From contig NZ_HE978514.1 of NCBI RefSeq assembly GCF_000311725.1, forward strand, positions 275,760-339,759: a stretch of 64,000 nt of DNA, given 5' to 3'. The translations under genes were made by a program, and so were the position numbers. Source of the DNA: Robertmurraya massiliosenegalensis JC6. GTDB lineage: Bacteria; Bacillota; Bacilli; Bacillales; Cytobacillaceae. Positions 1-64,000 of the stretch are shown piece by piece (position 1 is the stretch's first letter; every line of letters starts with the position of its first letter). The notes below the pieces were generated by a model. It was not told the DNA's origin. It saw only the letters and a list, made by a program, of their open reading frames with translations, and ran no database searches.

Positions 1-1
1 G

Positions 2-361
2 AAACAGGTCGAAAAGGAATTTGAGAATGATCAATCATTGACTCCTTATACAATGGCAACAAAATACTTTACTTTTTGGAGTGAACACATCCATTTTTTA
101 CATTTACTCCAACGAAATAATCTTTTCATCATACTTCTGCAACACCTTGATATGTATATGCCTGGCTTAAATGGAAGATATAAAGCGAATATATTAGATG
201 GATTTGATGCTCTCTTTTTGGATTATTACACTATTTTTAATTCTGCCGGAGTGTGGCATATGCTTGAAAGATGGGTTAGCGGAGGAGCAAAAGAGACACC
301 TGAACAGTTAGCTCAGATATACTCAGATATTACATTAAACAATCCTCACAAAAAAAAGTGA
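2..361 (+). CDS. TetR/AcrR-family regulator, C-terminal part (cut by window edge)
   Basis: An open frame runs in from the left edge and stops at 361, so only about the last 119 residues are present and the N-terminal HTH lies outside. The helical, aromatic-rich segment ending in a W-V-x-x-G-A-K-E-T-P-E-Q-L-A-Q-I pattern is typical of the ligand-binding or dimerisation half of TetR regulators, where a G-V-W-x-x-L-x-x-W-V-x-x-G stretch is common. An internal TTG at 38 could be mistaken for a start, but the frame is open upstream of it. Family call is from the tail only. Confidence 0.6.
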   Translation, partial: KQVEKEFENDQSLTPYTMATKYFTFWSEHIHFLHLLQRNNLFIILLQHLDMYMPGLNGRYKANILDGFDALFLDYYTIFNSAGVWHMLERWVSGGAKETPEQLAQIYSDITLNNPHKKK

Positions 362-726
362 AAAATCTGTTTTTAATACACGCTTTCTTTATATTCCTTC
401 TTCCAATAAACACCGAATAATCTGGAGTCTCTTAAAAATCCAGTTTATTCCTTTAATAACAACTATATAATTAGCTGGATAATCGAATTCTTAGAAAAAA
501 TAGGGAAAAAAGATAGCTATAGTTATAAGAAAGGCATGAACTATTGAAAAAAGCCTGTTACAGCAAGGATGGAGGAGAAAAGGAGAAGGAAAAACTATAG
601 ATTTTGTATTGAGTTTCTATCGAAAAAGAGAAGAGAAAATCCCGGATTCCTATTGAGGTAAAACCGGGATGATATTGGTTCCGAATCGGAAATTTCTATT
701 TTCCTTCGGAAGAGTTTATTTTTTGG
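362..726. other. Intergenic region left of the integrated element
   Basis: No credible gene. The right half holds the stranded transcription terminator of rlmCD (minus strand; separate entry) and a further small hairpin (TTCCGA at 679-684 with TCGGAA at 706-711). The left half (362-630) is AT-rich with nothing recognised. Confidence 0.5.
632..670 (-). terminator. Native rlmCD terminator, now separated from the gene
   Basis: On the minus strand ATCCCGG and CCGGGAT form a 7-bp stem (664-670 with 639-645), followed by a U-rich TTTCTCTT stretch. It lies just beyond the stranded rlmCD 3' codons at 727-767, so it was probably the terminator of the intact gene before the element inserted. Confidence 0.5.
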
Positions 727-767
727 TTACACCTTCAACACCAACTCCGTCACTACTTCCACATGTG
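727..767 (-). pseudogene. rlmCD: Stranded native 3' end of rlmCD
   Basis: Read on the minus strand this stretch encodes H-V-E-V-V-T-E-L-V-L-K-V followed by TAA. The intact rlmCD copy on the other side of the element ends [13 protein letters not shown]. Both share the H-V-E codons, and their common 7-bp CACATGT is the recombination core. This is therefore the original C-terminal coding end of rlmCD, displaced by about 5.2 kb when the element integrated. It is not expected to be translated alone. Confidence 0.85.
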
Positions 768-784
768 TCGAGTATATTTCACAG
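761..784. other. attL: left attachment site of the integrated element
   Basis: The core ACATGTG (761-767) is directly repeated at 5981-5987. It is followed inward by the arm TCGAGTATATTTCACAG (768-784), which matches the right-end arm in inverted orientation at 14 of the 16 aligned positions. This is the layout of large-serine-recombinase sites, with two half-sites around a central dinucleotide, here TG at 764-765 on the plus strand. Confidence 0.8.
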
Positions 785-826
785 ACAACTAATAAGAATT
801 ATGGTGACTATACTACTTAATCTTTA

Positions 827-856
827 GGGCGGTAAATATGAACCGCTCTTTTTTAA
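827..856 (+). terminator. Rho-independent terminator at the element's left end
   Basis: GGGCGGT and ACCGCTC pair around an 8-nt loop and are followed by TTTTTT. It would stop plus-strand transcription entering the element from outside. Confidence 0.6.
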
Positions 857-1307
857 TCCTAACACTAACAGACATGATAACACTAATATCTTTATAACCC
901 TACCCACTACCGAATGAATTGTTTAGGTTCTAAGCAAGAACCGTAACCCTTGTCCCCTCCGTACCATATTTTCACAAATTAATCCTGTACGTCATCCCTT
1001 ACCTACCGCAATTATAACCTTTAAAATGGGTGTCCCTTTTCTCTTTTATTATTTTTTACTAATACCTTTAATTGCTCCGTTAGTATCTGCGAACATTTAT
1101 ACCTAGATACCTTCATTTTTCTTTATAAAACACCTACGTTCGCCCTGCCCCAATGCCTAAAATATATTTTCTTATGACGTACAACAGACTTACCAGTCTA
1201 ATTTTATCAGAATTAGACAAATATATTCTGTTTTACGTTCTTTGTTAGATTTTTTTATTTCTTTCTTATATTGATATTGAACAAATAAAACTTGGAAGGT
1301 GGATTAT
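857..1307. other. Non-coding left arm of the element
   Basis: About 450 bp with no convincing gene. The best short frame is about 31 codons on the minus strand without a ribosome-binding site. The stretch contains an inverted repeat at 1196-1218 and presumably the promoter for the excisionase-like operon. It could hold an origin or regulatory site, but no iterons were seen. Confidence 0.4.
1196..1218. promoter_or_regulatory. Inverted repeat upstream of the excisionase-like gene
   Basis: GTCTAATT, a 7-nt spacer, then AATTAGAC: a perfect 8-bp dyad 89 bp before the start at 1308. It looks like an operator or a binding site for an element-encoded DNA-binding protein. No T-run follows directly, so it is unlikely to be a terminator. 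Confidence 0.4.
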
Positions 1308-1475
1308 ATGAAAATACTTACTGTTAATGAAGTAGCTGAAATACTGAAACTATCAAAATGCAAAGTCTATGCACTTGCTAAGAACGGAGAAATTCCAATC
1401 GTTAAAATCGGAGGTTCAATTAGGGTTATTCAGGAAGAACTAGAGAACTTTTTAAAAGGTGGTGAGGTTAAATGA
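1308..1475 (+). CDS. Excisionase/MerR-type helix-turn-helix protein (55 aa)
   Basis: The 55-residue product begins M-K-I-L-T-V-N-E-V-A-E-I-L-K-L-S and continues V-Y-A-L-A-K-N-G-E-I-P-I-V-K-I-G-G-S-I-R. This is the HTH_17 or excisionase fold: helix-turn-helix followed by a short wing that ends in a conserved arginine. AAGGTGG precedes the ATG. Its stop overlaps the start of the next gene (ATGA at 1472-1475), so the two are translationally coupled. Such proteins act as recombination directionality factors or small repressors; here it is the best candidate for the factor directing excision by the serine recombinase, which is an inference from context. Confidence 0.8.
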   Translation: MKILTVNEVAEILKLSKCKVYALAKNGEIPIVKIGGSIRVIQEELENFLKGGEVK

Positions 1476-1738
1476 TTATAAAAAATCTATCTCATACTCT
1501 TACCCTTGAACAAACTGCTAGAGTTCTTGAAAAGTTTAACATTGTATTTACGGTTGAAGGGGTTAAGACAAAGATACAACTACATCAACTAACCGCCATT
1601 TCAAAGCCTTATGAGGATAGGAGATATTCAGGCTATCCTTACTTAGTTCTAATCAGTTCTTTAGTAGATTACCTGAGAGATAAAGGCTATTCAGATAACG
1701 ACATAAAGGACGCTTTACCTGATGGCGTTGAAATCTAA
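1472..1738 (+). CDS. Hypothetical 88-aa element protein coupled to the HTH gene
   Basis: Not recognised. The product is soluble and mixed alpha/beta, with S-K-P-Y-E-D-R-R-Y-S-G-Y-P-Y in the middle and a C-terminal helix resembling a small DNA-binding or adaptor segment. GGTGGTGAGG serves as ribosome-binding site, and the start overlaps the stop of the excisionase-like gene. A strong terminator follows at once, so the two genes form a bicistronic unit of the element. Confidence 0.6.
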   Translation: MIIKNLSHTLTLEQTARVLEKFNIVFTVEGVKTKIQLHQLTAISKPYEDRRYSGYPYLVLISSLVDYLRDKGYSDNDIKDALPDGVEI

Positions 1739-1741
1739 TCC

Positions 1742-1765
1742 CCCACCCTTACGGTGGGTTTTTTT
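1742..1765 (+). terminator. Terminator of the excisionase-like operon
   Basis: CCCACC, loop CTTAC, GGTGGG, then seven T: a classic intrinsic terminator 3 bp after the stop of the 88-aa gene. Confidence 0.9.
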
Positions 1766-1833
1766 ACGCAACTACTATAACACATGCAACGATTACTAAA
1801 GGGACTATGACAATACAGGAGGTTATTATTAAA

Positions 1834-2652
1834 ATGAGTATTCCAATGAAAAACACGCTGACAGGTGAGACTGTTAATGTAGCTAGTTACGTGACAGAGG
1901 AACAAAAAAGGGCATGGGAGGAAAGACAAAAAAGAACCGTTTACAGGAAGAAGAACATCATTCCGTTTGTTGCCTGTTACCATGACCCTATAATGGAAGT
2001 TACACAACACCTTTCATTAACAGAAGGTGGAGCGGTTATGAAACTACTTCACTACTTAAAGCAGAATGGCAAAGGGAAATTATCCAACGCAGGTAAACCC
2101 TTATATCAAAAAGACATACAAGCAATACTAGGTAGGGGGTCAACACAGACAAAACAGATAATAAAAAGGCTAGAATACCTTTCTATACTTATTCCAACAA
2201 AAGAAGGGCGTTCAAAAGTCTTTTACATTAATGAAAACTTCCACTGTATGGGGAAATTATTAAAGAAACCTTTTACAAAGCTACTAAAGGGACGGTTAAG
2301 CATAATTGTAGATGAGCTGCCGCTTAATCAGTTAGGGTTTCTTTATAAGATTTTGCCCTATTTCCACTTTGAAAAGTGTTTTCTTTGTCATAACCCTGAC
2401 GAGAAAGATTTTAGTGTCATCAGGAAAATGAATAGAGGTGATTTAGCCAAAGCTATTAATCATAACCCTGATGAACTTACTAAGATTGTAAAGAGTCTGA
2501 CAAAGAAAGGCCTAATTATGACTACTGAGAGTTGTGGTAGTTTATTGTATTATGTATATCCTGACCTAATGTATAGAAAGGATAGTGACGGACAGGACGA
2601 CTATACAAGAGGTTTAAGGGCAATGTTTGAGGAACATTTAAAAGGTTGCTAA
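1834..2652 (+). CDS. Winged-helix protein, possible replication initiator (272 aa)
   Basis: The product starts M-S-I-P-M-K-N-T-L-T-G-E-T. AGGAGG lies 11 nt before the ATG at 1834, so this start is preferred over the in-frame ATG at 1807. Two helix-turn-helix-like regions are visible: residues about 78-125 (K-D-I-Q-A-I-L-G-R-G-S-T-Q-T-K-Q-I-I-K-R) and about 200-240 (R-G-D-L-A-K-A-I-N-H-N). A C-x-x-C pair lies between them. Double winged-helix proteins of this size in small Firmicute plasmids and integrative elements are often replication initiators, and clustered inverted repeats lie directly downstream. A transcription factor cannot be excluded. Confidence 0.55.
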   Translation: MSIPMKNTLTGETVNVASYVTEEQKRAWEERQKRTVYRKKNIIPFVACYHDPIMEVTQHLSLTEGGAVMKLLHYLKQNGKGKLSNAGKPLYQKDIQAILGRGSTQTKQIIKRLEYLSILIPTKEGRSKVFYINENFHCMGKLLKKPFTKLLKGRLSIIVDELPLNQLGFLYKILPYFHFEKCFLCHNPDEKDFSVIRKMNRGDLAKAINHNPDELTKIVKSLTKKGLIMTTESCGSLLYYVYPDLMYRKDSDGQDDYTRGLRAMFEEHLKGC

Positions 2653-2755
2653 TCCTAACCTAAAAGAGTGTTTTGTACGTACGAGTAAAACCGACTGTTT
2701 TAGGTATTCTGTACAGGAAAAGCCGTCCCTATTAGACTAAGTAAAAATGCTTGTT

Positions 2756-2792
2756 AGACCTAGAGCCACAAGGGGTTCTAGGTCTTTCTGTT
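2756..2792 (+). terminator. Terminator after the winged-helix gene
   Basis: AGACCTAGAGCC and GGTTCTAGGTCT pair over 12 positions (one G-T wobble) around a 6-nt loop, then TTTCTGTTTT. It lies about 100 bp beyond the stop at 2652. Confidence 0.8.
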
Positions 2793-2853
2793 TTACACTG
2801 ACTCTTTATTCTTAGATAAATTATAAAACAATGGGTTAATATTTGTGAGTATC

Positions 2854-3010
2854 CCCTCCGCTTTGCTACGTGGATATACACCTATAATTAACAGGGTCGC
2901 TCCGCTCCCCTAATGATAAAGTCTTTTTACATGCCATTATAAAGCAGAACTACATTAGGGCACGAGCGTAGCGAGTGACCTGTGTACCTTGACCGTAGCG
3001 GAGCGGAGGG
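2854..3010. repeat. GC-rich inverted repeats, candidate origin or regulatory cluster
   Basis: CCCTCCGCTTTGCTACG (2854-2870) is nearly the reverse complement of CGTAGCGGAGCGGAGGG (2994-3010), with two mismatches. Between them are CGCTCCGCTCCCC (2898-2910) and the dyad GAGCGTAGCGAG (2964-2975). These GC-rich blocks stand out in AT-rich surroundings, directly downstream of the winged-helix gene. Placement suggests a replication origin or a site bound by that protein; this is inference only. Confidence 0.45.
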
Positions 3011-3036
3011 CAAGTACACCAATTTAAAAATGACCC

Positions 3037-3366
3037 TTATGCTTGTACTTCTATATTATTGTTCTTGTCCTTCCTAAGAAGTCCCATTAGTCCTGCTGGA
3101 ACTAATAATAATGCAGGTAAAACACCGAATAAACTAATTGAGATTAAAATTCCTATTCCACTTACTAACAACATCCAACCACCAATTTTAGCTTTGAACT
3201 TAACTACTATAGAACCTACAATAGCTAAAATCGAGAACAGAAAAGCCATACTTCCTAAATTTGAAATCTCTTCTGACCATACCCCTACAAACAAAGCAAA
3301 AAATGACCCACCAAACCCAAAAATACCACCAAGCAAACCTAAAACAAACTCTGTAGTTCTTTTCAC
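3037..3366 (-). CDS. DUF4064-like small membrane protein (109 aa)
   Basis: GTG start at 3366 with GAGGTGG five bases upstream; the longer open frame upstream lacks a ribosome-binding site and crosses the terminator of the preceding gene. The protein V-K-R-T-T-E-F-V-L-G-L-L-G-G-I-F-G-F-G-G has three or four membrane segments and a short charged tail (K-D-K-N-N-N-I-E-V-Q-A). The N-terminal pattern matches DUF4064 proteins, which have no firmly known role. It is paired with a DUF4352 gene on the same strand, so the two may be cargo acting at the cell surface. Confidence 0.65.
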   Translation of the reverse strand: MKRTTEFVLGLLGGIFGFGGSFFALFVGVWSEEISNLGSMAFLFSILAIVGSIVVKFKAKIGGWMLLVSGIGILISISLFGVLPALLLVPAGLMGLLRKDKNNNIEVQA

Positions 3367-3386
3367 TTTTACCACCTCGTATGTTA

Positions 3387-3421
3387 ATTTAAAAAGGCAC
3401 TCCTTATAAAAAGAAGTGCCT
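3387..3421 (-). terminator. Terminator between the DUF4352 and DUF4064 genes
   Basis: On the minus strand AGGCACT pairs with AGTGCCT (3415-3421 with 3395-3401), followed by TTTTTAAATT. It lies 7 bp beyond the stop of the DUF4352 gene and immediately before the DUF4064 ribosome-binding site, so the two genes are probably transcribed separately or by partial read-through. Confidence 0.75.
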
Positions 3422-3427
3422 AGATGA

Positions 3428-4042
3428 TTATTTAAGATTAATAACCTCGTATTTTCCACCGCTCCAACCAAATCCACTTGAAACCTGTAGTTGTAAGTCA
3501 GTAGCGTCAGCAGGTACTTCAAAAGCTACCTTACCTGTCATGTCCATTTTAGGATTAATTTCTTGCATAAAGAAACCTAAATCGCCATTGTTAATGTACA
3601 TATCCGCTTCTGTGTTTGAACTGAACTCCGTTCCGTCAGCGTCTACTAATCTAAACATCTCACTATCAATAAATCTCGCTTTCTTATCACTGTTCTTGAT
3701 AGTAAGGTCAACGATTAAAAATTTACCGCTTGTAGTAAGACTGTCCATATACTCTCTTTTAATCTCTGTTAGTTCTTCTACACCGTTCACTGTATATGCT
3801 AGGCTTTCAACTGCAACTTCTTCACCCATACCAAACGCTTTCTTTTCTTCTTCCTTAGGTTCTTCCTTGTTTTCTTCTTTAGCAGTATCATTAGAACTTG
3901 TTTCAGTGTCAGCAGGTTCTGTACTTGCTTGTTCTGCTGTATCTTCACCGCCACCCGCAATAGCTATAACGATAATAACTGCGATTAACCAAACCCACCA
4001 CTTTTTATAAAATGGTTTCTTTACCTTTACCTTTTCAGCCAT
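3428..4042 (-). CDS. Membrane-anchored DUF4352 protein (204 aa)
   Basis: Start M-A-E-K-V-K-V-K-K-P-F at 4042, 7 nt after AGGGGG; a tandem ATG at 4045 is the alternative. Layout: short basic N-terminus, one membrane segment (W-W-V-W-L-I-A-V-I-I-V-I-A-I-A, residues about 13-28), a long acidic low-complexity linker (E/D/T-rich, to about residue 75), then a beta-rich domain ending G-F-G-W-S-G-G-K-Y-E. This is a DUF4352 immunoglobulin-like extracellular domain. There is no lipobox cysteine, so it is an uncleaved single-pass anchor. Such proteins are frequent cargo of Gram-positive phages and elements; function unknown. Confidence 0.75.
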   Translation of the reverse strand: MAEKVKVKKPFYKKWWVWLIAVIIVIAIAGGGEDTAEQASTEPADTETSSNDTAKEENKEEPKEEEKKAFGMGEEVAVESLAYTVNGVEELTEIKREYMDSLTTSGKFLIVDLTIKNSDKKARFIDSEMFRLVDADGTEFSSNTEADMYINNGDLGFFMQEINPKMDMTGKVAFEVPADATDLQLQVSSGFGWSGGKYEVINLK

Positions 4043-4298
4043 CATTAATCCCCCTAATTTTTGTAATATTAATGTAATAAAATCCTTGTCCATTATACCA
4101 CTATTAGGAAAATATAACCACCATTTTCACCAATTACTTTCAGGATATGACACAACATCGGGACTATCAGACAACATACGAGGTTGAATACTTAACTCGA
4201 CCTTATTCTAGTAACTTCTATCAATTACAAAAACTGAAAAAATTATCGCAACTAATCCCCAACATAGAACGATTGCTACGGTTGAAAGGGGAGATAAT

Positions 4299-4451
4299 AT
4301 GAATATTCAACGAGTTTTTACAGGGACACAGGATTTTAAATCATTAATCGTTCATCAATTAGAGAAAGAAATTGAAAAGATTGTATCTGCCGCTTACAAT
4401 GATAGTCAAGTAGATATAGTCGCCATCAATAATGGAGGGCGACAAAAATGA
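4299..4451 (+). CDS. 50-aa protein translationally coupled to the recombinase
   Basis: M-N-I-Q-R-V-F-T-G-T-Q-D-F-K-S-L-I-V-H-Q, then an E-K-E-I-E-K-I-V helix; highly charged and probably helical. AAAGGGGAG precedes the ATG by 6 nt, and its TGA overlaps the recombinase start (ATGA at 4448-4451). Short genes coupled to serine recombinases are common in Firmicute elements, but the family is not one that I can name. The coupling suggests it is made in step with the recombinase. Confidence 0.7.
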   Translation: MNIQRVFTGTQDFKSLIVHQLEKEIEKIVSAAYNDSQVDIVAINNGGRQK

Positions 4452-5938
4452 AAGTAGCAGGATATGTACGAGTTTCAACTAATAACGAGGGGCAAAAAGA
4501 GTCACCCGAAAATCAAAAACATATGATTTTAGATTACATCAACGAAAATGACTATGACCTTTATGACTTCTACACTGATGTTCAAACAGGTACTACAGAC
4601 AATCGTGAGGGGTTAAAAAAACTTATTCATGACGCTGAAAACGAAGAATTTGATGTAATAGTAGCTAAAGAGTTAAGCAGATTAGGGCGGAATGTTGAAC
4701 TACTATATCAGCTTAAACGAATAGCTGAAACAAAAGGTGTTCGCTTAATCACTTTAGATGGGAAAGTTGATACACAAGACTTCTCAAAACAAGCCATGTT
4801 CGGTCTTTATGCTTGGATTTATGAGAGTGAAAGTCAACGTATTAGTGACCGTATTAAATCTGTTTATCAAATGAAGTACAAAAGCGGTAAATTTATGGGG
4901 AGTATTCCCCCTTATGGTTATAACCTTCATGAAGGAAAACTACTTCTTAGAGATGATTACACAGTAGATATTGTTCGTGACATCTTTGACAAGTACCTAG
5001 AAGGTTGGGGGCATGACAAAATAGCAAGGTATCTCACCAATAGAGATATTCCAACGCCATCACAAGTTGTAGGGAAATCTAATGCAGGTTTGTATTGGCA
5101 AGGTTCTACTGTGAAAAAGATATTAAAGAACCCCCACTATGTAGGAGACCTTGTACAAGGCAGAGAGACTACTATGAACGTAACAAACAAGACACGTAAA
5201 GCAAACAATCCAAACGAATGGATAACCATTTCTCACGCTCACGAGCCTATCATTTCAAGAGATGTGTTTGAACAAGTACAAAAATTACTTGAACAAAAAG
5301 CTAGACGTGGTAGGGGCGGAACTAGAAAGAAAAAGCACCTCTTTACAAACATTGCTTATTGTTCTGAATGTGGAAATGGCATGTGGTATCGTGCTAATCG
5401 TAAAGGTTATATTTGTGGTACTTATGCTAAACACGGAAATAAAGCATGTTCAAACCATGCAGTAAAGGAACTAGAACTTACTGAAATAATCCTTGATGAC
5501 CTCAAGAACATGTCTAGTAGTTTAGACCATCCTAACCTAGAAAGTAAAATTGAAAAAAAGGTCAAGGCTACCGCAAAAAAGAACGAGTCTAGACTAGAGT
5601 CCATTGAAAAGCAGGTTCAGAAACAAATGGAACTAAAGCGGAACGCTTTACAAAAGTTCATTAGCGAGGATATATCTAAACAGGATTATGATGACTTTGT
5701 AAGTATGGTACAAGAAAAGCTACAACAACTTGAATTAGAGAAAGTTGAGATAAAAAAGGAGATGGCAGAAAGTCACGAAACAAGTAAAATCTCTGCCATC
5801 ATAGAACAACTTAAAGGTTTTTTACAGTTCAATAAGTTAACATCCGAGATGTTGCTACGTTTTGTTGATAAAATCGAAGTAACAGAAAACAAAGATGTTA
5901 GGATTTACTATAAATTTGCACAGGTTGAGGGGTTATAA
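4448..5938 (+). CDS. Large serine recombinase (site-specific integrase, 496 aa)
   Basis: N-terminal resolvase domain: Y-V-R-V-S-T with catalytic Ser10 and flanking Arg8, then K-E-L-S-R-L-G-R-N near residues 75-83. A recombinase domain follows (residues about 150-290). Next comes a zinc ribbon C-S-E-C...C...C (about 305-340), then a coiled coil (about 345-450) rich in E, K and Q. This order and length are standard for large serine integrases such as the phiC31, Bxb1 and TP901-1 classes. A good ribosome-binding site (GGAGGGCGACAAAA) precedes the ATG. The stop lies 26 bp from the right att arm, the usual integrase-next-to-att arrangement. It should catalyse integration into rlmCD through a 2-bp central crossover. 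Confidence 0.97.
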   Translation: MKVAGYVRVSTNNEGQKESPENQKHMILDYINENDYDLYDFYTDVQTGTTDNREGLKKLIHDAENEEFDVIVAKELSRLGRNVELLYQLKRIAETKGVRLITLDGKVDTQDFSKQAMFGLYAWIYESESQRISDRIKSVYQMKYKSGKFMGSIPPYGYNLHEGKLLLRDDYTVDIVRDIFDKYLEGWGHDKIARYLTNRDIPTPSQVVGKSNAGLYWQGSTVKKILKNPHYVGDLVQGRETTMNVTNKTRKANNPNEWITISHAHEPIISRDVFEQVQKLLEQKARRGRGGTRKKKHLFTNIAYCSECGNGMWYRANRKGYICGTYAKHGNKACSNHAVKELELTEIILDDLKNMSSSLDHPNLESKIEKKVKATAKKNESRLESIEKQVQKQMELKRNALQKFISEDISKQDYDDFVSMVQEKLQQLELEKVEIKKEMAESHETSKISAIIEQLKGFLQFNKLTSEMLLRFVDKIEVTENKDVRIYYKFAQVEGL

Positions 5939-5943
5939 TTCCC

Positions 5944-7329
5944 TCAATCATTTTTTAAAACTAACTGTGAAATACACTCAACATGTGCCGTCTGAGGAAA
6001 CATGTCCACTGGCTGCATGTATTCAACCTTATATTTTGGCGCTAGGATAGCCATATCCTTTGCTAAAGTAGACGGGTTACAAGAGACATACACAACTTTT
6101 TTCGGTTTTACTTGTAAAATGGTTTTCAAGAGTTGCTGATCCAATCCCGTCCGCGGTGGGTCGACGATCACCACATCAGGTCTCCATCCTTCCTTGACCC
6201 ATTTCGGCATAACTTCTTCCGCTTTTCCAACCACATATTGAGCGTGCTTGATATTATGGCGTTCCGCGTTTTTCTTCGCATCTTCAATTGATTCTCGAAT
6301 GATGTCCATGCCACGGATTTCCCCTGCCTTGTCGGCAATCCATAATCCAATTGTGCCAACACCACAGTAGGCATCAACGACCTTTTCAGAACCGGTTAAC
6401 TTCGCAGCATCTTTCACTTCGTTATAAAGTCTGATTGTTTGTTCAGGATTGAGCTGAAAAAAAGTCCTTGCTGATAGCTCAAATTGAAGGTCACCTAGGG
6501 TCTCTTGAATAAAATCAGCACCTTCTAATGTCACAGAGTCTTCGCCAAAGATAAGGGAAGTCTTTTGACCATTTACGTTTTGGACAATTGACTTTACTTC
6601 TGGAACAGCTTGTTTAATTTTTTGAACAAGCACTTCTTTTTGCGGAAGATTTTTTTGTGCTGTAATTAAGACGATTTGCAGTTCTCCTGTCTGAATCCCC
6701 ACACGAGCGACAATGGTTCGAACCATCCCTTTTCTCGTCTGTTCATTATAAATCGGAATATTTAAATCCTGTAAAATTCGTTTTACCGCTTCTGTCGCCT
6801 TATTTGTAAGCGGGTGCTGGACGACACATTGCTGGATATTGACAAGCTTATGAGAATTGATTCCGTATAGTCCAGCAAGTATTTGTCCATCTCGACTCCC
6901 TACTTGGAATTGACTTTTGTTGCGATAATTCCATGGATCATCCATCCCAATTGTGTCACGAATGTCCAATTGCGCTACTGGTAATTTCGTATGTCGCTCA
7001 AGAGATTGAATCACAATATCTCGCTTTTCTTTCAGCTGCTGATCATAGCGTAAATGCTGAAGCTGACACCCTCCGCACTCCTCATAAACTGGACATGGGG
7101 GCTGAACCCGATAAGGCGATTTCTTCCTGATTTTTTTGATCCGCCCTTCGGCAAACTTTGGTTGTACTTTTGTTGCCTCTACCACAACTTCTTCTCCGGG
7201 CAATGCGCCGGGAACAAACACGACTTGTCGCTTGAAATAACCGACTCCTTCTCCATTAATCCCGAGACGCTTAATCGTCAACGGAAATGTCTGCTTTGGC
7301 TGTATTTTCACCGTTTGTTCTTTTTTCAT
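5944..7329 (-). CDS. rlmCD: 23S rRNA (uracil-5-)-methyltransferase RlmCD, C-terminus replaced by the element
   Basis: SAM-dependent m5U methylation of 23S rRNA. An N-terminal TRAM domain is followed by the Fe-S cysteines [10 protein letters not shown]. Then come the SAM motif [23 protein letters not shown], and the catalytic-cysteine motif Y-V-S-C-N-P-S-T-L. Start chosen at 7329 (M-K-K-E-Q-T, 461 aa), where GGAG is 9 nt upstream; an ATG five codons earlier overlaps that site. The last codons after P-Q-T-A-H-V-E are read from the integrated element ([10 protein letters not shown]) and replace the native V-V-T-E-L-V-L-K-V found at 727-767. The frame and hydrophobic pattern are kept, so the enzyme is probably still active. 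Confidence 0.95.
5965..5987. other. attR: right attachment site inside rlmCD
   Basis: Arm CTGTGAAATACACTCA (5965-5980) followed by core ACATGTG (5981-5987). The arm is the inverted counterpart of the left arm at 768-784. Joined end to end, the two arms and one core form a 40-bp near-palindrome with 34 of 40 positions symmetric, centred on a non-palindromic CA/TG dinucleotide. That is the expected attP of a serine integrase. The arm also encodes the last residues of the hybrid RlmCD protein. Confidence 0.8.
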
Positions 7330-7363
7330 GTTGTTCATCTCCATCTATTCGTTCTACAATAAT

Positions 7364-8212
7364 TCACATAGCTTCTTCAATACTTCTCCATAAATAGAGG
7401 GAGGCATAGCTTAAATATGGCTCCCAATCCTTTTTATAAAAGTCGATTTCTTCAAGCGTTGGCTTCCTTTCAAGGTTGTACAGCTTTTTCATCGCATTTT
7501 GCAAGCCTATATCGGCAACTGGAAATAGATTCGGTCTTCCCAATCCGAACATCAGTAGATTTTGCACCGTCCAAGGTCCAACTCCACGTAACGTAATTAA
7601 CTCTTTCATTATATCTTCATCAGATTTATCGTAGAGGTTATTTAATTCAAGCTTCCCTTCCACGATCGCCTGAGCAATTCCAATCACATATTCTGCTTTC
7701 CGTCCGCTAAATTGAAGTTCTCTTAATTGCTCTACTTTTAGACTTGCCACTGTTTCAGGTTGTGGGTAAAAATAAACACCATCCACTTCAAAGCCAAATG
7801 TTTTTACAAACCTTTTTGTTAATGTATGCGCAAAAGATAAATTCAACTGTTGATGGATAATACACTTTAGAAGACAATTATAAGGATCAAAATCCAATAC
7901 AAGGGGAGTGCCTCGATGCTGATCAAAAATCGGCTGAAGATCGGTTGATTGAAAATGTTCATGAATTTCCGTTAATGAGCGATTCCATTGAAAAATGTGC
8001 GTTAATCTTTCCATGATCTCCTCATCCGCCTTTTTGATCTCGAATTCGGGCTCATCTGTTGTACCTACTGCTGTAACTTCAACGACCTTTGGCTCGCTGG
8101 TGAGAAGGAGCGGTACCTTAACGCTCCTTCTCACCTTGTCAATGGAATGAAGCGGATCAAGGGAAAGCCGCTCTAATACCAAATCAAAATTATATGGACC
8201 TGAAAATCGCAT
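7364..8212 (-). CDS. DNA-3-methyladenine glycosylase, AlkA/HhH-GPD type (YfjP-like)
   Basis: Base-excision repair glycosylase of 282 aa. The helix-hairpin-helix L-R-G-V-G-P-W-T-V-Q-N-L-L-M and the catalytic aspartate in F-P-V-A-D-I-G-L are clear, and the N-terminal domain is of the AlkA type. Start set at 8212 (M-R-F-S-G-P-Y), which has AGGTGGG 6 nt upstream; a longer frame to 8308 crosses a terminator-like hairpin. It removes alkylated purines. Next to rlmCD, with no obvious functional link. Confidence 0.9.
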   Translation of the reverse strand: MRFSGPYNFDLVLERLSLDPLHSIDKVRRSVKVPLLLTSEPKVVEVTAVGTTDEPEFEIKKADEEIMERLTHIFQWNRSLTEIHEHFQSTDLQPIFDQHRGTPLVLDFDPYNCLLKCIIHQQLNLSFAHTLTKRFVKTFGFEVDGVYFYPQPETVASLKVEQLRELQFSGRKAEYVIGIAQAIVEGKLELNNLYDKSDEDIMKELITLRGVGPWTVQNLLMFGLGRPNLFPVADIGLQNAMKKLYNLERKPTLEEIDFYKKDWEPYLSYASLYLWRSIEEAM

Positions 8213-8267
8213 GTTAATCCCACCTACATAATTTGCTCGTATTATAGCATTTTTTGAATTAAAATAC

Positions 8268-8295
8268 GAAAAAAGCCCCTCACTAAAGAAGGGCA
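8268..8295 (-). terminator. Terminator or leader hairpin before the alkA-like gene
   Basis: On the minus strand GCCCTTCTTTAGTGAGGGGC is followed by TTTTTTC. It lies 55 bp upstream of the alkA-like start and about 250 bp downstream of pdaA, so it may end pdaA read-through or attenuate alkA. Confidence 0.6.
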
Positions 8296-8545
8296 GCTTA
8301 TCTTCCATAAATTAAAAGGAAAATTTCCTGTTATATCTCAAGTGGTGCTCATTTCGGGGAAAATAAGGGAAGTTTTTCCGCTTACGCATGCGATAATCGC
8401 CTTTCTTCACTTTTTTCAAGTCGATAGGCGGAATTTCTTCCTCTATTTAAGCTATTCCTATGGGTATTCAACATTTAAGCGGAATTTCTCCTTTTATCTC
8501 CATTCAACCATGTCCGTTATAACTCGAAAACGAACGAAAAGACGT
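8296..8545. repeat. Degenerate intergenic repeat related to the 43.4-43.7-kb repeats
   Basis: Non-coding stretch between pdaA and the alkA-like gene. It has repeated pieces such as TTTCCTGTTAT, AAGCGGAATTTCT and GGAAGTTTTTCCGCTTA, alternating on the two strands. The same words occur in the 112-bp duplicated unit at 43.4-43.65 kb. A 76-codon open frame here (8342-8572) consists of this repeat and is not credible as a gene. Confidence 0.55.
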
Positions 8546-9358
8546 TCAATTCTGGTGGGTCTTTTTCTTTGAAAATAACATCGGATTTTTCGTTGATTTT
8601 CTTTTTGTGAGATCGTCTAGACTTTTAAATGTATAACCTTTCTTTTTCAAATCTTGAATCGCCTGTTCCAAAGCATCGGCATTGTCTTTCGAAACGGTAT
8701 GCAGGAGAATAACAGCACCAGGATGAATCTGTCTCATGATGTTATCGTAGGCATATTGCGCTCCTTTTTGTTGATCGATCTTCCAATCAACAAAAGCAAC
8801 GGACCACATGACATGTGTGTACCCTGCTTCTTTTGCTAACTTTAACGTTCGCTCGCTTAAAACTCCTCGTGGCGGACGAAGGTACACCATATTTTTAATC
8901 CCTGTAATTTCTTCCGTCTTTGCACGTACCTTTTCCAGCTCCCTTTTTAAACGGTCATCATCCACCTTTGTTAAATCTGGATGATAATAAGAATGGTTAC
9001 CAATGATGTGACCTTCCTTCGCCATTCTCTTTACTAATTCTGGCTGGCTTTCTAAATAATGACCGGTGACAAAGAAAGTAGCAGGCACTTTTTCACTTTT
9101 TAAAACATCTAGAAATTTTGCTGTATAGCCATTTTCATAGCCATTATCAAAGGTTAAATAAATATCTTTCGTATCCGGATCTCCTTTATAAAAAGCATCA
9201 TATTTATCCAATAGCTCATCTAGCTCTTTACCTGCTTCAGCTGGTTGCTCATCTTTTCCCTTTTTAAAGCCCCATTGAACGGGAGCATTGCTGACACTTG
9301 CAAAAGCTGGTGTCGCAACAAGCAGAAACACGAATAATAACCCTATATATCTTCTCAT
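8546..9358 (-). CDS. pdaA: Delta-lactam-biosynthetic N-acetylmuramic acid deacetylase PdaA
   Basis: Polysaccharide deacetylase (NodB fold) acting on spore cortex muramic acid, needed to make muramic delta-lactam for germination. Signal peptide M-R-R-Y-I-G-L-L-F-V-F-L-L-V-A-T-P-A-F-A (residues 1-20). Motifs: T-F-D-N-G-Y-E-N-G (the D-N variant seen in PdaA), H-S-Y-Y-H-P, L-R-P-P-R-G and L-L-H-T-V. Start at 9358 with AGGAGG 11 nt upstream; 270 aa is the usual PdaA length. Confidence 0.92.
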   Translation of the reverse strand: MRRYIGLLFVFLLVATPAFASVSNAPVQWGFKKGKDEQPAEAGKELDELLDKYDAFYKGDPDTKDIYLTFDNGYENGYTAKFLDVLKSEKVPATFFVTGHYLESQPELVKRMAKEGHIIGNHSYYHPDLTKVDDDRLKRELEKVRAKTEEITGIKNMVYLRPPRGVLSERTLKLAKEAGYTHVMWSVAFVDWKIDQQKGAQYAYDNIMRQIHPGAVILLHTVSKDNADALEQAIQDLKKKGYTFKSLDDLTKRKSTKNPMLFSKKKTHQN

Positions 9359-9434
9359 GAAAAACCGTCCTCCTAACACTTTTTCCTTATTTTTTGTTAG
9401 GAAGGTGGAAAAGATGATTTACAGTTATTAACAT

Positions 9435-10673
9435 TTATTGTGAAACTTTATGTTCTTCTGTCTTCACAATGGTTTGATCATTAAGTTTTTCAAAAATCGG
9501 ATGCATCCAGCAAATTAAATTTGTTATGATCGTCAACATTCCTAATACCGCAAACAAAAGAGGGATCGAAAAGACTTCTGCAAATACACCACCTAAAGCT
9601 GCACCAAATGGAATGCCTGCTTGAGCAAGTAAAATTCGCACAGAAAACACTCTACCTCTCAAATGATCAGGCACTCTTTGTTGATATAAGGTCGTATTGT
9701 TGATATTAAAAATAAACGCAAATAAACCTTGCCCGAAAGAAAAGACGACCGCAACCCAATAATAAGGTGTCCAAGCTAAGCCGAGTAAAAATAGGCCATT
9801 CATAAATAAGGAGCCGAGCATGACCCGCTTTCGATTTTTCGGTTCTTTTAATGTCCCTGTTACTAATGAGCCGCCGACCATTCCTAAAGAAAAAGCAGAA
9901 GTGAAAAGTCCATATTGAAAGGCCGTTCCCCCTAATTCATCGGTGATATACGGTAAAAACATTGGCTGCGCAGCCCCAGAACTGAAATTGATAAACATCA
10001 TCATGACGCCGACCCAGAACAAGACAGGATAAATACGGAAAAATTGGAGCCCTTCTTTAAATTGGACAAACCAGCTTTCTCTTTGCTCCACTTTTTCTTT
10101 TTTCGAACTCGGGTTCATCATTAATAATACGCCCGCAATTCCTAAAGCTGAAATCAGGACAATAAGAACCAATTCTACATGAAAAGCAGAAATCAATATT
10201 CCCCCTAATGTTGGGCCTAATAAAGTCATGAGCTGTCCTGTTCCTTCTAAAATAGAATTCCCTTTTGTTAATTTATCTTTTGGTAAAATGTCCGCAACAT
10301 ACGCCATACTTGCTGGGTAAAATAAAGGTTGCGCTAAACCAATTGCGACCGAAACGAGATACAAATGCCACGATTGCAAAAGACCCAACGGCAATAGAAT
10401 AATCGGAATGAGAAAAACAGCAGCTCGAAACCACTCCGAAAAAATCATCACTTTTTTACGATCCCAGCGATCCAGATAAGGGCCAGCAAACATTTGAATC
10501 ATGATATTTGGCAACATGAACGATAGCCAAATACTCCCCATCGCCATTTTTGATCCAGTCATGTCATAAACTAGCCATGAGATCGAAAACGTTGCAAACG
10601 TGCTCCCTAATCCAGATGCGGCTAACGCCAGCCAAAGAAACACAAATTTCCGATCCAAAAATAACTCCTTCAT
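9435..10673 (-). CDS. MFS efflux transporter (MFS_3/EntS-like)
   Basis: 412 aa with about 12 membrane segments. M-F-A-G-P-Y-L-D-R-W-D-R-K-K-V is the conserved MFS loop 2-3 motif, and the second half repeats it weakly. The family exports drugs or siderophores. It starts 11 bp downstream of an ArsR-type regulator on the same strand, with GGGGGAAGAGGA before the ATG, so the two form an operon under the palindromic operator at 11635-11660. Substrate unknown. Confidence 0.85.
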   Translation of the reverse strand: MKELFLDRKFVFLWLALAASGLGSTFATFSISWLVYDMTGSKMAMGSIWLSFMLPNIMIQMFAGPYLDRWDRKKVMIFSEWFRAAVFLIPIILLPLGLLQSWHLYLVSVAIGLAQPLFYPASMAYVADILPKDKLTKGNSILEGTGQLMTLLGPTLGGILISAFHVELVLIVLISALGIAGVLLMMNPSSKKEKVEQRESWFVQFKEGLQFFRIYPVLFWVGVMMMFINFSSGAAQPMFLPYITDELGGTAFQYGLFTSAFSLGMVGGSLVTGTLKEPKNRKRVMLGSLFMNGLFLLGLAWTPYYWVAVVFSFGQGLFAFIFNINNTTLYQQRVPDHLRGRVFSVRILLAQAGIPFGAALGGVFAEVFSIPLLFAVLGMLTIITNLICWMHPIFEKLNDQTIVKTEEHKVSQ

Positions 10674-10684
10674 TCCTCTTCCCC

Positions 10685-11608
10685 CTACTCCCTATTCGGT
10701 TTTAAAAATTGCTGAAAATCTTCATAAATTCCCTTCAAGCCTTCTTCCCTTAGGCAGAAGCGTTCAGAAGAATCGGGAGACATGATAACTTGAATGAAAC
10801 CAGCTGCCCGCAAAATAACTAAATGATGATGCACAGTACTTTTTGCTAGACCAATGAACTTTACGATGTCTGTAAAACTGCGTTCATGTTGAACAAGATA
10901 TCGAAGAATTTGCAGACGGCTTTTATCTGACAAAGCCACACTCCTTCTCATCAATCTTGGCGAAGGCTCTTCAGTCGTAGGGATTAGATCAACAGGATAA
11001 CCATAAAAATGAATATGTTGATAATGGGAATACGTATTGATCGGACTTGCGTGGTACACAGGATAAAGAACGACCTTCTTTACGTCCGTAAATCCTTTCA
11101 AAAGTAGTCCATTCGTAACTTTCTCGACAAATTCAATTGGGTTCTCAGTGTCTAACTGGTTTAATTTTTGCTTGAAATCCAGTTCTAATGTGGAAAGGAT
11201 GTTGGGGTCTATATGTCGAAAGTATTCTTCATTCCAACTTTGCAATATCTGAAGACTTTTTTGAAAGGTGCCTTGATAGGAAGCTCGTTTATCTTCTGGA
11301 ACATGTAAATGCTTTATGGAGAAATCTATTACTTCATGTTCTTCTGTTCTGAGAAGTTCTTGAATAATTTGCTCAATCGTAAAATTTTTTACTTCCATGC
11401 TAAAAATGTACTCATATAAAAGGCCTAGCCCCTCCTTTTGTTCAGATTCTAAAGCTTCTGCAAACTCTGGAGTAATGGTTTTCTTAATCTCGTTCCTCCA
11501 TTTTGTCCCCAATTCAACCTTTTTATAAAAACTAGGCTGGGTATAGACATGCAAACTATTTAGCAATTCATACACTGGATGAAAACGTAATTCAAGCGAA
11601 AAAGACAT
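10685..11608 (-). CDS. ArsR-family transcriptional regulator with long N-terminal domain
   Basis: 307 aa. The C-terminal winged helix (residues about 222-285: R-L-Q-I-L-R-Y-L-V...S-T-V-H-H-H-L-V-I-L-R-A-A-G-F-I) is an ArsR/HTH_20 domain, preceded by a roughly 200-residue DUF5937-like region. There is no cysteine metal site, so a ligand other than a soft metal is likely. A perfect 9-bp dyad lies about 27 bp upstream of its start and suggests autorepression together with the downstream exporter. Confidence 0.85.
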   Translation of the reverse strand: MSFSLELRFHPVYELLNSLHVYTQPSFYKKVELGTKWRNEIKKTITPEFAEALESEQKEGLGLLYEYIFSMEVKNFTIEQIIQELLRTEEHEVIDFSIKHLHVPEDKRASYQGTFQKSLQILQSWNEEYFRHIDPNILSTLELDFKQKLNQLDTENPIEFVEKVTNGLLLKGFTDVKKVVLYPVYHASPINTYSHYQHIHFYGYPVDLIPTTEEPSPRLMRRSVALSDKSRLQILRYLVQHERSFTDIVKFIGLAKSTVHHHLVILRAAGFIQVIMSPDSSERFCLREEGLKGIYEDFQQFLKPNRE

Positions 11609-11634
11609 ATATTTGTTCGACCCCCATCTAACTA

Positions 11635-11660
11635 ATTAGTTCGATTATAAACGAACTAAT
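11635..11660. promoter_or_regulatory. Palindromic operator of the arsR-MFS operon
   Basis: ATTAGTTCG, 8-nt spacer, CGAACTAAT: a perfect 9-bp inverted repeat 27 bp before the ArsR start. It is probably the site of the regulator encoded by the operon. Confidence 0.65.
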
Positions 11661-11682
11661 CAGAAAAATGCAATATTTTCTC

Positions 11683-11719
11683 AAAAAAAAACAAACGCTC
11701 ATTAAGTACAAGCGTTTGT
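11683..11719 (-). terminator. Terminator of the cueP-like gene
   Basis: On the minus strand ACAAACGCT and AGCGTTTGT form a 9-bp stem, followed by nine T. It lies just past the stop at 11727. Confidence 0.9.
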
Positions 11720-11726
11720 TCGTGGC

Positions 11727-12254
11727 TTAATTCAGTTGCATCGTTGTTATACAAGTCCCATCTTTTTCAAAAGTAGAAAGGTCAGATTCAACGGTTTTAC
11801 CATCATAGGCAATCGTAACAGCATACGTTTTTTTACGTGGTAACCATAAATCGATAAATCCATTCTCTAGGGACGTTATTTTTTCATCTACGATCACATT
11901 TCCATCTTCATCTTCAATGAACACATCAAATTCTTGTTCTACCAATTCTCCTTGACAACCTGTCAAGTTATGATTCATTCAGGGATGGGTGTCATTGATA
12001 TAAGGAGCAATGGATACAAAGAATTCATCCTCTGGGAGGTCATATACCGTTTCTTTATTGTCTTCGTCAGTAACGATCAATTGTGTAGCGGTAATAGACG
12101 CTTTTTCATTCTCAATACTCTTAGTACTATAATCATTTACTAGTTGCTTTATGTCTACCGACTCATTCTCGTTAGAGCTCGTATCATCTCCAGAATTACA
12201 AGCTACTAACAACATGCTGGCAAACAAAATAAGAGTCAAAATTTTGAACTTCAT
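11727..12254 (-). CDS. CueP-family metal-binding lipoprotein with an in-frame UGA
   Basis: One frame from M-K-F-K-I-L-T-L-I-L-F (12254, AGGTGA upstream) to the stop at 11727, interrupted only by TGA at 11979-11981. The N-terminus is a lipoprotein signal with lipobox L-V-A-C. The body has E-D-E-F-F-V-S-I-A-P-Y-I-N-D-T-H-P, then UGA, then M-N-H-N-L-T-G-C-Q-G-E, and ends D-G-T-C-I-T-T-M-Q-L. In CueP relatives the residue after T-H-P is a conserved copper-ligand Cys eight positions before the Cys of L-T-G-C-Q-G. Here UGA occupies exactly that place. It is either a nonsense mutation, a split gene re-initiating at the ATG right after UGA, or a selenocysteine codon. Confidence 0.8.
11951..11967 (-). 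promoter_or_regulatory. Stem-loop 11 nt after the cueP UGA (SECIS-like geometry)
   Basis: CTTGACA, loop GGT, TGTCAAG: a 7-bp stem whose loop begins 18 nt after the UGA and has G at its first position. Published bacterial SECIS models ask for an apical loop about 16-37 nt downstream with a G among its first two bases. The hairpin overlaps the conserved L-T-G-C-Q codons, so it may arise by chance from the protein sequence. Confidence 0.35.
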
Positions 12255-12360
12255 TCTGTCACCTCTCAATAAATTTTCCCTATTATCGTATTATACTATT
12301 TCTCCCACCCTTGAAAATCGATCTCTACGACTTGACACAATATCTTCAACATTTTAAGAC

Positions 12361-12399
12361 AAAAAAATGAAGACCCTTGACATTCATCAGGTCTTCATT
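12361..12399 (-). terminator. Fumarase terminator
   Basis: AATGAAGACC and GGTCTTCATT make a 10-bp stem, followed on the minus strand by TTTTTTT. It lies about 60 bp after the fumarase stop; a shorter T-run on the other side gives weak bidirectional ability. Confidence 0.8.
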
Positions 12400-12457
12400 T
12401 TCCTTTGATTAAGGCCCTTTTCGAAGAAATAAACAGTTCTTACGAAGACTGCCTTTA

Positions 12458-14002
12458 TTAAAATACGCGATCTTTAAATTGAGCTAATTTTTCTAAGGAG
12501 GATTTATCTACATCCTGATGAAGACTGTTTCCGTGAGCATCCATCGTTACAACTGCCGTAAATCCTTCTACTGTTAAATGCCACATTGCTTCTGGAATTC
12601 CAAATTGCATGAGATCAACACCATCGACAGATTTAATACAATCAGCGTAATATTGGGCTGCCCCACCAATGGCATTTAAGTAGACACCACCATGTTCTTC
12701 AAGTGCCGCTAACGTCTTAGGTCCCATTCCACCTTTGCCAATAACCGCACGAATACCGAATTTCTTCATGATGTCCCCTTGATAAGGCTCCTCACGAATA
12801 CTTGTTGTTGGACCTGCAGCTTTAACATGCCAATTTCCGTCTTCATCCTTGAGCATTACTGGACCACAGTGATAAATGATTTGCCCATTTAGATCTACAG
12901 GTGCGTCATTTTCGGATAAATACTTATGAATGGCATCACGACCTGTATACATTCTGCCATCGATACGAACAACATCCCCGACTTTTAATTCACGGATTTG
13001 TTCTTCTGTAATCGGAGCTTTTAGAGTAATTACCTTTGTTTCTGTTTCACTCGTTGCAGCTGTTTCTTTTTCAGCCTCTTGACCAAAATCAATTTTATCT
13101 CCTTCTTGGTAGAGCCATTCATGGATCTCGCCAGTTTCTGGATTGATTTTTACCCCTAGACGACGGAATGCCCAGCAATTATAAGCAACCGATACGAAGA
13201 AACTGGCCGGAATACGATTCATGACACCAATTTTACAACCAAGTAATGTCGTTTCACCACCGAATCCCATCGTTCCAATTCCTAATTCATTGGCATTTTC
13301 CATAATATATTCTTCTAATTTCCGCAAGTCTTCATGTGGGTTCACATCATCATTTGATCGGAAAAGTTGTTCTTTAGCGAGATCGTAGCCAGAAGAACGG
13401 TCTCCCCCAATCCCAACACCAATGAAACCTGCACTACATCCTTGACCTTGTGCTTGATACACTGAATGCATAATACATTTACGAATTCCGTCTAAGTCAC
13501 GTCCTGCACGACCTAATCCATCAAGTTCACAAGGTAAGCTGTATTGAATATTTTTATTTTCACAGCCGCCCCCTTTTAAAATAAGGCGAGCATCAATATA
13601 ATCCTTTTCCCATTGCTCAAATTTGACGACCGGAAGTCCAAGCCCAAGATTATCTCCACTATTCTCCCCTGTTAATGAATCAACTGAGTTCGGTCGAAGC
13701 TTACCATCCTTTGTAGCTTGCGCAATCGCATTTTGGATCGCATTTTTGAGTTCAATTTGGTTGACTCCTACTGGTGTTTTGATTTTGAAAGTTGGCAGTC
13801 CTGTATCTTGGCAAATCGGTGAGACATTATCATCCGCCATTTTTATATTATTAGTTATAGTCGCTAGGCTCATCGCTGCACGAGTTCCTGCGCTCTCCAT
13901 TTCCTTAGCCGCTTTAACCGCACGACGAACGTCCTTAGGCAAGTTTGTGGAAGTTTCAACAACTAACTCATACATACTGTCTTGAAATTTTTCGATGTTC
14001 AT
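12458..14002 (-). CDS. fumA: Class I fumarate hydratase (4Fe-4S, single-chain)
   Basis: 514 aa. Interconverts fumarate and malate in the TCA cycle. The N-terminal Fe-S hydro-lyase alpha part has S-P-I-C-Q-D-T-G-L-P, K-G-G-G-C-E-N-K-N and G-Q-G-C-S-A-G-F-I-G-V-G-I-G-G-D, whose three cysteines are the cluster ligands. A C-terminal beta part (from about residue 330) carries V-G-D-V-V-R-I-D-G-R-M-Y-T-G-R-D-A and G-K-G-G-M-G. Fused alpha-beta length is as in FumA/FumB. The enzyme is oxygen-sensitive and distinct from the FumC type of B. subtilis. Confidence 0.93.
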   Translation of the reverse strand: MNIEKFQDSMYELVVETSTNLPKDVRRAVKAAKEMESAGTRAAMSLATITNNIKMADDNVSPICQDTGLPTFKIKTPVGVNQIELKNAIQNAIAQATKDGKLRPNSVDSLTGENSGDNLGLGLPVVKFEQWEKDYIDARLILKGGGCENKNIQYSLPCELDGLGRAGRDLDGIRKCIMHSVYQAQGQGCSAGFIGVGIGGDRSSGYDLAKEQLFRSNDDVNPHEDLRKLEEYIMENANELGIGTMGFGGETTLLGCKIGVMNRIPASFFVSVAYNCWAFRRLGVKINPETGEIHEWLYQEGDKIDFGQEAEKETAATSETETKVITLKAPITEEQIRELKVGDVVRIDGRMYTGRDAIHKYLSENDAPVDLNGQIIYHCGPVMLKDEDGNWHVKAAGPTTSIREEPYQGDIMKKFGIRAVIGKGGMGPKTLAALEEHGGVYLNAIGGAAQYYADCIKSVDGVDLMQFGIPEAMWHLTVEGFTAVVTMDAHGNSLHQDVDKSSLEKLAQFKDRVF

Positions 14003-14291
14003 CCGTGATTCCCCTTTCCCTTTTTGGAAAACTCTTTCTTTCGTGAAGCGCTGCTACCTTTTTACCCTCAGTTAAAAGTAAACGCTTTAGATTAATCATT
14101 TGCGAATATTTCAATAATTCCTCGGTTTTTATTATACTCCTATCAGCAATTGAAAGAAAGACAAGTGAACCTGATCTTTTTTTGGAAATGGGAAAACTTT
14201 TTTAAGATATTGATGGGGAATTTAGTGATTAAGAAGACAATTTGTAAGGGATTGCAGCTGGAATTGACCCCTCTTTTCATTCTGTGCTCTC
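14003..14291. other. fumA upstream region
   Basis: About 290 bp preceding the palindromic array; contains the fumA promoter region. No gene or clear operator was found; a weak cre-like word was considered and rejected. Confidence 0.4.
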
Positions 14292-14814
14292 TATGAGGAC
14301 AAACTTTCCTCCTTTTCGTTCGACTTTGTCCTCATGAAACCCTTATGAGGACAAACTTTCTTCCTTTTCGTTCGACTTTGTCCTCATGAAACCCTTATGA
14401 GGACAAACTTTCTTCCTTTTCGTTCGACTTTGTCCTCATGAACACCCTATGAGGACAAACTTTTCTTCGTTTTCGTTCGACTTTGTCCTCATGAACCCTC
14501 TATGAGGACAAACTTTCTTCCTTTTCGTCTGACTTTGTCCTCATGAACTCTCTATGAGGACAAACTTTTCTCGTTTTCGTCTGACTTTGTCCTCATGAAC
14601 TCTCTATGAGGACAAACTTTTCTCGTTTTCGTTCGACTTTGTCCTCATGAACTCTCTATGAGGACAAACTTTCTTCCTTTTCGTTCGACTTTGTCCTCAT
14701 GAACCCTCTATGAGGACAAACTTCTCCCGATCCACCCTCGACTTTGTCCTCATGAACACCCTATGAGGACATTCTTCTCCCGATACTCTCTCGACTTTGT
14801 CCACCTCATGAACC
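14292..14814 (+). repeat. Ten-copy 52-bp palindromic tandem array (array A)
   Basis: Units begin at 14292, 14344, 14396, 14448, 14501, 14553, 14605, 14657, 14709 and 14762 (period 52-53 bp). Each has the arm ATGAGGACAAA, a variable pyrimidine-rich centre about 19 bp long, the reverse-complement arm TTTGTCCTCAT, then an AAC/CCC-type linker. Every unit can fold as an 11-bp hairpin on either strand. The last two units are the most degenerate. The array lies between fumA and the SE1561-like gene. It is a diverged relative of the array at 50.65-51.02 kb. Confidence 0.95.
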
Positions 14815-14835
14815 CCGGTTACCCCACAATAAAAA

Positions 14836-14862
14836 AAAAGGATGCTCTCTACAGAACATCCT
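14836..14862 (-). terminator. Terminator of the SE1561-like gene
   Basis: On the minus strand GGATGTTCTGTAGAGAGCATCC is followed by nine T. It sits 9 bp from the stop at 14871. Confidence 0.75.
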
Positions 14863-14870
14863 CATAAAAC

Positions 14871-15056
14871 CTATTCGTCTCGGTTTTTGAATTCACGACA
14901 TTTTGATTCAAGGTCATCAATGATCGAAATTAGACGATCGATGTCCTCTAATTCTGTACTTTCAGGCTCTATCGCATCTAAAAGGTCCATAAACATTGTT
15001 AATCGTTGCTTTAAAAAAACGACTTGATCGCCTTGTTCTTTAATTGGACTACCCAC
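14871..15056 (-). CDS. SE1561-family small protein (61 aa)
   Basis: GTG start with AGGAGC 11 nt upstream. Product M-G-S-P-I-K-E-Q-G-D-Q, then R-L-T-M-F-M-D-L-L-D-A-I-E-P-E and I-D-R-L-I-S-I-I-D-D-L-E-S-K-C, a helical acidic protein. The pattern matches a widely conserved Bacillaceae/staphylococcal family of unknown function. Confidence 0.75.
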   Translation of the reverse strand: MGSPIKEQGDQVVFLKQRLTMFMDLLDAIEPESTELEDIDRLISIIDDLESKCREFKNRDE

Positions 15057-15271
15057 TACAAATTCGCTCCTTTTTGCAAATACTCGTCTTCCATCCTACA
15101 GAAAAGACGCTTAATACGCAATATTGATTTTCAACATTCCTGCTATCTATAGGTTTCCCAGCATATATTTTTAAGAAAAGCATTGACAGAACTCGCCCGC
15201 AAACTGATAATTACGAAGTGAATTTCAACATGGTCTTCCATGACCATTTTGTTAAAAGGAGTTTTGTTACG

Positions 15272-16393
15272 ATGAACGCAAGTAAAAAAGCTATTACCCC
15301 AAGCTTCGATCCATGGGAAGCTTATATGGATATCGAGCAATATAAGAAACTAACGTTAACGAATATTGAATTTACTACCACCACTTTATGCAATATGCGT
15401 TGTGAACATTGTGCTGTTGGGTATACTTTGCAGCCGAAAGATCCAAACGGACTTCCATTTGAACTGCTCGCAAAACGATTAGATGAAATTCCTACTCTTC
15501 GTTCTTTAAGCATCACAGGTGGAGAGCCAATGCTTTCGAAAAAATCCGTTGAGCAATATGTGCTTCCTTTACTTCAGTATGCCCATTCAAGAGGAGTTCG
15601 AACGCAAATGAACTCGAATTTAACCCTTGACCTTGAGCGCTATGAAAAAATTGCACCTTATCTAGACGTGTTACATATTTCTCATAATTGGGGAACGTTA
15701 GAGGACTTCGTTGAAGGTGGATTTGCGATGATGGAACGTAAGCCTACTTTCGAGCAGAGGGCAGTTCTTTTTCAACGGATGATCGAAAATAGCCGTGCCC
15801 TTTCCGAAGCTGGCGTTATGGTGTCAGCGGAAACAATGTTGAGCAAAAGGACCTTACCTCATTTAGAAGACATCCATCGTCAAATCGTTGAGGAAATGAA
15901 ATGCGGAAGACACGAGATTCACCCGATGTACCCATCAGATTTTGCTTCAAATTTGGAAGTATTAAGTTTAGACGAAGTTCGTGCAGCCATCCATCATCTA
16001 TTGGATATTCGCGACGAAGAAACGTGGATGCTCTTTGGAACACTCCCTTTTTATCCATGCAATAAAAGGGAAGAAGATTTAACCCTTTTAAAACGACTTT
16101 ACAATAGTAAAAAGGTAACTGTTCGTAATGATCCAGACGGACGCTCTCGATTAAATGTCAATATTTTCACAGGGGATGTGATTGTCACCGATTTTGGAGA
16201 TACTCCTGCACTGGGAAATATCCAAAGAAATTCCTTACAGGATGCCTATGAAAAATGGATGCAAACCGATTTAGCGAAAAGTTTAAACTGCCATTGTCCA
16301 GCCGTTCGCTGTTTAGGACCGAATGTGTTAGTGAAGAACAGCTACTACCAGGACATTGATTTTCAAAAAAGAACAGCTACTATCGCACTCTAA
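15272..16393 (+). CDS. yfkAB: Radical SAM/CxCxxxxC motif protein YfkAB
   Basis: 373 aa. Radical-SAM cluster motif C-N-M-R-C-E-H-C (residues about 37-44), followed by the S-I-T-G-G-E-P-M motif. A C-terminal C-H-C-P-A-V-R-C matches the CxCxxxxC signature that names the family. AAAGGAG 10 nt before the ATG at 15272 fixes the start; the longer frame to 15218 is not needed. Substrate unknown. It opens a block syntenic with the B. subtilis yfk region. Confidence 0.93.
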   Translation: MNASKKAITPSFDPWEAYMDIEQYKKLTLTNIEFTTTTLCNMRCEHCAVGYTLQPKDPNGLPFELLAKRLDEIPTLRSLSITGGEPMLSKKSVEQYVLPLLQYAHSRGVRTQMNSNLTLDLERYEKIAPYLDVLHISHNWGTLEDFVEGGFAMMERKPTFEQRAVLFQRMIENSRALSEAGVMVSAETMLSKRTLPHLEDIHRQIVEEMKCGRHEIHPMYPSDFASNLEVLSLDEVRAAIHHLLDIRDEETWMLFGTLPFYPCNKREEDLTLLKRLYNSKKVTVRNDPDGRSRLNVNIFTGDVIVTDFGDTPALGNIQRNSLQDAYEKWMQTDLAKSLNCHCPAVRCLGPNVLVKNSYYQDIDFQKRTATIAL

Positions 16394-16399
16394 ACAACA

Positions 16400-16431
16400 A
16401 AAACGTCGAACCAAATGATTCGACGTTTTTC
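16400..16431. terminator. Bidirectional terminator between yfkAB and yfkD
   Basis: AAACGTCGAA and TTCGACGTTT form a 10-bp stem with T-runs on both strands between two convergent genes. Confidence 0.85.
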
Positions 16432-16434
16432 TAT

Positions 16435-17232
16435 TTATCTCGGACGTTCTGTTGCGACAAATCCGAATGACACATAATCTTGTACCGGAATCCATGCACC
16501 AATGCCTTGAGAGGTTACGTTTTTGACGACGATCATTTTCTTATTTCCTTTAAGCATTAAATACACTTCGCCGTACGTAACCTTGCCTTTTTCATTCACT
16601 GCTGGGACGTATCCATATAAATATCCTAATCTTTTTGGCGGGATATTATAATACTGATCCTTTTTTGTACCTGCACCGACGACTGTTTCAAATGCAAGAG
16701 GCAGATTCAACTTCTCCGCCGCCTTAAGGAGCATCATTTTTTTTACATCTTCAGCTTGGGGAACCTTGGCCGTCAATCCACCCTTCACGACCTTTTGAGC
16801 TTCTTGAACGTAATGAATCTGATAATTGGCTTTTCCACCACGGTTATCATAATAGTTCGTATTAATTTTTTGATATTCCCAATTTGGCGAGGTCTCTGTT
16901 GATTCATAATTGAGAGGCCACTGACCTAAATAGATAACAGCTCGGTAACCAAAGGCAAATGGCGTACTATTTACATTCGTCTCATTGAGCATTCGAATCA
17001 GATCAGGATTTTCAATTTTCACTTTAGAACTAGAAATGAGTTCTTCCGTTAATTCGCTTGGTTGCAATGTTGGCAAATCCTGCGTCGGATTCGGATACGT
17101 ATTTTCCTTCGTTATGTTTAAAACTGAATTCGGAATCTTGACTGCTTCTTTTTTTGCGGCAGCCGAGGTTGATATTACAGACATTTGTATTATAAGTAAT
17201 CCAACAACGATACCAGAAACCAATTTTTTCAT
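16435..17232 (-). CDS. yfkD: YfkD-family secreted protein
   Basis: 265 aa. Start at 17232 (M-K-K-L-V-S-G-I-V-V-G-L-L-I-I-Q) after AAAGGAG. A signal peptide ends near S-T-S-A-A-A. The mature protein, with N-Y-Y-D-N-R-G-G-K-A-N-Y-Q-I-H-Y and a C-terminal W-I-P-V-Q-D-Y-V-S-F-G-F, follows the YfkD family. Function unknown. Position downstream of and convergent with yfkAB as in Bacillus. Confidence 0.85.
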   Translation of the reverse strand: MKKLVSGIVVGLLIIQMSVISTSAAAKKEAVKIPNSVLNITKENTYPNPTQDLPTLQPSELTEELISSSKVKIENPDLIRMLNETNVNSTPFAFGYRAVIYLGQWPLNYESTETSPNWEYQKINTNYYDNRGGKANYQIHYVQEAQKVVKGGLTAKVPQAEDVKKMMLLKAAEKLNLPLAFETVVGAGTKKDQYYNIPPKRLGYLYGYVPAVNEKGKVTYGEVYLMLKGNKKMIVVKNVTSQGIGAWIPVQDYVSFGFVATERPR

Positions 17233-17350
17233 GATGAGCTGAACTCCTTTCACTAATGGATGAGTCAATTTCAACCTCACATAAATTGGAATTAACTCCT
17301 GTCCATAGTTTTTTCAGAGTTCTTACATCTTATCCAACATTTTGTTAGCA

Positions 17351-17731
17351 TTATTTAATCTCAAAAGTTTCCTCAATTTCGATACTGCCCATAACAGATT
17401 GGACCATAGAGCAGTTTTTCGTCGTTAGCGCCATAATTTTTTCCATTTGCGGCTCCGTGATCTCAATTCCAGTAAGGGTAAAATGAAGGTGAATCTTCTC
17501 AATTCGGTCAGCCATATCTGGATTTCGGATGACATCTGCTTTAATGTGGACATCCTCATACGGAATCCGTTTCTTCTCTAATATTTTTCGCATGACTCCT
17601 CCACTACAAACAGCTACTGATGAAACCAATAATTGAAATGGGCGGAACCCATGACTCTCATCCCCTGCAATATTTAGTCTTCCATTTGCTGTTTCTGTGT
17701 AAAAGCCAACTTCCTTCATATGAAATTCCAT
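17351..17731 (-). CDS. OsmC/YhfA-family protein
   Basis: 126 aa. The OsmC fold is shown by the two redox cysteines in S-V-A-V-C-S-G-G-V and T-T-K-N-C-S-M-V-Q. The family includes organic hydroperoxide reductases and uncharacterised YhfA-like thiol proteins. Start at 17731 (M-E-F-H-M-K-E-V) with GGAGG 9 nt upstream. Divergent from the MFS gene at 17859. Confidence 0.85.
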   Translation of the reverse strand: MEFHMKEVGFYTETANGRLNIAGDESHGFRPFQLLVSSVAVCSGGVMRKILEKKRIPYEDVHIKADVIRNPDMADRIEKIHLHFTLTGIEITEPQMEKIMALTTKNCSMVQSVMGSIEIEETFEIK

Positions 17732-17858
17732 CTTCATCATCCTCCTCGTCACTACTTCTATCATACAGAGAGCGAGCTTCATTGACAAAAATCTACTTGC
17801 CAAAAGTTCATTATCTCATGTACCATCAGGGAGAATACATAGATAACGAGGTATACAT

Positions 17859-19025
17859 ATGAACATTCGTCTCTGGGTTCTCGTCGGAATTGTCGCCATC
17901 TCTGGTTTTTCGCAAGGGATGATCCTTCCGCTCATTGCCATCATTTTCGAACAAGATGGCATTTCATCAGCCATTAATGGTTTACATGCAACGAGTATTT
18001 ACATCGGGATTTTACTGATTTCACCCTTTTTAGAAAAACCGCTCAGAAAATTTGGATATAAACCAATCATCATTCTCGGAGGACTGATTGTACTACTATC
18101 CCTATTTCTTTTCCCATTTTGGAAGTCACTTTGGTTTTGGTTTGTGTTACGGCTTTTAATCGGAATTGGGGATAATATGCTTCATTTCGGCACACAGACG
18201 TGGATTACATCCTTTTCCACTGCGCAAAATCGGGGCAGAAACATTGCTTTATATGGACTCTTTTTTAGTTTAGGATTTGCGATTGGACCGATGATGACAA
18301 GGCTTTTAGTGATCAATGAATCTCTGCCATTTATCATTTCTGCAGGGTTAAGCTTTGCTGCATGGGTGACAATTTTTCTCCTAAAAAATGAAATTCCTGA
18401 GCAAGATTCGTCAGACGCAACCTCTTTTTTTGGTACGTTTCAACGATTCGGTCAAGTGTGGAAATACGCTTGGGTTGCCTTCCTTCCTCCATTTGGCTAT
18501 GGGTTTCTCGAAGCAACCTTAAATGGAAATTTTCCGGTTTATGCTTTACGCATTGGCATCGATATTAATGCTGTCTCGATTATCTTACCAGCTTTTGCGA
18601 TTGGTACGATTGTCTTTCAAATGCCCCTCGGACTTTTGAGCGACCGTTATGGCCGAAAGAGAATTTTACGCTTCGTCATGATTTCAGGCTTTTTCACCTT
18701 TATCGTTGCTGGAATCTTTGAAGGTTCAGAAGTCGCCTTGTTCTCATGCTTTTTTATCGCAGGGATGCTTGTCGGTTCCACCTTCTCACTCGGGATATCC
18801 TATATGGCCGATCTCCTCCCTAAAAAGCTATTGCCAGCAGGGAATATTATGTGTAGTGTATTTTTTAGTTTTGGGAGCATCACCGGTCCATTCATCGGTG
18901 GAATGATGATTCAATATGCACAAGGCGTGAGCTTCTTTTATTTGATTTCTCTTATGCTTCTTTCCATTTTCATCGCCTTGTTTTTCTTTCGACCACAGAA
19001 TCATGAAATACATTCCTACGAATAA
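17859..19025 (+). CDS. MFS transporter, YfkF-like
   Basis: 388 aa with about 12 membrane segments, G-L-L-S-D-R-Y-G-R-K-R loop motif in the second half, GAGG 7 nt before the ATG. Gene order (yfkAB, yfkD, this gene, yfkH) suggests the YfkF exporter. Substrate unknown. Confidence 0.8.
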   Translation: MNIRLWVLVGIVAISGFSQGMILPLIAIIFEQDGISSAINGLHATSIYIGILLISPFLEKPLRKFGYKPIIILGGLIVLLSLFLFPFWKSLWFWFVLRLLIGIGDNMLHFGTQTWITSFSTAQNRGRNIALYGLFFSLGFAIGPMMTRLLVINESLPFIISAGLSFAAWVTIFLLKNEIPEQDSSDATSFFGTFQRFGQVWKYAWVAFLPPFGYGFLEATLNGNFPVYALRIGIDINAVSIILPAFAIGTIVFQMPLGLLSDRYGRKRILRFVMISGFFTFIVAGIFEGSEVALFSCFFIAGMLVGSTFSLGISYMADLLPKKLLPAGNIMCSVFFSFGSITGPFIGGMMIQYAQGVSFFYLISLMLLSIFIALFFFRPQNHEIHSYE

Positions 19026-19063
19026 GGGTCTCGCACGAAATGAGCCAAAAATAAAAGGCTTTA

Positions 19064-19087
19064 CTTATGTACCAATCATGATATAAT
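19064..19087 (+). promoter_or_regulatory. Candidate sigma-A promoter of pfeT
   Basis: A TTTACT-like -35 and a perfect TATAAT -10 (19082-19087) with a 16-bp spacer. It would give a leader of about 140 nt before the ATPase start. Confidence 0.5.
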
Positions 19088-19187
19088 TAGAATAAATATA
19101 AATAAGAATTTCGATTGCATTTCCGCTGTTGCCTATCAGGTGACGGCTTTCGTGTTTTATTAGGGTATTGATGTTGATTATTTTTCT

Positions 19188-19207
19188 CAATTAGAAATAA
19201 CTAATTG
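19188..19207. promoter_or_regulatory. Inverted repeat in the pfeT leader
   Basis: CAATTAG, 6-nt spacer, CTAATTG: a perfect 7-bp dyad 29 bp upstream of the ATPase start. It is a possible regulator site, but it lies downstream of the candidate promoter. PerR and Fur are the known regulators of PfeT in B. subtilis; this dyad does not match their box well. Confidence 0.35.
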
Positions 19208-19235
19208 AAATTTGTTATCATAGGGGGATATCGAA

Positions 19236-21155
19236 ATGGATGTAGAAATAAAGGGAATAACAAATGCACAATCCAGTGAAGAAAGTCTTTTTGATAAAAT
19301 ATGGCCACACGCCGAACTGATTGCAGCAATCATCAGCGGGGTATTGATTGTTGTCGGCTGGATACTTGAAAAAAATGAGCTTACTACCGTCTCAATCATT
19401 TCCTTTGTATTAGCATTTATCATCGGAGGATATGCGAAAGCAAAGGAAGGGATTGAAAGCACGATTGCGGAAAGAGAGCTAAATGTAGAAATGCTCATGA
19501 TTTTCGCAGCTATTGGTTCCGCCACTATTGGGTACTGGACGGAGGGGGCCATTCTCATTTTTATTTTTTCCTTAAGTGGTGCCCTTGAGACTTATACGAT
19601 GAATAAAAGTCATAAGGAAATCTCAGCACTGATGGAATTACAACCACAAGAAGCATTAGTCGTGACAAATGGGATCGAAAAAATCACCCCTGTTTCTGAA
19701 TTAAGAATTGGCGATCTCATTCTCATAAAGCCTGGTGAAAGAGTTCCTTCAGATGGAAAAATCGTTAAAGGGCAGAGCCATCTGGACGAAGCGGCGATTA
19801 CGGGCGAGTCGATCCCCGTTTCCAAAGGGATAGACGAGGAGATCTTTGCCGGAACTGTTAATCTCAATGGTTCGATTACCGTTGAAATCACGAAAGAAAG
19901 TAACGATACGCTTTTTCAAAAGATCATTCAACTTGTTCAGTCTGCTCAAAGTGAAAAGTCCCCTTCGCAGCTTTTCATTGAAAAATTTGAAGGAACTTAT
20001 GTCAAAGTCGTTCTCTCAGTTGTCGCTCTAATGATGTTCTTGCCTCATTATTTATTAGGTTGGAGCTGGACCGAAACCTTTTATCGAGCGATGATTTTAT
20101 TGGTCGTTGCCTCTCCTTGCGCACTTGTTGCCTCGATCATGCCAGCAACCTTGTCTGCCATTTCGACGGGGGCAAGGCGGGGGATTCTTTTTAAAGGTGG
20201 TGTCCATTTAGAAAATTTAAGTCATTTGCGTGCCATCGCCTTTGATAAAACAGGCACCTTAACAAAAGGTAAGCCTGAAGTAACCGATCTATTAACAGGA
20301 GAAGGAATATCTAAACAGGAGCTCCTATTAAAAACAGCCGCCATTGAAAGTCATTCCAATCATCCGTTAGCCAATGCGATCGTTAAATATGCTAAGGAAC
20401 ATATACAAGAACCCCTCACTCAACCAGAGGGTATTGAAGACGTTTCAGGATATGGTGTTAAAGCCACTTACGAGCAAGAATTATGGAAAATCGGAAAAGC
20501 TGATTTTGTTGGAAAAGAAGAAGCTGACGCCTTCTTAAATGGTGTTGCATCCAATTTAGCTGTAGAAGGAAAAACGATTGTTTTTGCACAAAAAAACGGA
20601 GAAATCGTTGGCTTAATTGCCTTGAAGGATGTAGTCCGAGAAGAAACAAAAATCGCGATTGATCAGTTAAAACAAAAAGGAATTTACACATTCATGCTAA
20701 CTGGTGATAGTGAGAATACAGCAAAAGCCATTGCGTCTGAAAGCCATGTCACTGATTATGTGGCTGAGTGCTTACCTGAGGACAAAGTTGAGAATTTAAA
20801 GAAATTAAAGGAGAAATTCGGACATGTGGCGATGGTTGGTGATGGTATCAATGATGCACCTGCGTTAGCAACGGCTAACGTCGGAATCGCCATGGGAGAT
20901 GGGTCAGGCGTTGCTTTGGAAACAGCAGATGTCGTGCTTATGAAAAATGATTTACCTCGAATCGCTGAGGCCATACAGCTATCCGACAAAATGAACCGAA
21001 TTATTAAGCAAAACATTATTTTTTCCATTTCCGTTATTATGGTATTGATTATCTCCAACTTCCTGCAATTCATCGACCTTCCTTTTGGTGTGATTGGTCA
21101 TGAAGGAAGTACGATATTAGTGATTTTAAATGGGTTACGATTATTAAAATCCTAA
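19236..21155 (+). CDS. pfeT: PfeT/ZosA-type metal-exporting P1B ATPase
   Basis: 639 aa. P-type ATPase of the P1B-4 type without an N-terminal HMA domain. Motifs: T-G-E-S, the transmembrane S-P-C-A-L-V, D-K-T-G-T-L-T-K-G, S-N-H-P-L-A and G-D-G-I-N-D-A-P. The final G-V-I-G-H-E-G-S-T-I-L-V-I-L-N-G closely matches B. subtilis PfeT (formerly ZosA), an Fe(II) exporter induced by peroxide and iron excess. GGGGG 8 nt before the ATG supports the start. Confidence 0.9.
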   Translation: MDVEIKGITNAQSSEESLFDKIWPHAELIAAIISGVLIVVGWILEKNELTTVSIISFVLAFIIGGYAKAKEGIESTIAERELNVEMLMIFAAIGSATIGYWTEGAILIFIFSLSGALETYTMNKSHKEISALMELQPQEALVVTNGIEKITPVSELRIGDLILIKPGERVPSDGKIVKGQSHLDEAAITGESIPVSKGIDEEIFAGTVNLNGSITVEITKESNDTLFQKIIQLVQSAQSEKSPSQLFIEKFEGTYVKVVLSVVALMMFLPHYLLGWSWTETFYRAMILLVVASPCALVASIMPATLSAISTGARRGILFKGGVHLENLSHLRAIAFDKTGTLTKGKPEVTDLLTGEGISKQELLLKTAAIESHSNHPLANAIVKYAKEHIQEPLTQPEGIEDVSGYGVKATYEQELWKIGKADFVGKEEADAFLNGVASNLAVEGKTIVFAQKNGEIVGLIALKDVVREETKIAIDQLKQKGIYTFMLTGDSENTAKAIASESHVTDYVAECLPEDKVENLKKLKEKFGHVAMVGDGINDAPALATANVGIAMGDGSGVALETADVVLMKNDLPRIAEAIQLSDKMNRIIKQNIIFSISVIMVLIISNFLQFIDLPFGVIGHEGSTILVILNGLRLLKS

Positions 21156-21168
21156 CAAGCTGTTGCGC

Positions 21169-21204
21169 AAAGAACTGTCGAATCTTAGTCGACAGTTCTT
21201 TTTA
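21169..21204. terminator. Bidirectional terminator between pfeT and yfkH
   Basis: AAGAACTGTCGA and TCGACAGTTCTT make a 12-bp stem, T-run on the plus side, A/T-rich on the other, between convergent genes. Confidence 0.85.
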
Positions 21205-22029
21205 ACATGAATCATCTCTTAAAAATTGATTTAATGCGTTTATTTCTCCACCAAGAATGATAATAATGCCGGTTAAATAAAACCAAATCAATAACACGAT
21301 AACGGCTCCGATACTGCCATACGTGGCAGAGTAGTTGCCGAAATTACTGACGTAGTAAGAGAATCCCCAGGACACCGCTAACCAACTTACGGTGGCAAAA
21401 ACCGCTCCTGGGGTCGCATCAATACACTTAAACTTTTTATTTGGCGCAATCCAATAGAGAACCAAAAAGACGATGAAGATAATTAAAAAACTAAGAAGCC
21501 ATCGTAATAAATGCCAAAAACTTAAGAAATGACTGGATAATCCAAGCTGCGTAAACAAAAACATTCCCAATTGCTTACCGAAGACTGGGAGTAATAATGC
21601 GATAATAAAAACAAAGATCATCGCAACTGTAAAAACGATGGCCATCCCTCTTGCTACAATAAAGGAACGGCTTTCTTTTACCTCATACGCTTTGTTTAGA
21701 GCCCGAATAATGGCATTAATTCCATTTGAAGCAGACCACATCGTGGCAATGATCCCGAAGGATAGAAGGGTCCGGCTTTGTTGACCCATTATTTCATTTA
21801 GATTTGTTTCAATCAGAGTCATCGTCTCGCCAGGTGCAAAATCACCAATAACGTTAAGCATTTCTTCCTGAGTAATTGGCAAATAGGGCAACAGTGTGAC
21901 TAAAAAAATAAGAAGCGGAAATAACGATAAAAGAAAAAAATAAGCCAACTGAGCCGCTAAACCCATGACATCGTCTTCGCCAATTCTCTTCCATAATAAC
22001 ATTAGAGCTCTCATATTTAATAAGGCCAT
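21202..22029 (-). CDS. yfkH: YihY/BrkB-family membrane protein YfkH
   Basis: 275 aa with about six membrane segments. G-L-A-A-Q-L-A-Y-F-F-L-L-S-L-F-P-L and W-S-A-S-N-G-I-N-A are typical UPF0761/YihY motifs. Role unproven. GGGGTGG lies 4 nt before the ATG. Followed on the same strand order by yfkI and yfkJ upstream, as in B. subtilis. Confidence 0.88.
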   Translation of the reverse strand: MALLNMRALMLLWKRIGEDDVMGLAAQLAYFFLLSLFPLLIFLVTLLPYLPITQEEMLNVIGDFAPGETMTLIETNLNEIMGQQSRTLLSFGIIATMWSASNGINAIIRALNKAYEVKESRSFIVARGMAIVFTVAMIFVFIIALLLPVFGKQLGMFLFTQLGLSSHFLSFWHLLRWLLSFLIIFIVFLVLYWIAPNKKFKCIDATPGAVFATVSWLAVSWGFSYYVSNFGNYSATYGSIGAVIVLLIWFYLTGIIIILGGEINALNQFLRDDSC

Positions 22030-22052
22030 TACTCCACCCCTATTTTCCCTAG

Positions 22053-22391
22053 TTAAACCTCTTCCTCATCATGGTCATGTGTAAATGCTTCTTTCGTGTC
22101 TTGAACAATTCCCACGACAGTCGGTGTTACCTCTCTAATTTCTTCCACCTTTTCCGCAATAAAAGAGACGTCCTCACTTACTTGCTCCACCGTAGTACGC
22201 AATTGAGTCGTTGTATTTTTTAGTTTTTCTGCGACTTCACTCGGATGAGTAACAAAATGAGTGACGTTTTTGGCCCCTGATTTACAACTTTCCACAACAG
22301 AGTTTCTTGTTTCCCGATCAAGCAAACTAATCGCTCCGCCTGCTATTGCTCCAAGTAAAATCCCTTTCCAAAACTTATCTGTACTCCCCAT
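22053..22391 (-). CDS. yfkI: YfkI/YtxH-like small protein
   Basis: 112 aa. N-terminal hydrophobic segment G-I-L-L-G-A-I-A-G-G-A-I-S-L-L, then an amphipathic helical region (T-T-Q-L-R-T-T-V-E-Q-V), with an acidic H-D-H-D-E-E-E-V tail. This layout fits YtxH-domain proteins. Start M-G-S-T-D-K-F at 22391 is 8 nt after GGAAGG; an ATG two codons earlier is possible. Position between yfkH and yfkJ supports the name. Confidence 0.7.
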   Translation of the reverse strand: MGSTDKFWKGILLGAIAGGAISLLDRETRNSVVESCKSGAKNVTHFVTHPSEVAEKLKNTTTQLRTTVEQVSEDVSFIAEKVEEIREVTPTVVGIVQDTKEAFTHDHDEEEV

Positions 22392-22444
22392 TAGCATGTC
22401 CTTCCTTTCTGTTTCCATAAACAATGATTTTTTCATACCGCGCT

Positions 22445-22918
22445 TTACTTAACATCATGATTTTGTTTTATATGTTGTAATAGTTTTTCACAGCCTTGCT
22501 GCAATAAATCGAAGACTTCTTGGAAATTCCCAGTATAGTATGGGTCAGGAACGTTTTTGTCCTTCATATGTGGAACATAATCCAATAGCAATTCAATCTT
22601 TGCTGTTGGAAATGCTGATTTCCATTTTTCAATATTTCTCTTATTATCACTATCCATCGCAATAATATAATCAAAATCCTCAAGATCTTTTGATTCGACT
22701 TGCCTTGCTTTAATTCCTTCAAAATCTATGCGATTGCTCTTTAAGATCGTTCTTGTTCCTTCATGGGGTGGTTGTCCAATATGCCAATCACCAGTGCCTG
22801 CTGAGTCAACCACAATATTTCCTTCAAGTCCTTCCCTCTTTACCACATCTCGAAACATCGCCTCTGCCATCGGTGAGCGGCAAATATTTCCGAGACATAC
22901 AAACAACACTTTTACCAT
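22445..22918 (-). CDS. yfkJ: Low-molecular-weight protein tyrosine phosphatase YfkJ
   Basis: 157 aa. Phosphatase loop V-C-L-G-N-I-C-R-S-P near the N-terminus, and the general-acid D-P in V-P-D-P-Y-Y. Start at 22918 (M-V-K-V-L-F-V) after GGAGGG; the upstream extension of the open frame is not coding. It is the homologue of the B. subtilis YfkJ phosphatase linked to ethanol stress. Confidence 0.92.
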   Translation of the reverse strand: MVKVLFVCLGNICRSPMAEAMFRDVVKREGLEGNIVVDSAGTGDWHIGQPPHEGTRTILKSNRIDFEGIKARQVESKDLEDFDYIIAMDSDNKRNIEKWKSAFPTAKIELLLDYVPHMKDKNVPDPYYTGNFQEVFDLLQQGCEKLLQHIKQNHDVK

Positions 22919-23153
22919 ATGTAACATCCCTCCAATTACCATTCTCTTCGATTTCCCTACAAAGATGCAACTGTTTGATGAGATTTCCTGATAATCTCTC
23001 ATTAAATTCATGGAACAGCCTGTCATTAAACAAGGAAAGATGTTACTATTCACTAAAGGAAGTTAAAGAATGATTCATGAATGGGACAAAACCATAGAGA
23101 ATACTAAATAGTAGAGGTATCACAAATACCATCATAGGAAAGGTGGAAAATGA

Positions 23154-23378
23154 ATGAATTTATCAACAGCATCGGTAGAAAATGTGGAGTATATGATTGA
23201 GAAAATTAAAGAAAAGCTTAAAGTGTTGAATCTTGGAGCAATTAAACCCTCACATTTTGATGAAAATATGTACGAAGAGTTAAAAGAAATCTATGAACTA
23301 GTCATGAAAAAGAACTCCTTCAGCCCAAATGAAATGCAAGCTCTTGCTGAAGAACTTGGCAATCTGAGAAAACAATAG
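23154..23378 (+). CDS. yfkK: DUF1128 protein YfkK
   Basis: 74 aa, helical, with S-V-E-N-V-E-Y-M-I-E-K-I-K-E-K-L and P-S-H-F-D-E-N-M-Y-E-E-L typical of UPF0435/DUF1128. AAAGGTGG precedes the ATG. Divergent from yfkJ, as in related genomes. Function unknown. Confidence 0.9.
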   Translation: MNLSTASVENVEYMIEKIKEKLKVLNLGAIKPSHFDENMYEELKEIYELVMKKNSFSPNEMQALAEELGNLRKQ

Positions 23379-23388
23379 CTACATAAAG

Positions 23389-23427
23389 AGGGCGTTCCAT
23401 AGCAAATCCTTTGGAACGCCCTTTCTT
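23389..23427 (+). terminator. Terminator of yfkK
   Basis: AGGGCGTTCCA and TGGAACGCCCT make an 11-bp stem, followed by TTCTT; between convergent genes. Confidence 0.85.
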
Positions 23428-23441
23428 ATATGTCTAAATCC

Positions 23442-24422
23442 TTACGAATCCAAAACTTCCGTAATCAACAATGTGTGATGGTCGCCTAAAGAAATTTCCT
23501 CTTCCGTATCTAAATAGCGTACGAACGGTCTTTGTATGTTTCCGACTATCTTCGTTACAATCACATCGCGGCCATTATTGAGTCTGACCTTTGTTCCTGG
23601 AATATAGCTTGGCACTTGTTGTACGAAAAGACTAATGAGAGCAGGTGGAAAAAGAGTACCACTCTTCGTCATAATATATTCCAATGCCTGATGCGGTGCT
23701 AGTCCGTCCTTTGATAGGGCGTTGTCGTAAACATTGGCAATTGCACAAATTTGCGCAAATTCATGGATTTCCTTTTCTACTAATCCTCTTGGCTCACCGC
23801 TTCCATCGATTGCCTCATGATGCTGATAGGCAACATGTGCGGATAAAAGACTAACCTCTCTTATTTTTCGCAAAAATTCAAAACCACTTCTAGCATGGTG
23901 TTCAGATTCTTGCCCAAACACTTTTCCAATATCATGAAGAAGACAACCTAACGCTAAGTCGTTTAATGATTTTTGAGAGACCCCTAGTTTTTTGGCTAAT
24001 TGAAGTGCGAGCAGAGAGACATTGATAGAATGGGCATACTCCCTTAATTCTTCTGCTAAAGAAGATGTGGGGATAAGAAAAAGCGCTTTTCTTTTTGCCA
24101 CCTCTTGCACAAGGAGGACAACTTGCTTTTGCAAATCACGAATGGGAAGTTCTTTTTTCTCTGTGACGGCCTCAAAAACATTTTTCAATACCTCAATTGC
24201 TTCCATCCACGTTGGGACATCGACCATTTCATCCATCGTGATTCCATAGGAAGTTGCATCCTCAATAAATAGATAGCGTATATCTAGTGCCACTAATCTC
24301 TCTAAATAAGCAGGATGTATCGTTCTCCCTGCACCTAGCAATATACGTCTATGTTTATCAAAAATTGGCCTCGCAAGCTGCATTAGTTTTGGGTTATATT
24401 CATCAATACTAATAAGTCTCAT
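23442..24422 (-). CDS. HD-GYP-like phosphohydrolase with degenerate GYP motif
   Basis: 326 aa. The HD motif L-L-H-D-I-G-K and the downstream H-H-E-A-I-D-G-S-G-E-P-R-G-L correspond to the HD-GYP signature, but the GYP triplet reads G-E-P. The N-terminal part (residues 1-130) resembles the DUF3391-like region of such proteins. HD-GYP enzymes hydrolyse c-di-GMP; the altered triplet makes the activity uncertain. Start at 24422 with GAGGGAG upstream. It may be relevant that a c-di-GMP riboswitch lies 1.8 kb away. Confidence 0.8.
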   Translation of the reverse strand: MRLISIDEYNPKLMQLARPIFDKHRRILLGAGRTIHPAYLERLVALDIRYLFIEDATSYGITMDEMVDVPTWMEAIEVLKNVFEAVTEKKELPIRDLQKQVVLLVQEVAKRKALFLIPTSSLAEELREYAHSINVSLLALQLAKKLGVSQKSLNDLALGCLLHDIGKVFGQESEHHARSGFEFLRKIREVSLLSAHVAYQHHEAIDGSGEPRGLVEKEIHEFAQICAIANVYDNALSKDGLAPHQALEYIMTKSGTLFPPALISLFVQQVPSYIPGTKVRLNNGRDVIVTKIVGNIQRPFVRYLDTEEEISLGDHHTLLITEVLDS

Positions 24423-24482
24423 GCGCTTCTCCCTCGTCAAACCCATTTTAGAAAAGTTTAATCTTGGAAATGAATTTTGTCT

Positions 24483-25232
24483 TTATTCTTGGTCCGTTAA
24501 AATAACAGGCCCGTTCTTCGTAATCGCAATTGTATGCTCATATTGAGCAGAGTATTTTCCATCGATCGTACGGGCGGTCCAGCCGTTGGCATCCATCTTC
24601 ATTTCATACTGACCCATGTTAACCATTGGCTCAATTGTAAAGACCATTCCTTCTTTTATTCTCGGTCCTTTTCCAGGAAGACCGAAATGTGGAACATCAG
24701 GCTTTTCATGGATAACTGAACCGATTCCATGTCCGATAAAATCACGAACTACAGAAAATCCTTCTCCCTCCACATACGTTTGGATCGCATGACCGATATC
24801 ACCAATGCGGTTTCCAATTTGAGCCTGTTCGATTCCTTTATAAAGGGCTTCTTTCGTTACATGTAATAACTTTTCCGTACGCTCCGATACTTCACCGACT
24901 GCATATGTCCAAGCTGAGTCTGCTAAAGCCCCATTTAAATTTACAACCATATCAATTGTTACAATATCCCCAGTTTTTAATGGTTCCTTTCTTGGAAAGC
25001 CATGACAAATTTCATCATTAATACTCGCACATGTAGCAAACTCATAGCCTTTATAGCCCTTTTGTTCCGCAGTCGCCCCATGTTTTTGTAAAAAAGAATC
25101 AACAAATTCTTCTATTTCCCAAGTCGTAATTCCTGGTTGAATCATTTTGGCAATTTCTTTATGAACAGAAGCCAGCACCTCACCAGCTTTCTTCATCATC
25201 TCAATTTCTCTTTGTGATTTTAAAACAATCAT
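24483..25232 (-). CDS. map: Methionine aminopeptidase type I
   Basis: 249 aa. Removes initiator methionine. Metal ligands are visible in D-M-V-V-N-L-N-G-A-L-A-D-S-A, H-G-I-G (H of G-H-G-I-G), F-T-I-E-P and the final E of Y-E-H-T. AAAGGAGG precedes the ATG. It is a stand-alone Bacillus-type second MetAP, not the copy within the ribosomal-protein cluster. Confidence 0.93.
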   Translation of the reverse strand: MIVLKSQREIEMMKKAGEVLASVHKEIAKMIQPGITTWEIEEFVDSFLQKHGATAEQKGYKGYEFATCASINDEICHGFPRKEPLKTGDIVTIDMVVNLNGALADSAWTYAVGEVSERTEKLLHVTKEALYKGIEQAQIGNRIGDIGHAIQTYVEGEGFSVVRDFIGHGIGSVIHEKPDVPHFGLPGKGPRIKEGMVFTIEPMVNMGQYEMKMDANGWTARTIDGKYSAQYEHTIAITKNGPVILTDQE

Positions 25233-25495
25233 CGCTAGATCCTCCTTTATACAAGTACAAAGTACCTTTCACCATTGTAATACTTTTCAAGTGACAATCA
25301 AAATGTTTTAATTTTCGAAATGTGTCAAATTATGCATTGTCATGAATGAATTAATATTCTACTATGTAGATAAATATTATTTAATAACTATGAAAAGCTT
25401 AAAAATTCAAAAGAACTTTTTGTTCTAAATATGGAACTGTTTTTCAATCTTTGATATTATTAAAGTATACATTTTGATAGGATGTGTGATTTTTG

Positions 25496-25819
25496 ATGAT
25501 TGGTGATCGTGTTAAAAAACTCAGACTTGAAAAGAAGATGTCGCTTTCAGAGCTTGCTGAACAAGCTGGAGTGGCAAAATCTTATTTAAGTTCATTAGAA
25601 AGAAATCTACAAAATAACCCGTCCATTCAATTTCTCGAGAAAATTGCTGGCGTTCTCCATGTTCCAGTAGATTACTTAATCCATGAACACTTAAATGATG
25701 AAGATCTTGATTCAGAATGGATTAAGATTGTAAAAGAAGCTATGGACTCCGGTATTACAAAAGAACAATTTAGAGAATATCTTGAGTTTAATAAATGGAG
25801 AGCCAATCAAGACAAATAA
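25496..25819 (+). CDS. sinR: Biofilm master repressor SinR
   Basis: 107 aa. N-terminal XRE helix-turn-helix M-I-G-D-R-V-K-K-L-R-L-E-K-K-M-S-L-S-E-L with A-K-S-Y-L-S-S-L-E-R-N, almost as in B. subtilis SinR. The C-terminal dimerisation region (D-S-E-W-I-K-I-V-K-E-A-M-D-S-G-I-T-K-E-Q) binds SinI. SinR represses matrix genes. The ATG at 25496 is preferred over the adjacent TTG. sinI lies convergent downstream rather than upstream in the same direction as in B. subtilis. Confidence 0.93.
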   Translation: MIGDRVKKLRLEKKMSLSELAEQAGVAKSYLSSLERNLQNNPSIQFLEKIAGVLHVPVDYLIHEHLNDEDLDSEWIKIVKEAMDSGITKEQFREYLEFNKWRANQDK

Positions 25820-25857
25820 GTATGATGGAAGCAAAGGCGGAGTGACACTAACACAAG

Positions 25858-25889
25858 CAAAACCTGTTCTTTAAAAGAACAGGTTTTTT
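25858..25889. terminator. Terminator after sinR
   Basis: AAAACCTGTTCTT and AAGAACAGGTTTT form a long perfect stem with TTTTTTA, about 40 bp past the sinR stop. Confidence 0.9.
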
Positions 25890-26006
25890 ATTCGTGTACC
25901 TTATATATTAGGTTTCATTGAGCGGTGATGGTTTCAAAAGTAGATCCAAAATGAAGTCAGAAAAGATGTTCCGTAGTGATATATATTTGTTGAGCTGCTT
26001 GAAACA

Positions 26007-26141
26007 TTATTGCTTGACGGTTTTGTTAGCAAGAAATTCGCGAACTTCCTCCTTTTCAATTCCGAGTTTTTTTGCCTCTTTAATTAGTTCCAACCATTCC
26101 ATATCCAATCCTTCAATTCTTCCTTTCATTTCTATCACCAT
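26007..26141 (-). CDS. sinI: SinI-like antirepressor (44 aa)
   Basis: M-V-I-E-M-K-G-R-I-E-G-L-D-M-E-W-L-E-L-I then K-E-A-K-K-L-G-I-E-K-E-E-V-R-E-F-L-A-N-K. The L-D-x-E-W-x-x-L-I-x-E-A-x-x-x-G-I-x-x-E-E-x-R-x-F-L pattern is the SinI helical hook that binds SinR. AGGGGG lies 5 nt before the ATG. It faces sinR, and its leader carries a c-di-GMP-I riboswitch (26161-26252), so antirepressor synthesis is probably gated by c-di-GMP. Confidence 0.88.
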   Translation of the reverse strand: MVIEMKGRIEGLDMEWLELIKEAKKLGIEKEEVREFLANKTVKQ

Positions 26142-26160
26142 TTTTTCCCCCTAAAATCCA

Positions 26161-26252
26161 GCACGAATTTCAGCAGTCCAGCCGTCATAGTTCCCTACCT
26201 TAGACCTGAGACTTTGCGCCCCCATCTTTCAACAGGTTTGCCTTTTTCTTGC
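26161..26252 (-). ncRNA. Cyclic di-GMP-I (GEMM) riboswitch in the sinI leader
   Basis: On the minus strand the conserved blocks follow in the right order. GGCAAACC (26235-26242) and GAAAGA come first; then GGGCGCAAAG, AGGTCTAAGG, CTATGACGGCTGG and CTGC. These are the GEMM signature, namely the G-C-A-A-A-C-C / GAAA tetraloop helix, the G-x-C-G-C-A-A-A-G joiner, G-G-x-C-T-A-A and the A-U-G-A-x-G-C-C helix. A P1 helix pairs GCAAGAA (26246-26252) with TTCGTGC (26161-26167) with one A-G mismatch. P1 ends about 10 nt before the sinI Shine-Dalgarno and no terminator follows, so translational control is likely. Confidence 0.88.
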
Positions 26253-26492
26253 GTCCTTTATTTTTTACTCTAAAAGTTATCCCACTTATAGTCTACTTCG
26301 TTTTAATCAATAAAAGTGTAACTATTTGTCAGCCGTTAGAATATTTCGAAATTTATTTTTTAACAATTTTCGTCAACTAGCTACAGGAATAAATCATCAA
26401 ATAAGCAAATGGCATTACGGCGTTGACATCAATGTCAATTCGTGTCGAAATTTATTTCTCTAAAAAACAGTAGTATAGTCATCTATCAAAAT
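26253..26492. promoter_or_regulatory. sinI promoter region with Spo0A-box-like sites
   Basis: Upstream of the riboswitch are two matches to the Spo0A box core TGNCGAA: TGACGAA on the minus strand (26369-26375) and TGTCGAA on the plus strand (26443-26449). A weak promoter TTATTG, 17 bp, TATAAG can be drawn nearer the riboswitch. In B. subtilis sinI is activated by phosphorylated Spo0A. The region also separates the next minus-strand gene. Confidence 0.4.
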
Positions 26493-26711
26493 CTATCTAG
26501 TAATACCGTTTTCATTTTCCTCTTTACCTTTAAAGCTAAGAGAAGTCGAACCAGACAGCGTTTTTATGTATAATTGCTCAAATGTCACGGCATCGAAAAA
26601 TGGTTGTGCCGTTAAATCATGCCCGCATACAGGACATAACCACTCTCCATACTCGCTGCTACTAAAAGAAGGTTTATTACATTTATCACAATTCTTCCGG
26701 TACAATCGCAT
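26493..26711 (-). CDS. Small zinc-ribbon protein (72 aa)
   Basis: M-R-L-Y-R-K-N-C-D-K-C then W-L-C-P-V-C-G-H: two CxxC pairs 20 residues apart form a zinc ribbon in the N-terminal half. The C-terminal half is polar. Start at 26711 with AGGTG 8 nt upstream. Not a family that I can name. Confidence 0.6.
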   Translation of the reverse strand: MRLYRKNCDKCNKPSFSSSEYGEWLCPVCGHDLTAQPFFDAVTFEQLYIKTLSGSTSLSFKGKEENENGITR

Positions 26712-27030
26712 CACCCTCTCACCTGTTCTTTTAGAATTACTAATTGTTCTTAATTAAGAATATAGTATCATTTTATTCCTTTTATAAAGATTTTGAAATA
26801 TGGAAATTTTGTCATTTTTTCGTTTTAACGAACGTTTTTCTCTTTATTTCGTCCACATCCTTCAAATCTCTTACTTTTTTCATTTTATTTCTACTATTAA
26901 TCAAATATGCCCCTGAGTAAAAATTGTTTGAATTTAGGTCTAATGATGTATAGAAATATTGTCTGAATTATCTAAATAATAATATAATAACAGTAATAAA
27001 CTTAAAAAACATAAGAAAGGTGGTGTTTAA
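26712..27030. other. Intergenic region without recognised features
   Basis: About 320 bp, AT-rich, between the divergent zinc-ribbon gene and a small membrane-protein gene. Both promoters must be here; no hairpin or conserved RNA was recognised. Confidence 0.4.
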
Positions 27031-27150
27031 ATGACATTTTTTCATATCCTAAATTTCGTTATCCCTATCGCTTCCATGATTGGACTCGGTTTCTTACTTG
27101 ACCGAATGTGTAAGCCTGATAAAGAAGCAAAAAAAGTTCCGACTGAATAA
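27031..27150 (+). CDS. Small single-pass membrane protein (39 aa)
   Basis: M-T-F-F-H-I-L-N-F-V-I-P-I-A-S-M-I-G-L-G, then F-L-L-D-R-M-C-K-P-D and a lysine-rich tail. AAAGGTGG precedes the ATG and a clear terminator follows, so the gene is likely real. One membrane helix; function unknown. Confidence 0.65.
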   Translation: MTFFHILNFVIPIASMIGLGFLLDRMCKPDKEAKKVPTE

Positions 27151-27152
27151 TA

Positions 27153-27198
27153 TAAAAAAAGTAGCACAAACCATTTTGGTCTGTACTACTTTTTTCAT
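27153..27198. terminator. Terminator shared by the 39-aa gene and motB
   Basis: AAAAAAGTAG and CTACTTTTTT, extended by ACA/TGT and ACC/GGT pairs, form a hairpin between the convergent genes. Confidence 0.8.
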
Positions 27199-27953
27199 TC
27201 AGAAGTTATCGGCAATATTAGGACTTCAACACGACGATTCTTTGCTCTTCCCTCACTTGTTGCATTGCTTGCTACAGGTTGGAATTCACCAAACCCTTTC
27301 GCACTGAACCATGCCGGATCCAGTTTATCGTTTTTCAGCACAATTTTCATAAAGCTAATCGCTCGCATCACACTTAACTCCCAGTTCGATTCAAAACGAG
27401 GATTGCTTATTGGCACATTATCTGTATGGCCACTAATAATAATATTCCGCGGTGGACTCATAACAAGAAGTTCGGATATCTCATCAGCCGTATGCACATC
27501 TTCCGGTCTAACGTCCGCACTACCAGATGCGAATAAGACATTATCACGGATCGTTAACAGCAGTCCTTCATCTGTTAATGAGGTGTCGAGCTTATCTGTT
27601 AGCTTATTTTCAGCAATATAGGCGTTTACCTTTTTTTGAATGTTCTCTAATTCCAATTTTTCAATTCTTTCAGCCTTTTCCTTGTCTTCACTATCTTCTT
27701 GTCCTTCGATATCATCAATGGCCTGAGCCTCATCTTCAGGCATTGGACTTGGGTAATCCAAGATACCAGTACCACCAGAAAGTGCTTGATTAAAAGCTTG
27801 CGACATTTTTTCTAGCTTTTGCGCATCTATCGTACTCATTGAAAATAACACGATAAACAATGCCAATAGTAATGTTAAAATATCTGCATATGGGATCAGC
27901 CACGATTCGTCTATATGTTCTTCGTGCTGTTCCTTTTTTCTTCGTTTACTCAC
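27195..27953 (-). CDS. motB: Flagellar motor stator MotB
   Basis: 252 aa. GTG start overlapping the motA stop (GTGAGTAA). One membrane helix with the proton-carrying Asp in W-L-I-P-Y-A-D-I-L-T-L, then an OmpA-like peptidoglycan-binding domain (I-S-G-H-T-D-N-V-P-I...N-R-R-V-E-V). It anchors the stator to the cell wall. The longer upstream frame lies inside motA and is rejected. Confidence 0.93.
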   Translation of the reverse strand: MSKRRKKEQHEEHIDESWLIPYADILTLLLALFIVLFSMSTIDAQKLEKMSQAFNQALSGGTGILDYPSPMPEDEAQAIDDIEGQEDSEDKEKAERIEKLELENIQKKVNAYIAENKLTDKLDTSLTDEGLLLTIRDNVLFASGSADVRPEDVHTADEISELLVMSPPRNIIISGHTDNVPISNPRFESNWELSVMRAISFMKIVLKNDKLDPAWFSAKGFGEFQPVASNATSEGRAKNRRVEVLILPITSE

Positions 27954-28740
27954 CCTTCTTCTCACCGCTTTCCTCTTGGAAATTCTTCCTTTCACTAGCT
28001 GGTAAGTATGAAGCTAATTTCTGTTCAATCACTCTTGGAGCTTCTCCTTCTAAGATAGAAAGTACACCTTCAATCATCATGTACTTTAATTTTGCTTCTA
28101 CCTTAGATTTTCTTTTCAGTTTATTGGCAAAAGGATGCCATAATGCGTAACCAGTGAAAATTCCGAGTAAGGTTGCGACAAAGGCAGCGCTAATGGCATG
28201 ACCAAGTGCATCAATATCACTCATATCTTGTAGTGCAGCAATTAATCCGACAACGGCACCTAGTACTCCAAGCGTCGGTGCATATGTTCCTGCTTGACTA
28301 AAAATAAGTGCGCCCTGATGATGTCTTTCCTCCATCGCTTCTATTTCTTCTGTCAGAACATCGCGAATGTAATCCGCACTTTGCCCATCAACTGCTAAAG
28401 AAAGACCATTTTTTAAAAATTCATCGTCAATTTCAGACGTTTTTGCTTCTAATGCAAGGAGTCCTTCTTTACGAGCTAATTGCGCCCAATCGGAAAACAT
28501 CCCAATCAAATCAGTTGGGTTCATTAGTTTTCTCTCTTTAAAAATTATCCCAAATAGTTTCGGAACCTTTTTTATTTCAGAGGTCGGAAAGGCAATGGTC
28601 ACCGTACCGATCGTTCCTAAAATAATAATTAAGATGGCAGCAGGGTTTACCAAAACCCCTACTCCTACTCCTTTTAAGACCATTCCTACTCCAACACCAA
28701 GTACTGCTACGATTAAGCCTATTATCGACGTTTTATCCAT
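27946..28740 (-). CDS. motA: Flagellar motor stator MotA
   Basis: 264 aa, four membrane helices. Proton channel subunit; N-terminus M-D-K-T-S-I-I-G-L-I and G-T-Y-A-P-T-L-G-V-L-G-A-V-V-G-L-I-A-A-L follow Bacillus MotA closely. Forms an operon with motB. Confidence 0.95.
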   Translation of the reverse strand: MDKTSIIGLIVAVLGVGVGMVLKGVGVGVLVNPAAILIIILGTIGTVTIAFPTSEIKKVPKLFGIIFKERKLMNPTDLIGMFSDWAQLARKEGLLALEAKTSEIDDEFLKNGLSLAVDGQSADYIRDVLTEEIEAMEERHHQGALIFSQAGTYAPTLGVLGAVVGLIAALQDMSDIDALGHAISAAFVATLLGIFTGYALWHPFANKLKRKSKVEAKLKYMMIEGVLSILEGEAPRVIEQKLASYLPASERKNFQEESGEKKGE

Positions 28741-28931
28741 TTTTGTTCCACCTATCCCTTATGCGACTATTTGACTATGCCTATGATTTCAATGTTTTCT
28801 AGTTTTAAATGATCGTTTCAATCCTATTACTTATTTCGACAAGAACTACGATATTTTTAGTTTTCCTGATGATTTTTCAAAATTATCTTCTCGGTTTTAC
28901 GATGTTTTAGCGAAAAAAACCAAATAAAAAT

Positions 28932-28976
28932 AGATAAAGAAAAGGCATAATAAATGATCGTGCCTTTCCTTTATCT
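28932..28976. terminator. Hairpin at the end of the GNAT relic
   Basis: AGATAAAG-AAAAGGCA and TGCCTTT-CCTTTATCT form a long stem. It lies between the motA promoter region and the GNAT remnant, and probably terminates the ancestral GNAT gene. Confidence 0.55.
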
Positions 28977-29150
28977 AAATCGTTTTGTAATAAATAATGG
29001 TTGGTTCTAATTCCCCATTTGCCGATTGGACAAAATATGGAATTTTTCCCGCCTGAATATACCTGAAGCTCCCTCATCTACAACCTTTATGAGAAGTTCT
29101 GAAAGCTCTTCAATAGCTTCATCAATGGAGGTTAATTGTTCGATTATCAT
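28975..29150 (-). pseudogene. GNAT acetyltransferase relic with internal deletion
   Basis: The N-terminus M-I-I-E-Q-L-T-S-I-D-E-A-I-E-E-L-S-E-L-L, then V-V-D-E-G-A-S, is typical of a GNAT. After a frame change the last 24 codons read G-K-I-P-Y-F-V-Q-S-A-N-G-E-L, then P-T-I-I-Y-Y-K, a typical GNAT C-terminus. The central acetyl-CoA-binding region is missing. A ribosome-binding site (GGGTGAGAG) remains. This is a decayed gene of about 58 codons. Confidence 0.65.
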
Positions 29151-29312
29151 ACTCTCACCCTATATTCGTTTATTTTACACTTAAGTTACCAATAAGGATG
29201 AAGGATGCGCAATCAAATTGTTAGCAAATCTGACAGTAATCATTGCTTCGATACGACTGAATTTCACCTTAAAAAAAGGGCAATATATGAAAAACAGAAA
29301 GGAGTGTGGAAA

Positions 29313-29477
29313 ATGTCAAGAGGGAAGGAATTCAATCATAAACGAAAAGGCCACCCAGGAAAATTCCCTGAAAATACACAAGTCGAGCGCAAATCGAAGG
29401 ACGCCATTGGAGATGAAGAGTTTATCGTTGTTCAAGAAGCATTCAAAAATCGTCTGGAGCAGGAAGATGTGGAGTGA
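29313..29477 (+). CDS. Small hydrophilic protein (54 aa)
   Basis: M-S-R-G-K-E-F-N-H-K-R-K-G-H-P-G-K, then an acidic C-terminal half (E-E-F-I-V-V-Q-E-A-F-K-N-R-L). AAAGGAG 10 nt before the ATG. It looks like the small basic/acidic proteins common in Bacillaceae; not identified further. Confidence 0.6.
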   Translation: MSRGKEFNHKRKGHPGKFPENTQVERKSKDAIGDEEFIVVQEAFKNRLEQEDVE

Positions 29478-29597
29478 AATAGCCTTAAAAGAAACATTCT
29501 TATAAAACGAAACCTCCTAATTTTCAAAACGTATTAATTATCGTTATAACAATTGGAAAGTGCTTGCCCTATAGGCCGCACAGAGGAGGAAACAGGA

Positions 29598-29921
29598 ATG
29601 TTAGTATCGACTACACCGACATTGCAAGGGAAAGAAATTGAGCGTTACTTAGGAATTGTCACTGGAGAAGCAATAATGGGCGCAAACGTCGTTCGTGATT
29701 TTTTAGCAGGAATCACCGACGTAATTGGCGGGCGCAGCAGTGCATATGAAGATAAACTGTCCCAAGGTCGTGAAATAGCCATTCGTGAAATGGAAGACCA
29801 AGCTCGCAGATTAGGAGCAAATGCAGTCGTTGGTGTTGACCTTGATTTCGAAACTTTACGAGATGGAATGATGATGTGTGTTGCTACCGGAACAGCCGTG
29901 TTCATCAAGGATCAATATTAA
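29598..29921 (+). CDS. YbjQ/UPF0145 heavy-metal-binding domain protein
   Basis: 107 aa. [14 protein letters not shown], then G-A-N-V-V-R-D and [15 protein letters not shown] are the YbjQ signature; such proteins form pentameric rings. AGGAGG precedes the ATG at 29598. Function not established. Confidence 0.88.
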
Positions 29922-29927
29922 TTTTTT

Positions 29928-29966
29928 AAAAGCTCTCAAGACAAAGCTTATCTTGAGAGCTTTTTC
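29928..29966. terminator. Bidirectional terminator
   Basis: AAAGCTCTCAAGA and TCTTGAGAGCTTT pair perfectly, with T-runs, between the YbjQ gene and the convergent GNAT gene. Confidence 0.85.
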
Positions 29967-30397
29967 TTGAAATTGGTTACGGCAATCTCCCCGTACACGT
30001 TCTCATCGATTTTATCAAACCCTAACCTTTTATAGAGCTCTATCGCAGGCAGGTTCTTCGCACCAGTTGAGACAATCATGAAAGCTGCGTCTCCATGCTT
30101 TCGTTCTACATCATCCACCAAGCTCTTTGCAATGCCCCTTCGAAAATATTCAGGATGGACCATGACCCGATGAAGATCAATCACCCCTTTCGTTATCTTA
30201 TAGGATAAGACCCCTACTAATTTTTCCTCTATAAAATAACCCATAAATACCTCATCACTACTTACCAATTGCTCTAGCGTTTCCTGTAAGGGGGGAATCT
30301 CATAAGACCCGATAAGCTCTGCTTCGATTTGATAAGATTGCTTTTGTAACTCGAGAACGATTTCACCATATTTTTTAATAGCAAATTCTGTAATCAT
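29948..30397 (-). CDS. GNAT-family N-acetyltransferase
   Basis: 149 aa. Acetyl-CoA-binding motif V-H-P-E-Y-F-R-R-G-I-A-K-S-L, then N-L-P-A-I-E-L-Y-K-R-L-G-F. Substrate unknown. Divergent from topB. Confidence 0.87.
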   Translation of the reverse strand: MITEFAIKKYGEIVLELQKQSYQIEAELIGSYEIPPLQETLEQLVSSDEVFMGYFIEEKLVGVLSYKITKGVIDLHRVMVHPEYFRRGIAKSLVDDVERKHGDAAFMIVSTGAKNLPAIELYKRLGFDKIDENVYGEIAVTNFKKKLSR

Positions 30398-30486
30398 CTA
30401 CTACCTCCCGTTTCTACCTCATTACCAATCTCCTCTATAATCCGTTATACTAAGAAGGAATATAAAAAGGAAATATAGGTGAACAA

Positions 30487-32574
30487 ATGAAATCTTTAGT
30501 ACTTGCCGAAAAACCAAGTGTTGCTCGTGAAATTGCCCGCGTCCTTGGGTGTAAACAAATTCATAAAAGTTATATCGAAGGAAATCAATATATTGTCACT
30601 TGGGCACTTGGGCATCTCATTGAATTAAAAATGCCAGAGCACTATGATAAAAAATTTCAAAATTGGAATCTTGAAGATCTTCCAATTATCCCGGAGCAGA
30701 TGGGCACAAAGGTCATGAAACAAACGAGCCATCAATTCAAAGCGATTGAACATTTATCAAAACGTAAAGATATTAAGGATTGTATCATTGCTACAGACGC
30801 TGGTCGAGAAGGTGAACTAGTTGCTCGCTGGATTTTAGACAAAGTACGTTGGAAAAAACCAATAAAACGTTTATGGATCTCTTCACATACAGACCGTTCC
30901 ATTAAGGAAGGGTTCCAAAAACTAAAGCCAGGAAATGACTTTGTTACCCTCTATGAATCTGCCGTATGCCGAGCAGAAGCAGACTGGCTCATCGGCCTTA
31001 ATGTCACACGTGCACTGACGACGAAATTTCAGGAACCTCTTTCTGCTGGAAGGGTGCAAACGCCTACCCTCTCCCTTATTTTAGATAGAGAGAAAACAAT
31101 CCAAAGCTTCGTACCGAAGGAATATTGGACGATTGAAGCACAAATCGGTCCTTTGAAAACAAGCTGGGAGGTCAATGGAGAAAAAAGAATCTTTTCTCAG
31201 GAAAAGGCCCAGAAGATAGTGGAAAAAATAAAATCTCAAAAAGGGATTGTACAATCACTTGAGCGTAAGGAAAAAAGCGAACAACAACCACTTCCATATG
31301 ACTTAACTGAACTCCAAAGAGATGCCAATAATCGTTTTGGCTTTTCTGCTAAAAAAACATTATCAGTTTTGCAAAAGCTCTATGAGCAATATAAACTCGT
31401 GACCTATCCAAGGACGGACTCCCGTTACTTAACTAGGGATATGGAAGGAACGATGCTTGATCGTTTACACGGGTTAGCATCTAGCTACCGCGATGAAGTT
31501 AAACCACTTATTGCAAGTAAAGGGAAGGTCGCAGCAAAACGAGTATTTAATAATGAAAAAGTGACAGACCATCATGCGATTATTCCAACAGAGGAACGCT
31601 CTCATTTAAGTGATCTCTCTAATGATGAACGAAAGTTATACGACATGATCGTAAGGAGATTTCTCGCTTTATTCCATCAGCCATATAAGTACGAAGGAAT
31701 TAAAGCACTTATTGAAGTAAGGGGAGAAATTTTCACCGTAAATGAAACAGTCGTTATCGACCCAGGATTTAAGAAAATGACCCAAAAAGAAACTACCGTT
31801 GATGGGAAAATGCTTGGCAAGATTGCAAAAGGGCAAAACTTTACCGTTCAAAGTGTGAATCTAGAGAAAAAACTAACAGAACCTCCAGCAAGATATTCTG
31901 AAGCAGATGTTCTTATGCAAATGGAAAAGCATGGTCTCGGAACTCCTGCTACTCGTGCCGAAATTATCGAACGACTGATCCAAACGGAAGTAGTCGATAG
32001 AAAAAATGGCCGTTTCTTCACGACAGCTAAAGGAAAACAATTAATTGATATTGTAAACGTAGAACTGAAATCTCCTGAACTAACCGCAAAATGGGAAAAG
32101 GAGCTTGAAGCCATCTCTCGTGGTAAAAGTGACCCTAAAGTATTCAAGCAAAACATTCGTAAACAAACCGAGGAGCTCATTTCAGAAATTAAAAAGAGCA
32201 ACCAACAGTATAAGGCTCATAATCTAACTGGCTCAAAATGTCCGGAGTGTGGATCATTCCTTAAGGAAAGAACGACGAAGGAAGGCAAGATGCTCGTCTG
32301 CTCGAGCCTTGATTGTCGCTATCGCAAAAGAAAAGATCCGAAGCTCTCCAACCGCCGCTGCCCTACTTGCCATAAGAAAATGGAGATGCATGAAGGAAAA
32401 GCGGGTCTTTACTTCCAATGCCGACCATGTAATGTCGTAGAAAAGGCAGAAGGAAAGAAAAAAGCCGTTACAAAACGTGAAGAACGAAAATTAGTGCAAA
32501 AATATTCACAACAAGATGATTTTGGAACAAGCTTAGGTGACCTATTAAAAGCTGCGATGGAGAAAAAGGATTAA
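30487..32574 (+). CDS. topB: DNA topoisomerase III
   Basis: 695 aa type IA topoisomerase. TOPRIM start M-K-S-L-V-L-A-E-K-P-S-V-A-R-E-I-A-R with D-A-G-R-E-G-E, active-site tyrosine in L-V-T-Y-P-R-T-D-S-R-Y, and a C-terminal zinc-ribbon pair (C-P-E-C...C-S-S-L-D-C; C-P-T-C...C-R-P-C) near residues 590-655. It decatenates DNA, often working with RecQ, which is also in this window. Confidence 0.95.
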   Translation: MKSLVLAEKPSVAREIARVLGCKQIHKSYIEGNQYIVTWALGHLIELKMPEHYDKKFQNWNLEDLPIIPEQMGTKVMKQTSHQFKAIEHLSKRKDIKDCIIATDAGREGELVARWILDKVRWKKPIKRLWISSHTDRSIKEGFQKLKPGNDFVTLYESAVCRAEADWLIGLNVTRALTTKFQEPLSAGRVQTPTLSLILDREKTIQSFVPKEYWTIEAQIGPLKTSWEVNGEKRIFSQEKAQKIVEKIKSQKGIVQSLERKEKSEQQPLPYDLTELQRDANNRFGFSAKKTLSVLQKLYEQYKLVTYPRTDSRYLTRDMEGTMLDRLHGLASSYRDEVKPLIASKGKVAAKRVFNNEKVTDHHAIIPTEERSHLSDLSNDERKLYDMIVRRFLALFHQPYKYEGIKALIEVRGEIFTVNETVVIDPGFKKMTQKETTVDGKMLGKIAKGQNFTVQSVNLEKKLTEPPARYSEADVLMQMEKHGLGTPATRAEIIERLIQTEVVDRKNGRFFTTAKGKQLIDIVNVELKSPELTAKWEKELEAISRGKSDPKVFKQNIRKQTEELISEIKKSNQQYKAHNLTGSKCPECGSFLKERTTKEGKMLVCSSLDCRYRKRKDPKLSNRRCPTCHKKMEMHEGKAGLYFQCRPCNVVEKAEGKKKAVTKREERKLVQKYSQQDDFGTSLGDLLKAAMEKKD

Positions 32575-32722
32575 ACTCCAGTTTCACCTCTCACTTGCTA
32601 AACTTGAAAAAGGGCTCCGCTCGGTTATCGACTGATTGAGCAATTGTTTGGTATAATATGATTTGTGAAAATATCATTTCTTATTATTTATCTTAAATAG
32701 AGTTGAAAGTGAGTGTTCAATG

Positions 32723-33442
32723 ATGGGCCGTAAATGGAATAATATTAAGGACAAAAAGGCGGCAAAAGACGCCAATACGAGTCGCATATATGCTAAATTC
32801 GGTCGGGAAATCTACGTTGCCGCTAAGCAAGGTGAACCAGATCCGGAAGCAAACCAAACGTTAAGATTCGTTTTAGAGCGTGCGAAGACATACAATGTAC
32901 CAAGACATATTATTGATAAAGCCATTGAAAAAGCTAAAGGTGGTACAGACGAGAACTATGATGAGCTTCGTTATGAAGGCTTTGGTCCAAATGGCTCAAT
33001 GGTCATTGTCGATGCCTTAACGAATAATGTAAACCGTACTGCTTCTGAAGTTCGTGCTGCATTCGGGAAAAATGGTGGAAATATGGGCGTCAGTGGTTCC
33101 GTATCCTATATGTTTGATAAAACTGCGGTTATTGGGATTGAAGGAAAAACAGCTGATGAAGTATTAGAGCTTTTAATGGAAGCAGATATTGACGTTCGTG
33201 ATATTCTTGAAGAAGAAGACGCTGTCATTGTTTACGCAGAACCAGATCAATTCCATGTTGTGCAAGAAGCGTTCAAAACAGCCGGCGTAACAGAATTTAC
33301 AGTAGCAGAATTAACGATGCTTGCTCAAAACGATGTCACTCTTCCAGATGATGCAGGGGCACAATTTGAAAAAATGATTGATGCGTTAGAGGATTTAGAA
33401 GACGTCCAACAAGTGTATCATAATGTAGATTTGGGAGAATAA
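32723..33442 (+). CDS. yeeI: YebC/PmpR-family regulator YeeI
   Basis: 239 aa. [13 protein letters not shown], then [15 protein letters not shown], typical of the YeeI branch of YebC proteins, whose relatives act in translation of hard-to-read motifs or as regulators. A tandem ATG at 32720 is an alternative start. Confidence 0.9.
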
Positions 33443-33458
33443 GAAGCCCTATTATAAG

Positions 33459-33492
33459 AAAAGAACCGGCCCTTTTGCCGGTTCTTTTCTTA
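33459..33492 (+). terminator. Terminator of yeeI
   Basis: AAAAGAACCGGC and GCCGGTTCTTTT, 12-bp stem, then CTTATC. Confidence 0.85.
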
Positions 33493-33493
33493 T

Positions 33494-33629
33494 CGCTGTT
33501 TTCGTAATGAATGTGGATTTTTTCGTAAATGAGGTTTTAGAACACACATTATTTTTGCACTTGATACTAATTAAACGAGTAAAAATAGAGCTTTATTCTC
33601 TAAATAGCAACGATGTTTGCGAAAGAGCC
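33494..33629 (+). repeat. Dispersed repeat, copy 1 (about 136 bp)
   Basis: Begins CGCTGTTTTCGTAATGAATG and ends GATGTTTGCGAAAGAGCC. A close copy lies in opposite orientation at 38804-38954. Shared blocks include TTTTTTCGTAAATGAG, TTTTAGAACACACATTA and CTAAATAGCAAC. No open frame inside. Starts right after the yeeI terminator. The rest of the gap to ampS (33630-33778) holds the ampS promoter region. Confidence 0.85.
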
Positions 33630-33778
33630 TTCCCTCTAAATTTTGATTTAGACTGAATTGTTTATTTTTTCCGTAATAAACGGTATTATAGAAATAATTG
33701 AGTCGATTACATAATGTACAATGGAAAACCGTACATGTAGAATTTGATTACATTAAATAACAAAGGAGATTTAATCTA

Positions 33779-35011
33779 ATGGGTAATTTCCAGAAGAATT
33801 TAGAGAAATATGCTGAGCTGACGGTTAAGGTCGGTGTCAATATTCAAAAAGGTCAAACATTAGTCATCAACACCGCACTTGATTCCGCTGAATTTGTTCG
33901 TCTCGTTGTGAAAAAAGCATATGAGGCCGGTGCTTATAATGTTGTTGTCAACTGGAGCGATGATGTCGTTTCTCGCACAAAGTATGACCTTGCACCAGAT
34001 GAATCGTTCCATGAATATCCTGAATTTCGTGCCAAGGAAATTGTTGATTTAGCAGAAAATGGAGCTGCCTTTATTTCTGTTTTTTCATCAAGTCCTGACT
34101 TACTTAAAGGCGTAAATCCTGAACGAATTTCTAATTTCCAAAAAGCAGCTGGACAGGCTCTATCTACATATCGTAAATTTATTCAATCAGACAAAGTAAG
34201 CTGGACCGTTGTGGCAGCCCCTTCTCAAAAATGGGCCGAGAAAGTATTCCCGAATGAAACTCCAGAAGTAAGTGTTCAAAAACTATGGGATGCCATTTTT
34301 AAGGCAACTCGTGCCGATTTAGATAATCCGGTAGAAGCTTGGAAAAAGCATGATGAAACCCTTCATGAAAAGGTTAACTACTTAAATTCGAAACGATATA
34401 AAAAACTTCACTATAAAGCACCTGGAACAGATTTAACAATTGAACTTCCAAACAATCATCTTTGGGTAGGAGCAGGTAGCGTCAATGAAAAAGGGCATGA
34501 ATTTATGGCAAATATGCCAACTGAAGAAGTGTTTACCGTTCCTTACAAAACAGGCGTTAACGGTACAGTAGCTAGCACAAAACCATTAAGTTACGGCGGA
34601 AACTTAATTGATCAATTCTCCGTAACATTTGAAAATGGGCGCATTGTAGATGTTAAGGCCAAAGAAGGAGAAGAAATCTTGAAGCGTCTTGTGGAAACAG
34701 ATGAAGGCTCTCATTATTTAGGGGAGGTTGCTCTCGTACCACATAATTCTCCAATTTCACAGTCTAATATTTTATTCTATAACACCCTTTTTGATGAGAA
34801 TGCCTCTAATCACCTTGCAATCGGAAGTGCCTATGCATTTTGTATTGAAGGTGGAAAGAAAATGTCGAGTGAAGAGCTTGCTGAAAACGGCTTAAACGAA
34901 AGTATCACACATGTTGATTTCATGATCGGCTCTGCTGACATGGATATCGATGGGATTACCGAAGATGGCTCAGAAGAACCTGTCTTCCGTAAGGGCGATT
35001 GGGCATTTTAA
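33779..35011 (+). CDS. ampS: M29-family aminopeptidase (AmpS)
   Basis: 410 aa. Metal-ligand motifs of the M29 family: N-M-P-T-E-E-V-F-T, G-S-H-Y-L-G-E-V-A-L-V, N-T-L-F-D-E-N-A-S-N-H-L-A and H-V-D-F-M-I-G-S. AAGGAG 10 nt before the ATG. Cytosolic aminopeptidase, monocistronic. Confidence 0.93.
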   Translation: MGNFQKNLEKYAELTVKVGVNIQKGQTLVINTALDSAEFVRLVVKKAYEAGAYNVVVNWSDDVVSRTKYDLAPDESFHEYPEFRAKEIVDLAENGAAFISVFSSSPDLLKGVNPERISNFQKAAGQALSTYRKFIQSDKVSWTVVAAPSQKWAEKVFPNETPEVSVQKLWDAIFKATRADLDNPVEAWKKHDETLHEKVNYLNSKRYKKLHYKAPGTDLTIELPNNHLWVGAGSVNEKGHEFMANMPTEEVFTVPYKTGVNGTVASTKPLSYGGNLIDQFSVTFENGRIVDVKAKEGEEILKRLVETDEGSHYLGEVALVPHNSPISQSNILFYNTLFDENASNHLAIGSAYAFCIEGGKKMSSEELAENGLNESITHVDFMIGSADMDIDGITEDGSEEPVFRKGDWAF

Positions 35012-35022
35012 TTAGGAACTTC

Positions 35023-35052
35023 AGACGATACGTTTTTGTATCGTCTTTTTCA
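35023..35052 (+). terminator. Terminator of ampS
   Basis: AGACGATAC and GTATCGTCT stem followed by TTTTTC. Confidence 0.85.
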
Positions 35053-35138
35053 TTTAGTCCCTGTTTGAATATTGCATTGTTGTTAAGTTTGTGGGACGAT
35101 ATGAAGTAGTAGAGATAGAAAAAAGGGGGGAAATCCGG

Positions 35139-35411
35139 TTGGTCCACTATCATATTACCGTACACGGAAGAGTTCAAGGTGTTGGATATCGTTATTTTAC
35201 CCAAATGAAAGCCTCTCAGTTTGGGATCACAGGATGGGTAAAGAATCTTTCAGAAGGTGGCGTCGAGATTGTCGCTGTTGGGGAAAAAGAAAATCTCGAA
35301 CAGTTCATGGAGAGCTTACAAGTAGGAAATCCATTTTCTAAAGTGACAGATATCAATTTTACAGAAATAGAGAATACAGAACCCTTTCATTCTTTTAAAA
35401 TCAAATATTGA
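35139..35411 (+). CDS. acyP: Acylphosphatase
   Basis: 90 aa. Phosphate-binding loop G-R-V-Q-G-V-G-Y-R with catalytic Arg, and the catalytic Asn in G-W-V-K-N-L. TTG start at 35139 preceded by AGGGGGG; the longer frame has no ribosome-binding site. Homologous to B. subtilis YflL. Confidence 0.92.
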   Translation: MVHYHITVHGRVQGVGYRYFTQMKASQFGITGWVKNLSEGGVEIVAVGEKENLEQFMESLQVGNPFSKVTDINFTEIENTEPFHSFKIKY

Positions 35412-35453
35412 AAGCTCTTCCAACATAAATCTATCGTTGAAAGAGCTTTTTTT
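35408..35453 (+). terminator. Terminator of the acylphosphatase gene
   Basis: GAAAGCTCTT/AAGAGCTTT with inner CAAC/GTTG pairs and a run of seven T. Confidence 0.8.
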
Positions 35454-35601
35454 AATTGGCTGTTTTCGTACGAATTGTAGGTATGAGAATGGTCCTAATG
35501 CCGACCTTTCCAATTTATACGACAGTAGCTCTTTTCACTGTTGTTATTTGCTTGCCAGAATAAATTATTGATCTTATTGATAGATAACAAAAAAGAGCCG
35601 C

Positions 35602-37035
35602 TTAATAGCTTCGTTTGAATCTTTTTGTCAATAGGCTTCCGATAATGAACGCAATAAACGACAGAATAATCGGGAGCGTGATCGTATGCATCCCAAAAGC
35701 ATTTGGTAGACGGATATGAAAGAATATATACGACCCTACCCCTACCATCATCGAAGATAAAGCTCCATACTTATTCCCCGTTTTCCAGTAAAGCCCAAGA
35801 ACCACTGGCCAAATAAATGCCGCTTCTAATCCTCCAAAAGCAAATAAATTCAACCAAATGATTAAATCAGGCGGACTTAACGCCATTAAGAAGACGAGAA
35901 TTCCAATCACCGTCGTAACCGTTAAGCTAATCTTTTTCACCAATTGATTGCTCGCATCTGGTTTTATATAATTCACATACACATCCTTTACCACTGCTGA
36001 GCTCACTAATAACAGTAAAGAATCCACTGTCGACATAATGGCCGCCATTGGCGCAGCCAAGACCAGCCCTGCCACCCATGCTGGCAACACTTCCATTGCC
36101 AATAATGGCATTACTGTATCCCCTTTTTCAATCCCAGGTAAGATCGGACGAGCAAATACTCCGATTAAATGCATTCCTAACATAATAAACCCTACCACAA
36201 TTGTGCCGACAATGATTGCTCGGTGCATCGCTCTGGCATTCTTATAGGACATAGCACGAATCGTAATTTGCGGAAGACCAACAACCCCCACACCGACTAA
36301 AATCCAAAAGGATGATACATAAAGTGGAGTTAATCCACCATCAAAGCCATATGGTGTAATAAGATTTGGATTCTCCGTGGCAAGATCAGAGATAATATTG
36401 GAAATTCCCCCGCCTGCAATGATTGTTGCGATTAAGAGGATGAAGGTTCCGATAAACATGACAATCCCTTGCACCGTGTCAGTTAAAGCAACAGCTCTAA
36501 ACCCACCAATAATGACGTATACCATAACGGATAATGCAAAAATAAAAAGAGAGCTTGTATAACTTAAACCAGTTAATGACTCAATTAATATCGCTCCACC
36601 GACCCACTGAGCTGCCATCGCTGAAAATAAGAACACGATAATGCTTATGGCTGCTAATATTACGACCCATTTCGATTGATAGCGTTCCTTTAAATAGTCC
36701 ACTAATGTGATCGCTTTATATTTTCTCGTCATAATTGCGAATTTTTTCCCAAGGATCATAAGCACAAAATATCCTGTTGCCAGCTGTGCCATTGATAATA
36801 AGACCCATCCAAGTCCTTGTGTATAGGCTGCGCCAGGACCACCGATGAAACTACTGGCACTTCCGTATGTAGCCGTCATTGTCATCGCAAGGATAAAGCC
36901 ACCTAATTGTCTTCCACCAAGAAAGTAATCTTGTAGAAATGAATTAGTATTCTTTAGAGATTTACTAGACCATAAGCCAATTATAAATATGGCTATTAAA
37001 AAGAGTAATAATGGAAGGATAACAGCCCAATTCAT
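35602..37035 (-). CDS. panF: Sodium/pantothenate symporter PanF
   Basis: 477 aa, about 13 membrane segments. Sodium:solute symporter with D-Y-F-L-G-G-R-Q-L-G-G, T-A-T-Y-G-S-A-S-S-F-I-G-G-P-G and G-G-F-R-A-V-A-L-T-D, the PanF pattern. Overlaps the YhdT gene by 4 bp (ATGA), the classical yhdT-panF pairing. Confidence 0.92.
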   Translation of the reverse strand: MNWAVILPLLLFLIAIFIIGLWSSKSLKNTNSFLQDYFLGGRQLGGFILAMTMTATYGSASSFIGGPGAAYTQGLGWVLLSMAQLATGYFVLMILGKKFAIMTRKYKAITLVDYLKERYQSKWVVILAAISIIVFLFSAMAAQWVGGAILIESLTGLSYTSSLFIFALSVMVYVIIGGFRAVALTDTVQGIVMFIGTFILLIATIIAGGGISNIISDLATENPNLITPYGFDGGLTPLYVSSFWILVGVGVVGLPQITIRAMSYKNARAMHRAIIVGTIVVGFIMLGMHLIGVFARPILPGIEKGDTVMPLLAMEVLPAWVAGLVLAAPMAAIMSTVDSLLLLVSSAVVKDVYVNYIKPDASNQLVKKISLTVTTVIGILVFLMALSPPDLIIWLNLFAFGGLEAAFIWPVVLGLYWKTGNKYGALSSMMVGVGSYIFFHIRLPNAFGMHTITLPIILSFIAFIIGSLLTKRFKRSY

Positions 37036-37316
37036 GATGCATCTCCCTCCTCATCCTCAAATGAAACCTCTTTGAAAAAAAGTTTCACGACTACTGTAAC
37101 AAGAACAACCATGAGGATAAATCCGCCAACACAACTATAAAAGAACCAAGCTGGTAGTCCCATTACATAGGAATAGTTTTCAACAGATCCAGAACCCATT
37201 CCGTAAGCAAAAGCAAACCACCAGACAAAATTAATGATTACGAGTACGACACCTATTAAAGCCTCTCTATTGGCAATTTTAAATCGAGCGTCTTTTTCTT
37301 CTCTGTCATGATTCAT
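37032..37316 (-). CDS. yhdT: YhdT-family (DUF997) small membrane protein
   Basis: 94 aa, two membrane segments. N-R-E-A-L-I-G-V-V-L-V-I-I-N-F-V-W-W is the family signature. Start at 37316 after GGAGG. Coupled to panF and probably an accessory subunit. Confidence 0.9.
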   Translation of the reverse strand: MNHDREEKDARFKIANREALIGVVLVIINFVWWFAFAYGMGSGSVENYSYVMGLPAWFFYSCVGGFILMVVLVTVVVKLFFKEVSFEDEEGDAS

Positions 37317-37446
37317 GGAGGGCCTCCTTTCGAAAGAATGATTCAATCTTTTGCCCCATTTATTGTACATCGTTTTTATTTTACATTATAGTATAGGCAA
37401 TCGCACTTGTGGAAAAAATGTAGGAACTTAAAGTAGGAGGATATCT

Positions 37447-37818
37447 ATGTGGAATGAATTTAAAAAATTCGCAATGAAAGGCAATGTGATAGACTTGGCT
37501 GTTGGGGTTGTCATTGGTACAGCCTTTGGTAAAATTGTTACTTCCCTCGTAGAAGATTTGATTATGCCTTTAGTTGGCCTTTTAATTGGCGGATTAGATT
37601 TTACCGAATTCGCAGTCACCATTGGTCAGGCTGAAGTGAAATATGGCCTTTTTATCCAAAATATCGTCAATTTTTTCATCATTGCTTTCTCCATTTTCTT
37701 ATTCGTCCGTTTCATTAATCGCATGAAACGAAAAGAAGAAGTAAAGGAAGAAGCACCTAAAGTCGATACAAAAGAAGAGTTATTAAAAGAGATTCGTGAC
37801 CTTTTAAAAGAAAAATAA
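37447..37818 (+). CDS. mscL: Large-conductance mechanosensitive channel MscL
   Basis: 123 aa. [20 protein letters not shown], two membrane helices, and a charged C-terminal bundle. AGGAGG before the ATG. Releases solutes on hypo-osmotic shock. Confidence 0.96.
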
Positions 37819-37846
37819 GAGAGAGGCGATCCTCTCTCTTATTTCT
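37813..37846. terminator. Bidirectional terminator of mscL and the SDR gene
   Basis: AAATAAGAGAGAGG and CCTCTCTCTTATTT, 14-bp perfect stem that overlaps the mscL stop. Confidence 0.9.
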
Positions 37847-38681
37847 AAACACCCGAATAAGCCATAAATCCACCATCAACGGGAACAGTAATGCCCGTTA
37901 CAAAACCGGAATAAGAATCGTCTACCAACCAAAGCAAGGTGCCGAGCAGATCCTCAGGATTCCCAAAACGTCTCATTGGCGTATGCGTCATAATTTTGTT
38001 TGATCTCTCCGTGTATGAACCATCTGGATTCATTAACAAATCACGATTTTGCTTCGTCAAAAAGAAGCCTGGTGCAATCGCATTCACTCGTAAACCAGCC
38101 TCTGCAAAATGAGTCGCCATCCACATCGTGAAATTATTAATTCCTGCCTTCGCCGCACTATAAGCCGGAACCTTCGTCATTGGCGAATAGGAACTCATCG
38201 ATGACACATTAATAATGGTCGGTGATAATTGCTTTAGCAGTTCTTTCCCAAACACTTGACTTGCTAAAAATGTTCCTGTGAAGTTACTAGCGAATACTTG
38301 TGAAAATCCTTTTTCCTCTAATTCAAAAAATGATTTTCCTTCCACTTCTTCACCAAATGTTTCCATCGCTGTGATTGCATCTGGATGATTTCCACCAGCA
38401 CCATTTATGAGGATGTCAACTCTTCCAAAGCTTTCAACAATTTCTTCTTTCGCCTTTTCTAACGATTCTCGATTCAAAACATCTGCAGCGAGTGCTATGG
38501 CTTCTCCACCTGCGGAACAAATTTCAGATACGACTTCTTCCCCTTTTTGAGCCGTTCTATTTAGAATCGCAATCTTCACTCCATGACGCGCAAGTTCTTT
38601 ACTCATAGCAGAGCAAAGTACTCCGCTTCCCCCCGTTACGACAGCGACTTTTCCTTGTAGGTTTTCATGTATCGGAATCAC
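37845..38681 (-). CDS. SDR oxidoreductase, probable D-mannonate oxidoreductase (UxuB/YjmF type)
   Basis: 278 aa. NAD(P)-binding T-G-G-S-G-V-L, N-G-A-G-G-N-H-P, catalytic S...Y-S-A-A-K. The insertion with K-S-F-F-E-L-E and the ending G-I-T-V-P-V-D-G-G-F are found in fructuronate reductases of the SDR type. No other uronate gene is nearby, so the substrate is a family-based guess. Confidence 0.75.
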   Translation of the reverse strand: MIPIHENLQGKVAVVTGGSGVLCSAMSKELARHGVKIAILNRTAQKGEEVVSEICSAGGEAIALAADVLNRESLEKAKEEIVESFGRVDILINGAGGNHPDAITAMETFGEEVEGKSFFELEEKGFSQVFASNFTGTFLASQVFGKELLKQLSPTIINVSSMSSYSPMTKVPAYSAAKAGINNFTMWMATHFAEAGLRVNAIAPGFFLTKQNRDLLMNPDGSYTERSNKIMTHTPMRRFGNPEDLLGTLLWLVDDSYSGFVTGITVPVDGGFMAYSGV

Positions 38682-38803
38682 TGTACTTCCCCCATTTCCT
38701 TTGTCCTAGAATCAGCTTGTTAACTCCTTCATTTTAAAGCATAGACACTTGAATTGAAACCCTTTGCAATAGGATGCATTTTTGGCATATTGATTATATT
38801 GAA

Positions 38804-38954
38804 AGACTTTTTTCGCAGACATTGTTGCTATTTAGTTATAGATAGGAGAATAATGCGCTATTATTACTCGTTAAATTAGGTTCAAGTTAGCGAAATTAAT
38901 GTGTGTTCTAAAATCTCATTTACGAAAAAACCCACATTCATTACGAAAACAGCG
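38804..38954 (-). repeat. Dispersed repeat, copy 2 (inverted)
   Basis: Reverse-strand copy of the element at 33494-33629, about 150 bp, with small insertions in the middle. It occupies most of the gap between the SDR and DMT genes; the remaining bases (38682-38803, 38955-38998) show nothing recognisable. The two copies flank ampS to the SDR gene as inverted repeats. Confidence 0.85.
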
Positions 38955-38998
38955 TATTGAAAAAATTGTAAACTGTCACTAGCAATTTAATTCTGTGA

Positions 38999-39988
38999 TT
39001 AATTCGAGCCAAGATTGTTTACATTCGTTTGAATAGGAGAGGCCTTCACTGCCCCTGCATGAGTGATATAGCTATGTAGAACCATTCCAACTACCACTAA
39101 AAGTATTCCGCCCCATGAAATAAGTGATGGAAAAGCAATCGATAAAAAGAGAACTTCCCCTATTAATGCAAATATCACTTCCATCGATTGCGTTGCTTCA
39201 ACTGACGCTAGCTGCTGCATATTATCCTTCACCATATCAGTTGCTTTAAAAAAGAGTACTGTCGCAATCACACCTGATGATAATGCAACGATCAAAGACT
39301 GAACGGTTTGATTCAGACTCGGTAAACCGACAGTGGCTAACCCGTATATGGAAAGTAATAACCATAAGGGAAGGCTAGCTAATGTCATTCCGAGGACTCT
39401 TTGAAAAACATCCAATCTACCATCTACAATCACCATCATTTTTCTATTTCCGAGTGGATAAGCAAAGGAAGCAATGACGACTGGAATAATCCCGAGCCAA
39501 AATTCTTTTGCAGAAAGATGTCCAGCATGTTCAAACTGCATAAGAGCGATTCCCACCAAGATAATTAGAGAGAATAGCAACCCTTTAACAGGTATCCTTC
39601 CTCTTTTCTTGAGCGTGCCAGTTTTTGTATGTATCGTTACATAAAAAAATGGTACTAATAAAGAACCTGCAATAATTGTAAATTGCCAAGTACCTGCCAC
39701 TAACCAACCTGGAGAATAGACTGTGGCAAAACAAAGTGGTGCATAGAACAACCCAAAACCAACAAAACTCCACAACATCCATGCACTTGGGTTCTCTTTC
39801 ATCATGTGGAAAAGCGGCTTGAGATTTTTTCTTCGAACTACGATCATTAATAAAAATGGAATCATAAAAATAAATCGGAGTGAAGCACTCCAAATCCAGC
39901 TTCCTCCTGACATTTCCATTGCTCTATTCAAGACAAATGTTGTTGCAAAAAAGAATGCTGCGCATAAACCAAGTAATATTGGACGCAA
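38999..39988 (-). CDS. DMT-superfamily multidrug-resistance efflux transporter
   Basis: 329 aa, about ten membrane segments, DMT (EmrE-like PF13536) type: F-F-A-T-T-F-V-L-N-R-A-M and S-V-E-A-T-Q-S-M-E-V-I-F. TTG start with AGGAGG 9 nt upstream. Substrate unknown. Confidence 0.82.
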   Translation of the reverse strand: MRPILLGLCAAFFFATTFVLNRAMEMSGGSWIWSASLRFIFMIPFLLMIVVRRKNLKPLFHMMKENPSAWMLWSFVGFGLFYAPLCFATVYSPGWLVAGTWQFTIIAGSLLVPFFYVTIHTKTGTLKKRGRIPVKGLLFSLIILVGIALMQFEHAGHLSAKEFWLGIIPVVIASFAYPLGNRKMMVIVDGRLDVFQRVLGMTLASLPLWLLLSIYGLATVGLPSLNQTVQSLIVALSSGVIATVLFFKATDMVKDNMQQLASVEATQSMEVIFALIGEVLFLSIAFPSLISWGGILLVVVGMVLHSYITHAGAVKASPIQTNVNNLGSN

Positions 39989-40135
39989 TTCCTCACCCTC
40001 CTGACTTATTCAAAGTATTTCCATTATAACAATTAAGTTTTTAATATTCTAACTTTATTTATCATTCTTATTATTCTAATTCGTCAAATTTCAATCATTT
40101 CCGTGGAAATACTTTGTGCCTTTTTTTAATACGAC

Positions 40136-40162
40136 AAAAAAACTGCCTCAAATAAGGCAGTC
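40136..40162 (-). terminator. Terminator of the ECF sigma gene
   Basis: ACTGCCT and AGGCAGT stem, followed on the minus strand by TTTTTTT. Confidence 0.8.
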
Positions 40163-40229
40163 TCACATACAGCTTCACAATTGCCGACAAAAATCACATG
40201 ATGAAAAATACTCACTCTTTCTAATAAAA

Positions 40230-40760
40230 CTAGTTTGCTAACGTTTCGTTGAAAAGTGACTTTTCCTTTAATTGATTTCTCGCTCTTCTCATCCTCGTTT
40301 TCACGGTAGATATCGGTATTTTTTTGGTTGAGCTGATCTCAAGCAAGGACTTGTCTTTAAAATAGAATAATAGCAGCGGCTCTCTATATATAACAGGTAG
40401 CTCATTTATTCTATCAATCATTTCATCTTCCGAACTCCTCGTTACGACATACTCTTCAGGCAGCGGAATCGTATTTTCTATTTCATAATGATAAACTTTT
40501 TCTTCCCAAAATTTTTGAGCTGATTTCTGCTTTCTCCAAAAATCTCGACATTTATTGATCGCAATTTTATAAATCCAGCTTTTAAAATTTGCTCTTTCCT
40601 CAAACTTGTCTAAATTGAGGTAAGCAGAAATAAGCACTTCTTGATATAAATCCTCTGACAGCTCTTTGTTATGTACTTGTTTATATATAAATCTAGCCAA
40701 TGAAGGGCCATTTTCTAAAATCCAATTTTCGAATATTTCTTCCGTAATTTTATTTAACAC
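40230..40760 (-). CDS. ECF-type RNA polymerase sigma factor
   Basis: 176 aa. Region 2: E-L-S-E-D-L-Y-Q-E-V-L-I-S-A-Y, then F-K-S-W-I-Y-K-I-A-I-N-K. Region 4: L-P-V-I-Y-R-E-P-L-L-L-F-Y-F, then P-I-S-T-V-K-T-R-M-R-R-A. GTG start with AGGGGG upstream. No anti-sigma gene follows: the neighbours are DoxX and a DMT transporter, so its control must be elsewhere or transcriptional. Confidence 0.88.
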   Translation of the reverse strand: MLNKITEEIFENWILENGPSLARFIYKQVHNKELSEDLYQEVLISAYLNLDKFEERANFKSWIYKIAINKCRDFWRKQKSAQKFWEEKVYHYEIENTIPLPEEYVVTRSSEDEMIDRINELPVIYREPLLLFYFKDKSLLEISSTKKIPISTVKTRMRRARNQLKEKSLFNETLAN

Positions 40761-40851
40761 TGGTAATCCCCCTTAAAACGTCCACTTGCGCCATTCACTA
40801 TAATGGACGAAAAAATCAGGGGCACCCCTACAGATTTTTCTAATGAATTAA

Positions 40852-40893
40852 AAAAACAAGCAGAAGAAATTAATATTCCCTCTGCTTGTTTTT
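40852..40893 (-). terminator. Terminator of doxX
   Basis: AAAAACAAGCAGA and TCTGCTTGTTTTT, 13-bp stem with T-run on the minus strand. Confidence 0.85.
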
Positions 40894-40906
40894 AATTTAT
40901 ATGAAT

Positions 40907-41419
40907 TTAAGCTTTAACTGATTGGCTTGCTTCATTGTTGCCTTTGTTTACTAATTTGCGAAGATATGGTAATACATAGCGGTCTAAACCAAATTTACCT
41001 GCATTGTAACCAGCTGCTGCGATGAATACACCCATAATAATATCTGTTGGGTTGTGAGAAACTGTACCAGAAAGCATAAATGAGAAGTTCATTACTAGTG
41101 CGAAAAATGCTGCTGCTGTTGTTAAACATCCAAGGATAAGTCCTAAACCTACTAATAATTCTCCCCAAGCAACAAGAGTACTAAATAGCCCTGCATTTGG
41201 AAGAGCAAAACTTTCTAAAAATGATACCCAGCCACCGTAAACTGCGTGACCATCATGCATAACCGGATTTGCTACTGCACCTTTTAAGAAACCACCTGCA
41301 TCAAATCCACCTGTAATTTTTCCCCAACCTGCAGTCATCCAAGCCCAACCAAGATAGATACGTACGACAGTTAAAATACCAGCAACAATGTTGTTCTCTC
41401 TTAATAATTTACCAATCAT
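40907..41419 (-). CDS. DoxX-family membrane protein
   Basis: 170 aa with about four membrane segments. R-I-Y-L-G-W-A-W-M-T-A-G-W-G-K is the DoxX signature. AAAGGAG precedes the ATG. Related proteins serve in quinone- or thiol-linked redox functions. Confidence 0.88.
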   Translation of the reverse strand: MIGKLLRENNIVAGILTVVRIYLGWAWMTAGWGKITGGFDAGGFLKGAVANPVMHDGHAVYGGWVSFLESFALPNAGLFSTLVAWGELLVGLGLILGCLTTAAAFFALVMNFSFMLSGTVSHNPTDIIMGVFIAAAGYNAGKFGLDRYVLPYLRKLVNKGNNEASQSVKA

Positions 41420-41731
41420 CTTAAATCTCTCCTTTGGTTTATGGAATGTATTAGTTCTAACTACAAGTAAAGATTATCATCTAAACATGAGAATAACATT
41501 ATACTTGTGATAATATTCACAGATCTGCAATAAAGTTTTGACAAACTATTGAACTTGCATTTTTTTCCTTTCGAGTGAAAATTCAACACATCAAAAAAAC
41601 CCTTGATAATCAAGGATTTTCACGTATTCACCTTATTAAGTGATTTTTGTCAAAAATATGGATATCGGTGATCATTTTCACTTAGAATGAATAAAATTTG
41701 TCTATTATTATTTTAATAAAGGGATCTCCCT
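41420..41731. other. Intergenic region with the ykvU-like terminator
   Basis: On the minus strand CCTTGA and TCAAGG (41601-41615) are followed by a run of T, a short terminator about 115 bp past the stop of the next gene. Nothing else was recognised; the doxX promoter must lie in 41420-41590. Confidence 0.5.
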
Positions 41732-43060
41732 TTATATTTGATTAACTTCTCTTCGCAAAGAGTAATAGGATACACCAATCTTCTTACATATTGTCATATA
41801 GTGCATAAGAGTGAGCAAAACGGTTCCTGTATTCATACCAATGATGATTCCGTCCATTTGGAATTGACTCATTGAGCCTAAAAAGTAAAGAAGTCCAAAT
41901 GTTACGATGGATGACCAAATATTGTGTAGAAAAGCATCTTTCATTAATCCCAATCCAATTAAATATGCTTGTAACGGAATGACAAAGAAATGGAGCAGAA
42001 AATATGGTAGTAGCACCTGTAAATATCCCGCAGCTGTTGTTGAATGTAAGAATAAATTTGTTAAAGGCTCTGCAAAGATATAAAAAATAAAGACAACAGG
42101 GATTCCATACATAAATGTGAACGTCATAACTTGCCTAAGCAATTGTTGCAGCCTGTCCATATCTCTTTGTGCATAAGCTTTTGAAACGGTTGGAATTAAC
42201 ACAATTAAAAGGCTGTGTGCGATAAAACCAGGAAAAAAACCAATTGTCATGGCGACTCCTGCCATCAGTCCAAATTGCTCGGTAGCCACTGTCGCACTCA
42301 CTCCGGCGTTCAATAATGCCGCTTTAATTAAGAAAGGTTGGACTGCATGGGTCAATGAGTGAAAAACTCTAATACTCGTTGTTGGGATTGATACAGAAAT
42401 TAAGTTTTTCCGCACATTTTTTCCACTTATAAAGCTGGAAGGCCGTCCTTTTAATTGTTGAAATTGAAGATAAAACATGTGAATCAAGTAAAGAAAAATG
42501 ACAACTTCGCTTCCGACAAAAGTAAAAAAGGCGATCAAAATCGAGGTTTGCGAGTCGAAATTAAAAAGTTGGAATAAAAACACAAGAAGCACTAGTTGAA
42601 CCATTTTTCTCATCAAGTTAGCTACTGCAATTTTGCCCATCTGATGTTTCCCCATAAAAAAGCCACGTGCAATAGCAGAAAAAGAAATGAGCGGAATTAA
42701 TAGGACGACAAGCCATTTAAATAATGGATGGTAATCATGAAACATCGTTAAAAATGGCATAAGCAAAATAAATAGGATCATAAAAAAGGCAGTCGTTACA
42801 ATGGTGAGATGTATCGCTGATTTCAACATACTTCGATGAAATTTCGCATCTTTTTCAGCAATGAATTTTGAAATGGAAATAGGAAGTTCAAAACTAGCTA
42901 ATAAGACGATTAAGAAAACAGTCGGAAGAATCGACATATATAACCCTAGTCCTCTTTCTCCTAGCTCCTTTGCTAGAACCATATTCATCACAAACTCTAC
43001 ACACTCACCTATGAAGGAAGCAACAATTAACAGCAAAGATCCTTTTACAAACGTACTCAC
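41732..43060 (-). CDS. SpoVB/YkvU-like MATE/MVF-superfamily flippase
   Basis: 442 aa with about 12-14 membrane segments. V-S-T-F-V-K-G-S-L-L-L-I-V-A-S-F-I-G-E, then G-E-R-G-L-G-L-Y, resembles SpoVB and the spore membrane protein YkvU. GTG start at 43060, 11 nt after GGAG; the longer upstream frame is not needed. Likely a lipid-linked precursor or polysaccharide transporter in spore formation. Confidence 0.75.
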   Translation of the reverse strand: MSTFVKGSLLLIVASFIGECVEFVMNMVLAKELGERGLGLYMSILPTVFLIVLLASFELPISISKFIAEKDAKFHRSMLKSAIHLTIVTTAFFMILFILLMPFLTMFHDYHPLFKWLVVLLIPLISFSAIARGFFMGKHQMGKIAVANLMRKMVQLVLLVFLFQLFNFDSQTSILIAFFTFVGSEVVIFLYLIHMFYLQFQQLKGRPSSFISGKNVRKNLISVSIPTTSIRVFHSLTHAVQPFLIKAALLNAGVSATVATEQFGLMAGVAMTIGFFPGFIAHSLLIVLIPTVSKAYAQRDMDRLQQLLRQVMTFTFMYGIPVVFIFYIFAEPLTNLFLHSTTAAGYLQVLLPYFLLHFFVIPLQAYLIGLGLMKDAFLHNIWSSIVTFGLLYFLGSMSQFQMDGIIIGMNTGTVLLTLMHYMTICKKIGVSYYSLRREVNQI

Positions 43061-43337
43061 GATGAATGCATCTCCTAACCTTGTATAAAGTGGCCATGTT
43101 ATTGGTGAACATTCGTTTTGACTCATCTGACTCTGACACGATAATTCGAGGGTGGTGCGTACTTCTTTTTACGCTTCATCGTGTCAAAGCTGCCTGCCTT
43201 CTAGCTATCGGAACAGATGGTTTTTCAAAGTGAGCCAAAAGCCAATAACATCACATGATGAAATCGGTCCATTTCATTTATCTTTCTAAATATATGAGAC
43301 AAGTCCGGAGATTATTTCTATCAGTTTGTGAGCAAAA

Positions 43338-43363
43338 AAGCTCCTACAACATGTAGGAAGCTT
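43338..43363 (-). terminator. Terminator-like hairpin upstream of ykvU
   Basis: On the minus strand GCTTCCTAC and GTAGGAGC pair and are followed by TTTTTTG. It isolates the ykvU-like gene from the repeat region and the lia operon. Confidence 0.7.
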
Positions 43364-43408
43364 CCGGTTTGACTTATTCGCTCCAACCATCTCTCACCCT
43401 TAAGCGGA

Positions 43409-43650
43409 GTTTTTCCTGTTATCTCCTCAATGGAAGCCCTTTTAGGCGAAATAACGGAAGATTTTCCGCTTATGAAGGGCAAAAACGTTTATTTTGGCAT
43501 TTTTTCAGAGAATAGCAGGAATTTTTCCTGTTAGCTCCTCAACGGAAGCCCTTTTAGGCGAAATAACGGAAGATTTTCCGCTTATGAAGGGCAAAAACGT
43601 TTATTTTGGCATTTTTTCAGAGAATAGCAGGAATTTTTCCTGTTATGTCA
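43409..43650 (+). repeat. Two-copy 112-bp direct repeat plus partial third copy
   Basis: The block from TTTTTCCTGTTA through GGAAGCCCTTTTAGGCGAAA and CCGCTTATGAAGGGCAAAAA to TTTTTTCAGAGAATAGCAG is repeated almost base for base at a distance of 112 bp, with changes only near the junction. A third start (GGAATTTTTCCTGTTAT) follows. Units carry short dyads around GGAAGATTTTCC. Related words occur at 8.3-8.5 kb. Non-coding; the rest of 43061-43814 shows only the two terminators listed. Confidence 0.9.
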
Positions 43651-43773
43651 GCTCTTTTTCATGATGGTTGCTCATTAAGCGGATTTTTTCCTGTTATTTT
43701 TCATACCGATTGATTTATACGAACATTTTATCCACAAATCGAGGGAATATAAAATATATTAATTCCTACAAAA

Positions 43774-43805
43774 AAAAAGAGTTTACCTGACGAGTAAACT
43801 CTTTC
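43774..43805 (-). terminator. Terminator of the lia operon
   Basis: AAAGAGTTTAC and GTAAACTCTTT, 11-bp stem, then nine T on the minus strand, just past liaR. Confidence 0.9.
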
Positions 43806-43814
43806 CTTAAGGTT

Positions 43815-44447
43815 TTATTTTACGAGAGAATGTTTAAAAGCATAAATAACCGCCTGAGTTCGATCTTGAACTTGAAGTTTGCTTAAGATGTTACTAACAT
43901 GGGTTTTCACCGTTTTCAATGCGATAAATAACTCATCGGCTATCTCCTGATTCGATTTCCCCTCTGCCATCAACAGAAGGATTTCAATCTCTCTTGTCGT
44001 TAATTCTTCATGGAGTTCAGTCTGTTTCTTTTGACGCATCTTTGACATCATTTTCCCTGTTACTTCCGGTTCAAGGACGGATTGGCCATGGTAGGTTGCT
44101 CGCACCGCATTGGCGATTTCACTCGCCTTCGAGGTCTTTAACATATAGGAAGTCGCCCCTGCCTCTAAAGCAGGGTATACTTTTTCATCATCCAGAAAGC
44201 TAGTTACAATAATGATTTTTGCTTCAGGCCATTTTTCAATGATATTTCTTGTTGCCTCGATGCCATCCATTTCTTTCATCACTAAGTCCATGAGGATAAT
44301 ATCGGGACGCAGTTCAAGAGCCAAATCGATCGCTGTTTTCCCGTTATCTGCTTCTGCGACTACTTCGATGTCAGGTTGCGCAGAAAGATATGATGATACA
44401 CCGATCCGCACCATTTCATGGTCATCTACAAACAATACTCTAATCAT
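43815..44447 (-). CDS. liaR: Response regulator LiaR
   Basis: 210 aa. Receiver domain with D-D-H and D-L-V-M-K phospho-Asp, and a LuxR/NarL HTH ([13 protein letters not shown]...[11 protein letters not shown]). Start at 44447 overlapping the liaS stop. Controls the liaI promoter in response to lipid-II antibiotics. Confidence 0.93.
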
Positions 44448-45471
44448 TGGCCTCATCCTTCTTTTTCAATATCGGTACTTTAACCTCTAACCGTGTTCCT
44501 TTATTTTTAACACTAATGATTTTCAGTGTTCCACCAATTTCTACTGCTCGCTCATACATATTTTGCATTCCGTACGAGCCGGCTTTCGATTCTTCCACAT
44601 CAAAACCGATACCATCATCCACTACTCGTAAAATGACAAATCCGTCACGCTTAATAAGGAGCACTTCAACTTCGGTCGCTTTTGAGTGTCTTAATGTATT
44701 GGACACCGATTCTTGTAAAATTCGAAACAGATGGTCCTCTACTCCTTTATTGAGAGGAAAATCTTCTACCTTCCAATGAATTTCCATCGTCACCTTCTGC
44801 GAAAGTTCAATCAGAAGCTCCTCTATCCCTTCTTGCAACGTTTTTCCTTTCAGGGCAACTGGTCGCAAATGAAGAAGCAACGCTCTCATTTCTAGCTGAG
44901 ATTGATGGATCATCCCTTCGACCATTTTTAATTGCTTGGATTCATGTTCATTTGTCTCATTGATGGCAGACATGAGCATCGAAGCAGCAAAAAGTTGCTG
45001 GCTCACCGAATCATGTAATTCCCTTGCTAATCGATTTCTCTCTTGCGAAATAATCTCTTGAATACGGTTTTCTTGATCCTCTGCTTTCTCATTCGCTAGC
45101 TTTTGTGAAAGGAGTACTTGCTCTGACATCTGCCGTTGAATTTTCTTAATCCGCTGCAGTATGGCTTTTTTATCTTCAAATCCTTCTTCATCTATATCTA
45201 AGTTTCTTCCCTCTTCTACCTCATGCAAAGCAGCATCAAGAGTTTGAAACTGTTTTTTCCAAAATAGTCCAGATACAATTCCAAATACAAGACCAATGGC
45301 AAGGCTCAAACTTGGAATAAATAATAAAATTGGAATATCCATCAAGTTTCGTTTCCAAAGTTCCTGAAATCCGACAGATGGAAAAGATAAAATAAACGAC
45401 AAAGTAACAACAAAGAACACAAATAGAGCAACTAAAATGCCCCATCCGATTTGTCTTTGTATAATATTCAT
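44440..45471 (-). CDS. liaS: Sensor histidine kinase LiaS
   Basis: 343 aa. Two N-terminal membrane helices with a short extracytoplasmic loop (intramembrane-sensing type), HAMP-like linker, HisKA_3 box [16 protein letters not shown], and an ATPase domain with D-D-G-I-G-F. Coupled to liaF and liaR by overlaps. Confidence 0.93.
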
Positions 45472-46193
45472 ACTCTCTTCACCTCTAAATCTCCAACTAG
45501 AAATGAGGTGAAAATTTTTACCTTCTGCTCAGCCTTTTGGTATCCAGCTGTTTCGTATTGTACCGATTGGTTAAACCTTTTTGGGCCTTCATATTGAAAA
45601 ACAGATGCTTTCCCCACAATTGAAGAATGATGAACACTAACTTCAATATCATATGGAATAAGAACTTGAACATTCCCAATAAAATTGCGAATAAAGATAA
45701 CCGTTTCTCCTTTTGGTAAAACGGTGTAGCTTAAATCAATATTGGTATCCCCAATACCTGATTGAATATTAATATCATTCCATTCAAATACATGGTCAGG
45801 AGTTTTTCTCTCCCCTAGTATCGAGTTATCGAAAAAAGGTTTTTTCTCTATCACAATCTCTTCAGGGGCTACTTTTTCGATAATGGGTTGAATGGTCTTT
45901 GGTTCTTTTCTTGATTGATAATACTCAATAATAAAATGAATGACGATGGCCAACAAGAGGAACTTAAAGGTCATCATACTTAAAATGCTCATCGCAAAGA
46001 AAAAGATTCCGCACCAAAAGAATACCTTCCCCGTCGTACTTCCCTTTCTTTTTCTTCCCACATAAATCATAGTCATGGCAACTAGAAGAGAAAAGATCAC
46101 ACCACTATTAAAAAACGATACCTCAAGAAGAAGTAAAATAATCCCAAGTGGAATAGCTTTATTTGCGTAATCGTCTTTCATTTTAAATTGCAT
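45468..46193 (-). CDS. liaF: LiaF, inhibitor of the LiaRS system
   Basis: 241 aa. About four N-terminal membrane segments and a C-terminal beta-helical DUF2154 domain with S-G-I-G-D-T-N-I-D-L-S, then G-N-V-Q-V-L-I-P-Y-D-I-E-V-S. Overlaps liaS by 4 bp. LiaF holds LiaS inactive without stress. Confidence 0.92.
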   Translation of the reverse strand: MQFKMKDDYANKAIPLGIILLLLEVSFFNSGVIFSLLVAMTMIYVGRKRKGSTTGKVFFWCGIFFFAMSILSMMTFKFLLLAIVIHFIIEYYQSRKEPKTIQPIIEKVAPEEIVIEKKPFFDNSILGERKTPDHVFEWNDINIQSGIGDTNIDLSYTVLPKGETVIFIRNFIGNVQVLIPYDIEVSVHHSSIVGKASVFQYEGPKRFNQSVQYETAGYQKAEQKVKIFTSFLVGDLEVKRV

Positions 46194-46219
46194 GATGTAC
46201 CTCTCCTTTCTAGCTCAGC

Positions 46220-46252
46220 CGAACGGGCGTAGATATTTCCTACGCCCGTTCG
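46220..46252 (-). terminator. Strong hairpin between liaH and liaF
   Basis: CGAACGGGCGTAG and CTACGCCCGTTCG, a 13-bp perfect stem with 7-nt loop, but no T-run on the minus strand. In B. subtilis a stem-loop at this place separates the abundant liaIH message from the weak read-through; this hairpin likely has the same role, as a processing or stability element. Confidence 0.65.
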
Positions 46253-46352
46253 AAAATCACTCGAGTTTTAGCGAAAAAACGCATCTATCTTCATTTAGTA
46301 TGCACTCCCTATCTCCTCATTTCAAGAGATTTTCAAGGGCTCATGCTTTTAC

Positions 46353-47000
46353 TTAAAAATTCGCTGTTTTTTCGTCTTTGTGCATGGCTTTTTCAAGCTC
46401 TGCAATGCGAGCGTCTATCGTATTTTGATGGTAAGACTGATTGATGTCTTTTTCTAAACGTTCTAAATAGGATTCAATCTCGCCAAAACGTGATGTCGCT
46501 TTTTCCGAAAAAGAATGTTCGTTTATGACCTGATCCATTTTGTGATTCGCTCTAGAAATATTCTCTCGACCCATTAATTCCATGCGTCGAATATGCATAT
46601 CTTTTAATTTATGCTTCATCTCTTCATACTTCGCTTCTAATTTTTGCAGTTCAGTCGCTGCTTCACTTAATGTTTGATGTAAGCGCATCGACAGTTCTTC
46701 ATAATGAGTTGCTTCTCTTGCTGCAAACTGATGCAATTCCGTTTCACCAGCTTTATCTGCAATTTCCGCCTGCTGTTTACGTTTCTTCGCCAACTCAGCC
46801 GCCTTCTCATATTCATTCGCAAATTCTTCTCTTAATTGGTACTGTCTTGCGATTAACTTTCGCACCTTTTCTGTTTCCTGTTCACATTGACGTAAATATT
46901 GGTTTAACAATGCAATTGGATTTTTTTTCTCTTTTTGTTCAAGTACTTCATTTAAATCTGCCATCACAGTGTTTTTAATGCGTGTAAATAAGTTAGACAT
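46353..47000 (-). CDS. liaH: PspA/IM30-family protein LiaH
   Basis: 215 aa, long coiled coils: M-S-N-L-F-T-R-I-K-N-T-V-M-A-D-L-N-E-V-L, typical PspA start, with E/K/Q-rich helices. It forms membrane-protective assemblies anchored by LiaI. AAAGGAG precedes the ATG. Confidence 0.92.
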   Translation of the reverse strand: MSNLFTRIKNTVMADLNEVLEQKEKKNPIALLNQYLRQCEQETEKVRKLIARQYQLREEFANEYEKAAELAKKRKQQAEIADKAGETELHQFAAREATHYEELSMRLHQTLSEAATELQKLEAKYEEMKHKLKDMHIRRMELMGRENISRANHKMDQVINEHSFSEKATSRFGEIESYLERLEKDINQSYHQNTIDARIAELEKAMHKDEKTANF

Positions 47001-47016
47001 GGGACATTCTCCTTTA

Positions 47017-47361
47017 TTAGTTCTTATTTAATTCAGACCATTGCTTTTCAAAGTTTTGAAAAGGGTCATTGTCTTGTTTGTAAGTTGGTTTTTGATTGTT
47101 CCACTTTTTATATACAACGAATAGAACGTATGCTGCTACGATGCCAATAATCGCTGGAATATTGGAAGCTGCTGTTAATAACACGAAAACACCAACAATT
47201 CCTAATACGATTTTCCACCCGAAAGAATCTGTCTTTAAAAATTGTTTAAAGATAAAGTAGAGGACAGCTAAACTAACCGCCAATCCAATCAGTGGACCTA
47301 AATTTGATAGCAATACTAAAGCCGCAATACCTCCTGCTAAAAGCAACCAGAAATTTTTCAT
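47017..47361 (-). CDS. liaI: LiaI membrane anchor
   Basis: 114 aa with three or four membrane segments in the first 85 residues and a polar tail (D-P-F-Q-N-F-E-K-Q-W-S). First gene of the operon, 16 bp before liaH. LiaG, present in B. subtilis between liaH and liaF, is absent here. Confidence 0.88.
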   Translation of the reverse strand: MKNFWLLLAGGIAALVLLSNLGPLIGLAVSLAVLYFIFKQFLKTDSFGWKIVLGIVGVFVLLTAASNIPAIIGIVAAYVLFVVYKKWNNQKPTYKQDNDPFQNFEKQWSELNKN

Positions 47362-47478
47362 TTGTTTGTTGCCTCCTTTCTTGTTACCATCTTATCTCGT
47401 TTTCCAACCTTTCATAACGAGCCTGAGCTTTATTTTCGTATCGGTCTTGAGTCCTAGTCGATCGTCGGCCCACAAAAA

Positions 47479-47505
47479 AACGCCGGGATTTCCCGACGTT
47501 TTTCC
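47479..47505 (-). terminator. Terminator of the LysM-CAP gene
   Basis: AACGTCGGG and CCCGGCGTT pair (one wobble) around AAAT, then TTTTTTG on the minus strand, upstream of the lia promoter. Confidence 0.85.
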
Positions 47506-48120
47506 TTACTTCGATATAAACATTTGTGTCCAATAATGTCGTTGCGATCCGCCTTCCGCATAACCTACTCCAATTTCGGTGTAACCAGAATTCAAGATGT
47601 TCGCCCGATGTCCTTCACTGTTCATCCATGCTTGTACCACCTGTTCAGGGGAAGTTTGGCCTGCTGCAATATTCTCACCAGCACTTCGATAGGAAAGGCC
47701 AAATTTTTTGATCATATCAAAGGGCGAACCATAGGTTGGACTAGTATGGGAAAAGTAATTTCGATCTCGCATATCGGCTGACTTATACCGAGCTACCCGC
47801 GACAGTTCCCAGTTTGCTTTTAATGGCTTAAGACCATATTTTGCCCGTTCTTGATTCGTCAGTTGGATTACTTGATTTTCAATGCTTTTCGTAGCATCGT
47901 AATCTGGAATCGTCACTTTTTGACCAGGGTAAATTAACGCTGGATTTTTAATTTGTGGATTGGCAGAGATGATTTCAGACAATCCCACCTGATACCAAAC
48001 TGAGATTTTCCAAAGGGAATCCCCTGGACTTACCGTATGTACTCGCTGGGCGTGTGAAATCGTTGGAACCGTTAATACAGCTAATAATAATGCTATTGCT
48101 ATGACACTTTTTTTCAGCAT
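47506..48120 (-). CDS. Secreted LysM plus CAP-domain protein (YkwD-like)
   Basis: 204 aa. Signal peptide to S-H-A-Q, LysM domain (H-T-V-S-P-G-D-S-L-W-K-I-S...Y-P-G-Q-K-V-T-I-P, residues about 27-72), then a CAP/SCP domain with S-A-D-M-R-D-R-N-Y-F-S-H, S-A-G-E-N-I-A-A-G and W-M-N-S-E-G-H-R-A-N-I-L. Wall- or spore-associated; enzymatic role unknown. AGGAGG before the ATG. Confidence 0.9.
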   Translation of the reverse strand: MLKKSVIAIALLLAVLTVPTISHAQRVHTVSPGDSLWKISVWYQVGLSEIISANPQIKNPALIYPGQKVTIPDYDATKSIENQVIQLTNQERAKYGLKPLKANWELSRVARYKSADMRDRNYFSHTSPTYGSPFDMIKKFGLSYRSAGENIAAGQTSPEQVVQAWMNSEGHRANILNSGYTEIGVGYAEGGSQRHYWTQMFISK

Positions 48121-48190
48121 TCTTCACTCCTCCTCGTTGATAGAATTCAACAAAGAGTGAAAAATAAAACATGGATGTTATTGCCAAAGT

Positions 48191-48667
48191 TTAATTTTCG
48201 AGAGCTTTTGTGGACAAGACGATGCCGTCTGGATCTACATAAACATAATCGTCAGGACTCCAGTTTACAGAGAGAAAGCTTAAAGGGATATTTTTCTCAC
48301 CTTTGCCTTCTTTCTTGCTTTTTAATGGATGGGTCCCTAATGCCAAAATCCCCACATCCATTTGAGAGAGTTCTTCCGAATCACGTACACAACCATTAAT
48401 GATTATTCCTGCTAAGCCTCTGTTTTGAGCAATTTCTGCCAGTTGATCCCCTAATAATGCTCGTCGTTTAGAGCCTCCCCCATCAACGATAAGGACAGAA
48501 CCTGAGGGAATCGTTTCAAGAGCCTCTTTTACTAGCACATTATCTTCAAAAACCTTTACTGTTTTGATCGGACCCGAAAAACTTTTCCGCTTGCCATAGG
48601 ATTGAAACTCAGACCCGATAACTTGTAGTTCACTAGCATATTGATCACATAAATCCGTTGTTTTCAC
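48191..48667 (-). CDS. rraA: RraA-family protein (RNase E regulator/HMG aldolase-like)
   Basis: 158 aa. [12 protein letters not shown], then [11 protein letters not shown] are the RraA signature. GTG start with GGGGGAG upstream. In Gram-positives RraA proteins are thought to be aldolases rather than RNase E inhibitors. Confidence 0.9.
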
Positions 48668-48793
48668 GCTTTCTCCCCCTCAACGTTTTCCTACATTATT
48701 CTTGATCGATATGGTGAATTCCTCTTCTTTTCAAAAAATACTCGCATATATGTATGGAAGAAGCATTTTTAAATACTCATAGGGAGGAATTTG

Positions 48794-48934
48794 ATGCTTG
48801 AATGGACGTCCACCTTAATTGGCTTTCTGATTGTTTTCTTTATAGTGGGAGGCGTTTTCGTTTACTTTTTGATGGTTTCTCTTAATACCGAGGATTCTAC
48901 TAGAATTGACCGTCTACCTAAAAAAGATGACTAA
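48794..48934 (+). CDS. Small single-pass membrane protein (46 aa)
   Basis: M-L-E-W-T-S-T-L-I-G-F-L-I-V-F-F, then I-V-G-G-V-F-V-Y-F-L and a charged tail R-I-D-R-L-P-K-K-D-D. GGGAGG precedes the ATG and a strong terminator follows at 48965. It resembles short YtzI-type proteins; function unknown. Confidence 0.65.
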   Translation: MLEWTSTLIGFLIVFFIVGGVFVYFLMVSLNTEDSTRIDRLPKKDD

Positions 48935-48964
48935 ACATTGGCAAATAAATTGCCTGTTCTTAAT

Positions 48965-48992
48965 GAGTACAGTTTCTCTGTACTCTTTTTTT
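48965..48992 (+). terminator. Terminator of the 46-aa gene
   Basis: GAGTACAG, TTTCT, CTGTACTC, then seven T. Confidence 0.9.
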
Positions 48993-49068
48993 GCATGGTT
49001 AGCTAAATGCATAAATTTGAATGAGTTGGAAAAATTATGTTCAGTATGCTTTTTTATGGAGGGGTATC

Positions 49069-50604
49069 ATGACTGGGAATGCAAATAATCAAATGCCAAC
49101 TTTTCCAGAATCGTATTGGAGAGAGTTCGAGCTACCACTTTTTAATAAACTGACAGAAGATCAGACCTTTGATGTTGCCATAGTTGGTGGCGGAATTACC
49201 GGCATCACAACTGGCTACCTTTTAGCAAAGGAAGGACTGGGAGTAGCGATAATTGAAGCTGGAAGGATTCTGACTGGAACCACTGGTCATACGACTGCAA
49301 AAATTACTGCTCAGCACAATATCATTTATGATGAGCTTATTGAGCATTTTGGTGAAGAAAAAGCACGAATGTACTATGACGCCAATACGGATGCTCTTAA
49401 TTTTATCTGGCAAATGGTTCAAACGCATAACATTGATTGTGACTATCGTGATGAAGACGCCATTATTTATGCTACGACCAATCAAGGGCAGGGCAAAATT
49501 GAAAAAGAGGCGCTAGCTTACGAGAAGCTTGGGATTAATCACTCAACTGTCAATCAAATTCCTTTTGATCTTGATATAACATCTGCTCTAGTGATGCCTC
49601 AACAAGGACAGTTTCATCCACTTAAATATCTGCATAAACTTGTAAAACTGTTCATTGAAGCAGGTGGAACTATTTTTGAAAACTCGACTGCTATCGATAT
49701 TGATGATGGCGAACATCCACAAATTATGCTTCGCAATGGCAAAAAAATAAACTGCCAGTACATCGTGGCAGCTTCTCATTTTCCTTTCTGCGATAAAAAA
49801 GGGCTTTTCTTTGCACGAATGTATGTGGAAAGAGCGTACATTCTTGGCTTGAAAACGAAAAAACCTTTCCCAGGTGGAATGTATATTAGTGCTGATTCCC
49901 CGACTCGTTCCCTTCGCGCCACACCTTTAAACGGGGAACAACTCGTATTAATAAGTGGAGAAGGGCATAAAACTGGCCAAGGAATCGATACACTTCAGCA
50001 TTATGTAAATTTAGAAAAGTTTGCAGACGATGTTCTAGGAATTGAAGAATACAAATATCGTTGGTCTGCTCAAGATATGTACACATTGGATAAAATTCCT
50101 TATGTTGGGGCGATTACAGAAAACCAACCGCGGGTGTTAATTGCAACTGGTTATCGTAAATGGGGAATGACGAATGGAACAGCTGCAGCCCGTCTTTTGA
50201 AGGACTTGATTGTAAAGAAGGACAACCCCTATGAGCAACTCTTTACACCTCAAAGATTCCATGCTGATCCAGAAGTGAAGAAATTTATCAGTGTTAATGC
50301 CGATGTCGCAAAACATTTTATTCAAGGGAAACTTGAGTTTATTCCGAAAACTCCAGATGAACTAGCGATTGATGAGGGCTCACCGGTTATGGTGGACGGC
50401 AGACGTTGTGGTGCTTACAAGGATCAGGACGGACAGTTACACATTTTAGATACAACCTGTACTCATTTAGGATGTGAGGTCGAATGGAATCATGGCGAAC
50501 GAACATGGGATTGCCCATGCCACGGCTCTCGATTTTCCATTGACGGAGAAGTTCTTGATGGTCCAGCTGTGAATCCGCTGGAGAAAATTGAATGGGAAAA
50601 ATAG
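49069..50604 (+). CDS. yhfW: FAD-dependent oxidoreductase with C-terminal Rieske domain (YhfW-like)
   Basis: 511 aa. Dinucleotide-binding V-A-I-V-G-G-G-I-T-G-I-T near residue 38, DAO fold through residue 400, then a Rieske [2Fe-2S] domain with C-T-H-L-G-C and C-P-C-H-G-S-R-F. Start at 49069 after GGAGGGG; the longer frame is rejected. Substrate unknown. Confidence 0.9.
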   Translation: MTGNANNQMPTFPESYWREFELPLFNKLTEDQTFDVAIVGGGITGITTGYLLAKEGLGVAIIEAGRILTGTTGHTTAKITAQHNIIYDELIEHFGEEKARMYYDANTDALNFIWQMVQTHNIDCDYRDEDAIIYATTNQGQGKIEKEALAYEKLGINHSTVNQIPFDLDITSALVMPQQGQFHPLKYLHKLVKLFIEAGGTIFENSTAIDIDDGEHPQIMLRNGKKINCQYIVAASHFPFCDKKGLFFARMYVERAYILGLKTKKPFPGGMYISADSPTRSLRATPLNGEQLVLISGEGHKTGQGIDTLQHYVNLEKFADDVLGIEEYKYRWSAQDMYTLDKIPYVGAITENQPRVLIATGYRKWGMTNGTAAARLLKDLIVKKDNPYEQLFTPQRFHADPEVKKFISVNADVAKHFIQGKLEFIPKTPDELAIDEGSPVMVDGRRCGAYKDQDGQLHILDTTCTHLGCEVEWNHGERTWDCPCHGSRFSIDGEVLDGPAVNPLEKIEWEK

Positions 50605-50652
50605 AAAAACAAAATAAGATGTGCGTTTGGAAAGAAGTCCTCTTGAGCCTCT

Positions 50653-51018
50653 TATGTGGACAAACTCCACCGCTTTTCTTCCAGAGTTTGTCCTCATGAA
50701 CCCCTTATGTGGACAAACTTCTTCGCTTTTCTTCCGGAGTTTGTCCTCATGAACCTCTTATGTGGACAAACTTCTTCGCTTTTCTTCCAAAGTTTGTCCT
50801 CATGAACCCCTTATGTGGACAAACTCCACCGCTTTTCTTCCGGAGTTTGTCCTCATGAACCTCTTTTGTGGACAAACTTCACCACTTTTCTTCCAGAGTT
50901 TGTCCTCATGAACCTCTTATGTGGACAAACTTCACCGCTTTTCTTCCGGAGTTTGTCCTCATGAACCTCTTATGTGGACAAACTCCACCGCTTTTTTACC
51001 AAAGTTTGTCCTCATGAC
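50653..51018 (+). repeat. Seven-copy 53-bp palindromic tandem array (array B)
   Basis: Units start near 50653, 50706, 50759, 50812, 50866, 50919 and 50971. Each reads TATGTGGACAAACT, a roughly 17-bp pyrimidine-rich centre, then AGTTTGTCC, TCATGAACC. The arms pair as GGACAAACT/AGTTTGTCC. The word order, spacing and flanking TCATGAAC match array A at 14.3-14.8 kb, with consistent base changes, so the two arrays are relatives. It lies between the yhfW stop and a minus-strand gene. Confidence 0.95.
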
Positions 51019-51038
51019 CCTCTACTGTACGAAAACAT

Positions 51039-51076
51039 AAATTGTCCGCATACACATCTTTGTATGCGGACAATTT
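51039..51076. terminator. Perfect 16-bp hairpin at the end of array B
   Basis: AAATTGTCCGCATACA, loop CATCTT, TGTATGCGGACAATTT. It shares the GGACAA theme of the array and lies between convergent genes; only a weak T-run follows (GTTTCG), so termination is probable but not certain. Confidence 0.55.
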
Positions 51077-51124
51077 GTTTCGCGACTACATCGGTAGTCC
51101 TTATCTATGGATCGCCTACCCATT

Positions 51125-51256
51125 CTAATCGACAATTCGCTTCTGGTTACGTTCGTCTTTTGGCGTAAATTCCACTAATTCAGAGCTCACTTTTTGTTTT
51201 TGTTTTTTATTCTTATTGCGTTCGGCATTGGCGTTGCCCATTTTTGTGCGTCCCAA
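51125..51256 (-). CDS. Small basic protein (43 aa)
   Basis: TTG start 9 nt after GGAG: M-G-R-T-K-M-G-N-A-N-A-E-R-N-K-N-K-K-Q-K, ending D-E-R-N-Q-K-R-I-V-D. Very hydrophilic and lysine/asparagine-rich. Immediately downstream of array B and of unknown family; an ATG five codons later is an alternative start. Confidence 0.5.
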   Translation of the reverse strand: MGRTKMGNANAERNKNKKQKQKVSSELVEFTPKDERNQKRIVD

Positions 51257-51337
51257 CGATTTCAACTCCTTCTCGATCAATTCATAGGTAGTATGAGTCG
51301 TCGACACGCACCTCATGCAATCTGACAAAAGTAAAAT

Positions 51338-52480
51338 TTACCTTCTGTCTTCAGGGCTAACAATATCCCCTTTAAAAAACATCTTACGATTAACTTCTAC
51401 ACCGAACTCACGAGCGTATTTCTTTAATTCCCTTTCTTCACGATCGGTTACAAGGGAGATAACAATTCCATCTGCACCAAAGCGTCCCGTACGTCCTGAA
51501 CGATGCACATATTGCTCCAAATCCTTAGGGAAATCTAAGTGAACGACATGGGTTACTCCTTTAATGTCTAAGCCCCTTGCAGCCACATCAGTAGCGAGTA
51601 ACATATTCACTTTTCCAGTCCTAAAATCCTTTAAGGCATTTTTTCTTTTATCCTTGTTTAGATCACTGTGCAATATAGCTGTGTCAATTCCATCAAAGGC
51701 GAGCTTCTCACTTGCAACCGTTAAACTCCCGATATCCTTTATAAACACGAGCGCCTTCACATCAGGCAAACGGGACACTTTTTCCAACAGCTTAATTTTC
51801 TCCCGCTGTTCAGCTGTAAAATAAATATGCTCCACATTTCCTGCCGCAATCGTTTCGTCTTTTTCAATTCGAATCACTTCAGGCTCTCTCATTAGATCTT
51901 TTGCCTCTTTTTCCACATAAGCGGATAGGGTCGCCGAAAAAAGAACGACTTGACGCTCAGCTAATGCAGAACGGATAATATTTTGGACGGTTGGCAGATG
52001 CTCATGTGTAAGCAATTGATCCCCTTCATCTAATACAATTGTTTTAACTTCATGCATTTTGATTTTCTTTTGCTTTATTAATTCATATAGTCGACCCGGT
52101 GTTCCCGCAATGATATGGGGATGCTTTTTTAATTTTTCGAGCTGCCTTTTAACATTCGCTCCGCCAATAAAAGAAGCAGAACGAATACCACTTGCTTCAC
52201 TCCATTTTTGAATTTCTTGAAGAATTTGCATCACAAGTTCCTGGGACGATGCTAAAACTACTGCTTGAATCGCTCTTTTATCTGGATCAATTTGATTTAA
52301 AACAGGTAATAAATAGGCGAGTGTTTTGCCTGTTCCTGTTGGAGATTCAGCAATAACATCTTTTCCATCTAAAATTAACGGAATGGCACTCTCCTGTACT
52401 TGAGTAGCCATGCCGAATTGTTCTTTTTTCCATACATCTTGAATAAAGCCTTTCAGCTTATCTTGTATTAACTCACTCAT
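51338..52480 (-). CDS. yfmL: DEAD-box RNA helicase YfmL
   Basis: 380 aa. Motifs: Q region, S-P-T-G-T-G-K-T (I), G-T-P-G-R (Ib), V-L-D-E-G-D (motif II, DEGD instead of DEAD), S-A-T (III), D-V-A-A-R-G-L-D (V) and Y-V-H-R-S-G-R-T-G-R (VI). The size and lack of a C-terminal extension fit YfmL, which helps 50S ribosome assembly in the cold in B. subtilis. Confidence 0.9.
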   Translation of the reverse strand: MSELIQDKLKGFIQDVWKKEQFGMATQVQESAIPLILDGKDVIAESPTGTGKTLAYLLPVLNQIDPDKRAIQAVVLASSQELVMQILQEIQKWSEASGIRSASFIGGANVKRQLEKLKKHPHIIAGTPGRLYELIKQKKIKMHEVKTIVLDEGDQLLTHEHLPTVQNIIRSALAERQVVLFSATLSAYVEKEAKDLMREPEVIRIEKDETIAAGNVEHIYFTAEQREKIKLLEKVSRLPDVKALVFIKDIGSLTVASEKLAFDGIDTAILHSDLNKDKRKNALKDFRTGKVNMLLATDVAARGLDIKGVTHVVHLDFPKDLEQYVHRSGRTGRFGADGIVISLVTDREERELKKYAREFGVEVNRKMFFKGDIVSPEDRR

Positions 52481-52547
52481 CGTTTTCTCCTTTTACAATC
52501 ACTAGTTCCTCTCTAAAGATACAGAAAAAGGATAGAAAAAGCTACCA

Positions 52548-53771
52548 CTATTCCTCACTACTAGGTAACTCAGATAAGAAGCTCTTATTTCGAACTCCGC
52601 TTCTCCGGAGCGCCAAATGAACATTGACTTCAACGTCCGCACGAGTAAACTCCTCATTCCACTTATCTTCCACTTCTTTTGCCTTCTTATAATTCTGGCG
52701 GTAGAGCGCTTCTCCAAATCCAAAAATATCCAACCCGAATTCTTTTTGCACTTTCTTTATCGTACTCTCAATCATAGCTGCAGCATATTTACTACTCTTC
52801 TTCTCTAGCTCAATATAGGTCTCTTTTTTCGTCAGATCATCTTTGCATTGCATGCTACTTAGTCTTGCCTCTGAATAGATGTCCACCTTTAAATGAGGCT
52901 GATTTCCTTTATAATAAGTTTCGATCTTCGATTTATTGTTCGTAATCACCATATCGAAATAAATTCTATCCTTCACATCATCACCTTCTTTTGCACAAGG
53001 AACTGTCACCATCGTAGATTCAAGCTTTTGTGTCCATAAGTAGTTTCTTGTATCATCTAATGATAGATAACCGAGTAATTTATCCTTTTTAAATACGGCA
53101 ATTCCATCAAGGAAAATCCTCGCTGGTGCCTCGATCGACATATTACTTTCTACATTTTTTGCCTTTTCTACATTTCCTTTTACAACGACAGAACTGGCAA
53201 CAGGAGAGCGTCCATGAGAAACAATAGCATCAATAAAATCTGTCAAACGAACACTAGGATCTCCGCCCCATCCTTCTAAGATGGACTTAATCTGCTTTTG
53301 CACCTTTAAAGCAGGTACTTTTTCAACAGAGTCATTAATCATTGTAAACTTTTCAGCTACATGCCCTTTTGTGATCAATATGTTAAAATTATTTCGAAAT
53401 TGGGGACTTCTTTCTAACGAATCAAGGAAACTCCCCACGCCTTCCTTTTTGGCCACTTCTTCATTAATATACAGGGTTCTCGTGTGCGAAAAAACGAGTT
53501 TTCTACTTACCCCTATGTTCATTCGTGCAGATATTTCCGGCAGTGAATTTCCTTCTAATGACATAATCGAAACAGGTGCACCCTGTGATGGTTCTTGAGG
53601 AGATAACTGGGAAGCATTTACATATCCTACTGTCAATTTATACTTTTTTTCCTTCCCTGGATCAATCGCCATACCTGTCACGATCGAGACATCATTTAAT
53701 TCTGTACTATCCCAACAACCTGTTAAGAGCACGGAAACACTACATAATAACAAAAGGATTCTTTTTTTCAT
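52548..53771 (-). CDS. Ger(x)C-family spore germination lipoprotein (C subunit)
   Basis: 407 aa. Lipoprotein signal with L-L-T-G-C-W-D-S-T-E-L-N, then the GerAC-like domain ending near E-V-N-V-H-L-A-L-R-R. Start overlaps the A-subunit stop (ATGA). Third subunit of a germinant receptor. Confidence 0.92.
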   Translation of the reverse strand: MKKRILLLLCSVSVLLTGCWDSTELNDVSIVTGMAIDPGKEKKYKLTVGYVNASQLSPQEPSQGAPVSIMSLEGNSLPEISARMNIGVSRKLVFSHTRTLYINEEVAKKEGVGSFLDSLERSPQFRNNFNILITKGHVAEKFTMINDSVEKVPALKVQKQIKSILEGWGGDPSVRLTDFIDAIVSHGRSPVASSVVVKGNVEKAKNVESNMSIEAPARIFLDGIAVFKKDKLLGYLSLDDTRNYLWTQKLESTMVTVPCAKEGDDVKDRIYFDMVITNNKSKIETYYKGNQPHLKVDIYSEARLSSMQCKDDLTKKETYIELEKKSSKYAAAMIESTIKKVQKEFGLDIFGFGEALYRQNYKKAKEVEDKWNEEFTRADVEVNVHLALRRSGVRNKSFLSELPSSEE

Positions 53772-55354
53772 TTCCCTCCCCCTTTTGCAGGTGGTGGGCT
53801 TGGCTTATGAGATCCTTTCTTTTTCATTGGTGACTCTGGAAATAAATAAGATGGTCTCTTTTTATTGGCCCAAATCGGCATTCTTAGGAAAACATCATCT
53901 TGATCAAATAACTTAAATGGTGCTACTGGTGCTAGATACGGAACACCTAAGGAGCGTAAACTCACGAGATGAATGACCATAATAATGAGAAATAATAATA
54001 CACCATATAAACCGAAGATCGCTGCACAGAGAATTAGCACAAAGCGGAGCAGTCTCGTTGAAATGGAAAAGTTATAGATCGGTGAGACAAAGCTTGCGAT
54101 CGCTGTAAAAGCAACGATGATCACTAGCACATTAGATACCAATCCTGCTTCTACCGCAGCTTGCCCAATAACCAACGCACCTACAATCGAAACGGTTTGT
54201 CCTACCGCCCGTGGCATTCTAACTCCTGCTTCTCTCATAATCTCAAATGTTAGCTCCATCATAAAAATTTCGATCACTGCTGGAAAAGGAACTCCTTCTC
54301 TCTGTGCCTGAATACTGATTAGGAGTTGAGTTGGCATAAGTTCCTGATGAAAAGTCGATAAAGCGACATAAAGAGAGGGCAGCACCAACGCAATCATAAA
54401 CGACATATAGCGAATAATGCGAATAAAGCTTGACATCAAAAAAGGCTGGTAATAGTCCTCAGAGGATTGAAAGAAATCAGTCAAAACACTTGGTACCGCC
54501 AGAACAAATGGACTTCCATCTACAATGAGCGCTATTTTCCCTTCTAATAAATGTCCACAAATGCTATCAGGTCGTTCTGTATTGAACACAAGAGGAAAGG
54601 GGGTAAAGGATTTATCGACAATTAATTCTTCAATATTTCCTGAATCCAATATTCCGCCTACATCAATTTTTTTAATTCTCTGTCTTACTTCTGCCAAAAT
54701 ATCCGCATTCGCGATCGTTGATACATAACCAATCCCAACAGTTGTCTTTGTGTCTCTTCCGATATAAAAGCCTTCAAAGGTCAGATAGGGGTTTTTGATT
54801 CTCTTTCTAATCAGACTGATATTGGTATTGATATCTTCGGTAAAAGCCTCCTTTGGCCCACGAATGATCGTTTGTGTACTTGGCTCCGTGATCGCCCTTT
54901 TTTCAATATTTCCAATTTCTAAAGAAAGTGCTTTTCCCTGACCTTCTACCATGATGACAGCAAAGCCATTCAATACATGCCAAACGACCCTGTGAAAGGT
55001 ATCTGCATATTCAAAAGCGAGCGTTGGAAAGTAGTGGTCGCGAATGGCTTCTATATTTTTTGGTTTTGTACTTACCGAAGGTTCTCGAGGCACATTTAGA
55101 ACTTTATTTGTGAGAGAATCAACACTTAACATCGTTCCTAAATAACAAACACACGCATTTAATTCACCTAGTTTGATATCATCACAAGAGAAATCAAAAG
55201 TATTTTTAAAAAGCTCTTGGATAGCCTTCTTGTTTTTGCTTAAGCTCCTATAATACTCCTTTGAAACATCCCCTTTTTGAAAAATTTCTTCCACTGGTGC
55301 CTTATCGCCATTTTTATTTTTTCTCCTTTTAAATAGGAAATCACTGAGACTCAT
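53768..55354 (-). CDS. GerA-family spore germination protein (A subunit)
   Basis: 528 aa. Soluble N-terminal region, then four to five membrane helices; the GerAA-like M-V-E-G-Q-G-K-A, P-F-P-L-V-F-N-T-E-R-P-D and I-E-I-F-M-M-E-L-T-F-E-I-M-R-E-A-G-V-R are clear. Start M-S-L-S-D-F at 55354 after AAGGGG, overlapping the B-subunit end by 14 bp. Confidence 0.92.
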   Translation of the reverse strand: MSLSDFLFKRRKNKNGDKAPVEEIFQKGDVSKEYYRSLSKNKKAIQELFKNTFDFSCDDIKLGELNACVCYLGTMLSVDSLTNKVLNVPREPSVSTKPKNIEAIRDHYFPTLAFEYADTFHRVVWHVLNGFAVIMVEGQGKALSLEIGNIEKRAITEPSTQTIIRGPKEAFTEDINTNISLIRKRIKNPYLTFEGFYIGRDTKTTVGIGYVSTIANADILAEVRQRIKKIDVGGILDSGNIEELIVDKSFTPFPLVFNTERPDSICGHLLEGKIALIVDGSPFVLAVPSVLTDFFQSSEDYYQPFLMSSFIRIIRYMSFMIALVLPSLYVALSTFHQELMPTQLLISIQAQREGVPFPAVIEIFMMELTFEIMREAGVRMPRAVGQTVSIVGALVIGQAAVEAGLVSNVLVIIVAFTAIASFVSPIYNFSISTRLLRFVLILCAAIFGLYGVLLFLIIMVIHLVSLRSLGVPYLAPVAPFKLFDQDDVFLRMPIWANKKRPSYLFPESPMKKKGSHKPSPPPAKGGGK

Positions 55355-56468
55355 TGGTTTCCGATCCCCTTTTTTGATTTTTTGTTCTCCAAAAAAGTAC
55401 TGGAGCAATGAGAACTGGAAAGATTAATTGGAATGGCACATGCATATATTGGGGGATAAATCGAATTCCTTCTTCAATATGCTCAGCAAAGTTGCTGCTA
55501 ATGAGAATGGCCCCGTAAGAAATAATCGTTGCCATCGGAAGAACCATATATCGGTACGGAACCTTCATCACATGTTCAAGACCTTTTAGCCCAGCATAGA
55601 AAAACACACTGACCTTCGTGATAATTCCAAACATGACAATAAAGACGACAACTAAATCAACTCTTTCGATGAAATCTAATAAGGAAATGTCTCGAGCAGC
55701 AGATAGCAACGGAAAGACCGTTCTTTCCAGTTGCTCTGTACCGAGAGTAGCAATTTCAATTAATGTTCCATAAATGATAATGGCTCCACTAATTAAAATG
55801 GTAACTACACTGACCTTGCCAACTTTATTAAATTGAGTAACATATGGCATGATCACCATAAAAGTGATTAACTCACCGTATGGAAAGGTTAAAAGTCTAG
55901 GAAAGATATGTTTAAAAATCGGACCTACCCCCTCTGCCATGACAGGTAGCAAATTTTTAAAGTCCATTTCTCCTGAAAAAAATATGGCAAACCCTATTAA
56001 AATTGTAAATGTAAACACATAAGGAATAAAAATCTCACCTGTTCTTCCAAAAACTTCAAGGCCTAAATAAATCATATAAGCAACAACGCCCATCATCGTA
56101 ATTGAAATAACTTCTATTGGCGTATTTTCAAATATGACCGTTGTAATCAACTCGCAAAAATCTCTTAATACCCTTTGAGCAATATAAAAAAAATAAAACA
56201 CATATAGAAGCCCTATTGCTTTGCCTACCCATTTTCCAAAGCAAAGAGTGATGATTTCAAACAGATTTTTCCCAGGAGTACGTTTTAAGAGAGAAAAATA
56301 AAAGGCTACAATTCCCGCACCTAACACCGTCGCAATGGCAACAGCTAACCATGCATCCTGTTTGGAGTCATTCCCAACTCCAACGATGGCAACACTCCCA
56401 ATTTCAAAGGTGAATATTAACACCGCCAACTGCCATAAGGATATATTTTCCACAAGCTTTTTGTTCAT
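55341..56468 (-). CDS. GerB-family germination protein (B subunit, APC-type permease)
   Basis: 375 aa, about ten membrane segments: N-I-S-L-W-Q-L-A-V-L-I-F-T-F-E-I-G-S, typical GerAB/YndE start. Amino-acid permease fold that binds the germinant. Start overlaps the stop of the small gene upstream. Confidence 0.92.
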   Translation of the reverse strand: MNKKLVENISLWQLAVLIFTFEIGSVAIVGVGNDSKQDAWLAVAIATVLGAGIVAFYFSLLKRTPGKNLFEIITLCFGKWVGKAIGLLYVFYFFYIAQRVLRDFCELITTVIFENTPIEVISITMMGVVAYMIYLGLEVFGRTGEIFIPYVFTFTILIGFAIFFSGEMDFKNLLPVMAEGVGPIFKHIFPRLLTFPYGELITFMVIMPYVTQFNKVGKVSVVTILISGAIIIYGTLIEIATLGTEQLERTVFPLLSAARDISLLDFIERVDLVVVFIVMFGIITKVSVFFYAGLKGLEHVMKVPYRYMVLPMATIISYGAILISSNFAEHIEEGIRFIPQYMHVPFQLIFPVLIAPVLFWRTKNQKRGSETNESQ

Positions 56469-56716
56469 AATGGCTTCTGCCCTTTATTTTTTCTTAAGCG
56501 ATAATCGATGACGATACTACATATCAACCCTATTATGGCGGTTGCACTTACAAAACTCTCATTCGTTCCCTCGTCTAATTTAAACAACATGAAGATTACT
56601 TTAAAAAAGGATACTTGCCATATAAACATATCAATAAGGGCAATAAGTATAAGCATCCCAATAAATACTACTAAGAAAGCAAGTGTCACCAATGTAATCA
56701 TCCTAGAGTTCAGCAT
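56465..56716 (-). CDS. Two-helix D-subunit-like protein heading the ger operon
   Basis: 83 aa with two hydrophobic segments (residues about 7-28 and 58-70) and a basic tail. Translationally coupled to the B subunit (ATGA). Some Bacillus germinant-receptor operons carry a small two-helix D subunit that modulates germination rate; this gene matches by size, topology and place. Weak ribosome-binding site. Confidence 0.65.
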   Translation of the reverse strand: MLNSRMITLVTLAFLVVFIGMLILIALIDMFIWQVSFFKVIFMLFKLDEGTNESFVSATAIIGLICSIVIDYRLRKNKGQKPL

Positions 56717-56925
56717 TATTTTCTTACAACATTTGACAATGACTTTGATCTACTTTCGTAAATTGTGAATCTATGTAATTGCTTATCATTCCATATTTTT
56801 CACAACTTATGCCCAGTTTATGTGAAGAAATTTCCACTCCTTCCTATATTTTTCGCTACTGTCTTTACAATAGAAATTGATCGCAAAAAGCCCTCATTTA
56901 TCTCTAAATAGAGAGGGCGTGACCA

Positions 56926-56959
56926 ATTAAAAAAGAACCTATCATTATAGATAAGTTCT
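56926..56959 (-). terminator. Terminator of the ThrE genes
   Basis: AGAACTTATC and GATAGGTTCT (one G-T pair), then TTTTTTAATT on the minus strand. Confidence 0.75.
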
Positions 56960-57418
56960 CTACAGTCTTGATTTTGAATACACCTTTGGAGGTAGCTTTG
57001 CTTTTCGAATCAATTGGTTGATCACTTCAGAGAAAACAAGACCTAGCGCAATGGCTCCTGAAATTAAGCCAGCTTTTGCAGCCAAACCTAATCCAACAAT
57101 ATAATCATTTTCTACGAAATTACGCATTGCATCATAAGCGAGACCACCTGGAACTAACGGAATAATGCCAGCAACATTAAAAATAATAATCGGTGCTTTA
57201 TATCTTCGAGCAAAAAATTGGCTAATTAATGCGACTACAAATGAACCAGCTAAAGAGGCTGGAACCGAATCGATCCCATTGCTCGTCATCATAAAATAAA
57301 CAAACCAGCCGGCCATACCGACAATTCCACATTTTATTAAAGACACTTTCTTCGTATTAAAAATAATTCCAAATGCCGCAGAGGCAATAAAGCTTGTGAT
57401 TAGCTGTTCTAAAACCAT
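56960..57418 (-). CDS. Threonine/serine exporter, small half (ThrE_2/YjjB-like)
   Basis: 152 aa, about five membrane helices. I-I-P-L-V-P-G-G-L-A-Y-D-A-M-R-N-F is the family signature, aligned with the P-G motif of the large half. Ten bases downstream of its partner; together they make a split ThrE exporter. Confidence 0.88.
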   Translation of the reverse strand: MVLEQLITSFIASAAFGIIFNTKKVSLIKCGIVGMAGWFVYFMMTSNGIDSVPASLAGSFVVALISQFFARRYKAPIIIFNVAGIIPLVPGGLAYDAMRNFVENDYIVGLGLAAKAGLISGAIALGLVFSEVINQLIRKAKLPPKVYSKSRL

Positions 57419-57428
57419 TTCAACACTC

Positions 57429-58172
57429 CTATATAAAAGTTAACACGACCGCTATACCAGAACCGATTGCAAAAGCGGTTAATAAAGCTTCCGCTCCTTT
57501 TGACAGCCCTGAGACTAAATGTCCGGCCATTAGATCTCTAACGGCATTGGTAAGGACAAGACCTGGAACGAGTGGCATGACAGATCCAATGATAATTTTG
57601 TCCAGCTGCTCCCCCCAACCGATATAGATAAATATCCATGAAAGTATCCCAATAATTAAGGAAGCAACAAATTCTGAGAAAAATCTAATCGGAACGAGAC
57701 GCTGGGCATAAATAAAACTAATTAATCCGATCCCACCTGTCACAACAGCTGGAAAAAAGTCATTCCAAGTCCCTTGAAACATGATTAAAAAGCAACCACT
57801 TGCGATAGCAGCAGCCAATACTTGTACGATAATCGGATAGGACGGCGTTGAGCTTTCTATCTGTTGCAATGATTCATATGCTTCTTCAAGCGTCAATTCT
57901 TTATTACTAATTTCACGAGAAACACTATTTACTAATGTGATTTTATGTAAATCGGTCGTCCGATCAGTAATTCGAATGAGCTTCGTTTTGGTTGGTTGTT
58001 CACACTCAAGCGAGAACATAATTCCTGTTGGCGTCACATAGCTATGTGATTCTTTGGCCCCAAAGGAGGACGCCATTCTCATCATGGTATCCTCGACTCG
58101 ATAAGTCTCTGCACCGCTTTGGAGCATAATCTTTCCAGCGAGCAAACACACTTCCATTACATCTATCTTCAT
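57429..58172 (-). CDS. Threonine/serine exporter, large half (ThrE/YjjP-like)
   Basis: 247 aa. N-terminal soluble part with Q-S-G-A-E-T-Y-R-V-E-D-T-M (conserved DUF1212 motif), then about five membrane helices with M-P-L-V-P-G-L-V-L-T-N-A-V-R-D. AGGAG before the ATG. Confidence 0.9.
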   Translation of the reverse strand: MKIDVMEVCLLAGKIMLQSGAETYRVEDTMMRMASSFGAKESHSYVTPTGIMFSLECEQPTKTKLIRITDRTTDLHKITLVNSVSREISNKELTLEEAYESLQQIESSTPSYPIIVQVLAAAIASGCFLIMFQGTWNDFFPAVVTGGIGLISFIYAQRLVPIRFFSEFVASLIIGILSWIFIYIGWGEQLDKIIIGSVMPLVPGLVLTNAVRDLMAGHLVSGLSKGAEALLTAFAIGSGIAVVLTFI

Positions 58173-58413
58173 TTAAAATTCTCCTATCTTTTTAACGGTG
58201 TGCGAAAGGGGGATTTCGCACGAAAAGCCACATAAAGCTCTTATTAAAAAATCATCAAGTCTAATAATAATATTTAGTAAACTGGAATACAATTTGAAAG
58301 TTTATTTTCCCTTCATAAAATGTGTAATTTTTATGTAAAAGCAATGTGAATTCAGCAAATCTACTTGTTTTTATTAAGTGGTCTTCTTTACACTAGTAAA
58401 GAGGTGACGATTA

Positions 58414-59262
58414 ATGGATGTTTCAAAAGTAAAAGTACTCGTTTTTGATTTAGATGGAACTGTGTATGAAGATACACATCATTTTGATTACCAAGCCGCA
58501 CGACTTAAGGACAAACTTTCTGTAGAAAAGCAGTCCCTTTTCCAACAAGATTTTGATGCGGTCAAGCGTGATGAACACCCGATTAAAATAGGACGAATCT
58601 ATGATGGAATAAACGATTTAGTTCTAGTACAACTTGATAACATCGTTCAAGAAGCCTATAAGTGGAACGGACATCGACTATCAAATGAAGAGATTAACAA
58701 GCTCTACCCTAAGCCAATCGAAATCAATTACGACACAATGCTAAGCATTGGCGATCCATGGTGGATTTCCACTTCGATCGCAGGCCACTATGGGCTAAAT
58801 AGTAAGAAGTGCTATGAGGCATTTCTCGAAACAAGGGAATATATGATGGGACCAGAATTTGAAATGGAACCAATTGTCGGCTTTAAAGAAGTACTCAGCG
58901 ACATTCATGAACATGTAAAACTTGTTTTATTAACGAACAGCCCTCAGCCAGATAGTGAAGCCATTTTAACAAAAATTGGCCTTGACAGGCTGTTTGATTT
59001 AAAAATATTCAACGGCGAAAAGCCGACTCGTACACTCGAACGTTTTGAACATATTAAAAATGAATTTGGTGTGGAATATAAAGAGATCATGAGTGTAGGC
59101 GACAACTGGATTAACGAAATCCGTCCTGTTCAACCGCTTGGCTGTGGCACCATTTTCATCGATTCCCACGGAGTTGGAAATCCAAGTTCTGCAGATTTCG
59201 TGTTTGAATGTATGGGAGACGCTATTCCGATATTGAAGAAAATAAAAAATCCCCTAGATTAA
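58414..59262 (+). CDS. HAD-superfamily hydrolase
   Basis: 282 aa. Motif I D-L-D-G-T-V-Y, motif II L-L-T-N-S-P, motif III/IV V-G-D-N-W-I-N-E. A large cap of about 100 residues between motifs I and II. Phosphatase of unknown substrate. GAGGTGACG before the ATG. Confidence 0.85.
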   Translation: MDVSKVKVLVFDLDGTVYEDTHHFDYQAARLKDKLSVEKQSLFQQDFDAVKRDEHPIKIGRIYDGINDLVLVQLDNIVQEAYKWNGHRLSNEEINKLYPKPIEINYDTMLSIGDPWWISTSIAGHYGLNSKKCYEAFLETREYMMGPEFEMEPIVGFKEVLSDIHEHVKLVLLTNSPQPDSEAILTKIGLDRLFDLKIFNGEKPTRTLERFEHIKNEFGVEYKEIMSVGDNWINEIRPVQPLGCGTIFIDSHGVGNPSSADFVFECMGDAIPILKKIKNPLD

Positions 59263-59269
59263 GAAGTTT

Positions 59270-59322
59270 TTAGACTGTAGGCCAACTCAAATTTACGAAT
59301 GTCTACAGTCTTTTATTTTTTC
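59270..59322 (+). terminator. Terminator of the HAD gene
   Basis: AGACTGTAG and CTACAGTCT stem with large loop, then TTTATTTTTTC. Confidence 0.7.
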
Positions 59323-59433
59323 ACTATAATCAAGACCTTCATGTAACATACTTTTCTCTTTCACATATCACTCTCTCCCACGTACAAGAGGCATTGAGAT
59401 TCGTGCTCTCCATGCCTCTGAAATCGCCTTGAA

Positions 59434-61557
59434 TTAATTAACTTGGCGTGTACGTAAGAAGACTTTAATCATCAAATAGGAGACTTCATCTGGAAGAAGT
59501 TCTTTGATTGGCTTCAACTTTTCTGCTCCAGCTTCTTCTACCGCCTGTTTAAGAAGAGGGAAATAGCGCTCGGGAATGATTTCAGATACAGTAATGTCCA
59601 ACCCTTCTGCCATGCATTGTTGGATATGGTTCTCGATCGTACTTGTAGCCATCTCCCTCTTTTTGGCGATTTCTTTAACAGATAACCCTTCCTTAAATAG
59701 ATGATACGTTTCCAGATGGGAGTTTTTCTCCCCTTTCTTCTTTTTCGCTTTCGGAGCTTCCATGATTGGTTTTTCCGTCATTCTCTCTGGATTTTCTTCA
59801 CAAAATTCAATAATCCCGTTTATAAATTGTTCACCGTACTTCTCCAACTTCATTTCTCCAACACCACTAACGCTAAGGAATTCATCTCTACTTTGTGGTA
59901 ATTTTATACACATATCCTTCAGCGCAGCATCGGAAAAAATCACAAATGGAGGTACACTTTCTCTATCAGCAATCGATTTTCGGATTTGACGCAGCTTTTC
60001 AAATAGTGGATCTTGTGTAGAAACCTGAACCACTTCAACAACTTCTTTTCGAAAGACTTGTTGCTTACCTAACAAGACTTCCTTCCCGCCTGGTGTAACA
60101 AAGATCGTTGGATATTGACCTTGTTCGACTCCAATTAGATCTTGCGAAATGAGAAATTCAATGAATTCACTTGCCTCTTTTGCACTCATCTCTTTTAGGA
60201 TGCCGTACGTTGGCAATTGATCAAATCTTAGTTCCTTGATTTTTTTATTATTTGAACCGGTTAATACTTGAGCAACTGCCGTTTTTCCAAAGCGTTGCCC
60301 CATACGGATGATACATGATAAAACCATTTGTGCCTCTTTTGTCACTTCCACACTGGTGCGAGAATCTGTGCAATTGCCACATCTCCCACATCTTGCAGCA
60401 TCCTCTTCTCCAAAATACTCAAGAATATAAGCCTGGAGACAGTTTTCAGTATGGCAATAATCAACCATTGCCTGTAATTTTTCAAGCTCTCCAGCAATTC
60501 TCATTCTGTCTGCCGATTGGTCGATCAAAAATCGTTGCACCTGAACATCTTGCGAAGAATACAAGACAATGCATTCACTATCAAGACCATCTCTACCTGC
60601 ACGACCCGCTTCTTGATAATAACTCTCCATATTTTTAGGGAGTTGATAATGAATACAATAGCGAATATTTGATTTATCGATCCCCATACCGAATGCCGAA
60701 GTTGCGACCATCACCGTTGTTTCATCTTGAAGAAACTTCTCCTGCTCCCGTTTTCTATCGTTATCGCTCATTCCCGCATGGTAACGGCCAATGCGAATTC
60801 CTTCTTTGGATAATTTTTCGTAAAGTTGATCAACCGTTTTCCTAGTGGCTGCGTAAATAATTCCGCCCTCTTGTTCATTCTTTTTGACATATTCTTTTAA
60901 AAAGGCATAGCGATCCTGGCCCTTTATGACATTAAATGAGAGGTTTTCACGCTCAAACCCCGTCATAATCGTTTGACGCTCATCAATTTGTAATGTGTCG
61001 CAAATATCCGTACGTACTTGTGGAGTAGCGGTCGCTGTTAACGCCATAACAAGAGGTTTTTGTGGAAGTTGTTCAATCAGTCTTTGAATTTGCAGATAGC
61101 TTGGACGAAAATCATGTCCCCACTGGGAAATACAATGGGCTTCATCCACGGCTACAAGGGGAATATCGAGTCCTCTTAATTGCTCAACGAATTCACGTGA
61201 TTCAAGTCGTTCTGGAGCGATATATAAGAGCTTATATTCTCCATAAATGGCAGCTTCCATTCGTTCATTTGCTTCTTGAAAACTTAAAGAACTATTAATA
61301 AACGTGGCTGGAATTCCTACTTGTAAGAGGCTATCAACTTGATCCTTCATTAATGAAATAAGTGGTGAAATAACAATCGTTGTACCGGGTAAAACGAGAG
61401 CTGGTATTTGATAACATATCGATTTCCCTCCACCAGTAGGCATGATACAAACCGTATCTTTGCCAGCTAGAATCGATTCGATCGCTGCCTCCTGCCCTTT
61501 TCGAAAGGAAGAATACCCAAAATGAGCCTGTAATAGTTGTTTTGCTTGTTCTAACAT
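59434..61557 (-). CDS. recQ: ATP-dependent DNA helicase RecQ
   Basis: 707 aa. Walker A M-P-T-G-G-G-K-S, D-E-A-H, Q-E-A-G-R-A-G-R-D-G, the RQC zinc cysteines (Y-C-H-T-E-N-C...C-G-R-C-G-N-C), an HRDC domain (about residues 515-595) and a C-terminal helix-turn-helix region. Start at 61557, 8 nt after GAGG; an ATG two codons upstream is too close to the site. Works in recombination repair with TopB. Confidence 0.95.
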   Translation of the reverse strand: MLEQAKQLLQAHFGYSSFRKGQEAAIESILAGKDTVCIMPTGGGKSICYQIPALVLPGTTIVISPLISLMKDQVDSLLQVGIPATFINSSLSFQEANERMEAAIYGEYKLLYIAPERLESREFVEQLRGLDIPLVAVDEAHCISQWGHDFRPSYLQIQRLIEQLPQKPLVMALTATATPQVRTDICDTLQIDERQTIMTGFERENLSFNVIKGQDRYAFLKEYVKKNEQEGGIIYAATRKTVDQLYEKLSKEGIRIGRYHAGMSDNDRKREQEKFLQDETTVMVATSAFGMGIDKSNIRYCIHYQLPKNMESYYQEAGRAGRDGLDSECIVLYSSQDVQVQRFLIDQSADRMRIAGELEKLQAMVDYCHTENCLQAYILEYFGEEDAARCGRCGNCTDSRTSVEVTKEAQMVLSCIIRMGQRFGKTAVAQVLTGSNNKKIKELRFDQLPTYGILKEMSAKEASEFIEFLISQDLIGVEQGQYPTIFVTPGGKEVLLGKQQVFRKEVVEVVQVSTQDPLFEKLRQIRKSIADRESVPPFVIFSDAALKDMCIKLPQSRDEFLSVSGVGEMKLEKYGEQFINGIIEFCEENPERMTEKPIMEAPKAKKKKGEKNSHLETYHLFKEGLSVKEIAKKREMATSTIENHIQQCMAEGLDITVSEIIPERYFPLLKQAVEEAGAEKLKPIKELLPDEVSYLMIKVFLRTRQVN

Positions 61558-61583
61558 TTGCATGACCTCACTTTTGAGAGGGA

Positions 61584-61692
61584 TATCGGCGATTTTTTGG
61601 ATATATCGGCGAAAATTTCATTTTATCGGCGAAAAAATGAATATATCGGCGATAATCCAATTTTATCGGCGAAAAATAAAATATATCGGCGA
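61584..61692. repeat. Six TATCGGCGA motifs at exact 20-bp spacing upstream of recQ
   Basis: The 9-mer TATCGGCGA starts at 61584, 61604, 61624, 61644, 61664 and 61684. The 11-bp intervals are AT-rich and differ. The whole recQ upstream gap (61558-61706) is this array, so it must include or abut the recQ promoter unless recQ is transcribed from the HAD gene. Confidence 0.95.
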
Positions 61693-61706
61693 TTCCCTCA
61701 TTTACT

Positions 61707-62504
61707 TCATTTTGCTTGATTAACTGTCTCTAAAATGTCAAAAAGCTCGTCCAGTTGGCTGATTTCATAATCTGGTATTACTTCATTCCGTGCTTTATTA
61801 TGGCGATTAATCCATACCGATTTCATTCCTGCCCGTGATGCCCCTAATATATCAGTCATCAAGTTGTCGCCAACCATTATCGCCTCCTCCTTTGAAACAT
61901 TCATTAGTTTAAGGGCATGCTCAAAAATGGTTGGATCTGGTTTACCACGTCCAAATGCTCCTGAAATGACGATTTGATCAAAGTATGGGGCAATTTCTGG
62001 TGTGATTGCTAACTTCGTATTTTGTAAATCTGGAGAACCATTCGTTAAAAGCAATAATGTATAGTTTCCTTTAAGCCTGTCCAAAACAGAAAATGTGTCT
62101 TCAAATACAACAGGATGTTTTCGACGTTCTTCCGGAAAACGCTCAGCTAGTACGGCACTGAAATCTTCATCCTCAATGCCAAGTGTCCGTAATCCGCTCG
62201 CCCACGCTTCCTTCCGATATGCAGGAACAATCTCCTTCATTTTCCGAAAATGTTCATCATGTTCATCGAGAAAGTTTCCCCATAAGCCTTCAAACGGATT
62301 AATGCCAATCATTTTCGTAAAAGGATATGTTTCATACGATGCGTAAAGTTCCTTTGCCGCTTTTCGTACTGCTCCTTCCAATTCTTGCGGAGAAACTCCG
62401 TATTTTTCCTCTGCCAACCTACATGTAGCAGCAAAAGCTTCTTCCACACTTCTATGATCCCAAAGCAGTGTATCATCTAAATCGAAAAAAATCGCTTTAA
62501 TCAA
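61707..62504 (-). CDS. HAD-family hydrolase (YsaA-like)
   Basis: 265 aa. [26 protein letters not shown] and [12 protein letters not shown] are the HAD-IA motifs. GGAGG lies only 1 nt from the ATG at 62510 but 7 nt from the TTG at 62504, so TTG is the likely start. Possible phosphoserine or nucleotide phosphatase. Confidence 0.85.
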
Positions 62505-62590
62505 ATTCATTCCTCCCCATTCATTGCTATTTAGTTTCTAGATTACAAGGAAAAATGGAAATAGTAAATAGAAGGGCATGTCTTAAATCG

Positions 62591-62672
62591 ATCAAACGTT
62601 TGATTTTTTTTTCACTTTTTTGAGCCCTCTAAAAAAACCGAACAATTGCCTTAATCAAGCGTTTGTACAAAC
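62591..62672. promoter_or_regulatory. Two palindromes upstream of the terminal MFS gene
   Basis: TCAAACGTTTGA (12 bp, within 62591-62604, followed by a T-run) and GTTTGTACAAAC (62661-62672), the latter overlapping a second CAAGCGTTTG word. They resemble operators of efflux regulators. A candidate promoter TTGTAA (62712) with TATTAT (62734) follows. Suggestive only. Confidence 0.35.
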
Positions 62673-62783
62673 CCATTTTCCTTTGGAAATGAAAAAAGTC
62701 AAGTAAATTTCTTGTAATTTTTCATTATTCAGTTATTATATTATTTAGGAAAGCGAAATTTCTTCTGAGAAAGAAGTGTTCAT

Positions 62784-63998
62784 ATGGACGAACAACTTAT
62801 CGCAAAACGCAATTTGAAAATCATGTGGTTTGCCAACTTTTTTATTGCTGGGAGTATGACAATGGTCCTCCCTTTTATCTCCCTTTACATTGATTCCTTC
62901 GGCAATTTCTCCGACAAATATGTTCAACACTGGTCTGGGATAACTTTCGGTGTCACCTTTGTTACAGCATTTATTTTTTCACCACTATGGGGACGAATTG
63001 GGGATAAGTACGGACGCAGAAAACTCCTTATCTTCTCGGCCTTCGGAATGGCCTTTTCAATTTTATTAATGGGATTTGTTCATTCAGTATGGCAGTTATT
63101 CCTGTTACGCATGTTTATGGGAGTATTCGCCGGATTTATCTCCATGTCTCAAGCTTTTATCTCCACTCAAACTCCAAAAGAGATTGCCGGAAGAGTCTTA
63201 GGCACTTTGCAAACTGGAACGATTACAGGGCAGTTAATAGGACCTCTTTTAGGTGGTGTGCTTGCGGATACATTTGGTTATTCTGCTACATTTAAATGGA
63301 CTTCCATTGCCATTTTCATCTCAGCAGTGCTTGTTATTACAACGAAAGAGTATAGGATGAAGGATGTTAAAGGCACAAAAACTTCTTATACAACGAAGGA
63401 AGTCTTTAAACATATCAGTCGAAATCCACTGTTATTAAATGTACTTTTAATCTCTACTCTGATTCAAATTGCCCATTTTAGCATTCAGCCTATTCTTTCC
63501 TTATATGTAAGTGAACTTCATGGTCCAGCCAATTTAGCCCTATTCTCAGGGATTGCCTTTTCTGCGGCAGGACTTGGGAATTTAATGATGGCTCGTCAAT
63601 GGGGAAAAATGGCCGATCGCTATGGCTATATTAAGATTCTGATTGCCTTATTGTTCATTGCCGGTCTCGTCTATCTGCCAGGAGCCTTTGTCACGAATAT
63701 TTGGCAGCTAGTGGTGATCCGTTTTATCTTGGGGGTTGCTATCGGGGGGATTGTGCCGGTGCGTGTAGCGTATATTCGTCAGGAAGCACCGATTGCGATG
63801 CAAGGAGAGGTACTCGGATACAACACCAGCCTCCGTTTTTTAGGAAATGTAATTGGCCCGGTTATGGGTGGATTTATCGCTGGATATTTCGGTATTTCAT
63901 CGGTCTTCATCATTACAAGCTTGCTACTCATCTTAAGTGGATTCCTTTTATATGCCTCTATGCAAAAGAATCCAAAGTTAGTGAAACATTCTGCCTAA
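62784..63998 (+). CDS. MFS multidrug efflux transporter
   Basis: 404 aa, 12 membrane segments, drug:H+ antiporter-1 type: G-R-I-G-D-K-Y-G-R-R-K motif A and G-P-L-L-G-G-V-L-A-D motif C. Stop at 63996-63998, just inside the window edge. Substrate unknown. Confidence 0.88.
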   Translation: MDEQLIAKRNLKIMWFANFFIAGSMTMVLPFISLYIDSFGNFSDKYVQHWSGITFGVTFVTAFIFSPLWGRIGDKYGRRKLLIFSAFGMAFSILLMGFVHSVWQLFLLRMFMGVFAGFISMSQAFISTQTPKEIAGRVLGTLQTGTITGQLIGPLLGGVLADTFGYSATFKWTSIAIFISAVLVITTKEYRMKDVKGTKTSYTTKEVFKHISRNPLLLNVLLISTLIQIAHFSIQPILSLYVSELHGPANLALFSGIAFSAAGLGNLMMARQWGKMADRYGYIKILIALLFIAGLVYLPGAFVTNIWQLVVIRFILGVAIGGIVPVRVAYIRQEAPIAMQGEVLGYNTSLRFLGNVIGPVMGGFIAGYFGISSVFIITSLLLILSGFLLYASMQKNPKLVKHSA

Positions 63999-64000
63999 CT

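Follow-up and report, generated by a model that had tools for sequence, protein, structure and literature searches.

A c-di-GMP-I (GEMM-I) riboswitch aptamer lies on the minus strand at positions 26169-26252 of the window, the whole 64-kb stretch of Robertmurraya massiliosenegalensis DNA that was analysed. When the 64 kb was scanned with 4227 Rfam families, this aptamer (26252-26169, minus strand) was the sole match at the gathering threshold. It covered model positions 1-87 of 87 of RF01051 with a score of 72.4 bits (gathering threshold 35, E 2.9e-12). A separate scan of 25900-26500 again gave 72.4 bits, and the clan match kept was RF01051, the variant RF03167 (c-di-GMP-I-GGC) not being the best match. 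A sequence-only reading had placed a GEMM-I element on the minus strand at these positions and had proposed a covariance-model search as a check; the search was run and its significant full-length match confirmed the placement. The distance from the aptamer end to the Shine-Dalgarno (SD) sequence, which had been put at about 10 nt, is 16 nt. By sequence the element is a c-di-GMP-I aptamer and as such would be expected to bind c-di-GMP.

The SD sequence, AGGGGG (26147-26152, minus strand), belongs to a 44-residue ORF (26007-26141, minus strand, ATG at 26141) that scored 48.5 bits against the Pfam SinI domain PF08671 (cut-off 31.4). The protein fell under the NCBIfam SinI equivalog cut-off (NF046031, 36.6 versus 80 bits) and thus we call it SinI-like rather than an equivalog; the SinI label given earlier holds at the level of the Pfam domain, but not at that of the equivalog. 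The best solved-structure match found by phmmer was SinI of PDB 1b0n (chain B, E 2.6e-4, residues 11-38). Convergent with this gene is a plus strand gene (25493-25819) encoding a 108-residue protein with an HTH_3 domain and a C-terminal SinI-type domain, the best solved-structure match of which was SinR, chain A of the same entry (phmmer, E 2.3e-37, residues 2-106). With an HTH, a C-terminal SinI-type domain and near full-length similarity to SinR, the protein has, by its sequence, the features of a SinR repressor. Its nearest named relatives are those of R. siralis (96%) and several further Robertmurraya, and a record labelled B. methanolicus DE0196 is likewise 96%. The B. subtilis sinI-sinR pair has the same SinI and SinR domains, 1b0n being the best match of both window proteins. 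The B. subtilis sinI gene immediately precedes sinR and is driven by Spo0A. RF01051 was absent from all 14 control genomes, B. subtilis among them.

Between the convergent genes is a terminator-like hairpin (25859-25887) with a 13-pair stem that can be read on both strands. Two such hairpins were found in 25300-26900 versus 0.7 expected from shuffles, both at this site. Upstream of sinR (25412-25426, plus strand) is the inverted repeat AGAACTTTTTGTTCT, which resembles a pair of SinR sites (consensus GTTCTYT) and had one match in the 64 kb versus 0.08 expected (a match was present in 8 of 100 shuffled copies). SinR-type sites were present in 21 of 108 regions upstream of sinR in relatives versus 4.7 upon shuffling, which is suggestive, and the inverted-repeat form occurred eight times in the same regions versus 0.1. 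On the sinI side a SinR-type site was seen in 34 leaders, a raw count taken without a shuffle control. Elsewhere in the genome a TasA-like gene (PF12389) has three GTTCTYT-type sites within 26 bp upstream. No three-site cluster of this type within 40 bp was found in the 64-kb window or in 200 shuffled copies. The SinR and matrix-gene side of the earlier interpretation has counterparts in this genome, a SinR-like gene and a TasA-like gene preceded by repeats that resemble SinR sites. The TasA-like gene (L326, G000:C3 at about 173454-174074) is in a row with genes for a 275-residue protein that lacks a Pfam match and a SipW-type signal peptidase, the latter frame assigned by eye.

The genome contains six c-di-GMP-I aptamers, every one of which scored over the cut-off. 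The five others precede genes other than sinI, one of them encoding a GGDEF protein (L003). At L001 the gene after the aptamer resembles, by eye, a chemotaxis receptor. Two further loci (L009 and L011) encode small SinI-domain proteins of 60 and 46 residues, and no c-di-GMP-I aptamer was found within the 3 kb examined around either. In the window 27195-28740 (minus strand) contains motB and, by eye, what is probably motA; both genes are on the riboswitch strand, some 1 kb upstream, with one 73-residue ORF in between. An HD-domain protein, HD-GYP-like by eye, is encoded at 23442-24446 (minus strand), and the Rfam scan of the 64 kb found no riboswitch before its gene. Relatives of this protein (L056 and L350, 50% and 53% identity) sit behind a c-di-GMP-I riboswitch.

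Rfam detected the aptamer in all 20 related sinI loci scanned, 14 as RF01051 and six as RF03167. The GGC variant is said to have been described by Weinberg et al. 2017. The six RF03167 leaders could be taken to mean that the aptamer has decayed or shifted its ligand, the structure being kept while the response to c-di-GMP is lost (for example in favor of another cyclic dinucleotide). However, the window element matches RF01051 over its full length at 72.4 bits and 16 GGDEF matches were counted in the genome, and we consider such a loss of response highly improbable.

The sequence-only reading had suggested that the arrangement be sought in relatives, and riboswitch followed by sinI was found at 110 of the 128 family sinR loci studied, at 52 of 57 inspected loci in other families of the order and at 11 of 17 loci at class level. 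A single residue pattern rather than a profile was used to call SinI-like ORFs in all three samples. The family sample consisted of 128 sinR-type loci, one per genome (128 of 193 genomes), taken from among the matches listed; they were partly hand-picked and some near-duplicates were passed over. Two stand-alone sinI loci were added beside them. By domain search 188 of the 193 family genomes had a SinI domain. We derived a covariance model from 26 GEMM-I sequences found in the family; it matched 84 of the 100 loci in one batch and 27 of 30 sinR loci in the other, and none of four further SinI-domain loci of the R. massiliosenegalensis genome. One match of 26 bits (L172) was excluded from the riboswitch count. 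The SinI-like ORF lay directly behind the aptamer in all 110 riboswitch-bearing family loci and a convergent SinR-like ORF was present in 107, L084 being one locus with all three elements. In two others (L152 and L164) sinR, riboswitch and sinI follow in that order on one strand, and at L174 sinR is truncated by a contig end. At 11 of the 128 loci sinI lacked the riboswitch, and at six neither was found, three of these loci being short or at contig ends. The family also has c-di-GMP-I leaders of other kinds; of 37 of these, none preceded sinI and 25 contained a crude terminator. Eight loci (L096, L099, L147, L022, L023, L091, L098 and L121) gave matches to the sinI-riboswitch model of 139-163 nt or matches that ended about 50 nt early, apparently owing to an insertion in the P3 arm.

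Outside the family we used a second model (R2) composed of the aptamer plus the hairpin described below. At E<=1e-12 R2 found a match in 304 of the 397 genomes from the order, a nonspecific count given that any c-di-GMP-I aptamer can score. The 52 loci at which a SinI-like ORF followed the aptamer spanned 20 families of the order, the 57 inspected loci having been hand-picked from the upper part of the R2 matches listed and thus not a random set. A convergent SinR-like ORF was found in 15 of these 57 loci when 0.6-1.5 kb of downstream DNA was examined. At class level 41 of 398 genomes matched R2 at E<=1e-16. The 17 loci inspected there were those returned by the R2 search, again not a random sample, and the 11 with a SinI-like ORF comprised all nine loci of one family (f50), presumably Paenibacillaceae, and two of the eight others. 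A third locus outside f50 (L346) looked SinI-like by eye. Six of the nine f50 loci had a convergent SinR-like gene. On sequence evidence the riboswitch-sinI pairing is conserved far beyond the genus.

The convergent gene order raises the alternative that the riboswitch acts in antisense, its true target being sinR, reached by a transcript that runs into that gene. Such a mechanism has been proposed in a Paenibacillus strain, where a c-di-GMP-I riboswitch and a SinR-like gene converge (PMC9943018), and the convergent SinR-like ORF of the window and of 107 of the 110 family loci would accommodate it. However, an antisense riboswitch would have no downstream gene of its own, whereas the SinI-like ORF stands directly behind the aptamer in the window, in every riboswitch-bearing family locus and in 52 of the 57 others. 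Moreover, L152 and L164, with sinR upstream on the same strand, retain the riboswitch-sinI pair, and the terminator-like hairpin at 25859-25887 separates sinI from sinR in the window. As most of the 57 loci outside the family lacked a convergent SinR-like ORF within the 0.6-1.5 kb of downstream DNA examined, we rank antisense control low and regard it as very unlikely. The published case assigns the Paenibacillus riboswitch to sinR and the main text does not contain the word sinI (PMC9943018). Six of the nine f50 loci have the same convergent arrangement plus a sinI, and by analogy with these loci the published antisense riboswitch may be an overlooked sinI leader.

Given the evidence that sinI is the gene served by the aptamer, we consider how the leader could control it. 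The candidate expression platform in the window is a hairpin at 26151-26173 (minus strand) in which the 5' arm is formed by the 3' end of the aptamer and the nucleotides just after it and the 3' arm reaches the first two nucleotides of the SD. The predicted energy of this hairpin (L007) was -11.0 versus a mean of -5.9 when the linker was shuffled (z -2.6, p 0.017), and with the aptamer helices forced it paired two of the six SD nucleotides. In most family members GCCUGG forms the end of the aptamer and is followed by AAUAC, a loop and GUAUUUUAGGGGG, which allows a single hairpin to form between the aptamer 3' strand and the SD. The aptamer 3' end paired at least two SD nucleotides in 88 of 89 distinct family tails (109 loci), the exception being L077, in which there was no SD pairing. 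The median hairpin energy of the 89 tails was -11.5 kcal/mol versus -5.7 kcal/mol for linker shuffles, with 74 tails at p<=0.05; the 15 that missed this value included L076 and L077 (relatives within the genus), L109 and the loci of genus g7. RNAalifold predicted the SD hairpin unprompted across 36 whole leaders.

The sequence of the stem differs among lineages. Robertmurraya has a different stem sequence, composed in the window of CUGAAAUUCG with UGGAUUUUAG. At three loci of genus g7 CUUCC pairs with GGAGG in a shorter hairpin, and in the f50 loci CCUGGGGA pairs with UCUUAGG. When 26 loci from other families (17 of the 57 and the nine f50 loci) were tested, every one paired its SD with the aptamer end, a count made without a shuffle control. 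In a plain alignment of 81 distinct tails 92.3% of cells were paired versus 27-58% in slid versions, and the covariation score was reached by 25 of 500 shuffles. Two-sided changes in this alignment were no more frequent than in shuffles (296 and 211 of 500 shuffles reached them) and hence covariation, which is weak here, was dropped as proof of the hairpin. We therefore consider the replacement of the stem between lineages to be the better evidence. Identical tails were counted once (101 loci gave 82 distinct tails, from which L131 was then removed) and the rows of L157, L160 and L161, which MAFFT had shifted, were kept unaltered. Eleven rows were left out of the covariation count (L131, L154, L112, L031, L091, L121, L098, L023, L022, L146 and L172): the reasons included the shorter hairpin of genus g7 (as at L031), an aptamer whose 3' end the model had put in the wrong place, and a weak match. 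The 89-tail energy set restored L154, L112, L031, L091, L121, L098, L023 and L022, with L146 and L172 still excluded. An extended P1 helix, in which the upstream flank pairs with the 3' arm of the hairpin, seemed plausible by eye in Robertmurraya and was drawn by the window fold. This candidate was rejected: one of seven leaders of the genus (L076) gave z below -2, and 104 leaders had a median z of -0.1 with five below -2.

The first nucleotide of the SD-reaching hairpin, assigned from alignment and fold, is C80 of the aptamer (position 26173, minus strand), the only invariant C of the aptamer 3' strand (26 of 26 aligned GEMM-I sequences). C was present at this index in 103 of 109 sinI-leader tails, and in the predicted window hairpin C80 pairs with a G of the SD. 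In the Vc2 riboswitch of Vibrio cholerae c-di-GMP contacts G20, A47 and C92 (PMC4744006), and C80 presumably corresponds to C92. If the ligand site and the SD hairpin share this nucleotide and strand, binding and masking should exclude each other and the riboswitch would thus be an ON switch. When the aptamer 3' strand was withheld from pairing, the mean unpaired probability of the SD rose from 0.31 to 0.69 over 101 leaders. The rise exceeded 0.2 in 76 of these and did not in 25, in some of which accessibility fell. In the window this cruder strand-withholding model gave 0.21 to 0.42, and with the aptamer helices forced mean SD accessibility hardly shifted (0.64 versus 0.66) because just two of the six SD nucleotides are in the stem. 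As modelled masking is weak in the window, the switching direction in this strain leans on its relatives, in which the conserved hairpin, as modelled, fits control of sinI translation. Hence, the earlier interpretation that c-di-GMP sets SinI translation draws support from the aptamer, the adjoining SinI-domain gene, an arrangement found far beyond the genus and the SD hairpin of relatives, but masking in the window itself is partial.

The small modelled change in the window could also be read as a sign that the riboswitch controls sinI in another mode, either as an OFF switch or by acting on transcription termination or on RNA decay instead of on translation initiation. Other modes have precedent, a c-di-GMP-I riboswitch before mcpA in B. 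thuringiensis having been called "off" (PMC7793685) and Bc1 having been called mixed (PMC11218506). However, no terminator-like hairpin was found between the aptamer and the start codon in the scan of 25300-26900, and a hairpin built on the aptamer 3' strand should be opposed by ligand binding. An OFF switch or a mode other than control of translation initiation thus seems unlikely.

The remaining input considered is Spo0A, the binding box of which has the consensus TGTCGAA or its complement. A candidate box, TTCGACA, matches this consensus upstream of the riboswitch (26443-26449, minus strand). As the window contained four copies of the box versus 9.0 expected by chance, the copy at 26443-26449 means little by itself. 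Of 111 leaders, 40 had an exact box in the 300 nt preceding the aptamer versus 2.9 in block shuffles (largest value 9), and two had one in a control stretch 350-650 nt upstream. The other 71 leaders lacked an exact box. Outside the family boxes were found in 18 of the 49 leaders having enough upstream DNA versus 1.5 upon shuffling. This enrichment suggests that transcription of sinI depends on Spo0A~P.

The best explanation of these data, and one we think probable, is that the sinI leader is a c-di-GMP-I riboswitch acting as a translational ON switch that leads to inactivation of SinR, with a candidate input from Spo0A. In the absence of c-di-GMP the 3' strand of the aptamer, with its presumed ligand-contact C, would fold with downstream sequence and hide the sinI SD in a hairpin. 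With c-di-GMP bound that strand would be kept in the aptamer, the SD would be free and SinI would be made. SinI would then bind SinR and lift repression from matrix genes such as the TasA-like operon. Given the candidate Spo0A box upstream, sinI expression would need both c-di-GMP and Spo0A~P. The explanation is built on sequence features (aptamer, sinI ORF, gene order, conservation, the hairpin of relatives and box enrichment), and ligand binding, the ON direction, SinI-SinR binding, the SinR targets and the Spo0A input are what we infer.

The sequence-only reading knew of no described riboswitch-sinI pairing. One is in print, in that an RNA-seq study of B. methanolicus MGA3 lists "(c-di-GMP)-sinI" (BMMGA3_08510) in its Table 4, the same pairing of a putative c-di-GMP riboswitch before sinI (PMC4342826). 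The entry is one table row that gives no mechanism, conservation or direction of control in the passages available, and among open-access full text this was the one paper found to name the pairing (PMC4342826). Thus, the combination of riboswitch and sinI has to some extent been published before. No description of how widely it occurs, of the platform that pairs with the SD or of the enrichment of Spo0A boxes was found in open-access passages. The sinI leaders belong to the same aptamer class as V. cholerae Vc1 and Vc2 and B. thuringiensis Bc1. Lower c-di-GMP is reported to give lower Vc1-dependent expression, and Vc1 is reported to have no apparent terminator or anti-SD sequence (PMC4744006), whereas in Bc1 the platform is long and there are two terminators (PMC11218506). 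The sinI leaders differ from both in that their aptamer 3' strand forms a hairpin with the SD. In B. thuringiensis, sinI is noted to be up at high c-di-GMP in deposited data that the authors describe as unpublished (PMC7793685).

A broader proposal, which we regard as evenly balanced, is that across much of the class Bacilli c-di-GMP acts on SinR by way of an ancient riboswitch-sinI module, the ligand-contact strand of which also serves as the anti-SD sequence and the promoter of which is gated by Spo0A. According to this proposal B. subtilis would be an exception that lacks the module, and some sinR "antisense riboswitches" would be overlooked sinI leaders. SinI/SinR is the textbook Bacillus biofilm switch and c-di-GMP is a general bacterial biofilm signal, the two being treated as separate in B. 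subtilis. The pairing has the look of a conserved link by which c-di-GMP feeds into biofilm control. With a conserved riboswitch in front of sinI, a single short leader RNA would connect the two systems, and B. subtilis would not be a typical model for related species. Reading the element as a sinI leader would also give a simpler account of the published antisense-riboswitch case, and the pairing bears on how c-di-GMP could promote biofilm formation in spore-formers.
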